Assembly (NCBI GenBank): GCA_024398785.1
Contig: JAKSIO010000005.1
Coordinates: 1 to 64,000 of the forward strand
DNA from: Bacteroidaceae bacterium
GTDB lineage: Bacteria; Bacteroidota; Bacteroidia; Bacteroidales; Bacteroidaceae
Length of the DNA stretch: 64,000 nt
Direction: 5' to 3'
Below are positions 1-64,000 of this stretch, one piece after another. The number at the start of each line of letters is the position of its first letter. Positions within the stretch are counted from its first letter, which is position 1. The translations under genes and the position numbers were made by a program. Below the pieces are notes generated by a model, which worked only from the letters and a program-made list of their open reading frames with translations, had not been told where the DNA came from and searched no databases.

Positions 1-2
1 AG

Positions 3-323
3 AACATTGCTCGCTCGAAAGTACTGAAGCCCCTGCCACAACCAGCAAGCGACATATATCTCTCTGGATTCCGTCAACCGATGGAGCAGCGAGTGCAGAG
101 TCAAGCTCGCTTGAACTATGCCGAGTCGCGACAGAGGAAGAGCGAAGCTCAACGTATGCGCAGCGAGGTGTTCGACAATCTTCGTTGGCTGAGCATTGAC
201 CTCAACATCCCTTCTGAGGGCATTCACACAGTGAAGGTAGTGATGATTGATCCAGAGATTGTGGTAGAGAAACTCATCATCAATCCAGACAATGAACATC
301 CAACGTATCACGGTAAAGAATGA
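3..323 (+). CDS. C-terminal end of a GH115-type alpha-glucuronidase (partial, 5' end outside window)
   Basis: The reading frame is open from the left edge, so the gene begins outside the window; an internal ATG at 81 is not a convincing start. The visible ~106 residues end in a beta-rich tail with VKVVMIDPEIVVEKLIIN followed by PDNEHPTY, which resembles the C-terminal domain of GH115 xylan alpha-1,2-glucuronidases. That domain usually carries a hydrophobic strand, M(V/I)DP, then V(V/L)xK(I/L). The catalytic part is not visible. It sits 21 bp upstream of a GH43 enzyme on the same strand, which fits a xylan-degradation operon. Family assignment rests on the tail only; a GH2-like or other carbohydrate-active C-terminal domain is possible. 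Confidence 0.5.
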   Translation, partial: NIARSKVLKPLPQPASDIYLSGFRQPMEQRVQSQARLNYAESRQRKSEAQRMRSEVFDNLRWLSIDLNIPSEGIHTVKVVMIDPEIVVEKLIINPDNEHPTYHGKE

Positions 324-344
324 TAACAAAGAAAAGAAAATAAT

Positions 345-1967
345 ATGAAGAAAATATTTATAACGCTATTCCTATTACTCTCCATAAACATCGTTTTTGC
401 ACAAGGATACAAGAACCCTGTGCTTCCAGGCTTTCACGCCGACCCATCGGTATGTCGTGCTGGTGATGATTTCTATCTGGTCAATTCCACTTTCCAGTAC
501 TTCCCCGGAGTGCCGGTTTTTCACAGTAAAGACCTGATACATTGGGAGCAAGTGGGCAATTGCTTGACACGTCCGTCACAACTAGATCTGTCGGGGTTGT
601 ACAGTCAACAGAACCCCGAACTGGGATGGACCAATGCAGGTGTATATGCCACAACCATCCGCTACAACGAGCGCAACAAACGTTTCTATATGGTCATTAC
701 GGTTTTCCCCTCCAGACGTCATTTTTATGTTTGGACGGACAATCCTGCTGGAGAATGGTCAGAACCTGTAGTGATTGATTTTGCCATAGGCTCGTGCGAC
801 CCTACGCTTTATTTTGAGGGCGACAAAACATATTTTCTTTGGAAGGAAGGTGACATCAAGATTTGTGAGATTGACTTGGAAACAGGAAAGAAGCTTGGTG
901 AGATTCATCATCTTGGCACAGGGCTTGGCGGCCGTTATCCAGAAGGTCCACATATCTACAAGAAGGACGGTTACTATTACATGATGCTTGCAGAAGGTGG
1001 TACGGAGCATGGGCATCAGGTCAACATACTCCGCAGCCGCAATCTCTTCGGACCTTACGAGCCGAACCGTGCCAATCCCATCTTGTCGCACTTCAACATG
1101 GAGATGCAGGGTAGTGAGATACAAGGTCTTGGACATGCCGACTTGGTTCAGGCTCCAGACTTATCGTGGTGGATGATTTGTCTTGGATATCGCACAAGCG
1201 GTTATCTGCTGCATGTGATGGGACGCGAGACAATGCTTGCTCCTGTCCGTTGGGATGAGAATGCCTGGCCAGTGGTGAATGGCAATGGCACTTTGTCTGT
1301 AAATATGAAATGCAATACCTTGCCACAAGTGCCTATGGCAGTTGATCCGGAACGTGAAGAATTCAACTATGTAAAGCGCAATGTACCGGCAGACAGCTAC
1401 AGCTCAATAGGCTTGCCATGGGGATGGATGAGCATTGGCAATCCTGACTATTCATGCTACTCGCTTACCAAGCGCAAGGGATGGCTCCGCCTGCACCCTG
1501 CAACAACTGCAATCGATGCTGCCACTTCTCCAACTTTAGTAGTAAGAAGACAGACTGAAAAGTCATTTACAGCCACTGCACTGCTTGATGCTTCCCATCT
1601 GGCAGATGGTTCTCAGGCTGGCATCACGGCTTACGCTGCTCCGCTCAATCACTATGATGTTGTGGTTGAGAATCGTGGCGGTAAACTTGTTGTTCGGCCG
1701 AATATCCGTCTTGGCGAACTTGCCCATTCTGCAAAAGAAATAACCTTGAAGGGTAAGAATGCATATCTTCGCATCAGTTCCGATGGAGCCTATTATTACA
1801 TGCAGGTTTCAGAGGATGGCAAATCATTTGAAACACTCTGCAAAATGGATTTCCGCTATCTTTCCACCGAGGTCATTGGCGGTTTCACGGGTGTGATGCT
1901 GGGAGTCTTTGCGCAAGGAACTGACAAGAAGGGCTATGCCGATTTCGATTGGTTTGAATACAAATGA
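345..1967 (+). CDS. Secreted GH43 beta-xylosidase / alpha-L-arabinofuranosidase
   Basis: A 540-aa glycoside hydrolase with a signal peptide (about residues 1-19, ending FAQ). The five-bladed GH43 propeller starts at YKNPVLPGFHADPS, with the general base at Asp33. The pKa-modulating Asp is in SCDPTLY (Asp152) and the catalytic acid is in the YPEGPHIY motif (Glu200). The last ~200 residues form a beta-sandwich accessory domain typical of the two-domain GH43 enzymes that release xylose or arabinose from xylan oligosaccharides. It is probably periplasmic. It follows the partial GH115 gene by 21 bp, so the two likely act together on glucuronoarabinoxylan. Exact substrate (xylose versus arabinose) cannot be told from sequence alone. 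Confidence 0.9.
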   Translation: MKKIFITLFLLLSINIVFAQGYKNPVLPGFHADPSVCRAGDDFYLVNSTFQYFPGVPVFHSKDLIHWEQVGNCLTRPSQLDLSGLYSQQNPELGWTNAGVYATTIRYNERNKRFYMVITVFPSRRHFYVWTDNPAGEWSEPVVIDFAIGSCDPTLYFEGDKTYFLWKEGDIKICEIDLETGKKLGEIHHLGTGLGGRYPEGPHIYKKDGYYYMMLAEGGTEHGHQVNILRSRNLFGPYEPNRANPILSHFNMEMQGSEIQGLGHADLVQAPDLSWWMICLGYRTSGYLLHVMGRETMLAPVRWDENAWPVVNGNGTLSVNMKCNTLPQVPMAVDPEREEFNYVKRNVPADSYSSIGLPWGWMSIGNPDYSCYSLTKRKGWLRLHPATTAIDAATSPTLVVRRQTEKSFTATALLDASHLADGSQAGITAYAAPLNHYDVVVENRGGKLVVRPNIRLGELAHSAKEITLKGKNAYLRISSDGAYYYMQVSEDGKSFETLCKMDFRYLSTEVIGGFTGVMLGVFAQGTDKKGYADFDWFEYK

Positions 1968-2059
1968 CTGTAATTGAACCTTATCGGCCAGTTTGTCTGC
2001 CAAAGAAGGCTTGATAGACCATTTATCGGCCATTTCCGCCGCAACCGTCTTAAAACGGC

Positions 2060-2093
2060 AAATCCGTGCAACTCACCCGAGCTGCACGGATTT
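2060..2093 (-). terminator. Hairpin between convergent GH43 and dnaK
   Basis: An 11-bp perfect stem (AAATCCGTGCA / TGCACGGATTT) with a 12-nt loop lies downstream of dnaK on the minus strand and of GH43 on the plus strand. On the minus strand the stem is followed by GCCGTTTT, a weak U-tract; no T-run follows on the plus strand. It probably acts as a dnaK terminator and perhaps as a bidirectional barrier. A 10-bp direct repeat TTATCGGCCA (1981 and 2023) also sits in this gap with no clear role. Confidence 0.5.
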
Positions 2094-2125
2094 GGTTTCC
2101 GATAATTATTGTCGATTATCTAAGT

Positions 2126-4078
2126 TTATTTGACCTCCTCAAAGTCGGCATCCTGGATGTTGTCATCCTGCTTGCCGTTGTTGGCGGAACCGGCATTGCC
2201 GTTCTGGCTGCCGCCGTTGAAGCCTGCGCCTGCACCGGCACCCTGTCCGGCCTGAGCACCGCCCTGTGCACCGCTCTGTGCGTACATTTCGGCGCTTGCT
2301 GCCTGGAATGCGCTGTTGAGTTCTGCCATAGCGGCATCGATAGCTGCCAAATCCTGAGCCTTGTGGGCATCTTTAAGTTTGCCAAGTGCAGCCTCGATAG
2401 GAGCTTTCTTGTCTGCAGGAAGCTTGTCTCCAAGTTCAGAGAGCTGCTGCTCAGTCTGGAAGATCATGCTGTCTGCCTGGTTCAGCTTGTCAATCTTTTC
2501 ACGCTCTTTCTTGTCTGCCTCTGCGTTGGCCTCGGCCTCTGCTTTCATGCGGTCAATCTCTTCCTTGCTCAAACCGCTTGATGCCTCAATGCGGATAGCC
2601 TGCTCTTTGCCTGTTGCCTTGTCTTTTGCAGATACTTTAAGAATACCGTTGGCATCGATGTCGAATGTAACCTCAATCTGAGGAACACCGCGGCGTGCAG
2701 GAGCAATACCTGTAAGGTTGAACTGGCCTATAGACTTGTTCTGGTTTGCCATAGGACGCTCGCCCTGAAGAACGTGGATTGTAACCTCTGTCTGGTTGTC
2801 TGCTGCAGTGGAGAAAGTCTCGCTCTTCTTGCATGGGATTGTTGTGTTGGCATCGATCAGCTTGGTCATTACGCCGCCAAGAGTTTCAATACCCATTGAA
2901 AGCGGTGTTACGTCAAGAAGAACAATGTTGCCTACACCTTCTTCCTTGTTCAGGATAGCACCCTGGATAGATGCACCTACTGCTACAACCTCGTCAGGAT
3001 TTACTCCCTTTGAAGGAGCTTTGCCAAAGAAGTCTTCAACCAGTTTCTGAACTGCAGGAATACGGCTTGAACCACCTACAAGGATAACCTCGTCAATATC
3101 GCTGTTGCTCAGACCTGCATCGCTCATGGCCTTGCGGCATGGCTCAAGACAAGCCTGGATAAGGTTGTGTGCAAGAGATTCGAACTTGGCGCGTGTGAGA
3201 GTTTTTACAAGGTGGCGCGGAATACCTGCAACCGGCATGATGTACGGCAGGTTGATTTCTGTCGATGTGGAGCTTGACAACTCAATCTTGGCTTTCTCTG
3301 CGGCCTCTTTCAGACGCTGCAGTGCCATAGGATCTGTTGTAAGGTCTGCACCTTCGTCCTTCTTGAATTCGTCAACCAGCCAGTTGATGATTACCTGGTC
3401 AAAGTCGTCACCGCCAAGGTGTGTATCGCCGTTTGTTGAAAGAACTTCAAATACGCCGCTGCCGAATTCAAGGATAGAGATATCGAATGTACCGCCACCA
3501 AGGTCGAACACTGCTATCTTCATATCTTTGTTTGCCTTGTCAATACCGTATGCAAGTGCTGCGGCTGTAGGCTCGTTGACAATACGCTTTACATCAAGAC
3601 CTGCAATCTGGCCGGCCTCTTTTGTAGCCTGGCGCTGTGAATCGCTGAAGTATGCCGGAACAGTGATAACGGCTTCGGTAACTTCCTGGCCAAGATAATC
3701 TTCTGCTGTCTTCTTCATTTTCTGAAGAATCATTGCGCTTATTTCCTGGGCTGTGTAGAGACGGCCGTCGATGTCAACGCGCGGCATGTTGTTGTCGCCT
3801 TTGGCAACTTTGTAAGGAACGCGGCTGATCTCCTTCTGAACCTGATCCCAGTTCTCACCCATGAATCTCTTGATGGAGAAAATGGTGCGTTGCGGGTTGG
3901 TGATAGCCTGACGCTTTGCAGGGTCGCCCACTTTACGCTCGCCGCCGTCAACGAAAGCTACAATAGACGGAGTTGTGCGCTTGCCCTCTGAGTTGGCAAT
4001 AACAACAGGTTCGTTACCCTCGAATACAGATACACAACTGTTTGTTGTACCTAAGTCAATTCCAATAATTTTTCCCAT
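2126..4078 (-). CDS. dnaK: Molecular chaperone DnaK (Hsp70)
   Basis: A 650-aa Hsp70 with the N-terminal nucleotide-binding domain starting [14 protein letters not shown], phosphate loops such as [11 protein letters not shown] and [10 protein letters not shown], the linker region VLLDVTPLS, the beta-sandwich substrate-binding domain and an alpha-helical lid. A Gly/Ala/Gln/Asn-rich tail ends in DADFEEVK. Length is normal for the family. It folds and disaggregates proteins in the cytoplasm with DnaJ and GrpE, which are encoded far away in this window at about 52-53.8 kb rather than next door. It is divergent from recA across a 275-bp gap that contains a palindrome described separately. Confidence 0.98.
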
Positions 4079-4186
4079 AATGATTTATTTGTTTTATTTG
4101 TTGTCAGTTTTATCGCCGTACCTGTTCCACACATTCGGAACCGCCGGCACAACCTATAGTGCAAAGGGTGTGCCAAAAACAGTACG

Positions 4187-4213
4187 TGACAAAATGACTG
4201 ACTATTTGTCAGT
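4187..4213 (-). promoter_or_regulatory. Nested palindrome upstream of dnaK
   Basis: Positions 4197-4213 read ACTGAC-tattt-GTCAGT, a perfect 6-bp inverted repeat, overlapped by a second inverted pair TGACAAA (4187-4193) and TTTGTCA (4205-4211). It lies about 110 bp upstream of the dnaK ATG and about 75 bp upstream of the recA -7 box. No CIRCE element (TTAGCACTC-N9-GAGTGCTAA) was seen. An operator for a heat-shock or stress regulator is a reasonable inference; the cognate protein is unknown. Confidence 0.4.
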
Positions 4214-4263
4214 ATCCGGGAATATATTATGGACATTTTGTTCAAAAATATATGGTGAAAACT

Positions 4264-4294
4264 TTTGCAGATGACAGTCTAATCATTAACTTTG
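4264..4294 (+). promoter_or_regulatory. recA promoter (Bacteroidetes type)
   Basis: A TTTG box at 4264-4267 is followed after 19 bp by TAACTTTG at 4287-4294. This matches the Bacteroides primary sigma consensus (TTTG-N19-20-TAnnTTTG) and lies about 60 nt upstream of the recA ATG at 4354. Confidence 0.7.
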
Positions 4295-4353
4295 GCACTT
4301 GCCAAGTCTAGTAAAAAACACAATTGGCGCTAATTAAATTAAAACAATAAACA

Positions 4354-5376
4354 ATGACAAAAAAAGAAAACCTTGAGGAAAATTCAGTTGCCGTTTCTGA
4401 AAAATTAAAAGCTTTGCAGGCAGCAACTGAAAAGATTGAGAAAAGTTTTGGCAAAGGTTCTATCATGAAACTGGGCAGTGGTGAAGTTGAGTCTATCGAT
4501 GTTATTCCGACAGGCTCCATCGGGCTTGATGCCGCTCTTGGCGTAGGCGGCTATCCGCGCGGACGTATAATTGAAATCTATGGACCTGAATCAAGCGGAA
4601 AGACAACATTGGCAATCCATGCCATTGCACAGGCTCAGAAAATGGGCGGTATTGCCGCTTTCATTGATGCTGAGCATGCATTTGACCGTTTCTATGCAGA
4701 AAAGCTTGGCGTTGATATTGACAATCTGTGGATTTCACAGCCGGACAACGGCGAGCAGGCTCTTGAAATTGCGGAGCAGCTTATCCGTTCATCGGCTATT
4801 GATATCATTATTGTGGACTCTGTGGCAGCTCTTACTCCAAAGGCTGAGATTGAGGGCGACATGGGAGACAACAAAGTGGGTCTTCAGGCACGTCTTATGT
4901 CTCAGGCATTGCGCAAGTTGACATCGGCTATAAGCAAAACAAATACAACATGCATATTTATCAACCAGTTGCGTGAAAAGATTGGTGTGATGTTCGGCAA
5001 TCCTGAAACAACTACTGGTGGTAACGCGCTTAAGTTCTATGCATCTGTACGTATGGATATCCGTCGTGTAACACAGCTCAAGGATGGCGAGGAGGCCATA
5101 GGAAACTCCGTACGCGTTAAGATTGTAAAGAACAAGGTTGCACCTCCTTTCCGCAAGGCTGAATTTGATATAATGTTCGGCACCGGTATTTCACGCAGCG
5201 GTGAAATTGTTGATCTTGGCGTTGAAACAGGTGTTATCAGGAAAAGCGGTTCTTGGTTCAGTTACGGCGATACCAAGCTGGCACAGGGACGCGATGCCAC
5301 CAAACAGCTTATGGAAGACAATCTTGAGCTTGCCCAGGAAATTGAGGACAAGATAATGGAGGCTCTCCATTCATGA
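4354..5376 (+). CDS. recA: Recombinase RecA
   Basis: A 340-aa RecA of normal length. The Walker A P-loop GPESSGKTT is at residues 77-85, a Walker B-like strand is [10 protein letters not shown], loop L2 contains [11 protein letters not shown], and a short C-terminal domain ends acidic/helical. It forms ATP-dependent filaments on single-stranded DNA for strand exchange and SOS-type coprotease activity. It is followed after 22 bp by a DUF456 gene on the same strand, so the two may be co-transcribed. No LexA-type operator was recognised upstream. Confidence 0.98.
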
Positions 5377-5398
5377 TATTCTCCATTCCTTATAAAAA

Positions 5399-5905
5399 AT
5401 GGAAATTTTTCTTTTGATAATAAGTGTGGTTCTGGTACTGATAGGACTTGTTGGTTCTATAGTACCCGGACTGCCCGGACCTCCGCTCAGTTTTGCGGGA
5501 TTGTTATGTGCTGCTTTTTCGGAGCGTATTGATTTTTCAACCACCACACTCATTATAATGGGTGTACTTATGGTGCTGATAACTGTTCTTGATTATGTTG
5601 TTCCGGCCGCAGGTGCAAAAATGATGGGTGGAACAAAACAGGGTGTACGGGGAAGCAACATAGGCCTTGTAGTAGGTCTGATTCTTTCTTTTGTATTTCC
5701 GCCAATTGGCTTGCCGTTATTGCTGATTGGACCTTTTATAGGTGCATACATAGGTGAAAAATCAAACGGCAGTGAACCTGCCAAAGCACTCAAAGCCGCT
5801 TTTGGTACATTCTTAGGCTTTCTTGCCGGTACCGCGGTCAAAGTGATATACGCAATAATCCTTATGATGATGGTTATTGTGGAACTTGTAAAATCATTTC
5901 TCTGA
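5399..5905 (+). CDS. DUF456 family integral membrane protein
   Basis: A 168-aa hydrophobic protein with about four to five membrane segments and glycine-rich turns (IVPGLPGPPLSF, GTKQGVRGSNIG, FIGAYIGE), the pattern of DUF456. The function of the family is unknown. It is 22 bp after recA and 24 bp before a GH3 gene on the same strand. The Gly-rich interhelical motifs are well conserved in the family, which supports the assignment. Confidence 0.85.
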   Translation: MEIFLLIISVVLVLIGLVGSIVPGLPGPPLSFAGLLCAAFSERIDFSTTTLIIMGVLMVLITVLDYVVPAAGAKMMGGTKQGVRGSNIGLVVGLILSFVFPPIGLPLLLIGPFIGAYIGEKSNGSEPAKALKAAFGTFLGFLAGTAVKVIYAIILMMMVIVELVKSFL

Positions 5906-5929
5906 TAACTCTTTTAATATCAATCTGAT

Positions 5930-8230
5930 ATGAAAATCAAGAAAGTTTTGTGGTCTCTCATCATAGCCGTAGTTGTAGTTGTTGCGGCTGTAATCGCATT
6001 GAAAAGCTGTTCCAAGGAAAATGTATTGCCGCGTGACAGACGTACACAGTCTTCAGCACTGGTTAAGTACGATGCCAAGGCCGGCCGCATACTCAAACGC
6101 ATGACTCTTGAAGAGAAAGTGGAGATGCTGCATGCAAAATACTATTTTGTAAGTGCCGGTGTACCGCGTTTGAAAATTGCTGACATGAACTATGCCGACG
6201 GTCCTTTCGGAATTCGTGAAGAGATGGAACCGTTGTCGTGGAATCCGCTGCACTGGACCACAGACTCGGCTACTTTCTTTCCTACAGGTTCCGCACTGGC
6301 TGCTACCTGGGATCCTGAAATGGCTTACATCTACGGTACAGGAATGGCACGCGAAGCCAAACTGCGCGGCAAAGATATGATATTGGGCCCGGCTATGAAC
6401 ATTCAGCGTATTCCTACAGGTGGGCGTACATACGAATACCTCAGCGAAGATCCATATTTGAATTCAAAACTTGCTGTTGGTTATACAAAAGGTGTGCAGG
6501 ACAATGGTGTAGCCGTCTGTCTGAAGCATTTTGCATTGAACAATCAGGAGACAAACCGCGGTACGGTCAATGTGATTGCATCGCCGCGTGCCATGCGTGA
6601 GATTTATCTTCCTGCATTTGAGGCTGCTGTTACCCAAGGAGATGCTTGGGGTATTATGGCCGCATATAACAAAATCAACGGTGCATGGTGTGCTGAAAAT
6701 GACTGGCTTATGAATCAGGTGCTGCGCCGTGACTGGGGATTCAAAGGTATGGTCATCTCTGATTGGGGCGGTACCCATAGTACAGGCTCGGTTTACAAAG
6801 GACTTAATGTTGAGATGCCTACAAAAGATTTCCTTGGGCAGGCATTGCTGGATTCAGTCCGTACCGGAAAGATTGATACGTCATGGGTCGATGCCAGAGT
6901 CCGTGAGATTCTGCGTGTGCGTCTTGCCGTTGAACCTGTTCCTGCCGAAGAGGCCAACAAAGAGGTTACAGCACAACCTGAACAGGCCCGTATAGCATAC
7001 CGTGTTGCCCAGAAGTCAATAGTACTGCTTAAAAACAATGAGAATATTCTGCCTCTTGACTTGAACAATATAAAGACAATTGCTGTAATAGGTGATAATG
7101 CAGACAAGAAAATGGGGCAGGGCGGTGTAGGTGCAGGTGTAAAGGCCCGCAACGAAATTACACCGCTGCAAGGATTGAAGGACGCTGTAGGTAACCGTGC
7201 ACAGATACTTTACGCTCAGGGCTGGAGCAGCCAGCAGCAGCGTGGCGGGTTTGGTTTCGGATTCTGGGGCAGAAACAACGCTCCGGCCGGTCCGTCAGCA
7301 AAGGAACTTGAAGACGGTGCAGTTGAAGCAGCCCGTCAGGCCGATGTGGTTATTGTGATGGCAGGCAACAACCGTTCCGTTGAAACGGAGGGCAGTGACC
7401 GTAAGGACATAGCACTTCCATTCAATCAGGAACAGGTAATAGAAAGAATTGCGGAGGTGAATCCCAACGTGATAACTGTGCTTGTTGTAGGTGCTCCTGT
7501 TGATTTGCGTCAGGTGGATCCTGTGTCAAAGGCCATGCTTGTTTCGTGGTTCAACGGTTCAGAAGGCGGTAGCGCTCTTGCTGATGTTCTTTTGGGTTAC
7601 ATCTCTCCGAGCGGTCGTCTGCCGTTTACATTCCCGGTAAGACTTGAAGACTCACCTGCATATGCTCTTGGAAACTTCCCTAACGGAACTCCTGCTGCAG
7701 CTGACATCTTTGTAAATCTGGTTGACAAAAAGAGTGACCTGTCAGATGACCAGGCAAAGAACGTGTCTGTATATTCAGAAGATCTTCTTGTAGGATACCG
7801 CTGGTTCAATACAAAGGATATCAGACCTGCATATCCGTTCGGTTATGGTCTGACATATACCACATTTGAATATTCAGATATTACAACAAGTAAAGACAAA
7901 TACGTTGACAAACAGGATATTGATGTCTCATTCAAACTGAAAAACACTGGTCACTTCAAGGCTGAAGAAGTTGTGCAGCTCTATGTGAACCGTCCGCAGT
8001 CCAAGGTTGAATGGCCTGAAAGAGAACTGAAGGCATTTGCACGTGTTGCGCTTGAACCTGGTCAGGATTCAACAATAACACTTTCTGTTCCGGTTGAAAG
8101 TCTCAAGTACTGGTCCGAAGACGACTACCGTTGGAAACTTGAGAACGGTGATGTAAAGATTATCATTGCAGACAATGCAAGCAGCTGCAAACTCTCCAAA
8201 ACTGTAACTGTCAGAAAAGGACTCTTTTAA
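5930..8230 (+). CDS. bglX: GH3 beta-glucosidase / beta-xylosidase, membrane-anchored or lipoprotein
   Basis: A 766-aa family 3 glycoside hydrolase. The N-terminus has a positively charged start, a hydrophobic stretch and Cys27 (LKSCS), suggesting a lipoprotein or a signal anchor. The (alpha/beta)8 domain carries the KHF and NR substrate-binding motifs (about residues 199-210) and the nucleophile Asp278 in MVISDWGG. The alpha/beta-sandwich domain and a fibronectin III-like C-terminal domain follow. It removes terminal beta-linked glucose or xylose from oligosaccharides and probably acts in the periplasm. Its stop overlaps by 4 bp the stop of the convergent CotH gene (8227-8230). Substrate is inferred at family level only. 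Confidence 0.92.
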   Translation: MKIKKVLWSLIIAVVVVVAAVIALKSCSKENVLPRDRRTQSSALVKYDAKAGRILKRMTLEEKVEMLHAKYYFVSAGVPRLKIADMNYADGPFGIREEMEPLSWNPLHWTTDSATFFPTGSALAATWDPEMAYIYGTGMAREAKLRGKDMILGPAMNIQRIPTGGRTYEYLSEDPYLNSKLAVGYTKGVQDNGVAVCLKHFALNNQETNRGTVNVIASPRAMREIYLPAFEAAVTQGDAWGIMAAYNKINGAWCAENDWLMNQVLRRDWGFKGMVISDWGGTHSTGSVYKGLNVEMPTKDFLGQALLDSVRTGKIDTSWVDARVREILRVRLAVEPVPAEEANKEVTAQPEQARIAYRVAQKSIVLLKNNENILPLDLNNIKTIAVIGDNADKKMGQGGVGAGVKARNEITPLQGLKDAVGNRAQILYAQGWSSQQQRGGFGFGFWGRNNAPAGPSAKELEDGAVEAARQADVVIVMAGNNRSVETEGSDRKDIALPFNQEQVIERIAEVNPNVITVLVVGAPVDLRQVDPVSKAMLVSWFNGSEGGSALADVLLGYISPSGRLPFTFPVRLEDSPAYALGNFPNGTPAAADIFVNLVDKKSDLSDDQAKNVSVYSEDLLVGYRWFNTKDIRPAYPFGYGLTYTTFEYSDITTSKDKYVDKQDIDVSFKLKNTGHFKAEEVVQLYVNRPQSKVEWPERELKAFARVALEPGQDSTITLSVPVESLKYWSEDDYRWKLENGDVKIIIADNASSCKLSKTVTVRKGLF

Positions 8231-9768
8231 TTGAGTAACCAGATACTGTCAAGAAAATCCAGACGCTTTAAGATCCATTCTTTGAGAGTCTGGATTTCTT
8301 GTTCATAGCTGCTTACGCGGTATGCCATAAAACTGGTCCACATACTGCCGCCCATGCCTCCGAACATTCCGCCCATGCCTCCGAACATTCCGCCCATACC
8401 GCCGTTCTGATTTTCAGATACCAGCAGATCGCTGTATGCGGCAAAATGACGCTTTGCAGGTTCCTGCATCTGTTCTGCGTAATTGTCTATATATTCAAAC
8501 AGGCTCTCTTTGCTGAGTACTGTACAGCGCAGTTGTGTATAACGTTCCTTTAACTTGTCAACAAAGGCCGGATCAGACATCAGTTTCTGCCAGAAAGCAG
8601 GTATTATTCCCTGATCTTTACCATTGTATCCCAATGCGTCAATTTTGTTGCACAGTCCGAATGTGCAGTTGCCCATAGAGAAATTATAATCCCAAACCGG
8701 TCCTGCATGCAACTTGCCACCGGTGCCGTCGGCATCGGTCTTGGTTTTGTACAGGTAGGTGCTGCTTACGTACATATCGGCATTGTGCATAAACTCGGAG
8801 TGTATTATAAAATCAACAAAATCAGATACTTTTATGTATGCGGCATAGCCTTTTTTTGGATCGGCAAAATCGGGGCTTGCCATTACGCTCTCAAACTTAT
8901 GAATGTAATTTTCAATGTAATTCTGCTGGGCGTTTGTGATTTTGTCCTTACTTGGGTACTTGATGGTCCATACTACGCTATTGTTCATTCCTCCTGCTCC
9001 GAATGGCATCATGCCAAGCCCGGTACTGCCGTGAAGCGAGATTCCTTTCTGCTTTGAGGCGAATGTGTTGTCGTTGGCATCGTACTTGTCAACACGCAGA
9101 ATGTAACCGCCGCTCAGTTCGCGGCCAACGGCATCCTGTGCTTTCAGGGTGGCAATGTCAAGACGTTCCTTTCCCTGTTTTATTGTTTCGGCTAAAATAT
9201 ATACTCCTGCATATTTGTTGTTCACAACAACTTCTACTGTCTGTGTCTTTGGCGCCCAATGTCCCATGGCACGCCAGAGCAGCATTGCCAGAGGATCGCG
9301 CAACAATGAAAGGTCAGTATAGGTGTTCAGTAAAACCCAGTCATGCTCAGCTCCCATTCCGAGAAATGAAGCGTCTTTCTTTTTGCCTTTGTCATCTCTG
9401 GTTACGATGGAGTATTTCTGCTGCGGCATCATAAGAGATGAGTTTCCGCGCAATTTTATTGTAATGTTACCTTTGTACAGACTCTTTTTGCCAACCGTAA
9501 TGTTCATTGTGGCATCAACCTTGTTCTGTGTTATCTCATGTCCTTTGGTGTCAATGTAGATGATGGGAAGATTTGAAGAATCAATCTGCACGTTGTTCAC
9601 ACTGTTCTGCATTCCCATAGGCATCCCTCCGCCCATAGGCATCCCTGGCATTCCCATAGGCATCCCTCCGCCCATAGGTGGCATGTTTCCCATAGGAGGC
9701 ATTCCGAACTGGGCCCATATAGTACCTGCAAAAACACTAAGAAGAACGAAAATTATAGTTTTTTTCAT
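8227..9768 (-). CDS. Secreted CotH-kinase family protein with Met/Gly-rich segments
   Basis: The frame is open from 9810, but the start is placed at 9768 because MKKTIIFVLLSVFAGTIWAQ is a clear signal peptide. Immediately after cleavage comes a 30-residue Met/Gly/Pro-rich stretch (repeats of MPMGGG and PPMG). The CotH-like kinase domain follows, with the family motif GPVWDYNFSMGN near residue 370. Near the C-terminus a second low-complexity stretch repeats GGMGGMF. CotH proteins are atypical protein kinases first known from spore coats; the role in Bacteroidetes is unknown. Methionine-rich stretches can bind copper, but that is only an inference here. Convergent with GH3. Confidence 0.85.
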   Translation of the reverse strand: MKKTIIFVLLSVFAGTIWAQFGMPPMGNMPPMGGGMPMGMPGMPMGGGMPMGMQNSVNNVQIDSSNLPIIYIDTKGHEITQNKVDATMNITVGKKSLYKGNITIKLRGNSSLMMPQQKYSIVTRDDKGKKKDASFLGMGAEHDWVLLNTYTDLSLLRDPLAMLLWRAMGHWAPKTQTVEVVVNNKYAGVYILAETIKQGKERLDIATLKAQDAVGRELSGGYILRVDKYDANDNTFASKQKGISLHGSTGLGMMPFGAGGMNNSVVWTIKYPSKDKITNAQQNYIENYIHKFESVMASPDFADPKKGYAAYIKVSDFVDFIIHSEFMHNADMYVSSTYLYKTKTDADGTGGKLHAGPVWDYNFSMGNCTFGLCNKIDALGYNGKDQGIIPAFWQKLMSDPAFVDKLKERYTQLRCTVLSKESLFEYIDNYAEQMQEPAKRHFAAYSDLLVSENQNGGMGGMFGGMGGMFGGMGGSMWTSFMAYRVSSYEQEIQTLKEWILKRLDFLDSIWLLN

Positions 9769-9865
9769 AATCTTGAGAATGTATTTTTTAGAATGCCTGC
9801 ATAATGGCATATCTTTTCTTAATTATATATGGCCCAAGGTGTTATGTTAAATGGAAAGATTTTAT

Positions 9866-9873
9866 TACATTTG
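9866..9873 (+). promoter_or_regulatory. -7 box for the glycosyltransferase genes
   Basis: TACATTTG matches TAnnTTTG and lies 20 bp upstream of the ATG at 9893. No convincing TTTG box was found at the expected distance. Confidence 0.45.
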
Positions 9874-9892
9874 CCAATCTATAGAATAGTCT

Positions 9893-10996
9893 ATGTCGTC
9901 AAAGGTGTTGTTTATAACATACAAGCGTTCCAAAAATATCCTGGAGGGCGGGGGGCAGTGCAGCAGGAATAATTTTGACTGTCTGTCCAAACTTGTAGGT
10001 GCAGAAAATGTAACACCTTGTTATATTCATGACGAATACAAAAAGAAAAACATTTGGGATTATTTCTGTGGAGCTTTGTTCACGCTGTTCAATTACTATT
10101 ACGGGCTTTCTCCGTTGCGTGTGCGCAGGATTGTGAAGGAAGCATCGCATTTTGATATTGTTTTTATTGATCGCAGCATTTTCGGAATTATTGCAAAAAA
10201 ACTGAGACAGAACGGCTACAGTGGGAAAATAATTACATATTTCCATAACGTGGAAACTGTCTATTTTGGGGCGAAACTTTCCAAAAAGATTCCATTCCGG
10301 GGTTTGTTTTTGCATTGTATCGATGTCAACGACAGATATTCGTGCACATATTCCCAGGTGGTAATTGCTCTTAACAGCCGTGACGGAAAGCTGTTGAGTT
10401 CTTTATACAACAGAAATCCCGATTACCTGATACCCATTGCATTGCCCGACAGATGCACTATGGATATTCCATCAGAAGAAAAGACTGCAAAACGTCCGTT
10501 GTGCCTGTTTCTTGGAACTTATTTCAAACCAAATAATCAGGGTATTCTCTGGTTTGTGAATCAGGTTCTGCCACATGTCAATATACAAATGCGTATTATT
10601 GGAAAGGGTATGGCCAGACTCAAAGCGGAAAATGAGTGTCTCAAAGATATTGAAGTGTTGAGCGATGTCCCCGATTTGGATCCATATCTTAAACAGGCCG
10701 ATATTATGATACTGCCGGTTTTTGATGGTAGCGGAATGAAAGTCAAGACGTGCGAATCTCTGATGTTCGGAAAAAATATTATTGCCACATCGGAAGCGTT
10801 TGAAGGATATACTGCCGATTATGACAGAATAGGTGCCAGATGTGACACCCCACCGCAGTTTATTGAGGCAATAAATGCTTTTTGCAGGGAACCCAGGCCA
10901 AAATACAATCAATATTCCAGATTTTTGTATTTGTCCTGTTATTCCAACGAATCCGTAATGGATACTTTCAAGACAGTGTTGCAGGATATTAACTAG
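9893..10996 (+). CDS. GT4-family glycosyltransferase
   Basis: A 367-aa GT-B fold glycosyltransferase. The N-terminal half has a Rossmann-like start (KVLFITYKR) and a glycine-rich loop (ILEGGGQ). The C-terminal half has the nucleotide-sugar-binding pattern of GT4 enzymes: LFLGTYFKPNNQGILWF, then IRIIGKGM, DIMILPVFDGSGMKVKTCESL and an acidic segment before EGY. It probably transfers a sugar to a cell-surface polysaccharide or lipid-linked precursor in the cytoplasm. A second GT4 gene follows within a few bases, so the pair is likely an operon. Donor and acceptor cannot be read from sequence. Confidence 0.85.
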   Translation: MSSKVLFITYKRSKNILEGGGQCSRNNFDCLSKLVGAENVTPCYIHDEYKKKNIWDYFCGALFTLFNYYYGLSPLRVRRIVKEASHFDIVFIDRSIFGIIAKKLRQNGYSGKIITYFHNVETVYFGAKLSKKIPFRGLFLHCIDVNDRYSCTYSQVVIALNSRDGKLLSSLYNRNPDYLIPIALPDRCTMDIPSEEKTAKRPLCLFLGTYFKPNNQGILWFVNQVLPHVNIQMRIIGKGMARLKAENECLKDIEVLSDVPDLDPYLKQADIMILPVFDGSGMKVKTCESLMFGKNIIATSEAFEGYTADYDRIGARCDTPPQFIEAINAFCREPRPKYNQYSRFLYLSCYSNESVMDTFKTVLQDIN

Positions 10997-11012
10997 TATA
11001 GTGAAAAAAATT

Positions 11013-12143
11013 ATGAAAATAACCATAATAGGAACAGCATATCCTTACCGGGGCGGACTGAGTGCATATAATGAACGTCTGGCCAGGGAATTCATTGCCC
11101 AAGGTGATGATGTGACTATTGAAACATTTACTTTGCAGTATCCGGATTTTCTGTTTCCCGGAAAAACCCAGTATTCCGATGCACCAGCTCCTGAGTCATT
11201 GCACATTGTACGCAGTGTGAATTCGGTAAATCCTTTCAACTGGATATCTGTGGGAAGAAGAATAGCAAAACAGGCTCCTGATTTGTTGATTGTCAATTAT
11301 TGGTTGCCGTTTATGTCTCCATGTTTCGGTACTATAGCCAGATATGTCAGACGCAACGGAAAAACCAGAGTGATGTCAATATTACACAATATAATCCCTC
11401 ATGAAAAGAGATTTTTTGACAAGGCGTTGTCCCGCTATTTTGTCAAAACGGTTGATGGGTTTGTTGCCATGTCACAGTCTGTTCTGACTGATTTGAATCA
11501 GTTTGACACAAAAAAGAAAAGGGCTTTCTGTCCGCATCCTCTGTATGACCATTTCGGACAGAAAATAGACCGTAACCAGGCTATTGCGGCTCTGAATCTT
11601 GATCCTTCTTTTTCTTATATCCTGTTCTTTGGATTCATAAGGGATTATAAAGGTCTTGATATCCTGCTTGAGGCAATGGCCAATGAGCAGTTGAGACAGA
11701 AAAATGTAAAGCTGATAATTGCCGGAGAATTTTATAATAATCCTGACCGCTATTTTGAGTTGGAAAAGAAATACGGTATAGCTGACAAATTGATATGGCG
11801 AAATGATTATATTCCTGATAATCAGGTTAGTTCATATTTTTCCGCAGCAGATATTATTGCTCAACCGTATAAATCGGCAACGCAGAGCGGAGTAACGCAG
11901 ATTGCCTATCATTTTGAAAAGCCTATGCTGGTTACCAATGTTGGCGGTCTATCCGAGATTGTTCCGGACGGTAAGGTTGGTTATGTGGTTGAACCGAACG
12001 CAAAAGCGGTTGCCGATGCATTATGCAGTTTCTATGAAAACGACCAGAGTGCCGTCTTTGTGGAAAATATCAAGGAAGAAAAGAAAAAATATGCCTGGTC
12101 AAGAATGACCGATACTATCAAATCAATGGTTGATGTCCGTTGA
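11013..12143 (+). CDS. GT4-family glycosyltransferase
   Basis: A 376-aa GT-B glycosyltransferase from the ATG at 11013 ([15 protein letters not shown], a typical N-terminus with the RGG loop). A GTG four codons upstream at 11001 is a possible alternative start. The C-terminal domain shows [28 protein letters not shown], and the donor-site segment [20 protein letters not shown] with [14 protein letters not shown]. It follows the previous glycosyltransferase closely and its 3' end overlaps the convergent nfo gene by 21 bp (12123-12143). Probable role in surface glycan assembly; substrate unknown. Confidence 0.87.
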
Positions 12144-12971
12144 CAAGGCAAGCAAAGTCCGGATTTCACTTTCCCACAAACTCTCGTCAGGGGTTTCAAG
12201 AATGAACGGAATGTTCTCAAAGCGGTTGTCGCGTGCAATGCGCTCAAAGAATTCCATGCCTATAAAGCCCTTCCCGATATTGTCGTGACGGTCAACACGG
12301 CTTGCATGCGGTTTTTTGCTGTCATTCAGGTGAATGGCTTTCAAATAGCCAAAACCAACAACATTGTTGAATTCCTGCCAAACGCTTTCATACCCGTTTG
12401 CCAGGTCATAACCTGCGGTAAATGTATGACAGGTGTCAATGCATACGCCAACACGGCTCTTGTCCTGTACCTTATCTATGATTTCAGCAAGATGGTAGAA
12501 ACTGAATCCCATATTGCTTCCCTGTCCTGCGGTGTTTTCAATGACGGCTGTCACTCCCTGTGTTGCATCCAGAGCCATGTTTATGCTTTCCGCTATTCTT
12601 TCAAGGCAAGCTTGCGGTGTGATGCCCTTCAGATGGCTGCCGGGGTGAAAATTCAGCATTGTGAGTCCAAGCTGGCTGCAACGGCTCATTTCGTCAATGA
12701 ACGCTGTGCGTGACTTTTCAAGTCCATCTTTTTCGGGATGTCCAAGATTGATCAGATAACTGTCGTGAGGCAAAATCTGATTGGGGCTGTAGTTGTATTC
12801 CGCGCAATATTGTTTGAATAAATCAATCTCTTTTGAAGAAAGCGGTGCCGATGTCCACTGACGCTGGTTTTTTGTAAACAGTGCGAATGCTGTTGCACCA
12901 AGACTGTGTGCTGCAAGCGGTGCATTCTGAACACCGCCGCTTGCTGATACATGAGGACCTACAAATTTCAT
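12123..12971 (-). CDS. nfo: Deoxyribonuclease IV (AP endonuclease)
   Basis: A 282-aa TIM-barrel metalloenzyme that cleaves DNA 5' to abasic sites in base-excision repair. It starts [13 protein letters not shown] and has the conserved metal-ligand segments: [57 protein letters not shown] and ILETP. All family motifs are present and the length is normal. It lies 1 bp downstream of mutS2 on the same strand, so the two DNA-maintenance genes are very likely co-transcribed. Confidence 0.97.
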
Positions 12972-12972
12972 A

Positions 12973-15498
12973 TCATTCCAAATCTACAACTGTTATTCCG
13001 GCTCCGCCAAGCTGTACGTGTTCGTCTGCTATATTCTTTACTGCCGGCACGGTTTTAAGGTATTCTCTGATAAGGGTGCGCAGAATACCGCTGCCGGTGC
13101 CATGCAGAATACGTACACGGCTGATTCCAAGCAACAGGGCATCGTCTATAAAATATGTCACGGTCTGTATTGCATCGTCGCCGCGTTGTCCGCGTACGTC
13201 CAGATCTGGCTTGAAACGCATTTTCGCCGCATATATCTTTTCACGCACGTTTCCGGCGCGGACAATGGTAACCCCGCTGCCGCTTTGGTCTTTAGGCATA
13301 TCAGCGTGCTCAAGACTGTTTGTTTTCACTATACTTGTTATTGAATTGAAGTCCACGCTGGCATTGTTTCTTGTCAGTTTGACAATGGTGCCAACTGTCT
13401 GTTGCCCTTTTATACGTACAGTATCTCCAACATGGAACAGAGCACTGAACGTGTCATATATGCTTTTGTTTTCAGTATTCCCGTTTTGTACGGGCTGTGC
13501 GGACTTCTCTTTCCCTGTATTCTGTGCGCGGCGTTCGGCGCGGCGGTCCTGACTGCGCTTTATGCGCTCCATCTGGCGCGTTATCTTATCTTCAAGTTCC
13601 TTATTGTCACGTTCCTGGATATCCTGCTTGAATTCTGTCAGCTGCTGGCGTGCGTTGCGTGTTGCACTGCGTTCCGCCTGTTCCTCTTTTATTGTTCTGA
13701 TAGTGCGCTCAATAACGGCATTGGATTCTTCAATAAGCTGCATGCTCTGCTCTTTTGCCTGTTTCAGTATCTCTTTCCGTTCCTTTTCTATTGACTGCAG
13801 TTCTCTTGAATGGCGGTCAATAAGTTCATCAAGATGTTTTTCCTGCTGGTGGACATTCTGACGCTTGCTTTCCCAATAGCGTTTGTCGCGCACAATATCC
13901 TGCAGGTATTTGTCCGCATTGATATAGTCCCTGCCAACAATTTGGGTGGCATCGGCTATAACACCTTCGGGAAGACCTATCTTGCGTGCTATCTCTACGG
14001 CGAAACTGCTGCCCGGATTGCCCATCTGCATAATGTACAGCGGCTGCATAAGCTGGCGGTCATACAGCATTGCACCGTTCACAATGCCCGGAGTTGAATC
14101 TGCATATTGTTTCAGATTCTGATAGTGTGTGGTTATGACACCGAATGTGTGAGCTGCAACAAAACGTGTCAATACGCTTTCTGCCAGAGCTCCGCCTATC
14201 CCAGGCTCGGTTCCGCTGCCGAATTCGTCTATCAGCAGAAGAGTCTTTCTGTTACATGCACGCAACATGTTTTTCATATTGAGCAGATGTCCGGAGTATG
14301 TACTCAAATCATCGGCTATGCTCTGTTCGTCGCCTATGTCTATCATAATGTTGTCAAACAGTCCTGTGTGGCTGTTTGAGCGCATAGGTACCGGCACACC
14401 GCATTGCAACATGTATTGCAGCAGTCCTACAGTTTTGAGACACACCGATTTGCCGCCTGCATTCGGACCTGAAATGAGCAGTATGCTTTTATCTGCTGTC
14501 AAAGCAATGTCAAGAGGAATGACTTTTCTGTCATGCTTTGCCAGATTCTGCTTGAGCAGCGGGTGTACGGCCTCGATCCAATCTATCACGCACTTCTTTT
14601 CAACAACAGGTTTTGTTGCGTTTGTAAGATTTGCAAATCTTGCTTTGGCGCGTATGAAATCTATTTTGGCCAGATATGTGTATGAATCTTTGATGGCTGG
14701 CAGATCGGGACGTATGCTGTTTGTGAATTCTGTCAGAATCCTGATTATCTCACGGCGTTCAGCCGCCTCCAGCTGCCTTGTGCGGTTGTTGGCTTCAATA
14801 ACCTCTGCCGGTTCGATGAATACTGTACGTCCGCTTGCCGATTCGTCAAGCACTATTCCCTTGATCTTCCTTTTAAGACCCGGAGCAACCGGCAACACAA
14901 GACGCCCGTCGCGCATAGTGGGTTGTGCGTCTTTTTCAACCAGTCCTTCGGCCTGGGCGTTGCGCAGTATGCCGTTCAGAATGTTGGAAATGCTGAAACG
15001 GGTGTTGGCAAGATCCATGCGTATCTGGTACAGTTCGCTGCTTGCATTATCTTTTATGTGACCGAATTTTGTCAGTATTTTTGAAATTGCACCGGTAATG
15101 TTGGGAAAGACCTCAGTGTTCTGTGACAGTTTATATAGATTGGGGTATTGTTCCTGCGCTCTTTCACTGGTCAGAAACTTAGTTATTTGAGCAATGGCAT
15201 CGAGAGATTTCCATAAATTGAACAGCTCGGTTTCGTCCAGGTACAGCCCTGCAACCCTGATACGCTCCAGCTCTGCGCGCATGTCAAAAAACTCCTGATC
15301 GGGAAATTTGTCTTCCGACTGCAGAATTGCGGCAAATTCCATGGTCTGGTCCAGCGCGGAGCAGACATTATCCCAATTGTTGGAAAACTCCATGCCGTCC
15401 ACGCATTCCTGTCCAAGAGTGCAGCTGCATAATTCACATATCTGTCTGCGTATTTCTGTGAATTCTATTTTATTTTCAAAATTGACGGGATAAATCAT
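12973..15498 (-). CDS. mutS2: Endonuclease MutS2
   Basis: About 841 aa from the ATG at 15498 ([13 protein letters not shown]). The frame extends to 15540, but a promoter ending at 15505 supports the shorter start. The protein has a MutS-like core and clamp, the ATPase P-loop [14 protein letters not shown], the Walker [14 protein letters not shown], a coiled-coil region of about 150 residues rich in Glu, Lys, Arg and Gln, and a C-terminal Smr nuclease domain ([23 protein letters not shown]). MutS2 binds branched DNA or collided ribosomes depending on species and does not belong to classical mismatch repair. Operon with nfo. Confidence 0.95.
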
Positions 15499-15504
15499 AC
15501 CATG

Positions 15505-15536
15505 CAAAATTATACTTTTTGGCGCATTTGCACAAA
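15505..15536 (-). promoter_or_regulatory. mutS2 promoter, near-leaderless
   Basis: Read on the minus strand, TTTG (15536-15533) is followed after 20 bp by TAATTTTG (15512-15505). Transcription should start within a few bases of the ATG at 15498, giving a transcript almost without a 5' leader. This decides the mutS2 start in favour of 15498 over 15540. Confidence 0.6.
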
Positions 15537-15583
15537 TCAATGAAAAAATTAGATTTTTTTTAGTATTATTTGAAAAACCCTTT

Positions 15584-15591
15584 TAACTTTG
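15584..15591 (+). promoter_or_regulatory. -7 box upstream of the DUF4890 gene
   Basis: TAACTTTG matches the Bacteroidetes -7 consensus and lies 78 bp upstream of the ATG at 15670. The expected TTTG box at 19-20 bp is not clear. Confidence 0.4.
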
Positions 15592-15669
15592 CCGTATTGA
15601 CAGTCTATTAAATACAGAATGTCGGTAATGGCATTGTAAGATTGCATTATTTACTTAATTTTATTTGAT

Positions 15670-16215
15670 ATGAAAAAATTGTTTTTTGCTGTTGCAGCTA
15701 TGCTTGTAGCTACAACTTCTTTCGCCCAGTTTGGCGGCGGAATGGGAATGGGTGAATTCAAACCTGAAGACATGGCAAAACGCCAGGCAGACAACCTTAA
15801 AGAGCAACTCTCTCTGACACAGGCTCAGACAGACTCTATATATAAGGTGTACTTTGCTCAGAGCCAGGAAATGGCAAAAATGTTTGAGAATATGCAGAAC
15901 GGCGGCGGTGAATTCCAGATGCCTTCTCAGGAAGAAATGGAAGCTCGTCAGAAAGCTCGTCAGGCTCAGGAAGATAAAATCAAGTCTTTCCTGACAGATG
16001 ATCAGAAAAAACAGTATGACAAGATTCAGGAAGAGCGTCGCCAGCAGATGGGTGGCTTTGGCGGTGGCGCCCCAATGGGCGGTTTTGGCGGTGGTGCCCC
16101 GATGGGTGGTCCACAGGGTGGTCCTCAGATGGGACAGCGTCCTGCACCTGCACCGGCTCCTGCACCTGCACCAGCTCCTGCACAGGATAAGAGCAAGAAG
16201 AACAAACGCAAATAA
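15670..16215 (+). CDS. Secreted DUF4890-type protein, Gly/Met/Gln/Pro-rich
   Basis: A 181-aa exported protein with a signal peptide ending TSFAQ. After a Met/Gly-rich start (FGGGMGMGEF) comes a mostly helical, charged domain with an LTxxQ-like motif (LSLTQAQ) and a second LTDDQKKQY. This arrangement is reminiscent of Spy/CpxP-type periplasmic proteins and is found in DUF4890. The tail has repeats of GGFGGGAPMG and then alternating Pro-Ala (PAPAPAPAPA) before a Lys-rich end. Function unknown; a periplasmic chaperone-like or stress role is an inference from LTxxQ. It is followed by a strong terminator. Confidence 0.75.
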   Translation: MKKLFFAVAAMLVATTSFAQFGGGMGMGEFKPEDMAKRQADNLKEQLSLTQAQTDSIYKVYFAQSQEMAKMFENMQNGGGEFQMPSQEEMEARQKARQAQEDKIKSFLTDDQKKQYDKIQEERRQQMGGFGGGAPMGGFGGGAPMGGPQGGPQMGQRPAPAPAPAPAPAPAQDKSKKNKRK

Positions 16216-16242
16216 TTGTTTTGCACTTGTTGCAGATTTATT

Positions 16243-16280
16243 GCGGGATGATATCCAAATACCATCCCGCATTTTTTTTT
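16243..16280 (+). terminator. Intrinsic terminator after the DUF4890 gene
   Basis: An 8-bp GC-rich stem (GCGGGATG / CATCCCGC) with a 12-nt loop is followed by A and nine T residues. Confidence 0.9.
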
Positions 16281-16372
16281 GAATCTTGGTGAAAATATAT
16301 TCTGATTGGAATTTTTTTTCTGGGATTTGATAAAAAAATGAAAAAAAATGTTCCAATGAGAAAATAAATACA

Positions 16373-16380
16373 TATATTTG
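16373..16380 (+). promoter_or_regulatory. -7 box for the collagen-like lipoprotein
   Basis: TATATTTG matches TAnnTTTG and lies 98 bp upstream of the ATG at 16478, leaving a long AT-rich 5' leader. The upstream element is not clear in the A-rich sequence. Confidence 0.45.
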
Positions 16381-16477
16381 CACAAAATATAGAGTTTCGG
16401 AAACGACTTTTTATTCGTTACGCAACGCGTATTTTTATTGGTGAGATTAACTTATTAACATTTATTTTTTATTAAAC

Positions 16478-19465
16478 ATGAAAAGAAAATTATTGATTTT
16501 CAGTGCGGTGGCAGCATGCTGCGCTGCAATGTTTGTTTCTTGTTCAGAGGACTACGGTACTGATATCGATGCCCTTGAGAAGAAAGTCTCAGACTTACAG
16601 CTCACTGTTGATGACATTCAGGGTCAGATTACTCAGGGAGTTGTAATCACTAATGTTGAAGCACTTGACAACGGCTTCAAAATCTCTCTTAGCAATGGCA
16701 AGTCTTACAGCATTGTAAACGGTCAGGACGGTGTAAACGGTCAGGACGGTGTAAACGGTAAGGACGGTGTAAACGGTAAGGACGGTAAAGACGGCCTCGA
16801 TGGTCAGGACGGTAAAGACGGTCTTGATGGTAAGGACGGTAAAGATGGTCAGGACGGTAAAGACGGTCTTGATGGTAAGGACGGTAAAGATGGTCAGGAC
16901 GGTAAAGACGGTCTTGATGGTCAGGACGGTAAAGATGGTCAGGACGGTAAAGACGGTCTTGATGGTCAGGACGGTAAAGATGGTCAGGACGGTAAAGATG
17001 GTCAGGACGGTAAAGACGGTCAGGACGGTAAAGACGGTAAAGACGGTAAAGACATTGAGTACATTGAGTGTCTTGACAGCTGCATCCATGCAGAATGGGA
17101 CAAGAATGCCAATGTTGTCAAGATTTTCGGTTTGAAAGACGGTAAAGGCAATCCTGTAGGTATCGTTAACGAAGAAGGTTACGGTGTTCTTACACTTGGT
17201 GCCAACGAGCAGCTCTCTTCTATCGCATTCGTTCCGGATGTAATAGATATGAACGGCAACCCGGTCATCAACTTCTATACAATTGAGTACAATGATCCGG
17301 GCCAGCGCGGTTATTTCCGCAGAATGGGCGATGCAAACGCAAATATCGTATCTGCTTTTGCTGCTTATGCACAGTATCGTTTCAATCCTTCAAACTTTGA
17401 TTACAATGCTTACAACTGGAGCGTTGTTAACCGTACTGTAAAGGTTCAGAACACAAGAAGCGCAATGGGTGACAAGATTGACAACCCGTTGTTCTATATG
17501 AAAGACTTCTCTGATCCTAAATACGCTGGTTCAAGACTGTTCCAGTTCGGTTGCGCTCTTGATGAGTCTGAGTTTGCTGCTTGGACCGGTGACCTGAAGG
17601 ATATGGTTGCTCTTAGAGCTACATCAAAGGATTCAGTTGACGGTGAACCTGCTTATGAAATTGTTTCTGACTACGCTCATATCAACCGTGTTCGCGTTAA
17701 CGACTTTGAAATCCGTTACCTTGAGACATTCTTTGGCAAACGCTTTGTAAATCATTACGCTGACCAGAGATTCTCTTCAGATTCTCTTAGCGGACATCAT
17801 TTGTTTGAATGTCCTTTCTTCCATGTTAATTTCTATGAGGGTCAGACAAGCATTGATCTTGATTCCGTACTTGTTGCTTATTCACCTACACTTGGTGAAA
17901 TGTGGCACGAGGGTCAGATTGACAGCCTTAAGAAATACGCAGACATGTATGGTGACATTGAGTACAAATACGAACTTTCAGATTATAAAGTGTCTGGTGA
18001 TGGTATAGAATTTGTTTACTATGACAAGAATGTAGTTAAACTTGAAGGCAGCAAGCTTTCTACAATAGGTGACTCTGTAGAGGCTGTTCCTGTTGTTAAG
18101 GTTAATGCTTACATTAACGGTAAGAAGATTTGCGACTCTGTATATGTAAATGTTGCATTCAGCAGATATCATGCTAAACCATCAGTATTCAATGTAACAA
18201 TGCCTGCTATTGAATACAATGAATTGTCTAAGGAGAATAAAACTTATGTTGCATTGTCATGGGCTAACTTGAAAGACTCTTTGCTTAAGGCTGGTGTAAG
18301 TGTTGCTGATTCTGCTGCATTCGATGTATTGTATGACGTTGATATTAACAAAACTACATACGATGTTAATGCTAATAACATTAATGGCGCAACTGAAGAA
18401 GTAGCATTCTTTGTAAATATTCCTCAGGATAAGCAGTTGTTCTCCTATCCATCTATGCCTGTTACAAGCCAGGGCTTGATGATCAAGTTCAATGATGGTG
18501 TTAAGTTTGGTAAGGATTCTATTAAGATTGTATTTGCATCTTCAGATGCTGATACAGTTCAGTTCAATGTATTCTACAATATTACCCATTCTAAGACAAT
18601 TGCAAACGCTAATTACATTCTTCCTGAATTCCAGGTTAATAATAAGGCTGAGGTAGCTATCAAGGGTAAACTGGATAATGGTACATTCAAAATGCTTGCA
18701 AACAATTATGAGTATATTGATACTGCAAAATTGAATATTGACCATAAGATTCAGACCAGAATTAAAACAGGTGGTGATACCATTGCTTGGTATACTAAGA
18801 ATAATTCTAAGTATATACTTGCTGATGAAGCAACTGTTCTGGGTTATAAGCGTCAAAGCATCACCTTCAATAATTATCCATTTGTTTATGAGGATGAATT
18901 TGATGCTGTAGATGGTGTTGCGCCTAATGGTGTTAAATTTGGTAATGTTTCTTCTGTACCTGTTGTAATGATAGGTAAGAATATCAATGGTGATTCTTGC
19001 GAATTTACTTACAATTTGGATTTTGTCAACCCGTTTGTTCTGAAAGGAAATAATGTTGTTGCACAAATGACTTTGAAAGACGTTATCAACGGAGAATCTG
19101 CTTTAGTAACGGAAATTGCAGATTACGATTTGTATGATATTGATAACAAACAGGTAGCTGATGGTACAAGTATTAAACTCGCATCAAAATACGGCTCTGA
19201 CTTGCAAGTTACATATACATTGTCTGCTATTCAAGGTTATGATCTGCCTATTGGTTTGTATCTTAACAAGAAAATTGATTCAGGTCAACTGGCTGACGCT
19301 GAAGGTTCAATTGCTTGGATTTCTTCTTCAGCTACACTGCAGAATGATATTGTTACTTATGTTAAGGTAGATATTAAAGTCAAGAATGCTGCTGCAACTA
19401 ATAGCGGTGGTACTTTTGCTCAGTTTACAAAATATCTTAAGGTTGTTATTAAAGCTCAGAAATGA
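16478..19465 (+). CDS. Large surface lipoprotein with DUF4988/PL29-type N-terminus and collagen-like repeats
   Basis: A 995-aa protein. The signal peptide ends in a lipobox-like Cys (VSCSEDY, Cys22), so it is probably a surface or outer-membrane lipoprotein. Residues about 28-60 form a short coiled coil (DIDALEKKVSDLQ), then a small beta segment (GFKISLSNGKSYSIVNG) as in DUF4988 (PL29 lyase N-terminal domain) proteins. Residues 82-192 are 37 uninterrupted Gly-X-Y triplets (GQD, GVN, GKD, GLD). The remaining ~800 residues look like repeated beta-sandwich (Ig-like) modules and match no enzyme I recognise. The product is probably an elongated trimeric stalk with a C-terminal head. A lyase function should not be assumed. 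Confidence 0.75.
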   Translation: MKRKLLIFSAVAACCAAMFVSCSEDYGTDIDALEKKVSDLQLTVDDIQGQITQGVVITNVEALDNGFKISLSNGKSYSIVNGQDGVNGQDGVNGKDGVNGKDGKDGLDGQDGKDGLDGKDGKDGQDGKDGLDGKDGKDGQDGKDGLDGQDGKDGQDGKDGLDGQDGKDGQDGKDGQDGKDGQDGKDGKDGKDIEYIECLDSCIHAEWDKNANVVKIFGLKDGKGNPVGIVNEEGYGVLTLGANEQLSSIAFVPDVIDMNGNPVINFYTIEYNDPGQRGYFRRMGDANANIVSAFAAYAQYRFNPSNFDYNAYNWSVVNRTVKVQNTRSAMGDKIDNPLFYMKDFSDPKYAGSRLFQFGCALDESEFAAWTGDLKDMVALRATSKDSVDGEPAYEIVSDYAHINRVRVNDFEIRYLETFFGKRFVNHYADQRFSSDSLSGHHLFECPFFHVNFYEGQTSIDLDSVLVAYSPTLGEMWHEGQIDSLKKYADMYGDIEYKYELSDYKVSGDGIEFVYYDKNVVKLEGSKLSTIGDSVEAVPVVKVNAYINGKKICDSVYVNVAFSRYHAKPSVFNVTMPAIEYNELSKENKTYVALSWANLKDSLLKAGVSVADSAAFDVLYDVDINKTTYDVNANNINGATEEVAFFVNIPQDKQLFSYPSMPVTSQGLMIKFNDGVKFGKDSIKIVFASSDADTVQFNVFYNITHSKTIANANYILPEFQVNNKAEVAIKGKLDNGTFKMLANNYEYIDTAKLNIDHKIQTRIKTGGDTIAWYTKNNSKYILADEATVLGYKRQSITFNNYPFVYEDEFDAVDGVAPNGVKFGNVSSVPVVMIGKNINGDSCEFTYNLDFVNPFVLKGNNVVAQMTLKDVINGESALVTEIADYDLYDIDNKQVADGTSIKLASKYGSDLQVTYTLSAIQGYDLPIGLYLNKKIDSGQLADAEGSIAWISSSATLQNDIVTYVKVDIKVKNAAATNSGGTFAQFTKYLKVVIKAQK
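16721..17053 (+). repeat. 9-bp tandem repeat tract encoding 37 Gly-X-Y triplets
   Basis: 333 bp composed of 37 nine-base units, almost all GGTAAAGAC, GGTAAGGAC, GGTCAGGAC or GGTCTTGAT, arranged in larger near-identical blocks of 36-45 bp. Unit length is a multiple of three, so slippage changes stalk length without shifting the frame. The complementary strand is also open for 164 codons through this tract, which is a side-effect of the repeat. Confidence 0.95.
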
Positions 19466-19489
19466 TAAATCTTTAAATCCTGATATTAA

Positions 19490-19524
19490 GAGGGTGGCTC
19501 ATAAGAGTCGCCCTCTTTTTTTTG
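19490..19524 (+). terminator. Intrinsic terminator after the collagen-like lipoprotein
   Basis: A stem GAGGGTGGCT / AGTCGCCCTC (with two G-U pairs in RNA) and a 6-nt loop is followed by a run of T residues. Confidence 0.85.
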
Positions 19525-19560
19525 TTGTATTTTGTATGAACATTATTTGAAAGCAATTCT

Positions 19561-19568
19561 TATCTTTG
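19561..19568 (+). promoter_or_regulatory. -7 box of the rnf operon
   Basis: TATCTTTG lies only 7 bp before the ATG of rseC at 19576, so the operon transcript would be almost leaderless. It comes after a terminator and so is the likely promoter for all seven genes. Confidence 0.5.
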
Positions 19569-19575
19569 TACTGCA

Positions 19576-19986
19576 ATGTCTGATTTGTTGAAATTAAGTG
19601 GTGTTGTTACATCTGTAAAAACAGATAGCGTTACTGTTGCTGTTGAACAGAACTCCGGCTGTATTGGCTGCAGTCTCAAAAATGCTTGCCATATTCAGCA
19701 ACCGGATTTGAATAATGTTGTTGTTTATACAGACATTGCCGGTTTGTATTCCGTAGGTGACAAGGTCTTGCTTAAAGAAAGTCGAACAATGGGTGTAAAT
19801 GCTGTTCTTATTGCATTTGGTATACCGCTTTTTATTGTTATATTTGCACTGGTGTTTATGGTTGTAATGGGTTGTATGGAATTGCTGTCTATAGCTGTTT
19901 CTGTATTGTTGCTTGCAGCCTATTACCTGTTGTTGTATTTTTATAAAGGATTTGTTGCTTTTACTGTGAAATTTGAAATTGAATGA
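19576..19986 (+). CDS. rseC: RseC/MucC family protein, first gene of the Rnf operon
   Basis: A 136-aa protein with an N-terminal cysteine cluster (GCIGCSLKNAC, about residues 33-43) and two membrane segments in the C-terminal half. This is the layout of RseC, which helps Rsx/Rnf complexes reduce SoxR in enterobacteria. In Bacteroidetes it is normally the first gene of the rnf operon, as here. The Cys residues may carry an iron-sulfur centre. Its stop codon is 1 bp before the ATG of rnfB. Confidence 0.88.
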   Translation: MSDLLKLSGVVTSVKTDSVTVAVEQNSGCIGCSLKNACHIQQPDLNNVVVYTDIAGLYSVGDKVLLKESRTMGVNAVLIAFGIPLFIVIFALVFMVVMGCMELLSIAVSVLLLAAYYLLLYFYKGFVAFTVKFEIE

Positions 19987-19987
19987 T

Positions 19988-20803
19988 ATGCCGCAGGTAA
20001 TTGTTCTTTCTCTGATATTATTGGGCTCTATTGGTCTTATTGTAGGATTGATCCTGTTTTTTGTTTCAAAAGCTTTTGCTGTTGAAACAGACCAGCGTAT
20101 TGCACGCATAGAGTCTCTGTTGCCTAATGCAAATTGTGGCGGGTGTGGCCTTCCTGGTTGCAGCGCCTATGCTGCAAAAGCTGTTGAACAGGGAAGTCTT
20201 GACGGTCTTGTATGCAATGCTTGTACTGCAGAAAACCGTCAGTTGATTGCCTCTATTCTTGGTTCTGATGCTGAAATTCTTGATGAACAGGTTGCAGTTT
20301 TACGTTGCAACGGTACTTGCAGTAATCGTGTTGCATCTCAAGCAGAATATGATGGAACCAAGACCTGTGCCATAGCAAATATGTCCGGTGCCGGACAATG
20401 GTTATGCAGTTACGGTTGTCTGGGTTATGGTGATTGCACCAATGTATGCAGTTTTGGTGCCATTACAGTTGATGCAGAAAGCGGAGTAGCCTCTGTTAAC
20501 CCCGATGTATGTACAGGTTGTGGCGCTTGTGTCAAATCCTGTCCGCGTGGCCTGCTGATGCTTGCTCCAAAGACAAAACCGCAGAAACGTATTTGGGTGG
20601 CGTGTGCCAATCGCGATAAAGGACCTGTTGCAAGAAAGTCCTGTTCTGTTGCCTGCATTGGTTGCGGCAAATGTGCAAAGGATTGCTCTTTTAATGCAAT
20701 TACAATAAGTGATAATCTGGCGTGGATTAATCCTAAAAAGTGTTTCCTGTGCGGAAAATGCGTAGAGAATTGTCCCACAAAAGCTATTAAGTTGTTTGAG
20801 TAG
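19988..20803 (+). CDS. rnfB: Rnf complex subunit B, iron-sulfur electron carrier
   Basis: About 271 aa from the ATG at 19988; a TTG codon at 19973 is an unlikely alternative start. One N-terminal membrane helix is followed by the [4Fe-4S] domain CGGCGLPGC with downstream Cys residues. Then come three ferredoxin-like clusters: CTGCGACVKSCPRG, CIGCGKCAKDCSFNAI and CFLCGKCVENCPTKAI. RnfB passes electrons from reduced ferredoxin to the rest of the Na+/H+-translocating ferredoxin:NAD+ oxidoreductase in the inner membrane. rnfC begins 1 bp after it. Confidence 0.96.
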   Translation: MPQVIVLSLILLGSIGLIVGLILFFVSKAFAVETDQRIARIESLLPNANCGGCGLPGCSAYAAKAVEQGSLDGLVCNACTAENRQLIASILGSDAEILDEQVAVLRCNGTCSNRVASQAEYDGTKTCAIANMSGAGQWLCSYGCLGYGDCTNVCSFGAITVDAESGVASVNPDVCTGCGACVKSCPRGLLMLAPKTKPQKRIWVACANRDKGPVARKSCSVACIGCGKCAKDCSFNAITISDNLAWINPKKCFLCGKCVENCPTKAIKLFE

Positions 20804-20804
20804 T

Positions 20805-22151
20805 ATGTCAAGAACGTTCGCAATAGGCGGTGTAGATATTAAGGATTATAAGTTGTCCTGTAACAAGGCTATTGAGACCTTGCCAAGCCCTGCGTTAGCT
20901 TTTTTCCCTCTAAGTCAGCATATTGGTGCTCCGGCAGTTCCAGTTGTTGCAGTGGGGGATAGTGTCAAAGTAGGTACTTTGATTGCGCGTGGGGAATCTG
21001 TTATGAGTGCCAGCATTCACAGTTCCGTGTGTGGTGTAGTTAAGAAGATTGATGCAGTGCAGAGTGTTAACGGAACCAATGTTCCTGCAATTGTTATTGA
21101 GAGCAGTGGTGACGCGGAAGAGTGGGAATCTGAAATTGACCGTTCTGCTGATGTTATATCAGAATGCGCTCTTTCTGCTGAACAGATTGTTGACCGTATA
21201 AGAAATGCCGGTATTGTTGGACTTGGAGGTGCCTGTTTCCCTACTCATGTAAAACTTGTCCCGCCAAAGGATTGTAAGATAGATTCTCTGATAATCAATG
21301 GTGTTGAGTGCGAACCGTTCCTTACGGCAGATCACAGGCTTATGCTTGAGCATAGCGCCGAGATTGTTGTGGGAATAGAAATCCTGAAAAAGGCACTGGA
21401 TGTGAATATTGCCTATTTGGGCATTGAATCCAATAAAAAGGATGCAATCGTTTTATATGACAGATTGTTTTCCGGTCGTAAAGATATAAAGGTAGTAAAA
21501 CTTAAAAAGAAATATCCTCAAGGCGGTGAAAAACAGTTGATAGATGCTGTTCTGGGGCGTCGTGTTCCTAATCCGCCGGCTTTGCCTGCAAATGTTGGTG
21601 TTGTTGTTGAAAATGTTGCTACAGTATATGCTGTCTATCAGGCTGTACAGAAAAACCATCCTTTGATTGACCGTGTGGTGACCGTTTCAGGAACAGATGT
21701 CCAGAATCCATGCAATCTGTTGGTCAGACTTGGAACACCGGTTTCACAACTGATTGAAAAGGCTGGTGGAGTACCTCAGGATACCGCAAAAATTCTGCAT
21801 GGCGGGCCTATGATGGGTAAGGTAATTCAAAGTACCGATATTGCTGTAACCAAAGGTACAGGCGGAATTGTAATGCTCACCGTTGAGCAGTCAAAACGCA
21901 AACCTGAAATGAATTGTGTGCGTTGCGCCAAGTGTGTTGAGGCTTGCCCTATGGGTCTTGAACCGTATCTGCTTGCGCGTTGTGCAAAAGAACAGAATTG
22001 GGATTATGCCGCTGAATGCGGAATAATGTCCTGTATAGAGTGCGGTTGCTGTCAGTCCACATGTCCGTCAATGCGTCCGTTGCTGGATTGGGTGCGTTAT
22101 ACCAAGAGTAAGGTGGGTGCAATTATCCGTGAACGTAATAATAAGAAATAA
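20805..22151 (+). CDS. rnfC: Rnf complex subunit C, NADH-binding subunit
   Basis: About 448 aa from the ATG at 20805 (MSRTFAIGGVDIKDYK). It has the flavin/NADH-binding segment of the NuoF-like domain (GIVGLGGACFPTHVKL, LIINGVECEPFLTADHRLML), a SLBB-type middle region, and two C-terminal [4Fe-4S] motifs (CVRCAKCVEACPMGL and CIECGCCQSTCPS). It exchanges electrons with NAD(H). It is the third gene of a tightly packed operon. Confidence 0.96.
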   Translation: MSRTFAIGGVDIKDYKLSCNKAIETLPSPALAFFPLSQHIGAPAVPVVAVGDSVKVGTLIARGESVMSASIHSSVCGVVKKIDAVQSVNGTNVPAIVIESSGDAEEWESEIDRSADVISECALSAEQIVDRIRNAGIVGLGGACFPTHVKLVPPKDCKIDSLIINGVECEPFLTADHRLMLEHSAEIVVGIEILKKALDVNIAYLGIESNKKDAIVLYDRLFSGRKDIKVVKLKKKYPQGGEKQLIDAVLGRRVPNPPALPANVGVVVENVATVYAVYQAVQKNHPLIDRVVTVSGTDVQNPCNLLVRLGTPVSQLIEKAGGVPQDTAKILHGGPMMGKVIQSTDIAVTKGTGGIVMLTVEQSKRKPEMNCVRCAKCVEACPMGLEPYLLARCAKEQNWDYAAECGIMSCIECGCCQSTCPSMRPLLDWVRYTKSKVGAIIRERNNKK

Positions 22152-22152
22152 T

Positions 22153-23130
22153 ATGCCGCAAACAAAAATAATATCGCAAGCTCCGCATCTGCATAGAAAT
22201 ACTTCTGTTGTAAGGAGTATGACCTGTGTGCTGATTGCACTCATACCGGCATTTGCAGTAGCGGTATGTAATTTCGGAATTGGAGCATTGATTGTTACAG
22301 CAGTTTCTGTTGCTGCGTGCGTTCTTTTTGAATGGTTGGGTTGCAGATTTCTGCTGCATAAACCGTCTTCCATAAGCGATTTGTCAGCAGTTGTAACGGG
22401 TGTACTTTTAGCATTCAATCTTCCGTCCAACATGCCTGTTTATCAGATTATATTGGGAGCGGCTGTTGCAATAGGAATAGGAAAACTGACATTTGGAGGC
22501 ATTGGCAACAATCCTTTCAATCCTGCTCTTGTGGGACGTGTCTTTATGTTGATTTCTTTCCCCGGACGTATGACCAGTTGGCCACTGGCCGGTCAGTTTA
22601 CTGCTTATACCGATGCTGTAACCGGTGCAACTCCTTTGTATTACATAAAAGGTATGATTCAAGGTTATGGTGTAAATATGAATGATCTTCCACGCATAGA
22701 TGATATGCTGTTGGGTTCAATGCCGGGCTGTATAGGAGAAGTTTCGGCAGTTGCACTGGTTTTGGGTCTTGTAATTCTGCTGGCAACACGTACAATCACA
22801 TGGCATATTCCTGTATCTGTTATAGGAACTGTGGCTGTAATCTCTACAGCATTATATTTTATCAATCCGGATTTGTTTATCAATCCTGTTTATCATCTTT
22901 TAAGTGGAGGTCTGCTGCTTGGATCCATATTTATGGCTACGGATTATACAACCAGTCCTATGACGCATAAAGGTATGGTTATCTATGGTATAGGTATTGG
23001 ATGTCTTACAATGGTGATACGTCTGTTCGGTTCATATCCTGAAGGAATGTCTTTTGCCATTCTGATTATGAATGCATTTGTTCCTCTGATAGACAAAGGT
23101 GTGCATTCAAAACGTTTTTCAAAGATTTAA
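22153..23130 (+). CDS. rnfD: Rnf complex subunit D, membrane flavoprotein
   Basis: About 325 aa from the ATG at 22153 (MPQTKIISQAPHLHR), 1 bp after rnfC. It is a polytopic NqrB/RnfD-type membrane protein with about nine helices. It carries the flavin-attachment context TDAVTGATPL near residue 155, where FMN is covalently bound to the Thr in family members. It is part of the ion-translocating core. Confidence 0.96.
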   Translation: MPQTKIISQAPHLHRNTSVVRSMTCVLIALIPAFAVAVCNFGIGALIVTAVSVAACVLFEWLGCRFLLHKPSSISDLSAVVTGVLLAFNLPSNMPVYQIILGAAVAIGIGKLTFGGIGNNPFNPALVGRVFMLISFPGRMTSWPLAGQFTAYTDAVTGATPLYYIKGMIQGYGVNMNDLPRIDDMLLGSMPGCIGEVSAVALVLGLVILLATRTITWHIPVSVIGTVAVISTALYFINPDLFINPVYHLLSGGLLLGSIFMATDYTTSPMTHKGMVIYGIGIGCLTMVIRLFGSYPEGMSFAILIMNAFVPLIDKGVHSKRFSKI

Positions 23131-23143
23131 CTTTGCCTTGATT

Positions 23144-23935
23144 ATGAAAAAACTTAAATCCGGTTTTTGGGAAATGGTGCTGAGTCTGACTCTCATTTCT
23201 GCATTAGTGGCAATCATGCTTGGATTTTCATATATCAAGACCAGTGTGCTTGTTTCAGACCTGGCTGAGAAGAACCGTAGGGATGGTATTCTTGAGGTTG
23301 TGGTTCCGAACAATATTAATTCATCTGATTATTTTATTGGCGAGTCTGAACTGATTGATGAGTCAACTTTGTATAATGTGTACGCTATTTCAGATTCATC
23401 TTTGGTTGGAACTGCTGTTGTAAGTTCCGATAACGGCTTTGGAGGAAATCTTACAATAATGTTCGGTTTTGACACAACAGGTGTAATTACCGGATACAAG
23501 GTTCTGGAACATTCAGAGACTCCCGGTCTTGGAGCGCAGGTAACCGATTGGTTCAAGAGAGGAACTGGGGTAAGTTCAAGTGGCGGTTATTCTTATGAAC
23601 GCAAAAAGACTGTTATGAATTTCCTGTTTGGTAAATTTGCCGCCAGCGCTCATAATATCATTGGTCTTGACATGAGTGCGGGAAAAGCATCTCTTTCCAA
23701 GGACGGAGGAACGATTGATGCTATTACGGCCTCAACCATTACCAGCCGCGCATTCATGCGTGCTCTAAAGAAGAGTTACTCTGCCGTTAATCCCAATGCT
23801 GCGGTTGACGCTGCAACTGGTGCAACAGGAAGTGCTGCCGATGCCGAAACCGGTGCCACAACGGTTGCTTCTGATGATTCTGCCCAGCAGCCTACTCTTA
23901 CATTTGAAAGAAAAAAACGTTTTCTGCGTAGATAA
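23144..23935 (+). CDS. rnfG: Rnf complex subunit G, FMN-binding subunit with extended C-terminus
   Basis: About 263 aa from the ATG at 23144 (MKKLKSGFWEMVL). There is one N-terminal membrane helix, then a periplasmic FMN-binding domain with HSETPGLGAQV and the flavinylation motif DAITASTITS, where Thr carries FMN. Beyond the usual end it has a ~45-residue Ala/Thr/Asp-rich tail containing ATGATGSAADAETGATT and ending with FERKKRFLRR. This low-complexity tail is longer than in the standard RnfG. Confidence 0.94.
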   Translation: MKKLKSGFWEMVLSLTLISALVAIMLGFSYIKTSVLVSDLAEKNRRDGILEVVVPNNINSSDYFIGESELIDESTLYNVYAISDSSLVGTAVVSSDNGFGGNLTIMFGFDTTGVITGYKVLEHSETPGLGAQVTDWFKRGTGVSSSGGYSYERKKTVMNFLFGKFAASAHNIIGLDMSAGKASLSKDGGTIDAITASTITSRAFMRALKKSYSAVNPNAAVDAATGATGSAADAETGATTVASDDSAQQPTLTFERKKRFLRR

Positions 23936-23952
23936 TCATATTTTCTGAAGAC

Positions 23953-24540
23953 ATGAATAAGTATATCAAGATATTTACGGATGGCGTTATAAATAACAAT
24001 CCTACATTTGTGCTTTTGCTTGGAATGTGTCCTACGCTGGCCACAACAACATCGGCATTGAATGGCCTTGGCATGGGACTTGCAACAATGTTTGTGCTGA
24101 TTTTTTCCAATGTTTTTATTTCGCTTTTGAAGAATCTTATTCCTGACGGAGTGCGTATTCCGTGTTATATAGTGTTGATAGCAACGTTTGTAACTGTCTT
24201 ACAGATGCTTATGCAGGCTTATGTGCCCGCTTTGTATGAGACATTGGGATTGTTTATTCCGCTGATTGTTGTGAACTGCATCATCCTTGGCCGCGCCGAG
24301 GCTTTTGCAGCAAAAAATAATCCTTTTGCGTCTTTTATGGACGGATTGGGAACCGGACTGGGATTTACTCTGGCACTGACGCTACTTGGATTTATACGTG
24401 AATTGTTGGGTAAGGGTTCTGTACTGGGACATGTTATACTGCCTGGGCAGACAAATATCCTGGTGTTTGTGCTTGCACCTGGTGCATTTATTACGTTAGG
24501 CTTGCTTATTGCCGTTGTTAATTCAGTCAGGAATAAATAA
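23953..24540 (+). CDS. rnfE: Rnf complex subunit E
   Basis: A 195-aa integral membrane protein with six predicted helices. It has the paired motifs shared by RnfE/RnfA and NqrD/NqrE (NPTFVLLLGMCPTLA near the start, VNCIILGRAEAFA in the middle). It forms, with RnfA, the pseudo-symmetric membrane core that holds a [2Fe-2S] cluster. Fifth subunit gene of the operon. Confidence 0.95.
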   Translation: MNKYIKIFTDGVINNNPTFVLLLGMCPTLATTTSALNGLGMGLATMFVLIFSNVFISLLKNLIPDGVRIPCYIVLIATFVTVLQMLMQAYVPALYETLGLFIPLIVVNCIILGRAEAFAAKNNPFASFMDGLGTGLGFTLALTLLGFIRELLGKGSVLGHVILPGQTNILVFVLAPGAFITLGLLIAVVNSVRNK

Positions 24541-24552
24541 TTATAAAAAAGT

Positions 24553-25170
24553 ATGGCTTACCTCCTTATATTCATATCGGCAATTTTTGTAAACAATATT
24601 GTTTTGTCGCAATTTTTAGGAATCTGTCCGTTCCTTGGGGTTTCAAAGAAAATTTCCACTGCGTTGGGAATGGGCGTTGCAGTTGCCTTTGTTCTTGTTA
24701 TTTCCGTAATCGCTACATATACTCTGCAGCACTATGTTCTTATTCCTCTTCATGTGGAATTTCTGCAGACTATTTGTTTTATTCTTGTGATAGCCGGTCT
24801 GGTACAGATGATTGAGATTGTGATAAAAAAGATTTCACCGGTACTTTACCAGGCTTTGGGCATTTTCTTGCCGCTTATCACTACAAACTGCTGTGTGCTT
24901 GGTGTTTCTTTATTGGTTGCAAACGGCACATATCAGGCACAGGGTGCTGAATTGAATCTGCTGACAGGTGTTGTCTATGCTTTCGCTACTGCAATAGGTT
25001 TTGCTTTGGCTCTTGTGATTTTTGCAGGTATACGTGAGCGTCTCCAGAGTGTGGATATTCCAAAGAATATGCGCGGTATGGCAATAGCGTTGATTACTGC
25101 CGGTCTGCTTGCTATGGCTTTTATGGGCTTCAACGGTGTCGATGCCGGCATCGCTGCTCTTATCAAGTGA
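24553..25170 (+). CDS. rnfA: Rnf complex subunit A
   Basis: A 205-aa six-helix membrane protein and paralogue of RnfE, with NNIVLSQFLGICPFLGVS near the N-terminus and TTNCCVLGVSLL in the middle. These hold the Cys residues that ligate the inter-subunit [2Fe-2S] centre in known structures. It is the last gene of the operon; the convergent ispE stop follows directly at 25171. Confidence 0.95.
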   Translation: MAYLLIFISAIFVNNIVLSQFLGICPFLGVSKKISTALGMGVAVAFVLVISVIATYTLQHYVLIPLHVEFLQTICFILVIAGLVQMIEIVIKKISPVLYQALGIFLPLITTNCCVLGVSLLVANGTYQAQGAELNLLTGVVYAFATAIGFALALVIFAGIRERLQSVDIPKNMRGMAIALITAGLLAMAFMGFNGVDAGIAALIK

Positions 25171-25983
25171 TTAGAACAATTCGCGCTCTTTATAGTACAG
25201 TCCTGGGAACTGTTCCTGAATATTTACGTTCTTTTTATTGAAAATGCCGTATATTGCGCTTCCTGATCCTGTCATGGATGCATATACTGCACCTGCATCG
25301 TACAGTCTCTGCTTGATGTCCGCCAGTATTGGGTATTGCTCAAAGGCGAATTCTTCAAAGTCGTTTACCAGTTTGTCTTTCCATTCGTACAACGGACGCT
25401 GAACTATCTGTAATGGAGAGTACTCAGACTTATGCGGTGTAATGTGGCTGTATGCCTGTGCTGTATTTATGCTTACTGCCGGTTTGATAATTACAATGGT
25501 GAATCCTGCCAGTGAGAAACTGACGGGCTGCAGTATGTTGCCTATGCCTGTAGCAAATGCAGGTTTGGATTCTATAAAGAATGCACAGTCGGCACCGAGC
25601 GCTGATGCGTAACGCTGGCGCGCAACGCTTGTAAGACGCAACCCGAAACGGCGGTTGAGCAGGTTGATCATGGCGGCGGCATCGGAAGACCCTCCACCCA
25701 TACCAGCCCCGCTCGGAATCTGCTTGTGCAGGCGGATAGCAAGTGGCGGCAGCTCAAAATCCTGAGCCATAAGATTATAGGCCTTGACAACTATGTTGTC
25801 TTGTTCGTTGCAGTCAATAGCGTTTCCTGTTATGAACAGGTGTGTCTCTTTATGTACACTGATTGACAGACTGTCCTGAATATTGATGGGGTAGAACACT
25901 GTTTCCAGATTATGGTAACCGTCTGCTCTTTTTTCAGTAATATTCAGTCCCAAATTGATTTTTGCCACAGGATATTGTATCAT
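25171..25983 (-). CDS. ispE: 4-diphosphocytidyl-2-C-methyl-D-erythritol kinase
   Basis: 270 aa from the ATG at 25983; the TTG at 25989 is an unlikely start. It is a GHMP-superfamily kinase with PVAKINLGLNI at the N-terminus and the ATP-binding loop IPSGAGMGGGSSDAAA. A C-terminal GSGSAIYGIF motif completes the fold. It phosphorylates CDP-methylerythritol in the MEP pathway for isoprenoids. It lies 19 bp downstream of dnaB on the same strand and ends directly against rnfA. Confidence 0.96.
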   Translation of the reverse strand: MIQYPVAKINLGLNITEKRADGYHNLETVFYPINIQDSLSISVHKETHLFITGNAIDCNEQDNIVVKAYNLMAQDFELPPLAIRLHKQIPSGAGMGGGSSDAAAMINLLNRRFGLRLTSVARQRYASALGADCAFFIESKPAFATGIGNILQPVSFSLAGFTIVIIKPAVSINTAQAYSHITPHKSEYSPLQIVQRPLYEWKDKLVNDFEEFAFEQYPILADIKQRLYDAGAVYASMTGSGSAIYGIFNKKNVNIQEQFPGLYYKERELF

Positions 25984-26002
25984 AGCCAAATCTGTTTAAG
26001 TT

Positions 26003-27529
26003 TCAGAACTCCACGGGTCTTGGAGCAAAATTTTCGTTAATAGGGTCAATAGGTGCATTTGTTTCTATTGTAGCGGCCTGCTGGTCGGAATTGTCCTGAT
26101 TCTTTTTGTTGATTTTTGACTTTACTGTACGTGAATAGTCAAGATTGTCAAAAGTGGCAAAATTCTGATGAAAAGCCAGGCGCACATCGCCGGTACTACC
26201 GTTACGGTGCTTTGCAATAATTATTTCGGCAACACCATGCATGTCGTTTCCGTGATTGTCTTCGTATATCTGGTAGTATTCAGGACGGTGAATCAAACAT
26301 ACTATATCGGCATCCTGCTCAATGGAACCGGATTCACGCAGGTCACTCAACTGAGGACGTTTGCCATCATAGCCTTCGCGGCCTTCAACGTTACGGTTTA
26401 ACTGACTGAGTGCGATGATTGGAATCTCCAGCTCTTTTGCCAGTGCTTTCAGACTGCGCGATATAATGCTGATTTCTTCCTGACGGTTGCTGTTGCGCAT
26501 ACCGCTGCTCATAAGTTGCAGGTAGTCAATAATTATAAGCTCAACTTTGTGGTCGTTGCGCATCTTAAGAGCTTTTGCCCGCAGTGACCCTATGGTAAGG
26601 CCTTCGGTCTGGTCCAGAAAAATGGGGGCATCACGCAGCAGGTTGATTTTTGCATCAAGCATTTCCCATTCGTTGCGTGCCAGGTTTCCTTTGCGCAACT
26701 TTTCTCCGCTTATTTCACATACATTTGAGATGAGACGGTTTACCAGTTGCACGTTGGACATTTCAAGAGAGAACATGGCTACCGGTTTCTGGAAACGTAC
26801 CGCTATATTTGCCAGCATGGATAGTGAGAATGCTGTTTTTCCCATAGCCGGACGTGCCGCAATGATAATCAAGTCGGATTTCTGCCAGCCGTTTGTGACT
26901 TCGTCCAACTTTGTGAATCCTGTTGCAAGTCCGCTCATCTGTCCATGATTGTTGGCAAGTTCGTTCAATCTTGCCATGGCGCGGTCCAGTACCGGATTTA
27001 TATGCTCGTATTCTTTCTTTGAATTCTGCTCTGCAATTTTGTACAGACGGCTCTGTGTATCCTGGATGGTGTCATCAATTGCGCAGGTTTCGTCAAATGC
27101 TTTTGACTGTATGTCTCCTGCAAGTGTTATCAGGCGGCGTGCTTTTGATTTCTGCTGTATTATTGCAGCGTGTGATTCGATATGTGCAGCCGATGCCACC
27201 TGTCCTGCCAGTCTTGACAGGTAACCTATGCCTCCCGCTTCCTGCAGGTTGCCGTCAGAGAGTAACTGTTCCTTTACTGTCAGAATATCAACAGGTTGCT
27301 GCTTGGAGACAAGTTTGCTGATGGCTGAAAATATATACTGATTCTTTCTGTCATAGAAGGAATCTTCAGTAAGCGTGTCACTGACTTTGTGGAATGCTTC
27401 TTCGTCCACCATCATTGCTCCCAGCACAGCCTCTTCAAGGTCTGTGGCCTGCGGAGGCAGGTGGTTAAGCAAACCCATTTCTTCCTGATCCGCTGTACTC
27501 TTTGCTCTTCTTTTACTATAGGTTTCCAT
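26003..27529 (-). CDS. dnaB: Replicative DNA helicase DnaB
   Basis: 508 aa from the ATG at 27529 (METYSKRRAKS); the frame extends to 27598 but the upstream part looks non-coding. The N-terminal domain has PPQATDLEEAVLGAMM. The RecA-like motor carries the Walker A IIIAARPAMGKTAFSL, the Walker B VELIIIDYLQLM, and the arginine-finger region RLAFHQNFATFDNL. It unwinds DNA at the replication fork as a hexamer. No intein insertion is present. Confidence 0.96.
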   Translation of the reverse strand: METYSKRRAKSTADQEEMGLLNHLPPQATDLEEAVLGAMMVDEEAFHKVSDTLTEDSFYDRKNQYIFSAISKLVSKQQPVDILTVKEQLLSDGNLQEAGGIGYLSRLAGQVASAAHIESHAAIIQQKSKARRLITLAGDIQSKAFDETCAIDDTIQDTQSRLYKIAEQNSKKEYEHINPVLDRAMARLNELANNHGQMSGLATGFTKLDEVTNGWQKSDLIIIAARPAMGKTAFSLSMLANIAVRFQKPVAMFSLEMSNVQLVNRLISNVCEISGEKLRKGNLARNEWEMLDAKINLLRDAPIFLDQTEGLTIGSLRAKALKMRNDHKVELIIIDYLQLMSSGMRNSNRQEEISIISRSLKALAKELEIPIIALSQLNRNVEGREGYDGKRPQLSDLRESGSIEQDADIVCLIHRPEYYQIYEDNHGNDMHGVAEIIIAKHRNGSTGDVRLAFHQNFATFDNLDYSRTVKSKINKKNQDNSDQQAATIETNAPIDPINENFAPRPVEF

Positions 27530-27672
27530 ATTACGCTCCGTAAAGGTAGTGCTTATGTTTTTATTTTTATCATGATATGCAGTTTTATTTTTCAACACGT
27601 TTTCAACAAAAACAGCCAGTTGCCGGGCATAGCCGGCAGACTGACTGTCTTATTCCTGTCAAATGGATTCTA

Positions 27673-28212
27673 TCAGAAATTGTCAACGTGTACCTCAAAA
27701 TAGGATTGCGGATGGTTGCATGTAGGACATACCTGCGGAGCTTTTGTGCCTACAACAATGTGACCGCAGTTACGGCATTCCCAAATCTTGACTTCTGATT
27801 TTTCAAATACCTGTGCAGTTTCTATGTTTTTGAGCAGGGCGCGGTAGCGTTCCTCGTGACGTTTTTCAATGGCGGCTACAAGGCGGAAACGTACGGCAAG
27901 AGCCTTGAAACCCTCTTCTTCTGCTGTTTTAGCAAAATTTTCGTACATGTCTGTCCATTCATAGTTTTCACCTTCAGCGGCTGCAAGTAGATTCTGAGGA
28001 GTATCACCAAGTTCATTAAGCTCCTTGAACCAAAGTTTGGCATGTTCCTTTTCATTGTTGGCAGTTGCCTCGAATAATGCAGCAATCTGTTCATAACCCT
28101 CTTTTTTTGCAACTGACGCAAAGTAGGTGTATTTGTTACGAGCCTGACTTTCGCCTGCAAATGCGGCCTGCAAATTTTTCTCAGTTTGCGTTCCTTTGTA
28201 CTTGTTTTCCAT
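27673..28212 (-). CDS. rbr: Rubrerythrin
   Basis: A 179-aa non-haem di-iron peroxidase. The N-terminal four-helix bundle has the metal-binding [18 protein letters not shown] and EKEHAKLWF segments and the second pair [12 protein letters not shown] and IEKRHEERY. The C-terminal rubredoxin domain has [10 protein letters not shown] and [11 protein letters not shown]. It reduces hydrogen peroxide in anaerobes. All iron ligands are present. Confidence 0.97.
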
Positions 28213-28274
28213 ATTGCTATTGTTTATTAAAATGTTTTATGCGAATATATAAATAAAATTCTATATAAATGTAT

Positions 28275-28282
28275 TAACTTTG
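28275..28282 (+). promoter_or_regulatory. -7 box for pheT
   Basis: TAACTTTG lies 45 bp upstream of the pheT ATG at 28328. No clear TTTG element is seen 19-20 bp upstream. Confidence 0.45.
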
Positions 28283-28327
28283 CAATTTCAAAATAAAATG
28301 TTTATCAGATAGTAAAACTACAGATAT

Positions 28328-30820
28328 ATGAACGTATTATACAGTTGGCTGAAAGAGTATGTGGACTTTGATTTGAGTCCGGAAGAACTTGCAGCTGCGT
28401 TGACATCGGTTGGACTTGAAGTAGATGGAGTAGAAGAAGTCCAGTCAATAAAAGGCGGCTTGAAAGGTATTGTGGTAGGACAGGTTCTGACGTGTGAAGC
28501 ACATCCAAATTCAGACCATCTGCATATTACTACAGTAGATTTCGGGGCTCAGACTCCAAGTCAGATTGTGTGCGGTGCTCCTAATGTTGCTGCCGGTCAG
28601 AAAGTGCTGGTTGCAACGCTTGGTGCAGTAATATATTCAGGTGACGATTCATTTACCATCAAACCATCAAAACTGCGTGGTGTGGAGTCTTTCGGAATGC
28701 TCTGTTCAGGTGCCGAGCTTGGTCTGAACCAGGATAATTCCGGAATTATGGTTCTTCCGTCAGATGCTCCTGTAGGTACACCTGCCGCAACATATTTCAA
28801 CCTTGAAAGCGATTATGTGATAGAGGTTGATATTACTCCTAACCATGCTGATGCCTGTTCACACTGGGGTGTGGCACGTGACTTGTATGCGTGGCTGCGC
28901 CAGAACGGTTACAAGACAGCATTGCACAAACCTCTTGTTGACGCATTCAAGGTTCAGAATAATGATCTGAAGATTGATGTCCAGGTTGAGAATACACAGG
29001 CTTGTCCGCGTTATGCCGGCGTAAGTATTAAAGGCGTAACGGTAAATGAGAGTCCTGAATGGCTCAAGCGCAAACTCAATGCAATAGGTCTGCGTCCAAT
29101 CAATAATATTGTTGATATAACTAACTTTATTGTTCATGCAGTGGGTCAGCCTCTGCACTGTTTTGATGCTGATAAAATAAAAGGTGGAAAGATTGTGGTA
29201 AAGACCATGCCGCAGGATACAAAATTTGTTACCCTTGACGGAACTGAACGCAAACTTTCAGACCGTGACCTTATGATTTGCAATGCAAATGAAGCCATGT
29301 GTATTGCAGGCGTGTTCGGCGGACTTGATTCAGGTACTACAGAAGAAACAAAGAATGTGTTCCTTGAGAGTGCATATTTTGATCCTACATGGGTACGTAA
29401 GACTGCCCGTCGTCATCAGCTGAGTACAGATGCATCGTTCCGCTTTGAGCGCGGAATTGATCCGAATGGCGTAATATTCTCCTTGAAATATGCCGCATTG
29501 CTTGTTCAGGAACTTGCCGGTGGAGAAATTTCAATGGAAATTGAAGATAATTATCCGAACCCTATTCAGAATTTCAGCGTTGATTACAACTTTGAATCTG
29601 CAAACAGATTGATTGGTAAGAATATACCTGATGATACTGTCAAGAGTATCATTACAGATCTTGGAATTGAGATTGTAGAAGAAAGTGCTACAGACCTCAA
29701 ACTTTCAGTTCCACCTTTCCGTGTTGACGTTCAGCGTCAGTGTGATGTTGTGGAAGAGGTTCTGCGCATATACGGTTACAACAATGTTGAATTCGGTCAG
29801 ACATTCCAGGCCAGTCTTTCGGAGCAGGGAGCAGCTGACCGCAGCAACAAGATGCAGAATCTGATTGCAGGCCAGCTTATCGGTAGCGGTTTCTCAGAAA
29901 TTCTAAATAACTCTCTTACACGTGCCGCTTATTATGAGGGTCTTGAGAGTTATCCTACAGACAAACTTGTCCGTATAATGAATCCGCTCAGCTCTGATCT
30001 GAACGTAATGCGCCAGACACTGCTGTTCGGCGGTTTGGAGAGTGTATCGCACAATATCCGTCGCCAGGCTGCCAATCTTGCCATGTTTGAGTTTGGCAAG
30101 TGTTATTACTTCAATGCTGCTATCAAGGCTGACTCTGCCGATGTCACCGAACGCGATAAGGAACATTCACGTTTGCGTGCATATACAGAAGATATGCATC
30201 TTGGACTTTGGCTTACAGGAAATATGGTTCAGTCTTCATGGGCTCATGCAGACCAGACAACTTCAGTATATCAGCTTAAGGCATACGTTGAGAATATTTT
30301 TGAGCGTCTTGGACTTGAAAACGGAATGTATTCTATAGAGGAGCAGGGTGCTGACATTTATTCATCGGCATTGAGCTATGTGCTGCGTTCCGGTAAAGCG
30401 GTTGCACAGATAGGTGTTGTAAAGAATGGTCTGCTCAAGGCATCAGATGTTGATGCTGCAGTCTATTATGCTGACATCAACTGGGATGTGCTTATGAAGG
30501 CAACACGCAAGGTAAGCGTATCATATACTGAATTACCCAAGTTTCCTGAGGTACGCCGTGACCTGGCTCTGCTTGTTGATGTCAATGTGACATTCCAGCA
30601 GATACGCCAGACTGCACTGAAGGCTGATTCAAAACTCATAAAGAGCATTTCTCTGTTCGATGTCTATCAGGGCAAGAACCTTGAGCCCGGCAAAAAGAGC
30701 TATGCAGTATGCTTTATGCTGCAGGATCCCGATGCCACACTCAACGACAAGGTTATTGAGAAGTGCATGAACAAGGTTGTTGCAGCTCTGCAGAAGGAAC
30801 TGGGTGCAGTTTTGAGATAA
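28328..30820 (+). CDS. pheT: Phenylalanyl-tRNA synthetase beta subunit
   Basis: An 830-aa subunit with the usual domain order: N-terminal MNVLYSWLKEYVDF, the EMAP/OB-type tRNA-binding domain (about residues 40-150), the B3/B4 editing core, the B5 DNA-binding-like domain, the catalytic-like domain, and the ferredoxin-fold anticodon-binding domain at the end (YTELPKFPEVRRDLALLVD). It pairs with PheS, which is not in this window. The last 16 bp including the stop are duplicated in tandem (30805-30836). Confidence 0.97.
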   Translation: MNVLYSWLKEYVDFDLSPEELAAALTSVGLEVDGVEEVQSIKGGLKGIVVGQVLTCEAHPNSDHLHITTVDFGAQTPSQIVCGAPNVAAGQKVLVATLGAVIYSGDDSFTIKPSKLRGVESFGMLCSGAELGLNQDNSGIMVLPSDAPVGTPAATYFNLESDYVIEVDITPNHADACSHWGVARDLYAWLRQNGYKTALHKPLVDAFKVQNNDLKIDVQVENTQACPRYAGVSIKGVTVNESPEWLKRKLNAIGLRPINNIVDITNFIVHAVGQPLHCFDADKIKGGKIVVKTMPQDTKFVTLDGTERKLSDRDLMICNANEAMCIAGVFGGLDSGTTEETKNVFLESAYFDPTWVRKTARRHQLSTDASFRFERGIDPNGVIFSLKYAALLVQELAGGEISMEIEDNYPNPIQNFSVDYNFESANRLIGKNIPDDTVKSIITDLGIEIVEESATDLKLSVPPFRVDVQRQCDVVEEVLRIYGYNNVEFGQTFQASLSEQGAADRSNKMQNLIAGQLIGSGFSEILNNSLTRAAYYEGLESYPTDKLVRIMNPLSSDLNVMRQTLLFGGLESVSHNIRRQAANLAMFEFGKCYYFNAAIKADSADVTERDKEHSRLRAYTEDMHLGLWLTGNMVQSSWAHADQTTSVYQLKAYVENIFERLGLENGMYSIEEQGADIYSSALSYVLRSGKAVAQIGVVKNGLLKASDVDAAVYYADINWDVLMKATRKVSVSYTELPKFPEVRRDLALLVDVNVTFQQIRQTALKADSKLIKSISLFDVYQGKNLEPGKKSYAVCFMLQDPDATLNDKVIEKCMNKVVAALQKELGAVLR

Positions 30821-30836
30821 TGCAGTTTTGAGATAA
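30805..30836 (+). repeat. 16-bp tandem duplication at the end of pheT
   Basis: TGCAGTTTTGAGATAA occurs twice back to back. The first copy ends pheT with its stop codon; the second lies in the short gap before the YebC gene. It looks like a recent slippage duplication with no effect on the protein. Confidence 0.9.
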
Positions 30837-30863
30837 AATAATAATTAAAAAAATACATATAAA

Positions 30864-31598
30864 ATGGGAAGAGCATTTGAATTTAGAAAAGCTAGAAAGC
30901 TTAAACGTTGGGGTAACATGGCCCGTACATTCACCCGTCTTGGAAAACAGATTTCAATAGCTGTCAAAGCAGGTGGTCCGGATCCAGATACCAACTCTAC
31001 TTTGCGTGCAATCATTGCAACCTGCAAGCATGAAAACATGCCGAAGGACAATATTGAGCGTGCCATAAAGAACGCAATGGGTAAGGATACCAAGGACTAC
31101 AAGGAAATGAATTACGAGGGTTATGGTCCTTATGGTATTGCTATCTATGTTGAGACTCTGACAGATAACACAACACGTACTGTTGCCAATGTACGTGCCG
31201 TATTCAACAAACTTGGCGGTACACTTGGAACAAGCGGAAGCCTTGATTTTATGTTCACCCACAAATGCCAGTTCACAATTGCCGAGAAAGACGGTATGGC
31301 TATTGATGACCTGATTCTTGAACTGATTGATATGGGTATTGAAGAGGAGTATGATTACGATGAGGAGGAGAAGGAGTATACTCTTTACGGTGATCCTAAA
31401 TCATACGCAATGATTCAGAAATATCTTGAGGAGAACGGTTACGAGGTAAAAGCTGCCGAGTTTACACGTATTCCTAACGATCTTAAGGACTTGACTCCTG
31501 AACAGCGTGAGACAATTGACAAGATTGTTGAACGTCTTGAAGACGATGACGATGTTCAGAATGTCTATACCAATATGAAGCCTCTTGACGAGGAGTGA
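30864..31598 (+). CDS. yebC: YebC/PmpR/TACO1 family protein
   Basis: A 244-aa protein starting MGRAFEFRKARKLKRW, with the YebC core HENMPKDNIERAIKNA, the YEGYGPYGIAIYVE strand and the acidic C-terminal part. Family members have been described as transcriptional regulators and, for TACO1/YebC-type proteins, as factors that relieve ribosome stalling at proline stretches. The present one could be either. It follows pheT by 43 bp and overlaps the GTG candidate start of the next gene. Confidence 0.93.
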   Translation: MGRAFEFRKARKLKRWGNMARTFTRLGKQISIAVKAGGPDPDTNSTLRAIIATCKHENMPKDNIERAIKNAMGKDTKDYKEMNYEGYGPYGIAIYVETLTDNTTRTVANVRAVFNKLGGTLGTSGSLDFMFTHKCQFTIAEKDGMAIDDLILELIDMGIEEEYDYDEEEKEYTLYGDPKSYAMIQKYLEENGYEVKAAEFTRIPNDLKDLTPEQRETIDKIVERLEDDDDVQNVYTNMKPLDEE

Positions 31599-31609
31599 TT
31601 TTTATATCC

Positions 31610-32113
31610 ATGGCTGATATGACTAATGCTGAAAGGGTAGAACTGGCTGTACAGTTGTTCAAGGAAGGGTATAATTGTGCCCAGTCCGTAACGGCTGCTT
31701 TTGCTGATTTGTACGGCTATACCCGCAGTCAGGCATTGAAAATGTCAGCATCGTTCGGCGGAGGTATAGGACGCATGCGTTATGTGTGCGGAGCTGCCAG
31801 TGGAATGTTTATTCTGGCCGGTCTTGATTGCGGTACTGATATTGCTTCTGACACCGATGCCAAGGCTGCCAATTACAAGGTTGTGCAGCAGCTTGCCGCT
31901 GAGTTTGTGCGTAAGTGCGGTTCGCTGGTCTGTGCTGATCTGCTTGGTCTGGACAGACCGCTCATACCACGTTTGGAAAGCGAGGACTCTCCAATGTATG
32001 GCTCCAAACCGGCACCGCGTACCGAGCAGTATTATCAGAAACGTCCTTGTGCGGAGACTGTAAGAATTGCAGCAAATATATTTGCCGAATATTTGGAGTT
32101 AAAACAAAAATGA
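31610..32113 (+). CDS. C_GCAxxG_C_C family redox-type protein
   Basis: 167 aa from the ATG at 31610; the GTG at 31595 overlaps the end of yebC and is less likely. The conserved Cys pattern of the family is present: YNCAQSV near the start, MRYVCGAASGMF in the middle (CGAxxG), then KCGSLVCADLLG and a late Cys in KRPCAET. The family is found mostly in anaerobes and its biochemical function is not established; the cysteines suggest metal or iron-sulfur binding. Confidence 0.85.
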   Translation: MADMTNAERVELAVQLFKEGYNCAQSVTAAFADLYGYTRSQALKMSASFGGGIGRMRYVCGAASGMFILAGLDCGTDIASDTDAKAANYKVVQQLAAEFVRKCGSLVCADLLGLDRPLIPRLESEDSPMYGSKPAPRTEQYYQKRPCAETVRIAANIFAEYLELKQK

Positions 32114-32161
32114 TGTTATTTTTGTGATAAACATATTTTTTTTAATCTAAATTTTATAACT

Positions 32162-32368
32162 ATGTTAGTAGTACAGGTAGGCTTTTATGCCGGAGCTATT
32201 TGGAAGGCCTTGGAAGGTCAGAACAGCTTGACACAGAAAGAAATCAAGAAAATTGCCAAATTGAAAGACAAAGAATTCTATTTGGGACTTGGCTGGTTGC
32301 TGCGTGAGGATAAACTCAACGTTAACCAGGAGTCAGATGTTGAGGAAATTTATTACTCTCTCAAGTAA
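32162..32368 (+). CDS. Small winged-helix protein (DUF2582 type)
   Basis: A 68-aa protein, VVQVGFYAGAIWKALEG then SLTQKEIKKIAKLKDKEFYLGLGWLLREDKL, the single winged-helix-turn-helix fold of DUF2582. This family is widespread in Bacteroidetes and its role is unknown; DNA binding is inferred from the fold. A strong terminator follows. Confidence 0.85.
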   Translation: MLVVQVGFYAGAIWKALEGQNSLTQKEIKKIAKLKDKEFYLGLGWLLREDKLNVNQESDVEEIYYSLK

Positions 32369-32395
32369 TATTGGGTTGGTCTTATAAAGTTATGT

Positions 32396-32432
32396 GCGGT
32401 CCGGACTCTTGTGGTCACGGACCGCTTTTTTT
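32396..32432 (+). terminator. Intrinsic terminator after the winged-helix gene
   Basis: An 8-bp stem GCGGTCCG / CGGACCGC with a 14-nt loop is followed by seven T residues. The right half (GACCGC plus T-run plus AG, 32420-32434) is repeated at 33881-33896 on the far side of the next gene. Confidence 0.9.
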
Positions 32433-32434
32433 AG
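32420..32434 (+). repeat. Left copy of a direct repeat flanking the ATPase gene
   Basis: GACCGC followed by seven T and AG. The matching right copy is at 33881-33896 (eight T). The pair brackets the DUF4143 ATPase and its control region. Confidence 0.6.
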
Positions 32435-32444
32435 TGTTGCTTCT

Positions 32445-32519
32445 GAAAAAGTCAGATATTTTTGTTCTGATTTCGAGAAAAAGTCATAAATTTGCCGTCG
32501 AATACTAAAGAAAAAGTCA
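32445..32519 (+). promoter_or_regulatory. Three phased GAAAAAGTCA repeats and promoter of the ATPase gene
   Basis: The 10-mer GAAAAAGTCA occurs perfectly at 32445-32454, 32477-32486 and 32510-32519, that is 32 and 33 bp apart, about three helical turns. A -7 box TAAATTTG (32487-32494) directly follows the second copy, and a TTTG at 32461-32464 lies 22 bp upstream of it. The third copy ends 4 bp before the ATG. This looks like an operator array for a DNA-binding protein contacting one face of the DNA. Confidence 0.6.
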
Positions 32520-32523
32520 AATT

Positions 32524-33870
32524 ATGCTTAAGAGAAAGATCCAGACGGTAATCCACGAATACCTGACATCAGATTCCAACAAGGTGCTGGTGATTGACGG
32601 TGCCAGGCAGATAGGGAAGTCCTATATCATACGCTACGAAGGGGAAAGGCTATTCTCAAACTACATCGAGCTTAATATGGTTGAAGACAAGAAGGCTGAC
32701 AGGATCTTCGAGAATGTCAAGGATGTCCAGGACTTCTATTTCAAGGTCAGTCTGGTCGCGGGCAACAAGATGCACAAGAAAGAGGATACATTAATCTTCA
32801 TTGATGAGATTCAGGCTTATCCGGATCTGTTGACGCTGCTGAAGTTCCTCAAGGATGACGATAAGTACAACTATATTGTCAGCGGTTCCCAGCTTGGGAT
32901 AGCGCTAAACGAGACTCTTTCCAAGCCTGGCGGAAGGATGCGGAAGGTGAGGATGTATCCGATGGATTTTGAGGAATTCCTTTGGGCGAACGGAGTCGGT
33001 GAGGATGCCATCAGCACGATTGCCGAGCATTTCCAGGCGCGCGAAGCTTTGGATGAGGGCAGCCACAATTTCATCATGGACTTGTTCCGCAAGTTTCTTC
33101 TGGTCGGCGGACTTCCTGATGCAGTAAATGCTTACGTATCATCCAGGAACCTTGTCGAAGTCAGGAAAGTGCATGAGGAAATCCATTCCCTTTACAAAGA
33201 AGACTGCTCGCAATATGACAAGGAACACAAACTCGTCATAAGAAGGGTGTATGACCTGATTCCATCCAATCTTGAAAATAAGAAGAAAAGGGTCCAGATC
33301 AACGATATTTCCGGCAAGCGCGGCAAGTGCACAGCCGATTATAAGGAAGAGTTCGAATACGTGATCAATTCCGGTATCGGTCTTGAAGTCAAGGCCATTT
33401 CCAATCCGAGGTTCCCTCTGGCCGACTCCGAGAAGAAGAGCCTTCTGAAGCTATATTTGAACGATGTCGGACTGCTTACCAACATATTGTTCCGATATAA
33501 TGCGAAGGCTGTTCTGGACGACCTACCGAGCATCAATCTCGGCTCTGTATATGAAAATGTCGTCGCTTCTGAACTTGCTGCACACGGATACACGCTGTGT
33601 TATTATGACAGCAAGAAGAATGGTGAAGTTGACTTCCTGGTTGACAACTACGACACTCTGTCCACAATGCCCGTAGAAGTCAAATCCGGGAAGGATTCAA
33701 GTGAGCACAGTTCTTTGGACAAGTTCCTTGCGACACCAGATTATCATATTCAGAATGCGCTGGTGCTGGACAATAAAAGGGGAATAAGGCAGGATGGGAA
33801 GACAACCTACATGCCAGTCTACTACATTATGTTCCTGCAACCATCGACTCCTGATGCAGTCATAATCTGA
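32524..33870 (+). CDS. AAA ATPase with DUF4143 domain
   Basis: A 448-aa protein of the large, mostly accessory family of AAA_14/DUF4143 ATPases. The P-loop is VIDGARQIGKSYI (about residues 24-36), the Walker B is TLIFIDEIQAYPDL, and sensor-like YIVSGSQLG follows. The C-terminal DUF4143 part contains LYLNDVGLLTN and a PD-(D/E)XK-like end GEVDFLVDNYD followed by MPVEVKSGK. The last feature resembles a nuclease-type fold, though activity is unproven. Frequent AGG and CGG arginine codons differ from neighbouring genes, consistent with acquisition from elsewhere. It is flanked by direct repeats. Confidence 0.85.
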   Translation: MLKRKIQTVIHEYLTSDSNKVLVIDGARQIGKSYIIRYEGERLFSNYIELNMVEDKKADRIFENVKDVQDFYFKVSLVAGNKMHKKEDTLIFIDEIQAYPDLLTLLKFLKDDDKYNYIVSGSQLGIALNETLSKPGGRMRKVRMYPMDFEEFLWANGVGEDAISTIAEHFQAREALDEGSHNFIMDLFRKFLLVGGLPDAVNAYVSSRNLVEVRKVHEEIHSLYKEDCSQYDKEHKLVIRRVYDLIPSNLENKKKRVQINDISGKRGKCTADYKEEFEYVINSGIGLEVKAISNPRFPLADSEKKSLLKLYLNDVGLLTNILFRYNAKAVLDDLPSINLGSVYENVVASELAAHGYTLCYYDSKKNGEVDFLVDNYDTLSTMPVEVKSGKDSSEHSSLDKFLATPDYHIQNALVLDNKRGIRQDGKTTYMPVYYIMFLQPSTPDAVII

Positions 33871-33880
33871 TGTATTCCCA

Positions 33881-33910
33881 GACCGCTTTTTTTTAGCATT
33901 ATTATAATGC
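33881..33910 (+). repeat. Right copy of the flanking repeat and an adjoining palindrome
   Basis: 33881-33896 reads GACCGC plus eight T plus AG, matching 32420-32434. It runs into a perfect 15-bp palindrome GCATTATTATAATGC at 33896-33910. The T-run may terminate the ATPase transcript, although the left stem of the original terminator is missing here. Confidence 0.55.
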
Positions 33911-33914
33911 GGAA

Positions 33915-34067
33915 ATGATAAAGGAGGTGCCATACTCTATACACTGCTCTCGATCTCAAACTCATTGCACAAACCTATCCCGACAGCCCTGTCACCTGCG
34001 TCAGAGATACTATCTGACAGAACTTGGCAAGGCTTTTCAGCAGTACTTAAAGAATAATCAAAAATAG
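33915..34067 (+). other. 50-codon open frame, probable gene fragment
   Basis: An ATG-to-TAG frame of 50 codons whose second half (RYYLTELGKAFQQYLKNNQK) looks like the end of a winged-helix or similar protein, while the first half looks unstructured. It has no recognisable family as a whole and lies in a stretch of decayed sequence. It is best treated as a remnant; being a real small gene cannot be excluded. Confidence 0.25.
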
Positions 34068-34169
34068 TCCCAATATAATACTGACTCTCAAACTGCACCA
34101 CACTCGCATAACGCTATGTAGTTGATATTCATATGAGCATTTTTCATAATCATTAGTTTTGAAGATAAA

Positions 34170-34328
34170 TCAGAAGTTTTTTTGCTGCTGATAATGTTGC
34201 ATAATCTTGGCGCCTGGTTCATGCAGTCGCTTGTCATCTTTCGGTGTGTTTTCGTCTGTGGTGAAGAAAAGTTCATCAATCCTTGCCATAATAGCATCGT
34301 GCTGTTTTCAACTTTTTATCTGTGCCAT
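34170..34328 (-). pseudogene. higA: higA antitoxin remnant with in-frame stop
   Basis: Read on the minus strand, ATG GCA CAG at 34328 opens MAQIKS, then an in-frame TGA (34308-34310). The frame then continues as KQHDAIMARIDELF and FTTDENTPKDDKRL, which strongly resembles the N-terminal part of HigA antitoxins (MAQIK-(S/T)-E-(K/E)-Q then ARIDELF, TPxDD). After ~45 codons the similarity is lost and the frame stops at 34170; the HTH domain is missing. Its ATG is 3 bp after the stop of a HigB tail, the normal higBA arrangement. It is therefore a decayed toxin-antitoxin pair. Confidence 0.65.
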
Positions 34329-34331
34329 AAT

Positions 34332-34378
34332 CTATATGTTTGAAACGTCAATTTTCATATATTCATCGTGTGTCCCTA
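34332..34378 (-). pseudogene. higB: higB toxin C-terminal remnant abutting the CRISPR array
   Basis: The minus-strand frame GTHDEYMKIDVSNI followed by TAG (34334-34332) matches the conserved end of HigB toxins (IGTHxEYDKID). The recognisable part begins directly after the last base of the outermost CRISPR repeat (34379), so the rest of the toxin gene is gone. This places the array border inside a former higB gene. Confidence 0.6.
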
Positions 34379-35517
34379 ATCTACAATAGTAGAAATTAAA
34401 TATGGCGTATAGCCTGTTTGAATCACTTCCGGCAGCGGCACAATCTACAATAGTAGAAATTAAATATGGCGTATAGCCATGATAATTATGCTAAGGGATA
34501 TACCTATCTACAATAGTAGAAATTAAATATGGCGTATAGCCAAATTCAAAAATACATTGTAATTTTGCCATCTACAATAGTAGAAATTAAATATGGCGTA
34601 TAGCCCATAGCCTTGCGTATAAAGGTCTCTGGATATCTACAATAGTAGAAATTAAATATGGCGTATAGCCGCCCTTACATTAGGTAAGGATGCAGAGAGA
34701 TCTACAATAGTAGAAATTAAATATGGCGTATAGCCACCTTACAAAGGAAGACATCAGAGAATGGGATCTACAATAGTAGAAATTAAATATGGCGTATAGC
34801 CGCCATCTTTGATAAAACTGTTTATTCCGTATCTACAATAGTAGAAATTAAATATGGCGTATAGCCGGGTATTATGTGTATGTATAACTATACTAATCTA
34901 CAATAGTAGAAATTAAATATGGCGTATAGCCTATCCATTATCCTTTGCACATCCCGGTTATCTACAATAGTAGAAATTAAATATGGCGTATAGCCCCGAT
35001 AATTTTCAGTCCTGCCGGCTGTGATCTACAATAGTAGAAATTAAATATGGCGTATAGCCGATGGCAAGACAATACGTATTTCTGACCATCATCTACAATA
35101 GTAGAAATTAAATATGGCGTATAGCCAAATGGCGGCAGCGCAGATCTGGAAGCAATCTACAATAGTAGAAATTAAATATGGCGTATAGCCCAGGCAAAAG
35201 TGTAGTATAAAGGTCTTTTTATCTACAATAGTAGAAATTAAATATGGCGTATAGCCACATTCGCAGTCTGCAAGAGAGATAACTCATCTACAATAGTAGA
35301 AATTAAATATGGCGTATAGCCTCTAAAAAACAACAGTTGGAAAATGTTGCTATCTACAATAGTAGAAATTAAATATGGCGTATAGCCCTCCTTCGTGATT
35401 ATGCCGCTCTTGGCATATCTACAATAGTAGAAATTAAATATGGCGTATAGCCGTATCTAATACATTACAGGACGCTTATGAATCTACAATAGTAGAAATT
35501 AAATATGGCGTATAGCC
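34379..35517 (-). CRISPR. Type V-A CRISPR array, 18 identical 36-bp repeats, 17 spacers
   Basis: Repeats start at 34379, 34443, 34506, 34570, 34635, 34700, 34766, 34831, 34896, 34960, 35024, 35091, 35155, 35221, 35286, 35352, 35417 and 35482. All are 36 bp and identical. Spacers are 27-31 bp. Read on the minus strand the repeat begins GGCTATACGCC and ends AATTTCTACTATTGTAGAT, the Cas12a handle with stem UCUAC/GUAGA and loop UAUU, so crRNAs are transcribed leftward. The leader is at 35518-35706 and the newest spacer should be 35453-35481. Even the leader-distal repeat is intact, which is unusual. No spacer was seen to match the window, and protospacers cannot be identified without a search. 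Confidence 0.98.
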
Positions 35518-35706
35518 TCTATTTGTTGGTCAAAAGTAATACATTTTATTAATAGATATACAAGTAATGCATATTTTTTTTATCTTGCCAAAGTAGATAA
35601 AATACTGGGGAGAATATAAAACAGACTGCTTTTACAACCTTAATATTAAGAATTTCAGCGGAATAACTTACATATTGAAATTATGTAAAGACTGACATCT
35701 GCATAT
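35518..35706 (-). promoter_or_regulatory. CRISPR leader with predicted array promoter and leader repeats
   Basis: 189 AT-rich bases lie between cas2 and the first repeat. On the minus strand TACTTTTG (35538-35531) matches TAnnTTTG and would start transcription a few bases before repeat 1; a weak TTG lies 22 bp upstream. Two near-identical 11-mers AAGTAATACAT (35534-35544) and AAGTAATGCAT (35562-35572) may be leader-anchoring motifs for Cas1-Cas2. A palindrome at 35668-35688 resembles the operators of the xre/immA gene. Confidence 0.65.
35668..35688. promoter_or_regulatory. Operator-like palindrome in the CRISPR leader
   Basis: TTACATA-ttgaaat-TATGTAA is a perfect 7-bp inverted repeat. The first ten bases TTACATATTG are identical to the start of operator 2 (42349-42358) upstream of xre/immA, but the two half-sites are 9 bp apart here instead of 0-1 bp. 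It may be a second binding site of that regulator. Confidence 0.4.
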
Positions 35707-35979
35707 TTAAAAGTAAACAACATCAACATCACGATGAATTGCATTTCCATATTTCTTTAGTTTGACGCTAGCAACGTCAAAAATAATGACACTATCAGCT
35801 CCACTAAATTTTTTGGAAAACATGTCTTCAATTGCAATCAGCATATTGTCAATGACACGATTTGTGTTGTTAACCTCATATACAGAAAACTGTAAGCGTA
35901 TGGCACCGTATTTTGCAAGCATTTTGGAAAACTTTGTTCTCAATTTGTCATCTTTTATGTCATAACTAATTACTAGCAT
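35707..35979 (-). CDS. cas2: CRISPR adaptation nuclease Cas2
   Basis: A 90-aa ferredoxin-fold protein, LVISYDIKDDKLRTKFSKML at the N-terminus (with the conserved Asp of YDI) and RLQFSVYEVNNT in the middle, the typical Cas2 signature. It dimerises and bridges two Cas1 dimers during spacer integration. Its ATG lies 1 bp after the cas1 stop, and it is the last gene before the leader. Confidence 0.96.
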   Translation of the reverse strand: MLVISYDIKDDKLRTKFSKMLAKYGAIRLQFSVYEVNNTNRVIDNMLIAIEDMFSKKFSGADSVIIFDVASVKLKKYGNAIHRDVDVVYF

Positions 35980-35980
35980 T

Positions 35981-36961
35981 TCAAATATTAAATATAGGAT
36001 AATGTGTTACGGATTGTTTTCCCATAAAGCAACGGTAATAGGATTGAATATACTTAAAGGTGTCAGCCTTATATGGTATTAATGCGTCGAAAAATAACTT
36101 ACAATAATCTCCATTTTTTTCATGTTTTAAATGATATTCTCCTTTCTGTACATGAAAATCGTTAAATGATATTTGTTTTCTATTCCAAGCAGTTCTGATA
36201 GTTTTATCGATTATTGGACGGAATGGTTCCATAAGATCACAGACCAATGATTTTCGTTTATACCACATTCTATGAAAAATACCAACATATAGATCAAAAC
36301 CAAACATTCTAATGAAACATTCTATATAATTAAATAACATTGTATATCCAATATCCAATGTGGAATTTAATGCATCACATTTTGTTCTAGGACGTCGTTG
36401 ATGCCATTCATGTTCTTGATAATATGCCTTAAAATACTGTTTTGCGGCGAATCCTTCGATACCCATAAGGGTATTGTAATCAAATATTGAAGGTATTGTA
36501 CTCAAACACCTAGACAATTCGATTTGCGATTGTATGGTTATGTCATCTTTTTTTCTAGTAGCATTTAATACCTTTAGTTGATTCTGGATTTTATTTGTTA
36601 CTATTACTTTAGCAATAGATATGTCATCATTAGCAAATTCATATTGCCTTTTACGTAAAAGATAATTAGCTTCTGCAGAATTAGACAAATAGAAAACTGG
36701 CCGGAATGATGGTTTCATAACTATCAACGCAACTCCAAATTTTTGACATTTTTCTATCAAAGGCGTAGTAATGCGTATGTGTCCTACTATAAAAAGGGCG
36801 AGTATTTTTTGAAATGGTAGCTTGGTCAATATTTTGCTTTCTTTACCATCATCAAGTTGTTCTTCCAATAATAATTCTCCATTACTTACTCTTAAGTCCC
36901 GGTCATGGAGACAATTAATGACAAAGACAGTACGATATTCAATATCTTTAGATGTAAACAT
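35981..36961 (-). CDS. cas1: CRISPR integrase Cas1
   Basis: 326 aa from the ATG at 36961 (MFTSKDIEYRT). The frame continues upstream to 37051, but that part overlaps cas4. The helical C-terminal domain has the three metal ligands of Cas1: Glu169 in GIEGFAAKQYF, His230 in GIFHRMW and Glu245 in DLMEPFRP. It integrates prespacers with Cas2. It overlaps the end of cas4 by 14 bp, so the two are translationally coupled. Confidence 0.96.
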   Translation of the reverse strand: MFTSKDIEYRTVFVINCLHDRDLRVSNGELLLEEQLDDGKESKILTKLPFQKILALFIVGHIRITTPLIEKCQKFGVALIVMKPSFRPVFYLSNSAEANYLLRKRQYEFANDDISIAKVIVTNKIQNQLKVLNATRKKDDITIQSQIELSRCLSTIPSIFDYNTLMGIEGFAAKQYFKAYYQEHEWHQRRPRTKCDALNSTLDIGYTMLFNYIECFIRMFGFDLYVGIFHRMWYKRKSLVCDLMEPFRPIIDKTIRTAWNRKQISFNDFHVQKGEYHLKHEKNGDYCKLFFDALIPYKADTFKYIQSYYRCFMGKQSVTHYPIFNI

Positions 36962-37517
36962 TGTCTTTATTTGTTTTATCGCATAAATTACAATATATGC
37001 AGTGATTACATTTGTTGATATTAATTGAAAATGGGGTGTTCCCAGGGTCAAAAGACCGAAATTCTTGTAAAAATGATTTAAATAAATCTATATCGGCTTT
37101 TGAAGGTATCGGAACAGGAATAGATTTATTCCTGGAAGTTTCATAAAATTCTAATGCTTTAACTTCGTATCCCATCTCGTTAAGACATAACATCTGTGCC
37201 CATAATTGGTATACCTGTCCTTGAAATATATGTTTAAGCTGAAATTTCCGTTCTATTAATTTTTGTTCGTTACGCTTATAAATATCTATCTTTCCCATCA
37301 ATCCATATTCATCAGAGTAGACTGACATAGATATAATGTCATCAGCACGATTACTGGCCTTTTTCCGATCTATGGTTTCATGCGCAATTTTGCCTTGAGT
37401 CTGTGGCGCTGCGTGAAAAACCATTTCATCCGTTTCCATATACACATTATGCAGGTATATGGAATACGGACAAAATATAAAATCGTTTAAAGTAGATATA
37501 GGAATATAATCATTCAT
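36948..37517 (-). CDS. cas4: CRISPR-associated exonuclease Cas4
   Basis: A 189-aa RecB-type nuclease. Cys16 (FIFCPYS) and the C-terminal cluster Cys170, Cys173, Cys176 and Cys179 form the [4Fe-4S] site. The nuclease core shows His46 (GKIAHE), Asp78 (GKIDIY) and Glu89/Lys91 (LIERKFQ), with QVYQLWAQ as the final motif. In type V-A systems Cas4 trims prespacers and helps choose those next to a PAM. It overlaps cas12a by 8 bp and cas1 by 14 bp. Confidence 0.95.
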   Translation of the reverse strand: MNDYIPISTLNDFIFCPYSIYLHNVYMETDEMVFHAAPQTQGKIAHETIDRKKASNRADDIISMSVYSDEYGLMGKIDIYKRNEQKLIERKFQLKHIFQGQVYQLWAQMLCLNEMGYEVKALEFYETSRNKSIPVPIPSKADIDLFKSFLQEFRSFDPGNTPFSININKCNHCIYCNLCDKTNKDNVYI

Positions 37518-40500
37518 TTAAATATTGTTTCTGCTGTGCAAAATTTAACCACTCCTTATTACTGATGGATAAATTTAATTTTTCTCCAACAGGTGTGGAT
37601 TGTATTTGGTTAATAACCCAAAGTCCTTTCCTTGCAATATTGTATGCACCATTTGCATCGGCATCTTTTGGCAATGAATCTGCACAATTTCTGCTGTCGT
37701 AGAATATGCCATTGGAGTTTGCAACAGGAGATAGTAGATAGTCAGTTTCAGTGCCGGATATGCTATTCCTCATCTGAACGAGCAATTTCATCAACTGCAT
37801 AAGTTGTTCTAAATATTTCTTGTCAGTCAGTCCGCATATTTCATTTTTAAGATTCGATGAAATGTCAATACCTGCATCATTAAACAGATTCTTATATGCT
37901 TCGGTCAGCTGAATCTCCTCATTGTCCCATTTGTTGAGTTTTGACGGATTCCTGAATGTTCTTACTCTAGTACCATAACTGCATAAAATCCATTTTGTTT
38001 GGGTTCCTTGAGCTTTTTCTGTAAACTTTTCATAATCAAATGCAAACTCAAACCAGTCTTTCTCTGAATTATATCTTATGCTATCAAATTTAGAAAAGAA
38101 ACAACGTGCTTTATCTACATTTTCATATGTTGTGTCAAATAGGTTCACAAATCCAGTGACAGGGTCTATTTTACTGGTGTTCCATGCAGGAATGTAGAAT
38201 AAACAACCACTTTGTTTACCTAATTTCTGAAAACTATCAAATTTACTTGTAAGTTGCAACGCGTTATAAATACCACCTAACTCATTCGTTGATTTTGTTT
38301 TGTCTACATAATAATTAAGTTTATCAATGAGCATCTTCTCAAACTTTTCGTACACCTGTCTTTCTATTTTTTGACGTCCACGCATAAAGCCCATATTCAA
38401 ATCTTCCAATACAACAATAGCTTTGTATTCTACCATCATTTTTGCGATAATGTGTATTACTTGTCCAAGATAACCTTCTTTTATTTCCTTTATATTTTCT
38501 ATTTTCTGCCAGTTCCTACGTGCTTCAATTCTGTCTCCTTCTCGTGCTGTCAGCAGTTCCTTGTAGTTCGTCTTATAAGTGTTCCCATTATATTCATTGA
38601 TAATCTCATTTAGTGTCATTTGTTTTACAATGTTTCCGTTTAGGTCAATCAATGATAAGTATAGTAAATGCCTTTCACCGCGGTCAATACCTATGATGTG
38701 CTCAATACCTTTGTTGCGAATTACCTCTTGAACAATACTATTGATGTTATCATTACCTGTCGCCTTAAAATTGATTGTAATAGGAACATGGAACTGAAAC
38801 ATGTCAGCAGTATAACGCTTGTTTTTTATAATGTCATAGCAGAAAGTGCTATTCTTTTTTGAATTCTGAATATTCTTATTGGCGATAGGTTGGTTGGCTC
38901 TGTGAATAGTGGTTTTATCCATGTCTAGGCTTTTCTTTCTGTAGAAGATTTCTGCCTGCCCATTTAATTTGTATACAACATTGGCCAGATTATGTTCATC
39001 AAACAGCATGTTCCAATATAGTGTATGAAGGTTTGGTGTACCTTTGCTAAAATCTGAAAAGTCTTTATTCCATATTTGGAATAGATATAATTTCCCTTCA
39101 TTCACCAAATGCATTATGAAGTTTTTTGATACTTTTCGGAATCCTAGCATATACCCTTGTTGTTCAACTTCTCGATAAAAACCACTAATGTCTTCATATG
39201 TTTCAGTAGGTGAAAATGTAAATGAAAATTTGCTCCAGTCTTCATGTTTTGATATGGATTTTTTGAAAAAATCTATTAAATGCTGGCAATCGGATAAAAC
39301 AAAATTTTTCCCTTTTTTATGTGTTCCTTTTTCATATGCTGAAATGACTTCTTGTGATGGAGCAAATTCGTCTCTACGCGATTGTGAAAAAAACACTTTG
39401 GGTAGCATCTTATTTGCTCCAGGTAATAGTTTGTAGTCAATTTTATCAAAACATTCACCAGTAGACGGCAGACAATTGCAATCAAAGGCATGGTTAGCAG
39501 TCTTGTTCATTATTGCAAGATAGTACAGACCATTCTGTCTCAAAAGAACTGCAGTACAGTCAGGTTCTTTATTGACATCCCAGCCGCTCAAAAGTTGTGC
39601 GTTTTCAAAGTTAAGTTTGATCTTTTCTGTACTATATGGCTTGCGCGTCAACCAATTGCGAACTTTATTATATAAAGGTGTGATAATATCCAACTCATTC
39701 CATATTGCTGTAATTTGTGAACTGAAGTCCAAGTCTTTGTCAGCCTCATCACCATTACCAAGTAGTGGCCTGATAAAATGTTGTAGGGTCTTGAATGCAT
39801 CAAGAAGGTCTTTGATTATTTTGATATTATTTTCAGACTGATTAATATTGGGATGTTTCCCTTGTAAAACATCGGTTGCCGCAATATATGACATTTCGAC
39901 TTGTTTGAATAAATCAATATGTTGTTCGTTATTGTGGTTATATGCACCTAAACATGAGAAATATTCTTGTATTGTTGTAGTATGGTCGTCTTGGCAAGGC
40001 TGTGGTAATGAGTTTAGATAAGAAATGCTGAAACTTTTCGCTGTTTTGAATAATCTGTTGATACGATCATTGAATAATTCCGGATTCTCCTTTTCTTTTT
40101 TGGACGGAGTAATATCACATTTTATTTCATTCTTAATTCCTTTTGAGAAGACGTCGTATTGTCCGAACATTTGTTGGGAAATATCTGAAAGACCCATATC
40201 ATTGGTGAGATAAATCCTATTGAGATCATATTTATCCAAGCGTAAAAGCAACGAGCGTAAACTATCATTACCATTTCCAATTATTACATCATAAAGTTGT
40301 TTGTATGTAGTTTGTATAGCACTACACATTTGACTATCAGAAGTGAATTCCTCGGGAAGCCATGATATTGCAACGCGATCACTTAATATCATTTTGTATA
40401 ATGGTTTAAGTCTTGGCAATCGTTTTGAACGATCTTTTTGTTGTTGATTGTATAAATTGACATATTCGTTGATTCCTTGTATCTTAGTTCCATCCTCTTC

Positions 40501-41262
40501 GGAACGTCCACCAATTATGTAATTATAGACTTCTATTTGTTCTTGCGTTAGAACATTGTTGAAGTATGAAAGTTGGAACATTTCGGTAATATGTTCAACG
40601 TTAAGATATTCACAGAATGCAGCCTCAATATCTGCAAAATGGGTGTTGATTGCTTCGCATATATTCTTAAATGATTTTATATTGTCAATAAAAATTGGCA
40701 AATTCTCATGAATTAGTCGATATGCTATAGCTGTCGATTTCGGCTCATCTGAATACATATTTTTGCGGTTTGCATGGAATCCTGTAAAATATGTCGTGAA
40801 CTTGCTGAAATTTTCTACTATTTGTTTGTCATCGTTGTTGGTTACAAAGTTTGGTAGGTGTTGTTGAATCAGTTCCTTTTTGAAAAGGTCTCCGTATGAT
40901 CTTCCGTTAGTAAAAGCATTAACGATTTGTTTACGTAAGTTTTCTTTGACTTTTTCTAATTCAGCCTCTTCAAGCACATTCCTTTTGCTTATATTAGTAA
41001 GTGTGACGTAATCTTCCAAAGAATTGTTATTGCCATCAGATGCTAACTTTAACTTGAAATTATATAGACACATCTTAATGAATTCTTTATGATATGTGTC
41101 AATGATGTCTTTGACTTTTTCATACTCTATTGCTCTCTGTTCGTCTTGAGCAATCAGGCCTTTCTTCTCAATGTTTTCGGCCGTTTTGCCTATTGGCCTT
41201 AATTCAAATCGTAGAGTTTTACTAATGGAATATAATCCAGTTAAATCATTAAATGTTTTCAT
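37510..41262 (-). CDS. cas12a: Type V-A CRISPR effector nuclease Cas12a (Cpf1)
   Basis: A 1250-aa effector of normal length. RuvC residues are Asp860 (GIDRGER), Glu953 (VVLEDLNMGF) and Asp1202 (DADANGAYNIA); Arg1165 (QMRNS) corresponds to the Nuc-domain Arg of known Cas12a. The crRNA-processing site has His787, Lys796 (HRANQPIANK) and Lys813 (DIIKNKR) at the spacing seen in FnCas12a. PAM-contact lysines are conserved as Lys565 (GWDVNKE) and Lys618 (PGANKMLPKVFF), which predicts a TTTV-type PAM. It should process its own pre-crRNA and cut target DNA with staggered ends. It starts 7 bp after xre/immA and overlaps cas4, so it lies within one operon. The gene is visibly AT-rich compared with flanking core genes. 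Confidence 0.98.
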   Translation of the reverse strand: MKTFNDLTGLYSISKTLRFELRPIGKTAENIEKKGLIAQDEQRAIEYEKVKDIIDTYHKEFIKMCLYNFKLKLASDGNNNSLEDYVTLTNISKRNVLEEAELEKVKENLRKQIVNAFTNGRSYGDLFKKELIQQHLPNFVTNNDDKQIVENFSKFTTYFTGFHANRKNMYSDEPKSTAIAYRLIHENLPIFIDNIKSFKNICEAINTHFADIEAAFCEYLNVEHITEMFQLSYFNNVLTQEQIEVYNYIIGGRSEEDGTKIQGINEYVNLYNQQQKDRSKRLPRLKPLYKMILSDRVAISWLPEEFTSDSQMCSAIQTTYKQLYDVIIGNGNDSLRSLLLRLDKYDLNRIYLTNDMGLSDISQQMFGQYDVFSKGIKNEIKCDITPSKKEKENPELFNDRINRLFKTAKSFSISYLNSLPQPCQDDHTTTIQEYFSCLGAYNHNNEQHIDLFKQVEMSYIAATDVLQGKHPNINQSENNIKIIKDLLDAFKTLQHFIRPLLGNGDEADKDLDFSSQITAIWNELDIITPLYNKVRNWLTRKPYSTEKIKLNFENAQLLSGWDVNKEPDCTAVLLRQNGLYYLAIMNKTANHAFDCNCLPSTGECFDKIDYKLLPGANKMLPKVFFSQSRRDEFAPSQEVISAYEKGTHKKGKNFVLSDCQHLIDFFKKSISKHEDWSKFSFTFSPTETYEDISGFYREVEQQGYMLGFRKVSKNFIMHLVNEGKLYLFQIWNKDFSDFSKGTPNLHTLYWNMLFDEHNLANVVYKLNGQAEIFYRKKSLDMDKTTIHRANQPIANKNIQNSKKNSTFCYDIIKNKRYTADMFQFHVPITINFKATGNDNINSIVQEVIRNKGIEHIIGIDRGERHLLYLSLIDLNGNIVKQMTLNEIINEYNGNTYKTNYKELLTAREGDRIEARRNWQKIENIKEIKEGYLGQVIHIIAKMMVEYKAIVVLEDLNMGFMRGRQKIERQVYEKFEKMLIDKLNYYVDKTKSTNELGGIYNALQLTSKFDSFQKLGKQSGCLFYIPAWNTSKIDPVTGFVNLFDTTYENVDKARCFFSKFDSIRYNSEKDWFEFAFDYEKFTEKAQGTQTKWILCSYGTRVRTFRNPSKLNKWDNEEIQLTEAYKNLFNDAGIDISSNLKNEICGLTDKKYLEQLMQLMKLLVQMRNSISGTETDYLLSPVANSNGIFYDSRNCADSLPKDADANGAYNIARKGLWVINQIQSTPVGEKLNLSISNKEWLNFAQQKQYLNE

Positions 41263-41269
41263 ATTTTTA

Positions 41270-42310
41270 TTATTTAATATTCAGGCGTAATTGGAGAAGG
41301 GAACGGGTGTCGGCAGTTTCTTTTATTATGTAGTCGCCCAAACCTTGTTCCAAAGGATTAGGTTTAATAAGTTCTTCAAAATATCTGTGATAAGTGGCAT
41401 TGTCTATTACACGCAGAGTCTGCAAACGATGAATAGTTGCAGCAATACTGATGCCGTATGTTTGACGGACACTTATCAGTTCATCAACATGGACACTGGA
41501 ACGGGACTGGCCGAAACGTCTGAATACACTCTGTTGCGGCAATAACATTGCACAGGCAAAACATTCGCACAAGCGTTCAGTGTCAGGTAATTTCAATGTG
41601 GCATTGTACGGCAGTTCCGGCAGGGATTGCAGATAAACGTCAAATTCATTTTCAGTCAGTTGTTTGAATTTCAATATCAAATGTGCAAACTCATGCAACG
41701 CTGTAAAACGTTTGCGTTCCGATGTCGAATTACAGCAGTTGTTGATTATTATTACAGGAACTGTTTTGTTTACATATGTTGACAGACCTATAATATCTGT
41801 ATTTTCAATATTGAGTTCTATTACATGAATGCCATAGTTATGCAGGATTTCGTATACTGAAAAAATTGGCTGAATACCTATACACCACTTTTTGCGTAAT
41901 TTCTCAGCCGCCTGTTCTATATCAGGATAGTTACTGACCGTTGTTCCTTTAAGCGGATTCTTAAAAGGGATCTGGTCTGGAAAATTGGCGTTGAGTTCCA
42001 TATACTCCTGAACAGATGCCTTGACTTGAGTTTCTATTTCTTGGCGTTTCTTGTCCGGCGTGCCACTCTTGAAACGGAATTCCAGTTCTCCCATATCCAT
42101 GTCTTCCTGATAGAAATAGTCCAGTGGAACCATACATGCATCTGCAATTGCAGATAATATCTGTTCAGATGGTTTGATCAGGCCTCGTTCTATTTTTGAT
42201 ATAGCCATTTTGCTTACAGAATGTCTTCCCATACGCAATACCAACTGATCCATTGTAAGGCACCTTATCAGTCTGGCGGTTTTGACTTTATTTGGATTGA
42301 ATATTTTCAT
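41270..42310 (-). CDS. XRE-family HTH regulator fused to an ImmA/IrrE metalloprotease, first gene of the Cas12a operon
   Basis: 346 aa. Residues about 8-66 form an XRE helix-turn-helix (TMDQLVLRMG, SVSKMAISKIERGLIKPS). A linker is followed by a COG2856 (ImmA/IrrE) zinc-peptidase domain with the HEFAH motif at residues 206-210 and a likely third ligand Glu245 in ERLCECFACAMLLP. In mobile elements ImmA-type proteases cleave a partner repressor to induce the element; in fused forms the protease may act on its own HTH or on a co-repressor. Its stop is 7 bp from the cas12a ATG, with no room for another promoter, so it and the cas genes share one transcript. Two palindromic operators overlap its promoter. 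It is best read as an autoregulator of the CRISPR operon, by inference. Confidence 0.9.
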   Translation of the reverse strand: MKIFNPNKVKTARLIRCLTMDQLVLRMGRHSVSKMAISKIERGLIKPSEQILSAIADACMVPLDYFYQEDMDMGELEFRFKSGTPDKKRQEIETQVKASVQEYMELNANFPDQIPFKNPLKGTTVSNYPDIEQAAEKLRKKWCIGIQPIFSVYEILHNYGIHVIELNIENTDIIGLSTYVNKTVPVIIINNCCNSTSERKRFTALHEFAHLILKFKQLTENEFDVYLQSLPELPYNATLKLPDTERLCECFACAMLLPQQSVFRRFGQSRSSVHVDELISVRQTYGISIAATIHRLQTLRVIDNATYHRYFEELIKPNPLEQGLGDYIIKETADTRSLLQLRLNIK

Positions 42311-42328
42311 TATTTTTCTGCAGTTAGT

Positions 42329-42361
42329 TTACAAATGTAAGAATAATATTACATATTGTAA
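42329..42361 (-). promoter_or_regulatory. Tandem operators overlapping the promoter of the xre/immA-cas12a operon
   Basis: Two palindromes, TTACA-AA-TGTAA (42329-42340) and TTACA-TAT-TGTAA (42349-42361), have centres 20.5 bp apart (two helical turns) and lie 18 bp upstream of the ATG at 42310. On the minus strand TACATTTG (42339-42332) is a good -7 box and sits inside the first palindrome. The -33 element is weak (TTTAC at 42362-42358, or TTG at 42365-42363). Occupancy would block RNA polymerase, as for phage-type repressors. Confidence 0.7.
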
Positions 42362-42421
42362 ACAAGATCGCAAAAAAACAATAAAAATTTTCACCACCAC
42401 AACACGTGAGTATGTGCCATG

Positions 42422-42454
42422 CGCTTAAGGATATTCATCACGTAGCGTTAAGCG
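42422..42454. repeat. Small inverted repeat next to the structured element
   Basis: CGCTTAA (42422-42428) and TTAAGCG (42448-42454) can form a 7-bp stem with a 19-nt loop. It lies just outside the 163-bp element and could be part of the same structured region. Confidence 0.4.
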
Positions 42455-42490
42455 GGCGTAATGGAGTGACCAGAATAATACCTGTATACA

Positions 42491-42653
42491 GTATTTGGAT
42501 ATATGCGTTAGAAGACCCTCAGTACCCGTTCTGAGGTGAACGGGAGGGGCCCGGAAGTTAGAATTGCGGAGCAGGGCTAACTTTTGGGAGGGACGAGCAG
42601 TTAGTCAGCGAAGCGCTAACTGCGAGCGTCTGATAACGCATATATCCAAATAC
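42491..42653. repeat. 163-bp structured element with perfect 20-bp inverted ends
   Basis: GTATTTGGATATATGCGTTA (42491-42510) has its exact reverse complement at 42634-42653. Inside are a 7-bp hairpin CCCGTTC/GAACGGG (42525-42544) that competes with CCTCAG/CTGAGG (42517-42536), a 12-bp stem with two G-U pairs joining 42550-42561 and 42577-42588, and an 8-bp stem GCAGTTAG/CTAACTGC (42597-42623). The interior is GC-rich in AT-rich surroundings and has no open frame. It could be a MITE or REP-like element, a structured RNA, or an invertible segment. It sits 15 bp past the gnd stop. Confidence 0.75.
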
Positions 42654-42668
42654 GTACAACTGGAATGC

Positions 42669-44126
42669 TTATGCAAGGTAGGCGGTGCTGACTGTATCGC
42701 CACCGTGACCGGTCCAGTTGGTGTGGAAGAACTGACCGCGCGGAGCATCAACGCGTTCGTAGGTGTGTGCACCAAAGAAATCGCGCTGAGCCTGCAACAG
42801 GTTGGCCGGCAGGCGTTCTGCACGGTAACCGTCATAGTAGTTGAGCGCGGCGCTGAGCGTTGGAGCGGGAATGCCGTTCAGAACAACTGTCGATATTACG
42901 TTGCGCCATCCGCTCTGGGCTTCTTTCAATTTCTGGCAGAAGAATTCATTAAGCATAAGGTTCTCAAGGGCAGGATTCGCTGTGAAAGCTTCTTTGATCT
43001 TGCCAAGGAATGCGGAACGGATAATGCAACCGCCACGCCACATAAGTGCTATGCCGCCGTAATTCAAATCCCAACCGTACTCTTTTGCAGCGGCGCGCAT
43101 AAGAGCATAACCCTGTGCGTAGCTGATAATCTTTGCGGCAAACAGCGCGCGGCGCAGGTCTTCAAGGAATGCCGCCTTGTCTCCCTGGAAAAGTGCAGGT
43201 TTTGGACCTGCAAGAATCTTTGAAGCGTTGACACGCTCCTCTTTCTGTGCTGAAAGGCAGCGCGCAAATACAGCCTCACCAATCAGTGTGAGTGGAATAC
43301 CGTGGTCAAGTGCTGCAATGGCAGTCCATTTGCCGGTTCCTTTCTGACCGGCTGTATCAAGAATCTTGTCAACAACAGCCTCGCCGTTGGCAGGGTCTTT
43401 GTATCCAAGAATATCGCGTGTAATCTCAATGAGGTAACTGTCAAGATCCCCCTTGTTCCATTCTGCAAATGTGCTGTTCATTTCCTGATTGCTCATGCCA
43501 AGCAGATCTTTCATAATCTGGTAGCATTCGCAGATAAGCTGCATGTCTCCATATTCGATGCCGTTGTGAACCATCTTTACAAAATGGCCTGCACCGTTCT
43601 GGCCAACCCAGTCGCAACATGGTCCGTCTGCCACCTGAGCGCATATTTTCTGGAAAATTGGCTTGACAATAGGCCATGCGGCTACGCTTCCGCCAGGCAT
43701 AAGGCTTGGGCCGCGCAGCGCACCTTCCTCACCTCCGGACACGCCTGTTCCTATGTATAGCAGACCTTTGCTTTCAAGATATTCCGTACGGCGGTTGGTA
43801 TCGGGAAAATGCGTGTTGCCACCGTCAATGATGACATCGCCTGCACTGAGCAACGGTATAAGTTTCTCTATGAAATCGTCAACGGCGTTGCCTGCCTTTA
43901 CCATAAGCATGACTTTGCGCGGACTTTCCAATGAATTTACAAGTTCTTCAAGTGAATGTGTTCCTATAATGTTTTTCCCTTTGCCGCGACCATTGATGAA
44001 ATTATCAACTTTTTCAACGGTACGGTTGAATACGCTTACCTGAAAGCCTTTGCTCTCCATGTTGAGAACAAGGTTTTCGCCCATAACTGCAAGACCTATC
44101 AGGCCGATGTCAGACTTCTGTTTCAT
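42669..44126 (-). CDS. gnd: 6-phosphogluconate dehydrogenase, decarboxylating
   Basis: A 485-aa enzyme of the oxidative pentose phosphate pathway that converts 6-phosphogluconate to ribulose 5-phosphate. The N-terminal Rossmann motif is IGLIGLAVMGENLVLNM with FNRT. The substrate-site motifs are GTGVSGGEEGALRGPSLMPGG and KMVHNGIEYGDMQLICE, and the C-terminal tail is complete (FHTNWTGHGG). It is downstream of pdxB on the same strand (17-bp gap). Confidence 0.97.
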   Translation of the reverse strand: MKQKSDIGLIGLAVMGENLVLNMESKGFQVSVFNRTVEKVDNFINGRGKGKNIIGTHSLEELVNSLESPRKVMLMVKAGNAVDDFIEKLIPLLSAGDVIIDGGNTHFPDTNRRTEYLESKGLLYIGTGVSGGEEGALRGPSLMPGGSVAAWPIVKPIFQKICAQVADGPCCDWVGQNGAGHFVKMVHNGIEYGDMQLICECYQIMKDLLGMSNQEMNSTFAEWNKGDLDSYLIEITRDILGYKDPANGEAVVDKILDTAGQKGTGKWTAIAALDHGIPLTLIGEAVFARCLSAQKEERVNASKILAGPKPALFQGDKAAFLEDLRRALFAAKIISYAQGYALMRAAAKEYGWDLNYGGIALMWRGGCIIRSAFLGKIKEAFTANPALENLMLNEFFCQKLKEAQSGWRNVISTVVLNGIPAPTLSAALNYYDGYRAERLPANLLQAQRDFFGAHTYERVDAPRGQFFHTNWTGHGGDTVSTAYLA

Positions 44127-44143
44127 TTTTATAAAGTGTAATA

Positions 44144-45286
44144 TTATTCTACATTAAATCCAATTTCTTCCAATGTTTCTACGCATTCCTCAATGAGTTC
44201 CGGTGTAAGTGCGCCGTCAAGTGTTACGGTGAATGCCGGGAATTCGCGGCGGACGGGGTAGTCTGACCGCTGTTTCTCAAAAGTAGAGACCGATGTGCGC
44301 AGACGCTTGTCATCGTTCTTTATGTCATATGTGTAGAGAATAGCTTCCTGAATTATTTCTGCTGCTGTTTTGCCGGTGACGTCTATTGTAAAGCAGACGT
44401 CCTGGGCTGGTAGCGGAATGTCTGTAACCTGCCAGTCCTTGCATGGAAGATTGAACTTGCGGGCAATGGCCTGAACGCTCATAGTTGTGCCGTTAGCCTT
44501 GCCGTCAAGAGAGTATCCTGCAATGTGCGGAGTGGCGGTATAGAGCAGATTCATAAGCTCTGTGTCTATATTCGGTTCATTTTCCCATACGTCTAACGAT
44601 GCCCCCGCAATGCTTTTTGCTTTAAGAGCATCTTTAAGCGCTGCGTTGTCAACAACCGGTCCGCGCGATGAATTTATAAGGAACTGGTCTTTGCGCAATC
44701 TGGCAATACGTTCCTTGTCAAACATGTGGTATGTGGCATACGGGCCATCTTTCTGCAAAGGAACATGACATGTTATAATATCAGATTTTGCTATCAGAGT
44801 TTCCAGATCTGTAAAGCCGGCAGGACCTTCTTTGGCGGCACGTGGAGGGTCATTCAACAAAACTTTGAACCCTAAAAGTTCAGCAATGCGGGCAACCTTG
44901 CTGCCAACATTTCCAACGCCTATTACGCCAAGTGTCTTGTCCTTGCAGTCAAACTTGTACGACTGTGAAAGGTTGACAAGGAGACTTGCAATATATTGCT
45001 GTACAGACCATGAGTTGCAGCCCGGAGCATTGGTCCATTCAATTCCGTTGGCATTGCACCAATTGGTGTCGATGTGGTCAAAACCTATGGTTGCAGTTGC
45101 AATCATTTTGACATTGGAACCCTTTAACAGGTTCTCGTTGCAGATGGTGCGGGTGCGGGTAATGATGGCATCGGCATCGGATACAATCTGCGGTGTTGTT
45201 TCACTGCCGGGCAGATAAATTACTTCTGCATATGGCTCAAGAGCTCCGGCAAGAAATGGTATTTTGTTATCGGCTATTATTTTCAT
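44144..45286 (-). CDS. pdxB: Erythronate-4-phosphate dehydrogenase
   Basis: 380 aa of the D-2-hydroxyacid dehydrogenase superfamily. The NAD-binding motif is GVIGVGNVGSKVA, and ATIGFDHIDTNWC and NSSRGPVVDN carry substrate and catalytic residues. The C-terminal dimerisation domain is specific to PdxB and distinguishes it from SerA. It catalyses the second step of DXP-dependent pyridoxal phosphate synthesis. Its neighbours gnd and a LarA-family gene are on the same strand. Confidence 0.94.
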   Translation of the reverse strand: MKIIADNKIPFLAGALEPYAEVIYLPGSETTPQIVSDADAIITRTRTICNENLLKGSNVKMIATATIGFDHIDTNWCNANGIEWTNAPGCNSWSVQQYIASLLVNLSQSYKFDCKDKTLGVIGVGNVGSKVARIAELLGFKVLLNDPPRAAKEGPAGFTDLETLIAKSDIITCHVPLQKDGPYATYHMFDKERIARLRKDQFLINSSRGPVVDNAALKDALKAKSIAGASLDVWENEPNIDTELMNLLYTATPHIAGYSLDGKANGTTMSVQAIARKFNLPCKDWQVTDIPLPAQDVCFTIDVTGKTAAEIIQEAILYTYDIKNDDKRLRTSVSTFEKQRSDYPVRREFPAFTVTLDGALTPELIEECVETLEEIGFNVE

Positions 45287-45311
45287 TATGTATATCTGTC
45301 AGAAAAGAATA

Positions 45312-46589
45312 TCAGTCTTTGAAACGGTCAGGATGAGCCCAAAGCCCGAGTGCCGGATTGGAAATGTAGTAGAATTCCTCTCCGTTGGACTTTGTGTTCC
45401 AGCCGTCTTTAAGGTTTGCAATGTTGTATTCGGCCATTATGGCATCAAGATTTCCGTAGTTGAAACCAACACTCTCAATCTCTGTTTTGCTGACGGCAGG
45501 TCCGGGGCAATAGGTTATTGTAAAGCGACCTTCGCTTGAACCGTGTATAAGGTGGGCTGCGGCACCAAGGTTGGCGCGCAAATCACTGTTTTCATTCACG
45601 GACTTGAGTGTTGCAGGGGTACCTTTGTAACCGTATTTGCGTATAAGACGGTCAATTTCGGGGTCTTCTCCGAATTCACGCAGGGCTGGGGCAAGCACAA
45701 TCAGTTCAGCACCGTCGGCAAGTGCCATACGGGTGCGGTAGATGCTTTTGTTTCCAAGCCATGTGCTTTTGAATTCTGCAGGATCAAGATAGACAATGCA
45801 TTTCTTTATAGGTTTGTCAACCATTATAAAGTTGGTCTCGAGAGAAAGTTTTGCGGCACGCTCAAAACATTCAAAATCATCGCCTATGAACAGTCCGCGC
45901 AGAACCATGTTGCCGTTGCTGTCTTTGGAAAGTACGGTCTGTATGTAAACAATTGGGAGATTGTTTGTGAAGTGTTGAGATGCATATTCCAGAACGCGGC
46001 GTACGGGCGTGTCGGCACGTCCCATAATACGTTCCATTCCGTATGTGGCTCCAAGATAGTGGCTCAGGTTGATGCCTTTGGCGCCGCCTACACCTACAAA
46101 GATGTTCTTGTTGTAGTTGGCCATGCCTATAACCTCGTGAGGAACAACCTGGCCTATTGAAAGAATCAGGTCAAAACCGGGGTCAAGCAGCAGTTTGTTG
46201 ACCTGTGCTGTCCACGGTTCGTTTATGCGGCCTTCGGATTGCTGAGCAACATATTCTGCGGGAACGGTGCCTACTGTGACTACATCGTTGCGCCAGTCAT
46301 GAACACGGAACAGGGAGTGGGGGATGCCGCCGAACATGGCATCAAGTTCCTGGTCTGTCATGGGAACATGCGTACCCAATGCCGGCATTATATCTGTCAG
46401 GCGTTCTCCGTAATACTGGTATGCCATCTGCGTGATTGGGCCTGCGTATGAGTTTGCACGGGTGTAATCGGGCGGTAATGCCAGAACACGCCGCTTGTAT
46501 CCCAATTTGTCAAAGGTTTGTGTCAGAATTTCTTTGACCTGTGCAGGAGTGATGACATCGGTTTTTGAGCCTCTTGCAAAATACAGCAT
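45312..46589 (-). CDS. LarA-family (DUF2088) racemase/epimerase-like protein
   Basis: A 425-aa protein of the nickel-dependent lactate racemase superfamily. The N-terminal DUF2088 part contains ALPPDYTRANS and ALGTHVPMTDQEL with a conserved His. A second region, IGQVVPHEVIGMANYNKNIFVGVGGAKGINLS, resembles the cofactor-binding centre. Close relatives in Bacteroidetes are often annotated as D-mannonate epimerase or lactate racemase, but the actual substrate is unclear. It lies 25 bp upstream of pdxB. No larB, larC or larE partner is visible in the window. Confidence 0.8.
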   Translation of the reverse strand: MLYFARGSKTDVITPAQVKEILTQTFDKLGYKRRVLALPPDYTRANSYAGPITQMAYQYYGERLTDIMPALGTHVPMTDQELDAMFGGIPHSLFRVHDWRNDVVTVGTVPAEYVAQQSEGRINEPWTAQVNKLLLDPGFDLILSIGQVVPHEVIGMANYNKNIFVGVGGAKGINLSHYLGATYGMERIMGRADTPVRRVLEYASQHFTNNLPIVYIQTVLSKDSNGNMVLRGLFIGDDFECFERAAKLSLETNFIMVDKPIKKCIVYLDPAEFKSTWLGNKSIYRTRMALADGAELIVLAPALREFGEDPEIDRLIRKYGYKGTPATLKSVNENSDLRANLGAAAHLIHGSSEGRFTITYCPGPAVSKTEIESVGFNYGNLDAIMAEYNIANLKDGWNTKSNGEEFYYISNPALGLWAHPDRFKD

Positions 46590-46627
46590 TGCTTTAAGGG
46601 TTTTGAAGTGTTTTATAATTCAACTTT

Positions 46628-46635
46628 CAAAGTTA
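46628..46635 (-). promoter_or_regulatory. -7 box for the larA-like/pdxB/gnd genes
   Basis: Read on the minus strand TAACTTTG lies about 38 bp upstream of the ATG at 46589. The expected TTTG box is not clear. Confidence 0.45.
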
Positions 46636-46689
46636 CTCATTATTACAAAAAAAGTTTCATTTTATGTGTAACTATTTTGCGAATAACAC

Positions 46690-46697
46690 TATTTTTG
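46690..46697 (+). promoter_or_regulatory. -7 box for fthC and glutamine synthetase genes
   Basis: TATTTTTG matches the consensus and lies 19 bp upstream of the ATG at 46717. Divergent from the -7 box at 46628. Confidence 0.45.
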
Positions 46698-46716
46698 CAA
46701 TACTCAAAAGCCCGTT

Positions 46717-47271
46717 ATGAACAAACAGGAGTTGCGGCGATACATAAAGGATTTGCGTAATGGAATGTCCGGGGAGCAGATTCTGCAATATTCAAGTGCA
46801 ATCTGTGCAAGACTTGAGTCTGTTCCTGAGTTCAGAACGGCTGCTGCTGTTGCATTTTTCTGGCCTTTGAAAGGTGAAGTTGACCTGCGCGTACTGATTG
46901 ACAGGTATCTGGCGGACGGGAAGACGGTTCTTCTGCCGGTTGTAGTTGGTCCGTCCAGTCTGGAACTGCGCTGTTACAGTGGTCCGGAATGTCTTGTAAG
47001 CGGAAATTTTGGGGTGATGGAACCTGCCGGACAGGCTTATACGGGTGCGGTTGATTTTATTGTTGTTCCCGGACTTGCTTTCGATGCCTCAGGAGCGCGT
47101 ATAGGTTACGGCAAGGGTTATTACGACCATCTGCTTGAGAAACATTCCGCAAGTTTTGCTGCAGGAGTGTGCTTTAGCGGTATGATTGTGGATAAGGTTC
47201 CTACTGAACCGCATGACCGCCGTATGAATGCTGTAGTGACTGACAACAATGTGTTTGAAATTACAAAATAA
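46717..47271 (+). CDS. fthC: 5-formyltetrahydrofolate cyclo-ligase
   Basis: A 184-aa enzyme that returns 5-formyl-THF to 5,10-methenyl-THF using ATP. It begins with KQELRRYIKDLRNGM and has the AVAFFWPLKGEVD segment and the conserved FDASGARIGYGKGYYDHLL motif for nucleotide binding. Length is standard. It is 8 bp upstream of the glutamine synthetase gene. Confidence 0.93.
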   Translation: MNKQELRRYIKDLRNGMSGEQILQYSSAICARLESVPEFRTAAAVAFFWPLKGEVDLRVLIDRYLADGKTVLLPVVVGPSSLELRCYSGPECLVSGNFGVMEPAGQAYTGAVDFIVVPGLAFDASGARIGYGKGYYDHLLEKHSASFAAGVCFSGMIVDKVPTEPHDRRMNAVVTDNNVFEITK

Positions 47272-47279
47272 CATATATT

Positions 47280-48785
47280 ATGAGCGAACTGAATTTTAAC
47301 AAACCTCTTTACGCAGTTATCGGTAAACCTAAAGATGAACTGCTGCAGTCAGATATCATCAGGTTTATTGAGGACAATGACATAAAGATGGTTAACTTTA
47401 TGTATCCTGCTGCTGACGGCAGACTCAAGACTCTTAATTTTGTTCTTTACAGTCATGAGTATCTTGTATCAATTCTTACCGCCGGTGAGCGTGTTGACGG
47501 TTCAAGTCTGTTCCCGTTCATTGAGGCCGGCAACAGCGATCTGTATGTAATTCCGCGTATCTGCACGGCTTTCCTTGATCCGTTTGCACAGATTCCAACA
47601 GTAAGTTTCCTGTGCGCATTCTTTGACAAGAGCGGCAACCGTGTTGAGCGTTCTCCTGAATATACTCTTTTCAAGGCAAAACAGGCTTTTATAAAGACTA
47701 CCGGAATGGAGTATCAGGCTATGGGTGAACTTGAGTATTATGTATCTGTTCCGCTTGATGAGCAGACATCGCTTTATCCTGCAGTTGACCAGAAAGGTTA
47801 TCATGAATCTGCTCCTTTTGCAAAGTTCAATGATTTCCGCACTGAGTGTATGCTTTACTGTATGATTGCAGGCTGTACAATCAAGTACGGTCACTCTGAA
47901 GTTGGTAATTTCTGCCAGGACGGCCGTATTTACGAACAGAACGAGATAGAATTCCTTCCTACCGATGTGGTTGAGGCTGCAGACCAGCTGATGCTTGCAA
48001 AATGGATTATCCGCAATCTTGGTAATGAATATGGTTACGATGTCAGCTTTGCTCCGAAAATCACTGTGGGTAAGGCAGGCTCAGGATTGCATATCCACAT
48101 GCGTATTGTTAAGGACGGCAAGAATATGATGGTTACTGAAAACGGTCAGCTGTCAGATATTGCACGCCGTGCTATTGCCGGAATGATGGAACTGGCTCCG
48201 TCTATCACATCGTTCGGAAACAAGAATCCTACATCGTATTTCCGTCTGGTTCCTCATCAGGAGGCTCCTACAAATGTATGCTGGGGTGACAGAAACCGCT
48301 CCGTACTGGTGCGTGTTCCGCTTGGCTGGACTTCTAAGAAGAGCATGTACAATCAGATAAATACTGCAGAAAAATTGCCTGAACAGGATTTCTCAATCAA
48401 ACAGACTGTGGAGATGCGCTCAAGCGACTGCTCTGCAGATATCTATCAGTTGCTGGCAAGTCTTTGCGTTGCTTGCCGTCATGGTCTTGAACTTAAGAAC
48501 GGTCTTGAAATTGCAGAAAAGACATACGTTGATGTGAATATTCATAAGGCAGAGAATGCAGACCGTTTGAAGACTCTTGCACAGTTGCCTGATTCATGTG
48601 TTGCAAGCGCTGCCTGTCTTGCTGCACAGCGCTCTGTTTATGAACAGCAGGGTGTGTTTGATCCGGCTGTGATTGATTCTACCATTGAGACTCTGAAATC
48701 TTTTGACGATGCCAATCTGCGTGCGGAACTTGACCGCAAACCGGGTCTGATGGCAGAGATTGTAAAGAAATATTACTATTGCTGA
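47280..48785 (+). CDS. glnA: Glutamine synthetase family protein (GSI-like)
   Basis: A 501-aa protein with the beta-grasp N-terminal domain (KMVNFMYPAADGRLK, then GERVDGSSLFPFI) and the catalytic domain. The catalytic domain carries GELEYYV, HSEVGNFCQDG, AGSGLHIHMRI, and the substrate/phosphate motif NPTSYFRLVPHQEAPTNVCWGDRNRS. These are the class I metal and ATP sites for ligating ammonia to glutamate. It is not the long type III enzyme (~730 aa) also common in Bacteroidales. Because GS-like ligases exist, glutamine as product is likely but not certain. It ends 2 bp before the convergent sulfatase-like gene. Confidence 0.85.
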   Translation: MSELNFNKPLYAVIGKPKDELLQSDIIRFIEDNDIKMVNFMYPAADGRLKTLNFVLYSHEYLVSILTAGERVDGSSLFPFIEAGNSDLYVIPRICTAFLDPFAQIPTVSFLCAFFDKSGNRVERSPEYTLFKAKQAFIKTTGMEYQAMGELEYYVSVPLDEQTSLYPAVDQKGYHESAPFAKFNDFRTECMLYCMIAGCTIKYGHSEVGNFCQDGRIYEQNEIEFLPTDVVEAADQLMLAKWIIRNLGNEYGYDVSFAPKITVGKAGSGLHIHMRIVKDGKNMMVTENGQLSDIARRAIAGMMELAPSITSFGNKNPTSYFRLVPHQEAPTNVCWGDRNRSVLVRVPLGWTSKKSMYNQINTAEKLPEQDFSIKQTVEMRSSDCSADIYQLLASLCVACRHGLELKNGLEIAEKTYVDVNIHKAENADRLKTLAQLPDSCVASAACLAAQRSVYEQQGVFDPAVIDSTIETLKSFDDANLRAELDRKPGLMAEIVKKYYYC

Positions 48786-48787
48786 TA

Positions 48788-50698
48788 TTACTCAACCGTA
48801 AGGTCGTTCTGACTCATGCGGTTGTAGTATTGCTGAATAATGGCAGTCATACGTTTGCGTATGGCTGCTATTTTTGTTGTGTCGCTCTGTTCTACAAGAT
48901 TGGTTGACAGGGTGGCATCGTCTGTAAGGTTGTAAACGGCCTTGCATTCCTTGTCATTAAAGCAATACATTATGCTGTCCTGGAACCATTGGTAGGTATT
49001 GTTGTTGTCTATCAGTGTGGCGCGGGCTTGATTTGTGCTGTCAAGCAGATTCTGACCGAATGCAACGTACGGCAGGTCATAGTTAAGATAACCCAGTACG
49101 GTAGGCATGATGTCAATCTGTGCGGCAACACCTTTCATTTTGCCTTGCAGTTCCCCGTCAGGAGTATAGAAAATAATCGGTATACGGTACAGACCGGCAT
49201 CGTTGTTGAAATTTGGGTCTGTCAGGGCATTGGTGTGGTCTGCCGTGATAACGAACAGTGTGTTGTCAAACCACTCCTGCCTGCTTGCTGTCTCAAAGAA
49301 AAGCCGCAGGGCATTGTCTGTGTAACGTATGCATTTATGCAGCGGATGTATGCCGCTTTCGGGGTAGATGTCTTTATATTCATCAGGAATTCTGAAAGGG
49401 TGGTGGCTGCTTGCAGTGAAGCAACTTGTCATGAACGGCTGCTGCAGTGTTGACATTGAATTTGCGTAGAACTGCAGGAAGGGTTCATCCCAGATAGCCC
49501 ATGTACCGTCAAATGCGTCTTTGCTTCCATATTGGTCCATGCCGTAATATTTGCTGAATCCGGCGCTGGCGGCAAATGCGTCAAACCCCATGGAACCGTT
49601 CGGCGCGCCATGGTAGAACGCAGTTGTATAGCCTTTTTTGTTCAGACAGCTGGCCAGTGAGTTTATTCTGTTGTTGGCATAGACTGTAAGTATATACGGA
49701 TCATGAATACGTGGTATTGATGCCAGTACTGAAGGCATTGCATCTATTGACTTGCGACCGTTTGCTATACTGTATTCAAAAGTAAGGCTGTGTTCAGACA
49801 GTGAATCAAGGAATGGTGTATATCTGCCAAGAAATTCTCCGCTGAAACTCTCCAATATAAGAACAACCACGTTCATTGGACGGAATGCAGCAGACTGTTC
49901 CGATGGTTTTACAACGGGAGTGAAGATTGTTTCCAGTTCTTCTTTGCTGTCATAGTAGTGAGGATTGGAATATGGCTTGTGTCCCAATGTGCGCAATACT
50001 GAAAATGGTGTGTTGAGCACTATGGCACTTTCAAGAGGTTTCTGAACGTATGCCTGTGCGTTATTCAGATTTATTGGTCTTGTTGTTTTGCCTAATCCTC
50101 CACGCATTGCTCCTACTGCCAGACAGGCAATCAGCATGAATTGCAACAGATATGTTATGTAGAATTTTATACTGCGATGCCAAATACCGGTTGGTGTGTG
50201 ATACAATTTGATTGCACCGTATATCATGGCAATTCCGGCAATGGTTACATACCAGTACTGAAACAGGCTTTCCACAATAACCAGGGCAATGTTGCTGTCA
50301 TCGGCAAATTCGGTGAATACACCTGCAGTTGTACGTGTCCCGGTAAATTTGAAATAGATTGAGTCGGCGCAGTTGGCAAAGATAATCAGTACAACTGCCG
50401 CTATCCAGATGTATCTGGCAATTTTCTGATATATTCTGTTCTGTGTGAATGTTTCCGGAAGGGCCATGAGCACTATATACAGACCGGTCATATACGCCAA
50501 TGCCGACAAATCAAAACGCAGTCCTCCCGCAAACAGGGTGACTGTCCGGCTGAACGTAAGATCAGGATAACATGATATATTGGTCAGAAGAAACAGTATT
50601 CTGCAGAGAAAGAATGCACACAATGCAATGAACAGATTGTACAGCATAGCACAGAATACATCCTTTTTAAGATATTGTTTTATTTCAGTTATGTTCAT
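48788..50698 (-). CDS. LTA synthase/sulfatase-family membrane phosphotransferase
   Basis: A 636-aa protein with about five N-terminal membrane segments and a large periplasmic alkaline-phosphatase-fold domain. Metal and nucleophile context is visible: VVLILESFSGEFLG, then SIANGRKSIDAMPS where the catalytic Ser/Thr is expected, FVITADHTN, and a final histidine region. Relatives transfer phosphoglycerol or phosphoethanolamine to lipids or glycans. Gram-negative Bacteroidales have no lipoteichoic acid, so lipid A or another surface glycan may be the target, by inference. It overlaps folC by 4 bp (ATGA). Confidence 0.85.
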   Translation of the reverse strand: MNITEIKQYLKKDVFCAMLYNLFIALCAFFLCRILFLLTNISCYPDLTFSRTVTLFAGGLRFDLSALAYMTGLYIVLMALPETFTQNRIYQKIARYIWIAAVVLIIFANCADSIYFKFTGTRTTAGVFTEFADDSNIALVIVESLFQYWYVTIAGIAMIYGAIKLYHTPTGIWHRSIKFYITYLLQFMLIACLAVGAMRGGLGKTTRPINLNNAQAYVQKPLESAIVLNTPFSVLRTLGHKPYSNPHYYDSKEELETIFTPVVKPSEQSAAFRPMNVVVLILESFSGEFLGRYTPFLDSLSEHSLTFEYSIANGRKSIDAMPSVLASIPRIHDPYILTVYANNRINSLASCLNKKGYTTAFYHGAPNGSMGFDAFAASAGFSKYYGMDQYGSKDAFDGTWAIWDEPFLQFYANSMSTLQQPFMTSCFTASSHHPFRIPDEYKDIYPESGIHPLHKCIRYTDNALRLFFETASRQEWFDNTLFVITADHTNALTDPNFNNDAGLYRIPIIFYTPDGELQGKMKGVAAQIDIMPTVLGYLNYDLPYVAFGQNLLDSTNQARATLIDNNNTYQWFQDSIMYCFNDKECKAVYNLTDDATLSTNLVEQSDTTKIAAIRKRMTAIIQQYYNRMSQNDLTVE

Positions 50699-51996
50699 TT
50701 CCGGGCAAATGTGGTAAAATAGTCGGCAACAACAAAGGAACTGCCACCGATATATATCATGTCGTTTTTGCCTGCAGCTGCAGTTGCGGCACTGACGGCC
50801 TGTTCTACGCTTTGGTATGTGCTACCGTCAAGGTTATAGGTTTTTGCCATAGCGGCCAGCTCATTGCACGGCAATGCACGTTTGACGCTTGCCTGTGTAA
50901 AGTAGTAGACGGCATTCTTTGGAAGCATTGAAAGAACTGTGCTGATGTCCTTGTCGTTGACCATTCCGAAAACAATATGCATTGTTCCGAATTCCGGATT
51001 CTGCATAATATGTTGCAGATGCTTTACTATATGCTTGAATCCGTGAGAATTATGTGCCGTATCGCATATTGTTAACGGTGAAGGACATACTGTCTGCCAG
51101 CGTCCCATAAGACCTGTCATTGTGCATACGTTCTCAAATCCCTGCCCAATGTTGCCGGTACTTATGTCAAATCCTGCCTGCTGCAGTTTGTAAACAGCAG
51201 TCAGGATGGTGTTGGCATTCAGTTTCTGACATTCTCCGCTCAATTGTCCTTTATAGTTGCAGCCGTCAGTGGAAGTATGAATAAGGTATCCGTCTTTCCA
51301 GATACTGTCTTTTATGACAGGGTTGGTATGGGCAAAAGTAATGGGAGCATTTTCCTGCAGGGCTTTTGCCTTGAAAACAGGAGCGGTCTCGGCATTGGAC
51401 TCGCCTATTACAACCGGTATGCCCGGTTTTATTATGCCCGCTTTTTCACTGGCTATGGCGGCAAGAGTGTTGCCAAGAAATGCCATGTGGTCAAATCCGA
51501 TATTGGTTATTACGGAAAGAACAGGAGTAATTATGTTGGTGCAGTCCAGACGTCCGCCCAGTCCTACTTCTATTACGGCTATATCCACACCCTGCTGTGC
51601 AAACCAATTGAATGCCATGGCTGTGGCAAGTTCAAAGAAAGAGGGGTGAAGCGGTTCAAAGAAACTTTTGTGCTTTGTTACGAATTCAACAACAGCCTCT
51701 TGACTTATGCATTCTCCGTTTACGCGTATGCGTTCACGGAAATCGACCAGATGCGGTGATGTGTATAGTCCAACCTTATATCCTGCAGCCTGCAGGATTG
51801 CAGCAAGCGTATGGCTGGTGCTGCCTTTGCCGTTGGTGCCAGCTACATGAATTGTCTTGAACTTTGTGTGCGGATGTGAAAAATGTTCATCAAGTGCACG
51901 AGTGTTTTCAAGACCTTCCTTATATGCACCGCTACCGATATTCTGGAATAGCGGAGCCTGTGTGAAAAGATATTCTGTAGCCTGATTGTATGTCAT
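50695..51996 (-). CDS. folC: Folylpolyglutamate synthase / dihydrofolate synthase
   Basis: A 433-aa Mur-ligase-type enzyme with the P-loop VAGTNGKGSTSHTLA and VEVGLGGRLDCTN with the metal-binding acidic residues. The HMAFLGNTLAAIASEKAGIIKPG motif and the C-terminal substrate domain (ICDTAHNSHGFKH) follow. It adds glutamate to dihydropteroate and to folates. Its stop overlaps the start of the downstream membrane protein by 4 bp, indicating one transcript. Confidence 0.95.
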   Translation of the reverse strand: MTYNQATEYLFTQAPLFQNIGSGAYKEGLENTRALDEHFSHPHTKFKTIHVAGTNGKGSTSHTLAAILQAAGYKVGLYTSPHLVDFRERIRVNGECISQEAVVEFVTKHKSFFEPLHPSFFELATAMAFNWFAQQGVDIAVIEVGLGGRLDCTNIITPVLSVITNIGFDHMAFLGNTLAAIASEKAGIIKPGIPVVIGESNAETAPVFKAKALQENAPITFAHTNPVIKDSIWKDGYLIHTSTDGCNYKGQLSGECQKLNANTILTAVYKLQQAGFDISTGNIGQGFENVCTMTGLMGRWQTVCPSPLTICDTAHNSHGFKHIVKHLQHIMQNPEFGTMHIVFGMVNDKDISTVLSMLPKNAVYYFTQASVKRALPCNELAAMAKTYNLDGSTYQSVEQAVSAATAAAGKNDMIYIGGSSFVVADYFTTFARK

Positions 51997-52015
51997 AGCT
52001 TATAGGCCGGCCATT

Positions 52016-53188
52016 TTATTCAAAACAGCTGCGGATTTTCTTTTTAAGTTTTTCTTTGATGGATACTGACGGAGTAAAGTTATCCGATGAGCGCATCTTT
52101 TCAAAGTTCTGCTTTTCGTCCTTAGACAAAGTCTCGGGAATATAAACACTTATGTTCACAATCAGATCTCCATGGCGGTTGGTATGCAGAATTGACATAC
52201 CCTTGTCGCGCAGACGCAACATTTTTCCAGGTTGTGTGCCAGGCTCAATCTTGACCTTGACACTACCGTCAAGAGTAGGTATCTGTACTGTGTCGCCAAG
52301 AACCGCTTGCGGTACGGAAAGAATAAGATTGTAGATAAGGTCGTTTTCGTCGCGTATAAGTTCCGGGTGCTGCTGTTCGCCGATAATGATAAGAAGACTG
52401 CCTGGGTATCCGTTATGACGGCCTGCGTTTCCTTTACCTTCAACAACTACCTGCATGCCCTCGGCAACTCCGGCTGGAATCTGTGCCTCGATTATTTCTT
52501 CTCCGGCAGTAACACCTTCACCACCGCAGAACGGACATTTGTTCTTGATTATTTTGCCTTCGCCACCGCAACGGGGACATGTTGTCTGTGATTGCATCAT
52601 GCCGAATATGCTCTGTGTCTGGCGTATTACACGACCGGTGCCATGACACTCTGGGCAAGTTTCTGCAGCACTTCCGTCTGCGGCACCTGTACCGTGACAG
52701 TGTGTACACTGAACCTGTTTCTTTACTTTGAATTTCTTGGTTACACCGCTGTTTATTTCGTTCAGTGAAAGAGATACTTTGATGCGTACGTCGGAACCGC
52801 GGAATTTGCGTTCTCCGCCGCCGTTACCGCCACGGCCGCGACCTCCGAAAAAGTCACCGAATCCACCGCCTCCGCCAAATATATCGCCGAATGCACTGAA
52901 TATGTCGTTGATATCCATGCCGAATCCGCCTCCACCGAATCCGTTTCCGCCGGCAGGGCCGTTCAAGCCTTCAAAACCGAACTGATCATAGCGGGCACGC
53001 TTGTTCTCATCGCTGAGTACGCTGTAAGCTTCGGCGGCCTCTTTGAACTTTTCTTCAGCCTCTTTGTCACCCGGATTGCGGTCCGGATGGTACTGAATAG
53101 CTTTTTTCTTATAAGCTTTCTTTATTTCGTCTGCAGTTGCTGTCTTTGCAACTTCAAGAACTTCATAGTAATCTCTTTTCTGTGCCAT
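52016..53188 (-). CDS. dnaJ: Chaperone DnaJ (Hsp40)
   Basis: A 390-aa class I J-protein. It has the J domain with HPD ([15 protein letters not shown]), a Gly/Phe-rich linker ([13 protein letters not shown]), four zinc-binding CxxCxGxG motifs ([32 protein letters not shown]), and C-terminal peptide-binding domains. It delivers clients to DnaK and stimulates its ATPase. It is directly downstream of grpE (14-bp gap). Confidence 0.97.
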
Positions 53189-53202
53189 GATTATGGTTGG
53201 TT

Positions 53203-53805
53203 TTATTGAGCAACAACAACTTGAGCAAAGCGCAAAATTTTGTCGTTAAGCATGTATCCTTTTCTTGTACAATCCAGAATTTTACCCTTGAGTTCGGGTG
53301 CCGGAGCAGGAACCATGGCTATGGCCTCGTGCATATCCGTATTGAAATCCTGATCTTTAGTGTCTATTACCTTTAAGCCGCGTTCTGTGAGTGCGTGCAT
53401 AAGATTCTTATAAACCAGTTCCATGCCTTCAACAAGTGACTTGTTGTCAGATGAGTTCTTTTTTTCCGCATCAATGGCGCGTTCAAAGTCATCTACAATG
53501 GGTAAAAGCGATGTCACTACATCTGCACATGCGTTCTTTATCAAATCGGCTCTCTCTTTGATTGTACGCTTGCGGTAATTGTCAAACTCTGCGGCTTTGT
53601 AAAGCATCTGGTTCTCCAGATCTTTGATTTTTTCCTGACTTTTCTCAAGTTCAGCAGCAAGCATCTGCTCCTGTGTCATTTCCTGAGCATCTTGGTTTGT
53701 CTCTTCAGCCGCTTCTTTTACATCCTGTTGCTGTGCAACCTGTTCTTCAGAATTAATGTTGTCCTGCACTGTGCTATCGTGTTTGTTTGCTTTTTTCTGT
53801 GACAT
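53203..53805 (-). CDS. grpE: Nucleotide exchange factor GrpE
   Basis: 200 aa from the ATG at 53805 ([12 protein letters not shown]); the frame runs up to 53904 but lacks plausible coding character there. An acidic, disordered N-terminal part with EEAEE-like runs is followed by the long dimerising helix ([14 protein letters not shown]) and the RRK-type motif [11 protein letters not shown]. The C-terminal beta domain ends [20 protein letters not shown]. It releases ADP from DnaK. grpE and dnaJ form a two-gene operon. Confidence 0.96.
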
Positions 53806-53886
53806 TGTATCAATTGATTTTTTTACATTATTTATATAGCAAACACTTTGCCAATGATGGGGAGTCTGCCATAATGTCATAAAATA

Positions 53887-53918
53887 TTGTGTATTGTTAT
53901 GCAAAAACTATATCTTTG
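53887..53918 (+). promoter_or_regulatory. Promoter of the glucosaminidase/LysM gene
   Basis: TATCTTTG at 53911-53918 with a TTG at 53887-53889, 21 bp upstream. The ATG is 25 bp further at 53943. Confidence 0.5.
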
Positions 53919-53942
53919 CGGATATACTAAACCTTTGTAATC

Positions 53943-54908
53943 ATGCACTTGTCAAGGCATATCAGGATATTGTTTTTTTGCTTGTTGTCAGTTGCTGTGC
54001 AAACCGGTGCACGGGCTGCTTTGAATGCCAATTATGTTACCTATATCAATAAGTATAAAAGTGAAGCTATAGCCCAGATGCACCAATATCATATTCCTGC
54101 AAGTATCACTTTGGCACAGGGATTGCTTGAATCGGCAGCAGGACGCAGTGATCTTGCGCAGAAATCCAACAATCATTTCGGAATAAAATGTCATAATGAC
54201 TGGAAAGGGGATAGGGTTTATGCCGATGACGACAAGAAAGGGGAGTGCTTCCGCAAATATCCAACTGTACTTGATTCGTATAATGATCACTCAAAATTTC
54301 TTGTGAACAGCAAACGCTATCAGAGTCTTTTTGAATTGGAACCAACTGATTATAAGGGATGGGCAAAGGGTTTGAAGGCTGCCGGTTATGCAACCGCAAC
54401 CAAATATGCCGAATCTCTAATCAATCTGATTGAAACGTATGATCTTGCGCAGTATGACCGCGGCAGTACGGGCAGTATAGGCGCCTCTACTGCTTATACA
54501 CAACGCAATACCAATACTTTCCTTGGCAATCTTGGTTTTGCAGCATGGAATATGGACGGATATGTTACGCATAATGTTATTTATATAAACGGACGTATGT
54601 GTATCAGGGTTAATCCAAATGTCACTTTGCGTCAGATTGCAATAGAATTCAGGGATACAAAACTGAACTTGCGCCATTATAATAATTTACAGCGTAACTG
54701 TGAACTGAATGCCGGTGATATTATTTTTCTGGAAAGAAAGAAGGCTCGTGTGTCACGTAAGGAACTGCATACCCACCAGGTTGTGGCCGGCGATGATCTG
54801 TGGAGTATTTCACAGCAACATGGCGTACGTTTAAAGCCGCTTATACGCCGTAATAATATCTCTGAGAGCAATCCTCTTACTGTAGGCTCGGTTCTGCGTC
54901 TGCGCTGA
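53943..54908 (+). CDS. Secreted glucosaminidase (GH73-like) with C-terminal LysM domain
   Basis: A 321-aa cell-wall enzyme. It has an N-terminal signal peptide ending ARA, then a GH73/FlgJ-type domain with SITLAQGLLESAAGRSDLA (catalytic Glu in LLESA) and KSNNHFGIKCHNDW. A middle part is followed by a LysM peptidoglycan-binding domain (HQVVAGDDLWSISQQHGV). It likely cuts the glycan strand of peptidoglycan in the periplasm. Its stop is immediately followed by the stop of the convergent RNase G gene (no gap). Confidence 0.92.
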   Translation: MHLSRHIRILFFCLLSVAVQTGARAALNANYVTYINKYKSEAIAQMHQYHIPASITLAQGLLESAAGRSDLAQKSNNHFGIKCHNDWKGDRVYADDDKKGECFRKYPTVLDSYNDHSKFLVNSKRYQSLFELEPTDYKGWAKGLKAAGYATATKYAESLINLIETYDLAQYDRGSTGSIGASTAYTQRNTNTFLGNLGFAAWNMDGYVTHNVIYINGRMCIRVNPNVTLRQIAIEFRDTKLNLRHYNNLQRNCELNAGDIIFLERKKARVSRKELHTHQVVAGDDLWSISQQHGVRLKPLIRRNNISESNPLTVGSVLRLR

Positions 54909-56474
54909 TCAGACAAGTTCAGCCGGTTGTGTAAGGTCTATGAGTTGTTTGCCCATAGTCATGAAACGGTATTCCATAATGGCAAGACTCTGGTCCGGAA
55001 TGATATGAATTCCAAGTGAATATTTGAAACGCCATTTGGTTGCAACAGACGGGAAACCGTTCTTGATATAGGCATAGATATATGGGTGAACGTAAAGCAG
55101 GAATTTCTTTACGTTCATCTGGTTTGTAAGATAATCAATTTTTTCTTCAATAACGTCGGTTACCAGAATAGACGGTCCTACTGTTCCTTTGCCGTGGCAG
55201 ACAGGACAGCTTTCATCTATCGGAACGTCCGCTACTGGACGTACACGCTGGCGTGTAATCTGCATAAGACAGAATTTGGACAAAGGCAGAATGGTGTGTT
55301 TGGCTCTGTCGTTCTGCATGAACTGGGTCATATTGTCAAACAGTTTCTGACGGTCTTCGCCATTGTTCATGTCTATAAAGTCTATTATGATGATGCCACC
55401 CATATCGCGCAGACGCAACTGACGTGCAATCTCTTTCGCGGCTCCCAGGTTGACATCCAGGGCCTGTTCTTCCTGTCCTCCCGATTTGAGACGATGACCG
55501 CTGTTGACATCGATTACATGAAGGGCTTCGGTGTGCTCAATGATGATGTATGCACCGCCTTTGAATGATATTACCTTGCCGAACAGAGATTTTATCTGCT
55601 TTGTTATGGCAAAGTTGTCGAATATAGGAAGGTTGCCGTTGTAATATGAGACAATGTCTTTTGATTCCGGAGCAATGTCGGCAATGTAATCCCGTATCTG
55701 ATTGTAGACTTTCTTGTCATTTACATGTATGGCCTGATAAGACGAATCCATAAGATCCCTCAACATTGATATTGCCCTGTTTGACTCTTCAAAGACAAGC
55801 AACGGATTGGCGTTGTTGGCATGAATCATTTCTATTGTGTCTGTCCAGCTCTTGTAAAGCGATGTCAGCTCGGAATCAAGCTCGGCAACACGTTTGTTCT
55901 GTGCTGCTGTGCGGACAATAAGCCCGCAGTTTTTGGGCTTGATACTCTGCAACAGCTGTTTCAGTCGAGTGCGCTCTGCCGGGTCTTCAATTTTGCTGGA
56001 AATGGCAATCTTGTCTCCGAAAGGTATCAGAACAAGGTACCGTCCCGGAAAACTGATGTCACCTGACAAACGCGGACCTTTGGTGGAAATAGGTTCTTTG
56101 GTGATCTGAACAAGAATTTCGTCGCCCTGCATTGGGGTGGCGGATGTTACGGTCTTATTCTTTTTTGATTCCTCCCATTTGTTGAAAGGTACGTAACGTT
56201 TTCTGTTGCTTGTGACCTGACGCAGATAGTTGTTGATCTGAGTGAAATGATCTCCAAGATCATCAAAGTGCAGAAATGCTTCTTTATCGGATCCTATGTT
56301 GACAAAACATGCGTTAAGACTGGGCATCATACGTTTGACTTTTGCCCAGTATATGTTTCCCACAGAAAATGACGCAACAGAATTCTCCTGCTGAAATTCA
56401 ACAAGAGAACCATCCTGAGTAATAGCCAGTGATACTTGTGCTGGCTCTACGTTTATTACTAGTTCGCTGGTCAT
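54909..56474 (-). CDS. rng: Ribonuclease E/G family endoribonuclease
   Basis: 521 aa. The N-terminal S1-like RNA-binding domain has FSVGNIYWAKVKRMMPSLNACFVNIG with SDKEAFLH, the 5'-sensor/RNase H-like part follows, and the DNase I-like catalytic region has IIIDFIDMN. The zinc-link motif CPVCHGKGTV is present. Length fits RNase G rather than full RNase E. It processes rRNA and degrades mRNA. It ends against the LysM gene. Confidence 0.95.
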   Translation of the reverse strand: MTSELVINVEPAQVSLAITQDGSLVEFQQENSVASFSVGNIYWAKVKRMMPSLNACFVNIGSDKEAFLHFDDLGDHFTQINNYLRQVTSNRKRYVPFNKWEESKKNKTVTSATPMQGDEILVQITKEPISTKGPRLSGDISFPGRYLVLIPFGDKIAISSKIEDPAERTRLKQLLQSIKPKNCGLIVRTAAQNKRVAELDSELTSLYKSWTDTIEMIHANNANPLLVFEESNRAISMLRDLMDSSYQAIHVNDKKVYNQIRDYIADIAPESKDIVSYYNGNLPIFDNFAITKQIKSLFGKVISFKGGAYIIIEHTEALHVIDVNSGHRLKSGGQEEQALDVNLGAAKEIARQLRLRDMGGIIIIDFIDMNNGEDRQKLFDNMTQFMQNDRAKHTILPLSKFCLMQITRQRVRPVADVPIDESCPVCHGKGTVGPSILVTDVIEEKIDYLTNQMNVKKFLLYVHPYIYAYIKNGFPSVATKWRFKYSLGIHIIPDQSLAIMEYRFMTMGKQLIDLTQPAELV

Positions 56475-56499
56475 GAAACTATGGAAGTTTATAAAAAAA

Positions 56500-56528
56500 C
56501 AAACCTATTGTAATTGATAAATAACACA
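56500..56528 (-). promoter_or_regulatory. Promoter of rng
   Basis: Read on the minus strand, TTG (56528-56526) is followed after 18 bp by TAGGTTTG (56507-56500), about 25 bp upstream of the rng ATG. Confidence 0.5.
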
Positions 56529-56561
56529 ATTTCAATAAGTTTGTTTTTCTAGGACGAGAAA

Positions 56562-56651
56562 TTACTTGCTCTTATGTCTGTTCTTTCTCAGTCTTTTTTT
56601 ACGCTTGTGTGTAGACATCTTATGTCTTTTTTTCTTCTTTCCGCTTGGCAT
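56562..56651 (-). CDS. 29-aa very basic small protein, AURKAIP1/COX24 domain type (probable ribosomal)
   Basis: The minus strand from 56651 reads ATG CCA AGC GGA AAG and ends TAA at 56562, encoding MPSGKKKKRHKM then STHKRKKRLRKNRHKSK. Eighteen of 29 residues are Lys, Arg or His. The sequence matches the short AURKAIP1/COX24-domain proteins found in nearly all Bacteroidetes, relatives of mitochondrial ribosomal protein mS38, and is probably bound to the small ribosomal subunit. It is too short for many gene finders. It lies between rng and the HU gene on the same strand. Confidence 0.85.
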   Translation of the reverse strand: MPSGKKKKRHKMSTHKRKKRLRKNRHKSK

Positions 56652-56674
56652 AGCTAAATGTATTTAAATGAATG

Positions 56675-56956
56675 TTACTTTTCGTTTCTAACTGCATCTG
56701 CAAAAACTTTTGCAGGTTTGAAAGCTGGTATATTGTGCTCAGGAACCGTGATTGTTACCATTTTTGAAATGTTTCTGGCGGCCTTCTGTGCTCTTTTCTT
56801 GAGAATGAAACTGCCGAATCCTCTAATATACACATTCTCGTTATTCTGGAGAGATTCTTTCACAGCCTGGGTAAAACCCTCAACACACGCATAGACGTCG
56901 GCTTTTTCCAAACCGGTCTTCTTAGAGATTTCGTTAACAATTTCAGCTTTAGTCAT
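56675..56956 (-). CDS. hup: HU family DNA-binding protein
   Basis: A 93-aa HU/IHF-type histone-like protein. It starts MTKAEIVNEISKKTGLEKADVY and has the conserved beta-arm context NVYIRGFGSFILKKRAQKAARN and the C-terminal helix FKPAKVFADAV. It bends DNA and compacts the nucleoid. The strong promoter just upstream and the 29-aa gene 23 bp downstream suggest one transcript. Confidence 0.95.
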   Translation of the reverse strand: MTKAEIVNEISKKTGLEKADVYACVEGFTQAVKESLQNNENVYIRGFGSFILKKRAQKAARNISKMVTITVPEHNIPAFKPAKVFADAVRNEK

Positions 56957-56995
56957 AATTGCTTGTTATTTTTCTTCTTTATCAAATTCGAGTTG

Positions 56996-57026
56996 CAAAT
57001 TTACATCTTTTTGACCTGATTGCAAA
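56996..57026 (-). promoter_or_regulatory. HU gene promoter (consensus)
   Basis: Read on the minus strand, TTTG (57026-57023), 19 bp, then TAAATTTG (57003-56996): an exact match to the Bacteroidetes consensus. The ATG is 40 bp downstream at 56956. Confidence 0.8.
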
Positions 57027-57076
57027 ATAATTTATCTTTTTTTTATGACTTTGCTGTAAAACCGCATTTTTGTATC

Positions 57077-57084
57077 TATATTTG
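57077..57084 (+). promoter_or_regulatory. -7 box for ssb
   Basis: TATATTTG lies 27 bp upstream of the ssb ATG; a TTTG at 57050-57053 is 23 bp upstream of it, slightly too far. Confidence 0.45.
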
Positions 57085-57110
57085 TAGTGTAATTATAAAC
57101 CTAATACATT

Positions 57111-57545
57111 ATGTCAATAAACAAAGTTATTTTGCTTGGCAACGTTGGCCGTGATCCTGAAGTCAAATACCTGGATCAGAACATGTGTGTAGCAAATGTC
57201 GCTCTTGCTACATCGGAGAGAGCACGTACCTTACCAAATGGAACACAGGTACCTGAAAGAACAGAATGGCACAATCTTGTGTTTTGGCGTTCTTTAGCAC
57301 AGACAGTTGAAAAATACGTACACAAGGGCGACAAGTTGTATGTTGAGGGCACTATTCGTACCCGCAATTACGATGATCAGAACGGTGTGAAACGCTACGT
57401 TACGGAAATATACGTAGACACAATGGAGATGCTTACTCCGCGTGGTGCGACAAGTTCCCCAAGCGAACCTAAGCTTGCCGTTCAGCCTCAATCTCAACCG
57501 GAACAAGGTGCAGAGACTGCGGACAATTCTGATCTTCCATTCTAA
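57111..57545 (+). CDS. ssb: Single-stranded DNA-binding protein
   Basis: A 144-aa SSB with the OB fold (NKVILLGNVGRDPEVKYL, then WHNLVFWRSLAQTVEKYV and GDKLYVEGTIRTRNY), a Pro/Gln-rich disordered linker and the acidic tip NSDLPF that binds partner proteins. Length is normal. It is followed after 3 bp by gldE, so the two are very likely co-transcribed. Confidence 0.96.
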   Translation: MSINKVILLGNVGRDPEVKYLDQNMCVANVALATSERARTLPNGTQVPERTEWHNLVFWRSLAQTVEKYVHKGDKLYVEGTIRTRNYDDQNGVKRYVTEIYVDTMEMLTPRGATSSPSEPKLAVQPQSQPEQGAETADNSDLPF

Positions 57546-57548
57546 CTC

Positions 57549-58838
57549 ATGGGTAGTACAATCAGTTTTGAATCTTTAGATGCAGGAGCTGTAATCGCTT
57601 TGATTACAGCCCTGCTGTTATTATTGGTCAGTGGATTTGTATCCGCTTCTGAGATTGCTTTCTTTTCTCTTTCTCCTGCCGATGTAAAGCATGTGGAGAG
57701 CAAGGAACACGCTAATGATATGTATGTTTCCAACCTTCTTGACAATTCACAGCGTCTGTTGGCAACCATACTGATTACAAACAATTTTGTAAACATTGCA
57801 ATCATTATGCTGTTGAATATTTTCTTTGGCACATGGTTGCATTTCGGAGTTGTCTGGCTGGAATTTCTGGTTCTGACAATACTGCTGACTTTTCTGCTTT
57901 TGCTATTCGGCGAAATAGCTCCAAAACTGTATGCCAGTGAGAAACCGCTCAGGTTCTGCCGGCGTGCGGCACCTTTCATGGTGCTTTTTGAAAAGGTTTT
58001 CTGGCCGGTGGCATCGCTTCTGATGAAATCGTCCATAATAGCCGACCATTTTTCAGGAAAACAGGATTATGACGTCTCTGTTGACGATCTTGAGACGGCG
58101 CTGGAACTGACTGACAAGAAAGAAATAAAAGAGGAACACCAGATGCTGGCCGGAATCATCAAATTCGGTGATGAGACGGTGGCTGACATTATGATATCGC
58201 GAGTTGACATGGACCTTCTGGACATACACTCAAAATTCAGCGAGGTGCTTGAAAAAATAGGAAAGGATTTCTATTCGCGTATTCCGGTATATTCACATTC
58301 AAGCGATGACATCCGCGGAATTCTGTATATAAAGGATTTGTTGCCGCATCTTGAAAAAGGTGACAATTTCCGTTGGCAGAGTCTTATACGCCCGGCATTC
58401 TTTGTTCCGGATACGCGGCGTCTTGATGATATGCTGCATGATTTCCAGACCAACAAAATTCACATGGCTATTGTTGTTGACGAATTTGGCGGTACAGAGG
58501 GCCTTGTGACATTGGAAGATGTTATTGAGGAAATCTTAGGCGAGATTAACGATGAGTATGACGATGTTGACAATAAATATTTCAAGAAACTGGCTCCTCA
58601 CAAATTTTTGTTTGACGGAAAGACTCCGCTGACAGATTTCTACAACCTGTCCGGTGTTAAGGCTGAAGATTTTGAAGAAATTGAAGGCGATGCCGACACT
58701 CTTGCCGGTCTTCTGCTTGAATTGAAAGGGGATTTCCCTAATGAGTACGAGGTTCTTGAATACAACAATATTAAATTTACCATAACCAAAATGGATGGCA
58801 TGCGTGTAGCTTCCGTTGAGGTTTATATTGAAGACTGA
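57549..58838 (+). CDS. gldE: Gliding-motility-associated GldE / CNNM-CBS (CorC/HlyC) membrane protein
   Basis: A 429-aa membrane protein. The N-terminal CNNM domain has about three to four helices (LVSGFVSASEIAFFSLSPADV, and NNFVNIAIIMLLNIFFGTW). Two CBS domains and the C-terminal CorC_HlyC domain (MAIVVDEFGGTEGLVTLEDVIEEI LGEI pattern) follow. In flavobacteria GldE supports gliding; many Bacteroidales that do not glide keep it next to ssb, so a general ion-transport or lipoprotein-export role is likely. Ten bases upstream of the LysE-type gene. Confidence 0.88.
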   Translation: MGSTISFESLDAGAVIALITALLLLLVSGFVSASEIAFFSLSPADVKHVESKEHANDMYVSNLLDNSQRLLATILITNNFVNIAIIMLLNIFFGTWLHFGVVWLEFLVLTILLTFLLLLFGEIAPKLYASEKPLRFCRRAAPFMVLFEKVFWPVASLLMKSSIIADHFSGKQDYDVSVDDLETALELTDKKEIKEEHQMLAGIIKFGDETVADIMISRVDMDLLDIHSKFSEVLEKIGKDFYSRIPVYSHSSDDIRGILYIKDLLPHLEKGDNFRWQSLIRPAFFVPDTRRLDDMLHDFQTNKIHMAIVVDEFGGTEGLVTLEDVIEEILGEINDEYDDVDNKYFKKLAPHKFLFDGKTPLTDFYNLSGVKAEDFEEIEGDADTLAGLLLELKGDFPNEYEVLEYNNIKFTITKMDGMRVASVEVYIED

Positions 58839-58848
58839 CAGTTAAGGT

Positions 58849-59505
58849 ATGCAGGTTGGAATGCTGTTTTTGCTATGCCTCAAAGGGTTCCTGATAGGGG
58901 CTCTTGGCGCTATGCCGTTAGGCCCAAGCGCATTCCTGACCATACGCCGTACATTGAACCGCAAAGCGCGCCCGGGTTTTATGACCGGAATCGGAATTTC
59001 AGTCAGCGATATGTTCTATGCAACATTGGCTGCTCTTGGAGTTAATCTGGTTATGCGTTGGCTTGAAGATCCGGCTGTTAAGGAAAGCATTTCGCTGGCA
59101 GGCTGTGTTATTCTGGCCGTTTTCGGATTGAGCACAATGCTTAAGAATCCGTTCAGCAAAGATGTCAACGGTGTGTCTCCCGATACAAGATCTTTGAAAT
59201 ATTACATAGGTTCAGGTTTTTGTATCGCTATTGCCAACCCTACGGTGATATTCTTTTATCTGGCTTTGTTTGCAGCTTTTGCATTCACTCCAGGAACAAT
59301 TGATACTGCATGGTTCTATTTTGCCATGCTTTCTGTGTGGGCTGGAGATCTTTGCTGGTGGCTTTTGCTGACATTTGTGATAAATAAAGTGCGCAACAAG
59401 TTTGATCTGAAGCAGATCCGTACCATAAACATCTGGTTTGGCGCTCTGCTTCTTGCCTCTGCTGTTGCGTGGTTGATATATACATTGAAAAATGCTGGTA
59501 TCTAG
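58849..59505 (+). CDS. LysE-family translocator
   Basis: A 218-aa membrane protein with about six helices. The GALGAMPLGPSAFLTIRRTL segment near the N-terminus matches the LysE/RhtB signature (PGP-type motif). It probably exports amino acids or related metabolites; substrate unknown. It overlaps the following DUF4924 gene by 14 bp. Confidence 0.85.
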   Translation: MQVGMLFLLCLKGFLIGALGAMPLGPSAFLTIRRTLNRKARPGFMTGIGISVSDMFYATLAALGVNLVMRWLEDPAVKESISLAGCVILAVFGLSTMLKNPFSKDVNGVSPDTRSLKYYIGSGFCIAIANPTVIFFYLALFAAFAFTPGTIDTAWFYFAMLSVWAGDLCWWLLLTFVINKVRNKFDLKQIRTINIWFGALLLASAVAWLIYTLKNAGI

Positions 59506-60046
59506 ACAATTAAGAAAATCAAACGTAATTGAATATCTGCTTTACATGTGGCAGGTTGAAGATTTGTTGCGCGGTGTACAGCTCGATGCCGATGCTCTTG
59601 CCCAGAAAGTGCTGTACAATGCAGCAATACCGCAGGAAACTGCTGTGGCATGGAAAGAGTGGTATCGCGGTCTTGCTGACATGATGCGTCTTGAGGGTGT
59701 TACTGATAGAGGGCATCTTGGAATGAACAATAATTTGCTGCAAGAAGTTGCTGATGTCCACAAACATCTTCTTGACCTTGAGGCGATGGAAGAATATAAG
59801 GACAAATATTACAAGGCTTTGTCTTTTATAGTGGAATTCCGTGCAAAAAGCGGCAAAAAGGATTGCAGCGAAATTGAAAGTTGTCTTGATTTTATGTATG
59901 AAATATGGCTGCTCAAATTGCAGAAAAGAGAAATTCTGGAGCAGACACAGAAGGTGATTGATGCCATCAGCGGTATGCTTTCCATGCTTGCCGGTTATTT
60001 TGTACAATATGAGAATGGAGAACTTGATTTTGATTCACTTGAATAA
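59492..60046 (+). CDS. DUF4924 family protein
   Basis: A 184-aa, mostly helical soluble protein (MLVSRQLRKSNVIEYLLYMWQVED, and EMEEYKDKYYKALSF-type helices) of the Bacteroidetes-restricted DUF4924 family. No catalytic motif is visible and the function is unknown. It overlaps the LysE-type gene and precedes prfC by 22 bp on the same strand. Confidence 0.85.
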   Translation: MLVSRQLRKSNVIEYLLYMWQVEDLLRGVQLDADALAQKVLYNAAIPQETAVAWKEWYRGLADMMRLEGVTDRGHLGMNNNLLQEVADVHKHLLDLEAMEEYKDKYYKALSFIVEFRAKSGKKDCSEIESCLDFMYEIWLLKLQKREILEQTQKVIDAISGMLSMLAGYFVQYENGELDFDSLE

Positions 60047-60068
60047 TTAAGATTACAGAATATAAATA

Positions 60069-61634
60069 ATGGAAGAAATAAGTCGCAGACGTACTTTTGC
60101 AATTGTATCGCACCCTGATGCCGGAAAGACAACACTTACCGAAAAACTGCTTCTGTTTGGAGGACAGATTCAGGTAGCCGGGGCTGTGAAATCAAACAAA
60201 ATAAAGAAAACGGCTACATCGGACTGGATGGATATTGAAAAACAGCGTGGTATTTCCGTTACCACGTCTGTTATGGAATTTGACTACAACGGTTACAAAA
60301 TCAATATATTGGATACTCCCGGCCACCAGGATTTTGCCGAGGATACATTCCGCACGCTGACTGCTGTTGACAGTGTTATCATTGTTATCGACTCTGCCAA
60401 GGGTGTTGAGCAGCAGACACGTAAACTTATGACAGTGTGCCGTATGCGCAAGACACCGGTCATTGTGTATGTGAACAAATTGGACCGCGAGGGTAACGAC
60501 CCGTTTGACCTTCTTGATGAACTTGAGGAGGAATTGCAGATTCATGTGCGTCCGCTCAGCTGGCCTATTGAAAAGGGTGCCCGTTTCCGTGGTGTGTACA
60601 ATATCTATGAACAGAAACTTGACCTTTATTCTCCAAGCAAACAGTTTGTTACGGAAAAGGTAGAGGTTGATATCAATACAACTGAACTTGAAGACCAGAT
60701 TGGTGCAGATCTTGCAAAGAAACTGCGTACAGACCTTGAACTTATAGACGGTGTGTATGAACCGTTCAGCCGTGAGGCTTATCTTGATGCTCAGGTTGCA
60801 CCTGTTTTCTTTGGTTCGGCACTGAATAACTTTGGTGTGAAGGAACTTCTTGACTGTTTTGTCCAGATTGCACCGAGTCCGCGTCCAACACAGGCCGAAG
60901 AGCGTATGGTTGAACCGGAGAGTCCCAAGTTTACCGGTTTCATTTTCAAGATTACCGCCAATATTGACCCGAACCACCGTTCTTGCGTTGCTTTCTGCAA
61001 GATTTGTTCAGGAAAGTTTGTCCGCAACAATCCGTATTATCATGTCCGTTTGGACAAGACATTGCGCTTTTCATCTCCTACACAGTTTATGGCCCAGCGC
61101 AAAAGTACCATTGAAGAGGCTTATCCTGGCGATATAATAGGTTTGCCTGATACCGGCAACTTCCGTATTGGAGATACGCTGACTGAGGGTGAGGTTCTGC
61201 ATTTCAAGGGCTTGCCGAGTTTTTCTCCGGAGATGTTCAAATATATTGACAATGCTGATCCTATGCGTGCCAAGCAACTTGCCAAGGGCCTGGAACAGCT
61301 TATGGGTGAAGGTGTAGCGCAGATGTTTGTAAATCAGTTCAACGGGCGCAAAATTATTGGAACAGTTGGACAACTCCAGTTTGAGGTTATACAGTACCGT
61401 CTGGAGCATGAGTATAATGCTTCTTGCCGTTGGGAACCTGTAAGTCTGTATAAAGCCTGCTGGATTGAGAGCGATGACAAGGAAGAGCTGGCTCAGTTCA
61501 AGATGCGCAAGCATCAGTTCATGGCGCTGGACAAGGAGGGCAGGGATGTGTTCCTGGCAGACAGCGGATATGTGCTGCAGATGGCTCAGATTGATTTCAA
61601 ACATATCAAATTCCATTTTACAAGCGAGTTCTAA
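60069..61634 (+). CDS. prfC: Peptide chain release factor 3
   Basis: A 521-aa translational GTPase. G1 is [13 protein letters not shown]2 is in the RGISVTTSV segment, G3 is DTPGHQDF, and G4 is NKLDRE. The EF-G-like domains II and III follow ([12 protein letters not shown], and [14 protein letters not shown]). It removes RF1 and RF2 from the ribosome after peptide release. Length is normal. It is followed after 12 bp by the Sua5/YrdC gene. Confidence 0.96.
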
Positions 61635-61646
61635 AACATTTATACA

Positions 61647-62219
61647 ATGAAAGAGTACGCAGAAGATATTAAACAGGCCGTTGAGGTTATGCGCCGTGGA
61701 GGTGTAATCCTTTATCCTACGGATACAATCTGGGGTTTGGGCTGCGATGCTTCAAATGAGCAGGCCGTTGAGCGTATTTTTGCTATCAAACAGAGAGACG
61801 ATGCCAAATCAATGCTGTGTCTGGTTGACTCTTTCTCTAAACTGGAGTATTACGTTGAGTCTGTTCCAAGTCTGGCTTATGACCTTATTGATCTGGCAGA
61901 CAAGCCTCTGACTATAATTTATGACAAGGCGCGTAATGTGGCTCCCAAGCTTATTGCAGAAGATGGCAGTATAGGCATTCGTGTTACAGCGGAAGAATTT
62001 TCCAAGGAACTGTGCATGCGTATGCGCGGCGCAGTTGTGAGCACATCGGCCAATATCAGCGGACAACCGTCAGCAAAGAACTTTGCACAGATAGATCCGG
62101 AAATTGTAAAGGCTGTGGATTATGTTGTCAAATACCGTCAGAATGACAATTCCGAGCATAAGGCATCGGGCATAATCAAGCTTGGAAATGACAATCAGGT
62201 TAAGGTAATACGTGAATAA
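61647..62219 (+). CDS. Threonylcarbamoyl-AMP synthase (Sua5/YrdC/YciO family)
   Basis: A 190-aa protein with the YrdC fold: GGVILYPTDTIWGLGCDA, KSMLCLVDS, IGIRV and AVVSTSANISGQPSAKNF. These residues bind threonine, bicarbonate and ATP for making the t6A37 modification of tRNA. It is a single-domain enzyme without the extra Sua5 domain. It might be TsaC or a YciO-type paralogue; the KxR and SxN motifs favour real synthase activity. The ClC gene starts 2 bp later. Confidence 0.9.
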   Translation: MKEYAEDIKQAVEVMRRGGVILYPTDTIWGLGCDASNEQAVERIFAIKQRDDAKSMLCLVDSFSKLEYYVESVPSLAYDLIDLADKPLTIIYDKARNVAPKLIAEDGSIGIRVTAEEFSKELCMRMRGAVVSTSANISGQPSAKNFAQIDPEIVKAVDYVVKYRQNDNSEHKASGIIKLGNDNQVKVIRE

Positions 62220-62221
62220 TC

Positions 62222-63982
62222 ATGGATAATGTTCAGCCGCAGCAGGCTAAAGCTTCCGCATTCAACCGTTTTCTGGTATGGCGTTCGTCCCATATCAGCG
62301 ACAGACAGTTTCTTCTGCTGTTGAGCCTTATTGTAGGTGCTCTGACAGCGTTGGCGGCTCTTGTTCTGAAATGGACAATTGAGCATTTCCATACACTTGT
62401 GCTGCACCTTATTGACAATACGGAGAGCAGTTGGCTGTATCTGATTTTCCCTGTAATGGGTATTCTGCTGTCAGGACTGTTCATCAAATATGTGGTGAAG
62501 GATGACATCGGTCATGGTGTGACAAAGATTCTATATGCGTTGTCAAAACGTCAGGGACGTATCAGGGCGCACAACATGTGGTCCAGTGTGGTTGCCAGTG
62601 CAATTACTATCGGATTGGGCGGGTCTGTAGGAGCGGAGTCTCCTATAGTGCTTACCGGTTCTGCCATAGGTTCGAATATAGGTTCAATGTTCAAGATGGA
62701 GCACAGAACGCTGATGCTGCTTATAGGTTGCGGAGCGGCCGGTGCCATTGCCGGAATATTCAAGGCGCCTATTGCCGGTGTTGTGTTTGTGCTGGAAGTT
62801 CTGATGCTTGACATGAGCATGAGTTCGCTGTTGCCGCTGCTGCTTTCATCTGTTACCAGTGCTACGGTAAGTTATATCTTTACCGGAAACGATGCTTTGT
62901 TCAATTATGTTGATGCTGTTCCGTTTGAGCTGGCACGTATTCCGTATGTTCTGCTGCTTGGTGTTGTCTGCGGTGTGATCTCGTTTTATTTTTCATGGAC
63001 CATGAACAAGCTGGAACGCGGTTTTGCACTTGTCAAGAACTATTATGCCAAATTCGCCATTGCCGCAGTCTGTTTGAGTGTCCTGATTTACCTTTTCCCG
63101 GAATTGTACGGCGAAGGATACGATACCATAGACAATCTGCTGTCTGCAGAAAATCTTGGTGCCCATCTGCCGGTTTACTTTATACTGATAATATTGTTCA
63201 AGGTGTTGGCATCGGTGGCTACAAACTCTGGCGGCGGATGTGGCGGTATATTTGCCCCTTCACTTTTTATGGGCTGTGTTGTGGGTTTTGTATTCTCCAA
63301 AGCGGTAATGTGGATAAATCCCGGCATCGTTATTCCTGTTGAGAACTTTGCGCTGTTCGGTATGGCCGGTCTTATGAGCGGTGTTATGCATGCGCCGCTT
63401 ACAGGTATCTTCCTTATTGCCGAACTTACCGGAGGCTATTCCATGTTCCTGCCGCTTATGATGGTCTCTATCATATCATATCTCACAATCCGTCTGTTCC
63501 AGCCGCACAGCATCTATTCCATGCGTCTGGCGCGTAAGGGTGAACTTATGACACACCATAAAGATCAGGCTGTTCTGCTGTTTATGAGTATGGACAAGGT
63601 GCTGGAAAGGGACTTGCAGGTTGTCCAGCCTGATATGGAACTGGGACATCTGGTTAACATCATGTCACAGTCCAACCGCAACATTTTCCCGGTTCTGAAT
63701 CTCAACAATCATCTTGTGGGAGTCATTTCCATTGAAAAGGTTCGCAAAGTGATATTCCGTCCGGAACTTTATACCCGTTTTACGGTTCAGGATTTTATGA
63801 TTGACCCTCCTGCACGTTTGTCCGTGAATGACCCAATGGAGGTTGTTATGGAAAAATTTGACAAGACAAAGGCCTGGAACCTGCCGGTTGAAAATGAAAA
63901 CGGCGTCTATGTGGGTTATATCTCAAAGTCAAAGATGCTGAGCGTATATCGTGATCTCTTGCTTGAGTTCTCTGAAGAGTAG
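62222..63982 (+). CDS. ClC-type chloride channel/transporter with CBS domains
   Basis: A 586-aa ClC protein. The selectivity motifs GLGGSVGAESPIV (with the gating Glu), GAAGAIAGIFKAPIAGVVF and NSGGGCGGIFAPSLFMG are present, and the C-terminal ~150 residues form a CBS pair (VLERDLQVVQPDMELGHLVNIM, then MIDPPARLSVNDPMEVVME). It exchanges chloride for protons or conducts chloride across the inner membrane. It is the last complete gene of the window; the remaining 18 bp hold nothing recognisable. Confidence 0.92.
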   Translation: MDNVQPQQAKASAFNRFLVWRSSHISDRQFLLLLSLIVGALTALAALVLKWTIEHFHTLVLHLIDNTESSWLYLIFPVMGILLSGLFIKYVVKDDIGHGVTKILYALSKRQGRIRAHNMWSSVVASAITIGLGGSVGAESPIVLTGSAIGSNIGSMFKMEHRTLMLLIGCGAAGAIAGIFKAPIAGVVFVLEVLMLDMSMSSLLPLLLSSVTSATVSYIFTGNDALFNYVDAVPFELARIPYVLLLGVVCGVISFYFSWTMNKLERGFALVKNYYAKFAIAAVCLSVLIYLFPELYGEGYDTIDNLLSAENLGAHLPVYFILIILFKVLASVATNSGGGCGGIFAPSLFMGCVVGFVFSKAVMWINPGIVIPVENFALFGMAGLMSGVMHAPLTGIFLIAELTGGYSMFLPLMMVSIISYLTIRLFQPHSIYSMRLARKGELMTHHKDQAVLLFMSMDKVLERDLQVVQPDMELGHLVNIMSQSNRNIFPVLNLNNHLVGVISIEKVRKVIFRPELYTRFTVQDFMIDPPARLSVNDPMEVVMEKFDKTKAWNLPVENENGVYVGYISKSKMLSVYRDLLLEFSEE

Positions 63983-64000
63983 CGCACCCCGTTCATTACA

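Follow-up and report, generated by a model that had tools for sequence, protein, structure and literature searches.

The window, meaning the whole 64,000-nt stretch of DNA analysed, comes from a 2.07-Mb Bacteroidaceae draft genome in 41 contigs. On its minus strand, a gene coding for an XRE-ImmA/IrrE fusion protein is followed by cas12a, cas4, cas1 and cas2, and then by a CRISPR array (Table 1). Gene calls and family matches bore out a previous reading of the sequence alone, according to which a complete type V-A operon is led by the fusion gene: the Cas12a effector is present (TIGR04330), as are a PREFRAN-type Cas4-Cas1-Cas2 set and repeats of the Cas12a type. The stop codon of the fusion gene was indeed found 7 bp before the cas12a ATG (41262). 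The neighbour of the fusion gene on the upstream side is gnd. The listed TTG start of cas1 lies inside cas4, and the family match covers the protein from residue 36 onwards, so that the true start is probably downstream. Inspection of 37 genomes of the genus detected cas12a in the window genome alone; the operon is therefore probably a recent acquisition here.

Table 1. Features of the fusion-cas12a locus and of the fusion protein
Feature	Position	Strand	Comment
Operator, inverted repeat GTTTACA-N23-TGTAAAC	42327..42363		Spans the promoter; 0 expected by chance
-7 box TACATTTG	42332..42339	-	Bacteroidota consensus TAnnTTTG; overlapped by the inner operator arm
Two short palindromes of the sequence-only reading	42329..42361		Outer halves form part of the conserved operator; inner halves unconserved in relatives
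XRE-ImmA/IrrE fusion gene	41270..42310	-	346-aa ORF
cas12a	37510..41262	-	1250 aa; TIGR04330, 1517 bits
cas4, PREFRAN type	36948..37517	-	8-bp overlap with the cas12a end; TIGR04328/TIGR04329 among the cas4/cas1 family matches
cas1, PREFRAN type	35981..37051	-	Listed TTG start overlaps cas4; family match from residue 36
cas2	35707..35979	-	Family match
CRISPR array	34379..35517	-	18 identical 36-nt repeats; minus-strand reading ...AATTTCTACTATTGTAGAT, Cas12a type
HTH	Residues ~6-70		346-aa fusion
Linker helix	Residues 86-108		Fusion
Metallopeptidase-like domain	Residues ~125-316		Fusion
C-terminal motif	N318/E321/G323/G325		Fusion; conserved

A 163-bp MITE-like element or structured RNA with 30-nt inverted ends (90% complementary) was noticed at 42491-42653. 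The window genome contains a dozen near-full-length dispersed copies of it, of ~190 bp and 73-79% identical. No Rfam match was found in the window, this element included.

The fusion protein

Translation of the ORF confirmed a 346-aa chain that joins an XRE domain to a zinc-protease domain with HEFAH at residues 206-210. HTH_3 (PF01381) and Peptidase_M78 (PF06114) both scored above the Pfam cut-offs on this one chain, as expected for an XRE-COG2856 fusion. The zinc-peptidase residues H206, E207, H210 and E245 (HExxH plus the distal Glu) were invariant in 81 of 81 relatives, and the segment around E245 could be aligned with IrrE, an E..CN zinc-ligand segment being common to both. In the tree of relatives described below, C248 was conserved in 25 of the 27 proteins of the CRISPR-linked clade and in 53 of the 54 on the other side; CapP has a cysteine switch. 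Residues H294, N318, E321, G323 and G325 were invariant in the CRISPR-linked clade and not in the other. In an AlphaFold model of the fusion (pLDDT 92.8), the predicted peptidase part was structurally closest to CapP (7t5t; Z 11.5, 162 residues, 3.5 Å), while the HTH part resembled SinR, ImmR, DdrO and CapH. The spr1629 repressor/antitoxin family (NF052239) was considered and rejected, the fusion scoring 74 bits against a curated cut-off of 335.

The operator over the fusion gene promoter

The sequence-only reading had placed two palindromes over the promoter of the fusion gene. Both were found, TTACA-N2-TGTAA at 42329-42340 and TTACA-N3-TGTAA at 42349-42361, with their centres 20.5 bp apart (chance expectation in 64 kb, 0.08 and 0.14, respectively), and the -7 box does lie within one of them, at 42339-42332. 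The two palindromes contain the operator. Its description as tandem palindromes two turns apart did not hold, since relatives keep a single inverted repeat, mostly with a spacer of 22 or 23; the inner half-sites are particular to the window. Diverged relatives had either the same arms or coordinated two-sided variants (GGTTACA/TGTAACC, GTTGACA/TGTCAAC), and the spacer was mostly 22 or 23, Treponema and Fibrobacter included. Arms with at least 6/7 matches at one of these spacers were detected near XRE-ImmA starts in 43 loci. Four N23 sites lay away from such starts: two belong to a single locus, L108, in which the start had been placed too far upstream, and the remaining ones are displaced operator copies in L157 and L164.

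The inner arm was joined to a perfect TAnnTTTG in 25 of 28 CRISPR-clade copies, a count obtained with a scan that gave a bonus to TAnnTTTG boxes and hence chose the best sites accordingly. In three clade members (L102, L132 and L142) the operator was weak or unrecognised. On the minus strand of the window, no TAnnTTTG box other than TACATTTG was found from 42400 to cas12a. A genome-wide operator search allowing mismatches gave 221 matches versus 204 in the control, which is near background, and no regulon is therefore claimed. Perfect 6-bp operator arms occur in the window genome at the fusion promoter and at one other site.

Association with cas12a and with other CRISPR types

Genes coding for Cas12a were detected in 16 of 393 genomes of the order and in 25 of 399 genomes of the family. 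A check of other type V-A loci for an XRE-ImmA gene directly upstream of cas12a brought the total to ten loci from several Bacteroidaceae genera, with both genes on the same strand and gaps of 2-55 bp. Six of them (the window, G424, G535, G744, G545 and G681) came from the order and family genomes; the other four, from Xylanibacter caecicola, a rumen Prevotella, Phocaeicola and Bacteroides merdigallinarum, came from a scan of genome contigs that required an alignment as the query, as a single-sequence query of genome contigs gave no match. The six homologues compared in full were 31-51% identical to the window protein. The pairing of gene and operator, on whose conservation the sequence-only reading had made its proposal depend, therefore recurs in diverged loci, with the operator at a fixed spacing. 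In Xylanibacter muris (L099 / L022), cas12a is split across two frames in the assembly; the regulator and the operator are intact.

Most of the sampled Cas12a loci were devoid of an XRE-ImmA regulator, and most of these other loci lacked WYL or RhuM genes too. WYL/WCX regulators were found upstream of cas12a and on the same strand in L068, L075, L080 and L085, and a RhuM gene upstream of cas12a in L065. The fusion would therefore be one of several solutions. On a Cas12a tree, the XRE-ImmA label required seven changes, which suggests that the regulator has been repeatedly gained, lost or exchanged. The gap between the WYL gene and cas12a was 34-91 bp in three loci; in L085 it amounted to 676 bp and contained an HNH-like gene. 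RhuM genes (confirmed with Pfam in L065 and L090) or genes judged by eye to be BRO-N-like were observed in L065, L090, L096, L103 and L139, located inside the cas operon, next to the leader regulator, or in the interval separating that regulator from the cas genes.

When 81 relatives were placed in a tree (quick method, rooted at the midpoint), a 27-member CRISPR side was separated from a 54-member side (SH-aLRT 99). The 80 loci inspected were those nearest to the query by similarity, not a random sample; many derive from draft metagenome assemblies, and in L090, L104 and L110 the contig ends beside the gene. All CRISPR-linked copies fell in the 27-member clade: in addition to the ten type V-A loci, they head type II (cas9), I-C and I-B operons, assignments that rest on family searches and cas-gene searches. 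The regulator is thus shared across CRISPR types and is not specific to Cas12a. Cas genes were present in 20 of the 25 contig loci of the CRISPR side, versus none of the 55 on the other (Fisher test, 1.5e-14, taking related loci as independent and set up after the clade had been seen); the cas9 matches of L138, which is counted among the 20, are on the opposite strand. Repeat arrays fitting each CRISPR type were found near many clade loci. On the other side of the tree, 34 proteins precede a short PIN-like gene, as recognised by a sequence-motif rule, the Pfam support for PIN being weak. A search for independent replicate loci mostly met the same genomes again. The sole new full-length match, G485, lies outside the 80 loci and contains a full type I-C operon behind the regulator gene, the gene types being assigned from the sequence and from protein similarity to L141 judged by eye.

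The hosts of the clade are gut and rumen Bacteroidales, and the same operator nearly always lies over the regulator's own promoter. The regulators closest to that of the window, in L089 and L090, are 64% identical to it and keep the operator; no cas genes were detected there in the sequence searched, and the flanks are unlike those of the window. In L097 (10025-15780), the genes headed by a CRISPR-clade regulator code for a large helicase (ResIII, with a weak DdmD match) and for a 665-aa protein for which no Pfam match was found; this gene set is perhaps another defence system. Viral contigs contained only distant homologues (22-29% identical).

Proposed regulation of the cas operon

At the level of sequence, the comparison establishes how the operon is laid out, that the pairing is conserved, that a conserved operator overlies the promoter, that the active site is invariant and that the clade has moved among CRISPR types. 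The fusion is probably a dedicated regulator of CRISPR-cas operons that represses its own transcription and is released through its protease domain upon a damage or infection signal. The autorepression of the whole type V-A operon from one promoter, as initially proposed, is well supported by the recurrent pairing and by a fixed-spacing operator that straddles the promoter; operator geometry and operon layout make it the most likely function, and DNA binding and repression by the fusion can be proposed with strong confidence. The XRE domain would bind GTTTACA-N22/23-TGTAAAC. The end of the -7 box falls within one arm of this repeat, and the other arm is located ~30 bp further upstream, close to the -33 region. 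With both arms occupied, RNA polymerase would be blocked, and the regulator gene would be repressed together with every cas gene downstream. Upon a damage- or infection-related signal, the ImmA/IrrE domain would most likely cut either the fusion itself or the chain of a partner repressor, allowing cas12a-cas4-cas1-cas2 to be transcribed. This proteolytic step is proposed with moderate confidence on the basis of the invariant active site and the precedents of CapH+CapP, IrrE-DdrO and ImmA-ImmR (PMC13373217, PMC10904395 and PMC2701414). As for the signal, ssDNA might be suggested, weakly, by analogy: it activates CapP to cleave CapH (PMC13373217), and it also activates PprI (PMC10904395).

In the case of CapH+CapP, a defence operon is likewise led by an XRE repressor and an IrrE-like zinc protease, and the fusion matches both structurally; however, they are encoded by two genes rather than a single fused ORF, and their context is CBASS or Bub, not CRISPR. 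In IrrE/PprI-DdrO and ImmA-ImmR, an XRE repressor is eliminated by a protease that shares the motif and the zinc-ligand segment of the fusion, although two proteins are involved and they govern a radiation response or a conjugative element. For fusions of the XRE-COG2856 architecture, in association with PIN or RelE toxins, a LexA-like protease-repressor role was proposed by Makarova in 2009 (PMC2701414). The sister clade found here pairs with PIN-like genes as well, whereas the CRISPR clade is separate in the tree, and a link to cas operons is absent from the part of that account available. RmrA of RosmerTA, known from an anti-phage context (PMC10440598), is also an HTH plus ImmA protease-domain protein and was the best PADLOC match of the fusion (1.2e-36), which is nearer to RmrA than to CapP. 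RmrA is, however, paired with the toxin RmrT; an RmrT gene was looked for beside the fusion gene and was absent, its neighbours being cas12a and gnd. The CapW/BrxR WYL repressors, too, are leader regulators of defence operons, and WYL genes also precede some cas12a genes, but this protein family is unrelated to the fusion.

The fusion could instead be a purely homeostatic autorepressor that keeps Cas12a low against its cost or autoimmunity, with a protease used for its own turnover or on another protein and with no inducible release. This would fit the operator and the autoregulation, for which support is strongest. Even so, this explanation appears unlikely, because the separate-gene relatives cited above as precedents all remove the repressor by means of a protease.

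The ImmA-fold domain might also be a non-proteolytic ligand sensor, in which case a small molecule (e.g. an acyl-CoA) would alter DNA binding and the operon would follow metabolism, not damage. Residues 127-322 of the predicted structure also match M. tuberculosis 6d2s/6cyy (Z 10.2-10.4), an XRE plus IrrE-like regulator whose fold serves as a ligand sensor. This match is nearly as close as that to CapP and keeps the explanation alive. It is nevertheless rather improbable: the best structural match is a protease, and the invariance of the zinc-site motif in both clades is hard to explain without catalysis or zinc binding.

That the gene is a remnant of a RosmerTA or XRE-COG2856 toxin-antitoxin module, placed before cas12a by chance and with no role in expression, is very improbable despite the RmrA match and the PIN-linked sister clade, since there is no toxin gene beside it, it recurs before operons of four CRISPR types, in a clade that the tree sets apart from the PIN-linked one, the gaps are as short as 2 bp, and the window has no other promoter box before cas12a.

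Returning to a repressor released by proteolysis, the presence of the same operator and the same clade before four CRISPR types suggests that CRISPR immunity is turned on and off by a common switch. A wider version is offered tentatively, with its chances somewhat short of even: the clade may be a general, exchangeable CRISPR controller in Bacteroidales, with type V-A, II, I-C and I-B operons, adaptation genes included, silenced via one operator and opened by self-cleavage upon phage or DNA damage, so that they would be inducible, not constitutive. Several parts are already known, namely XRE-COG2856 fusions, their PIN partners and the protease-repressor idea (2009; PMC2701414), RmrA and CapH/CapP. 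In the literature searched, which mostly excluded subscription journals, no description was found of an XRE-ImmA gene heading cas12a or other cas operons, of a fusion clade dedicated to CRISPR, or of such a switch for Cas12a, and no paper dealt with Cas12a together with ImmA/IrrE.

The way in which cas operons become active upon infection is little understood, particularly in Bacteroidales. The conserved operator makes cas promoters under control of the fusion findable by sequence. If the proposed regulation is correct, a regulator-operator module common to four CRISPR types would constitute a single testable switch with mutable parts (the operator arms and HExxH), and the logic of CapH/CapP and CapW in innate defence operons would extend to adaptive immunity. 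It would also hint at why some of these CRISPR systems might stay silent in laboratory culture.
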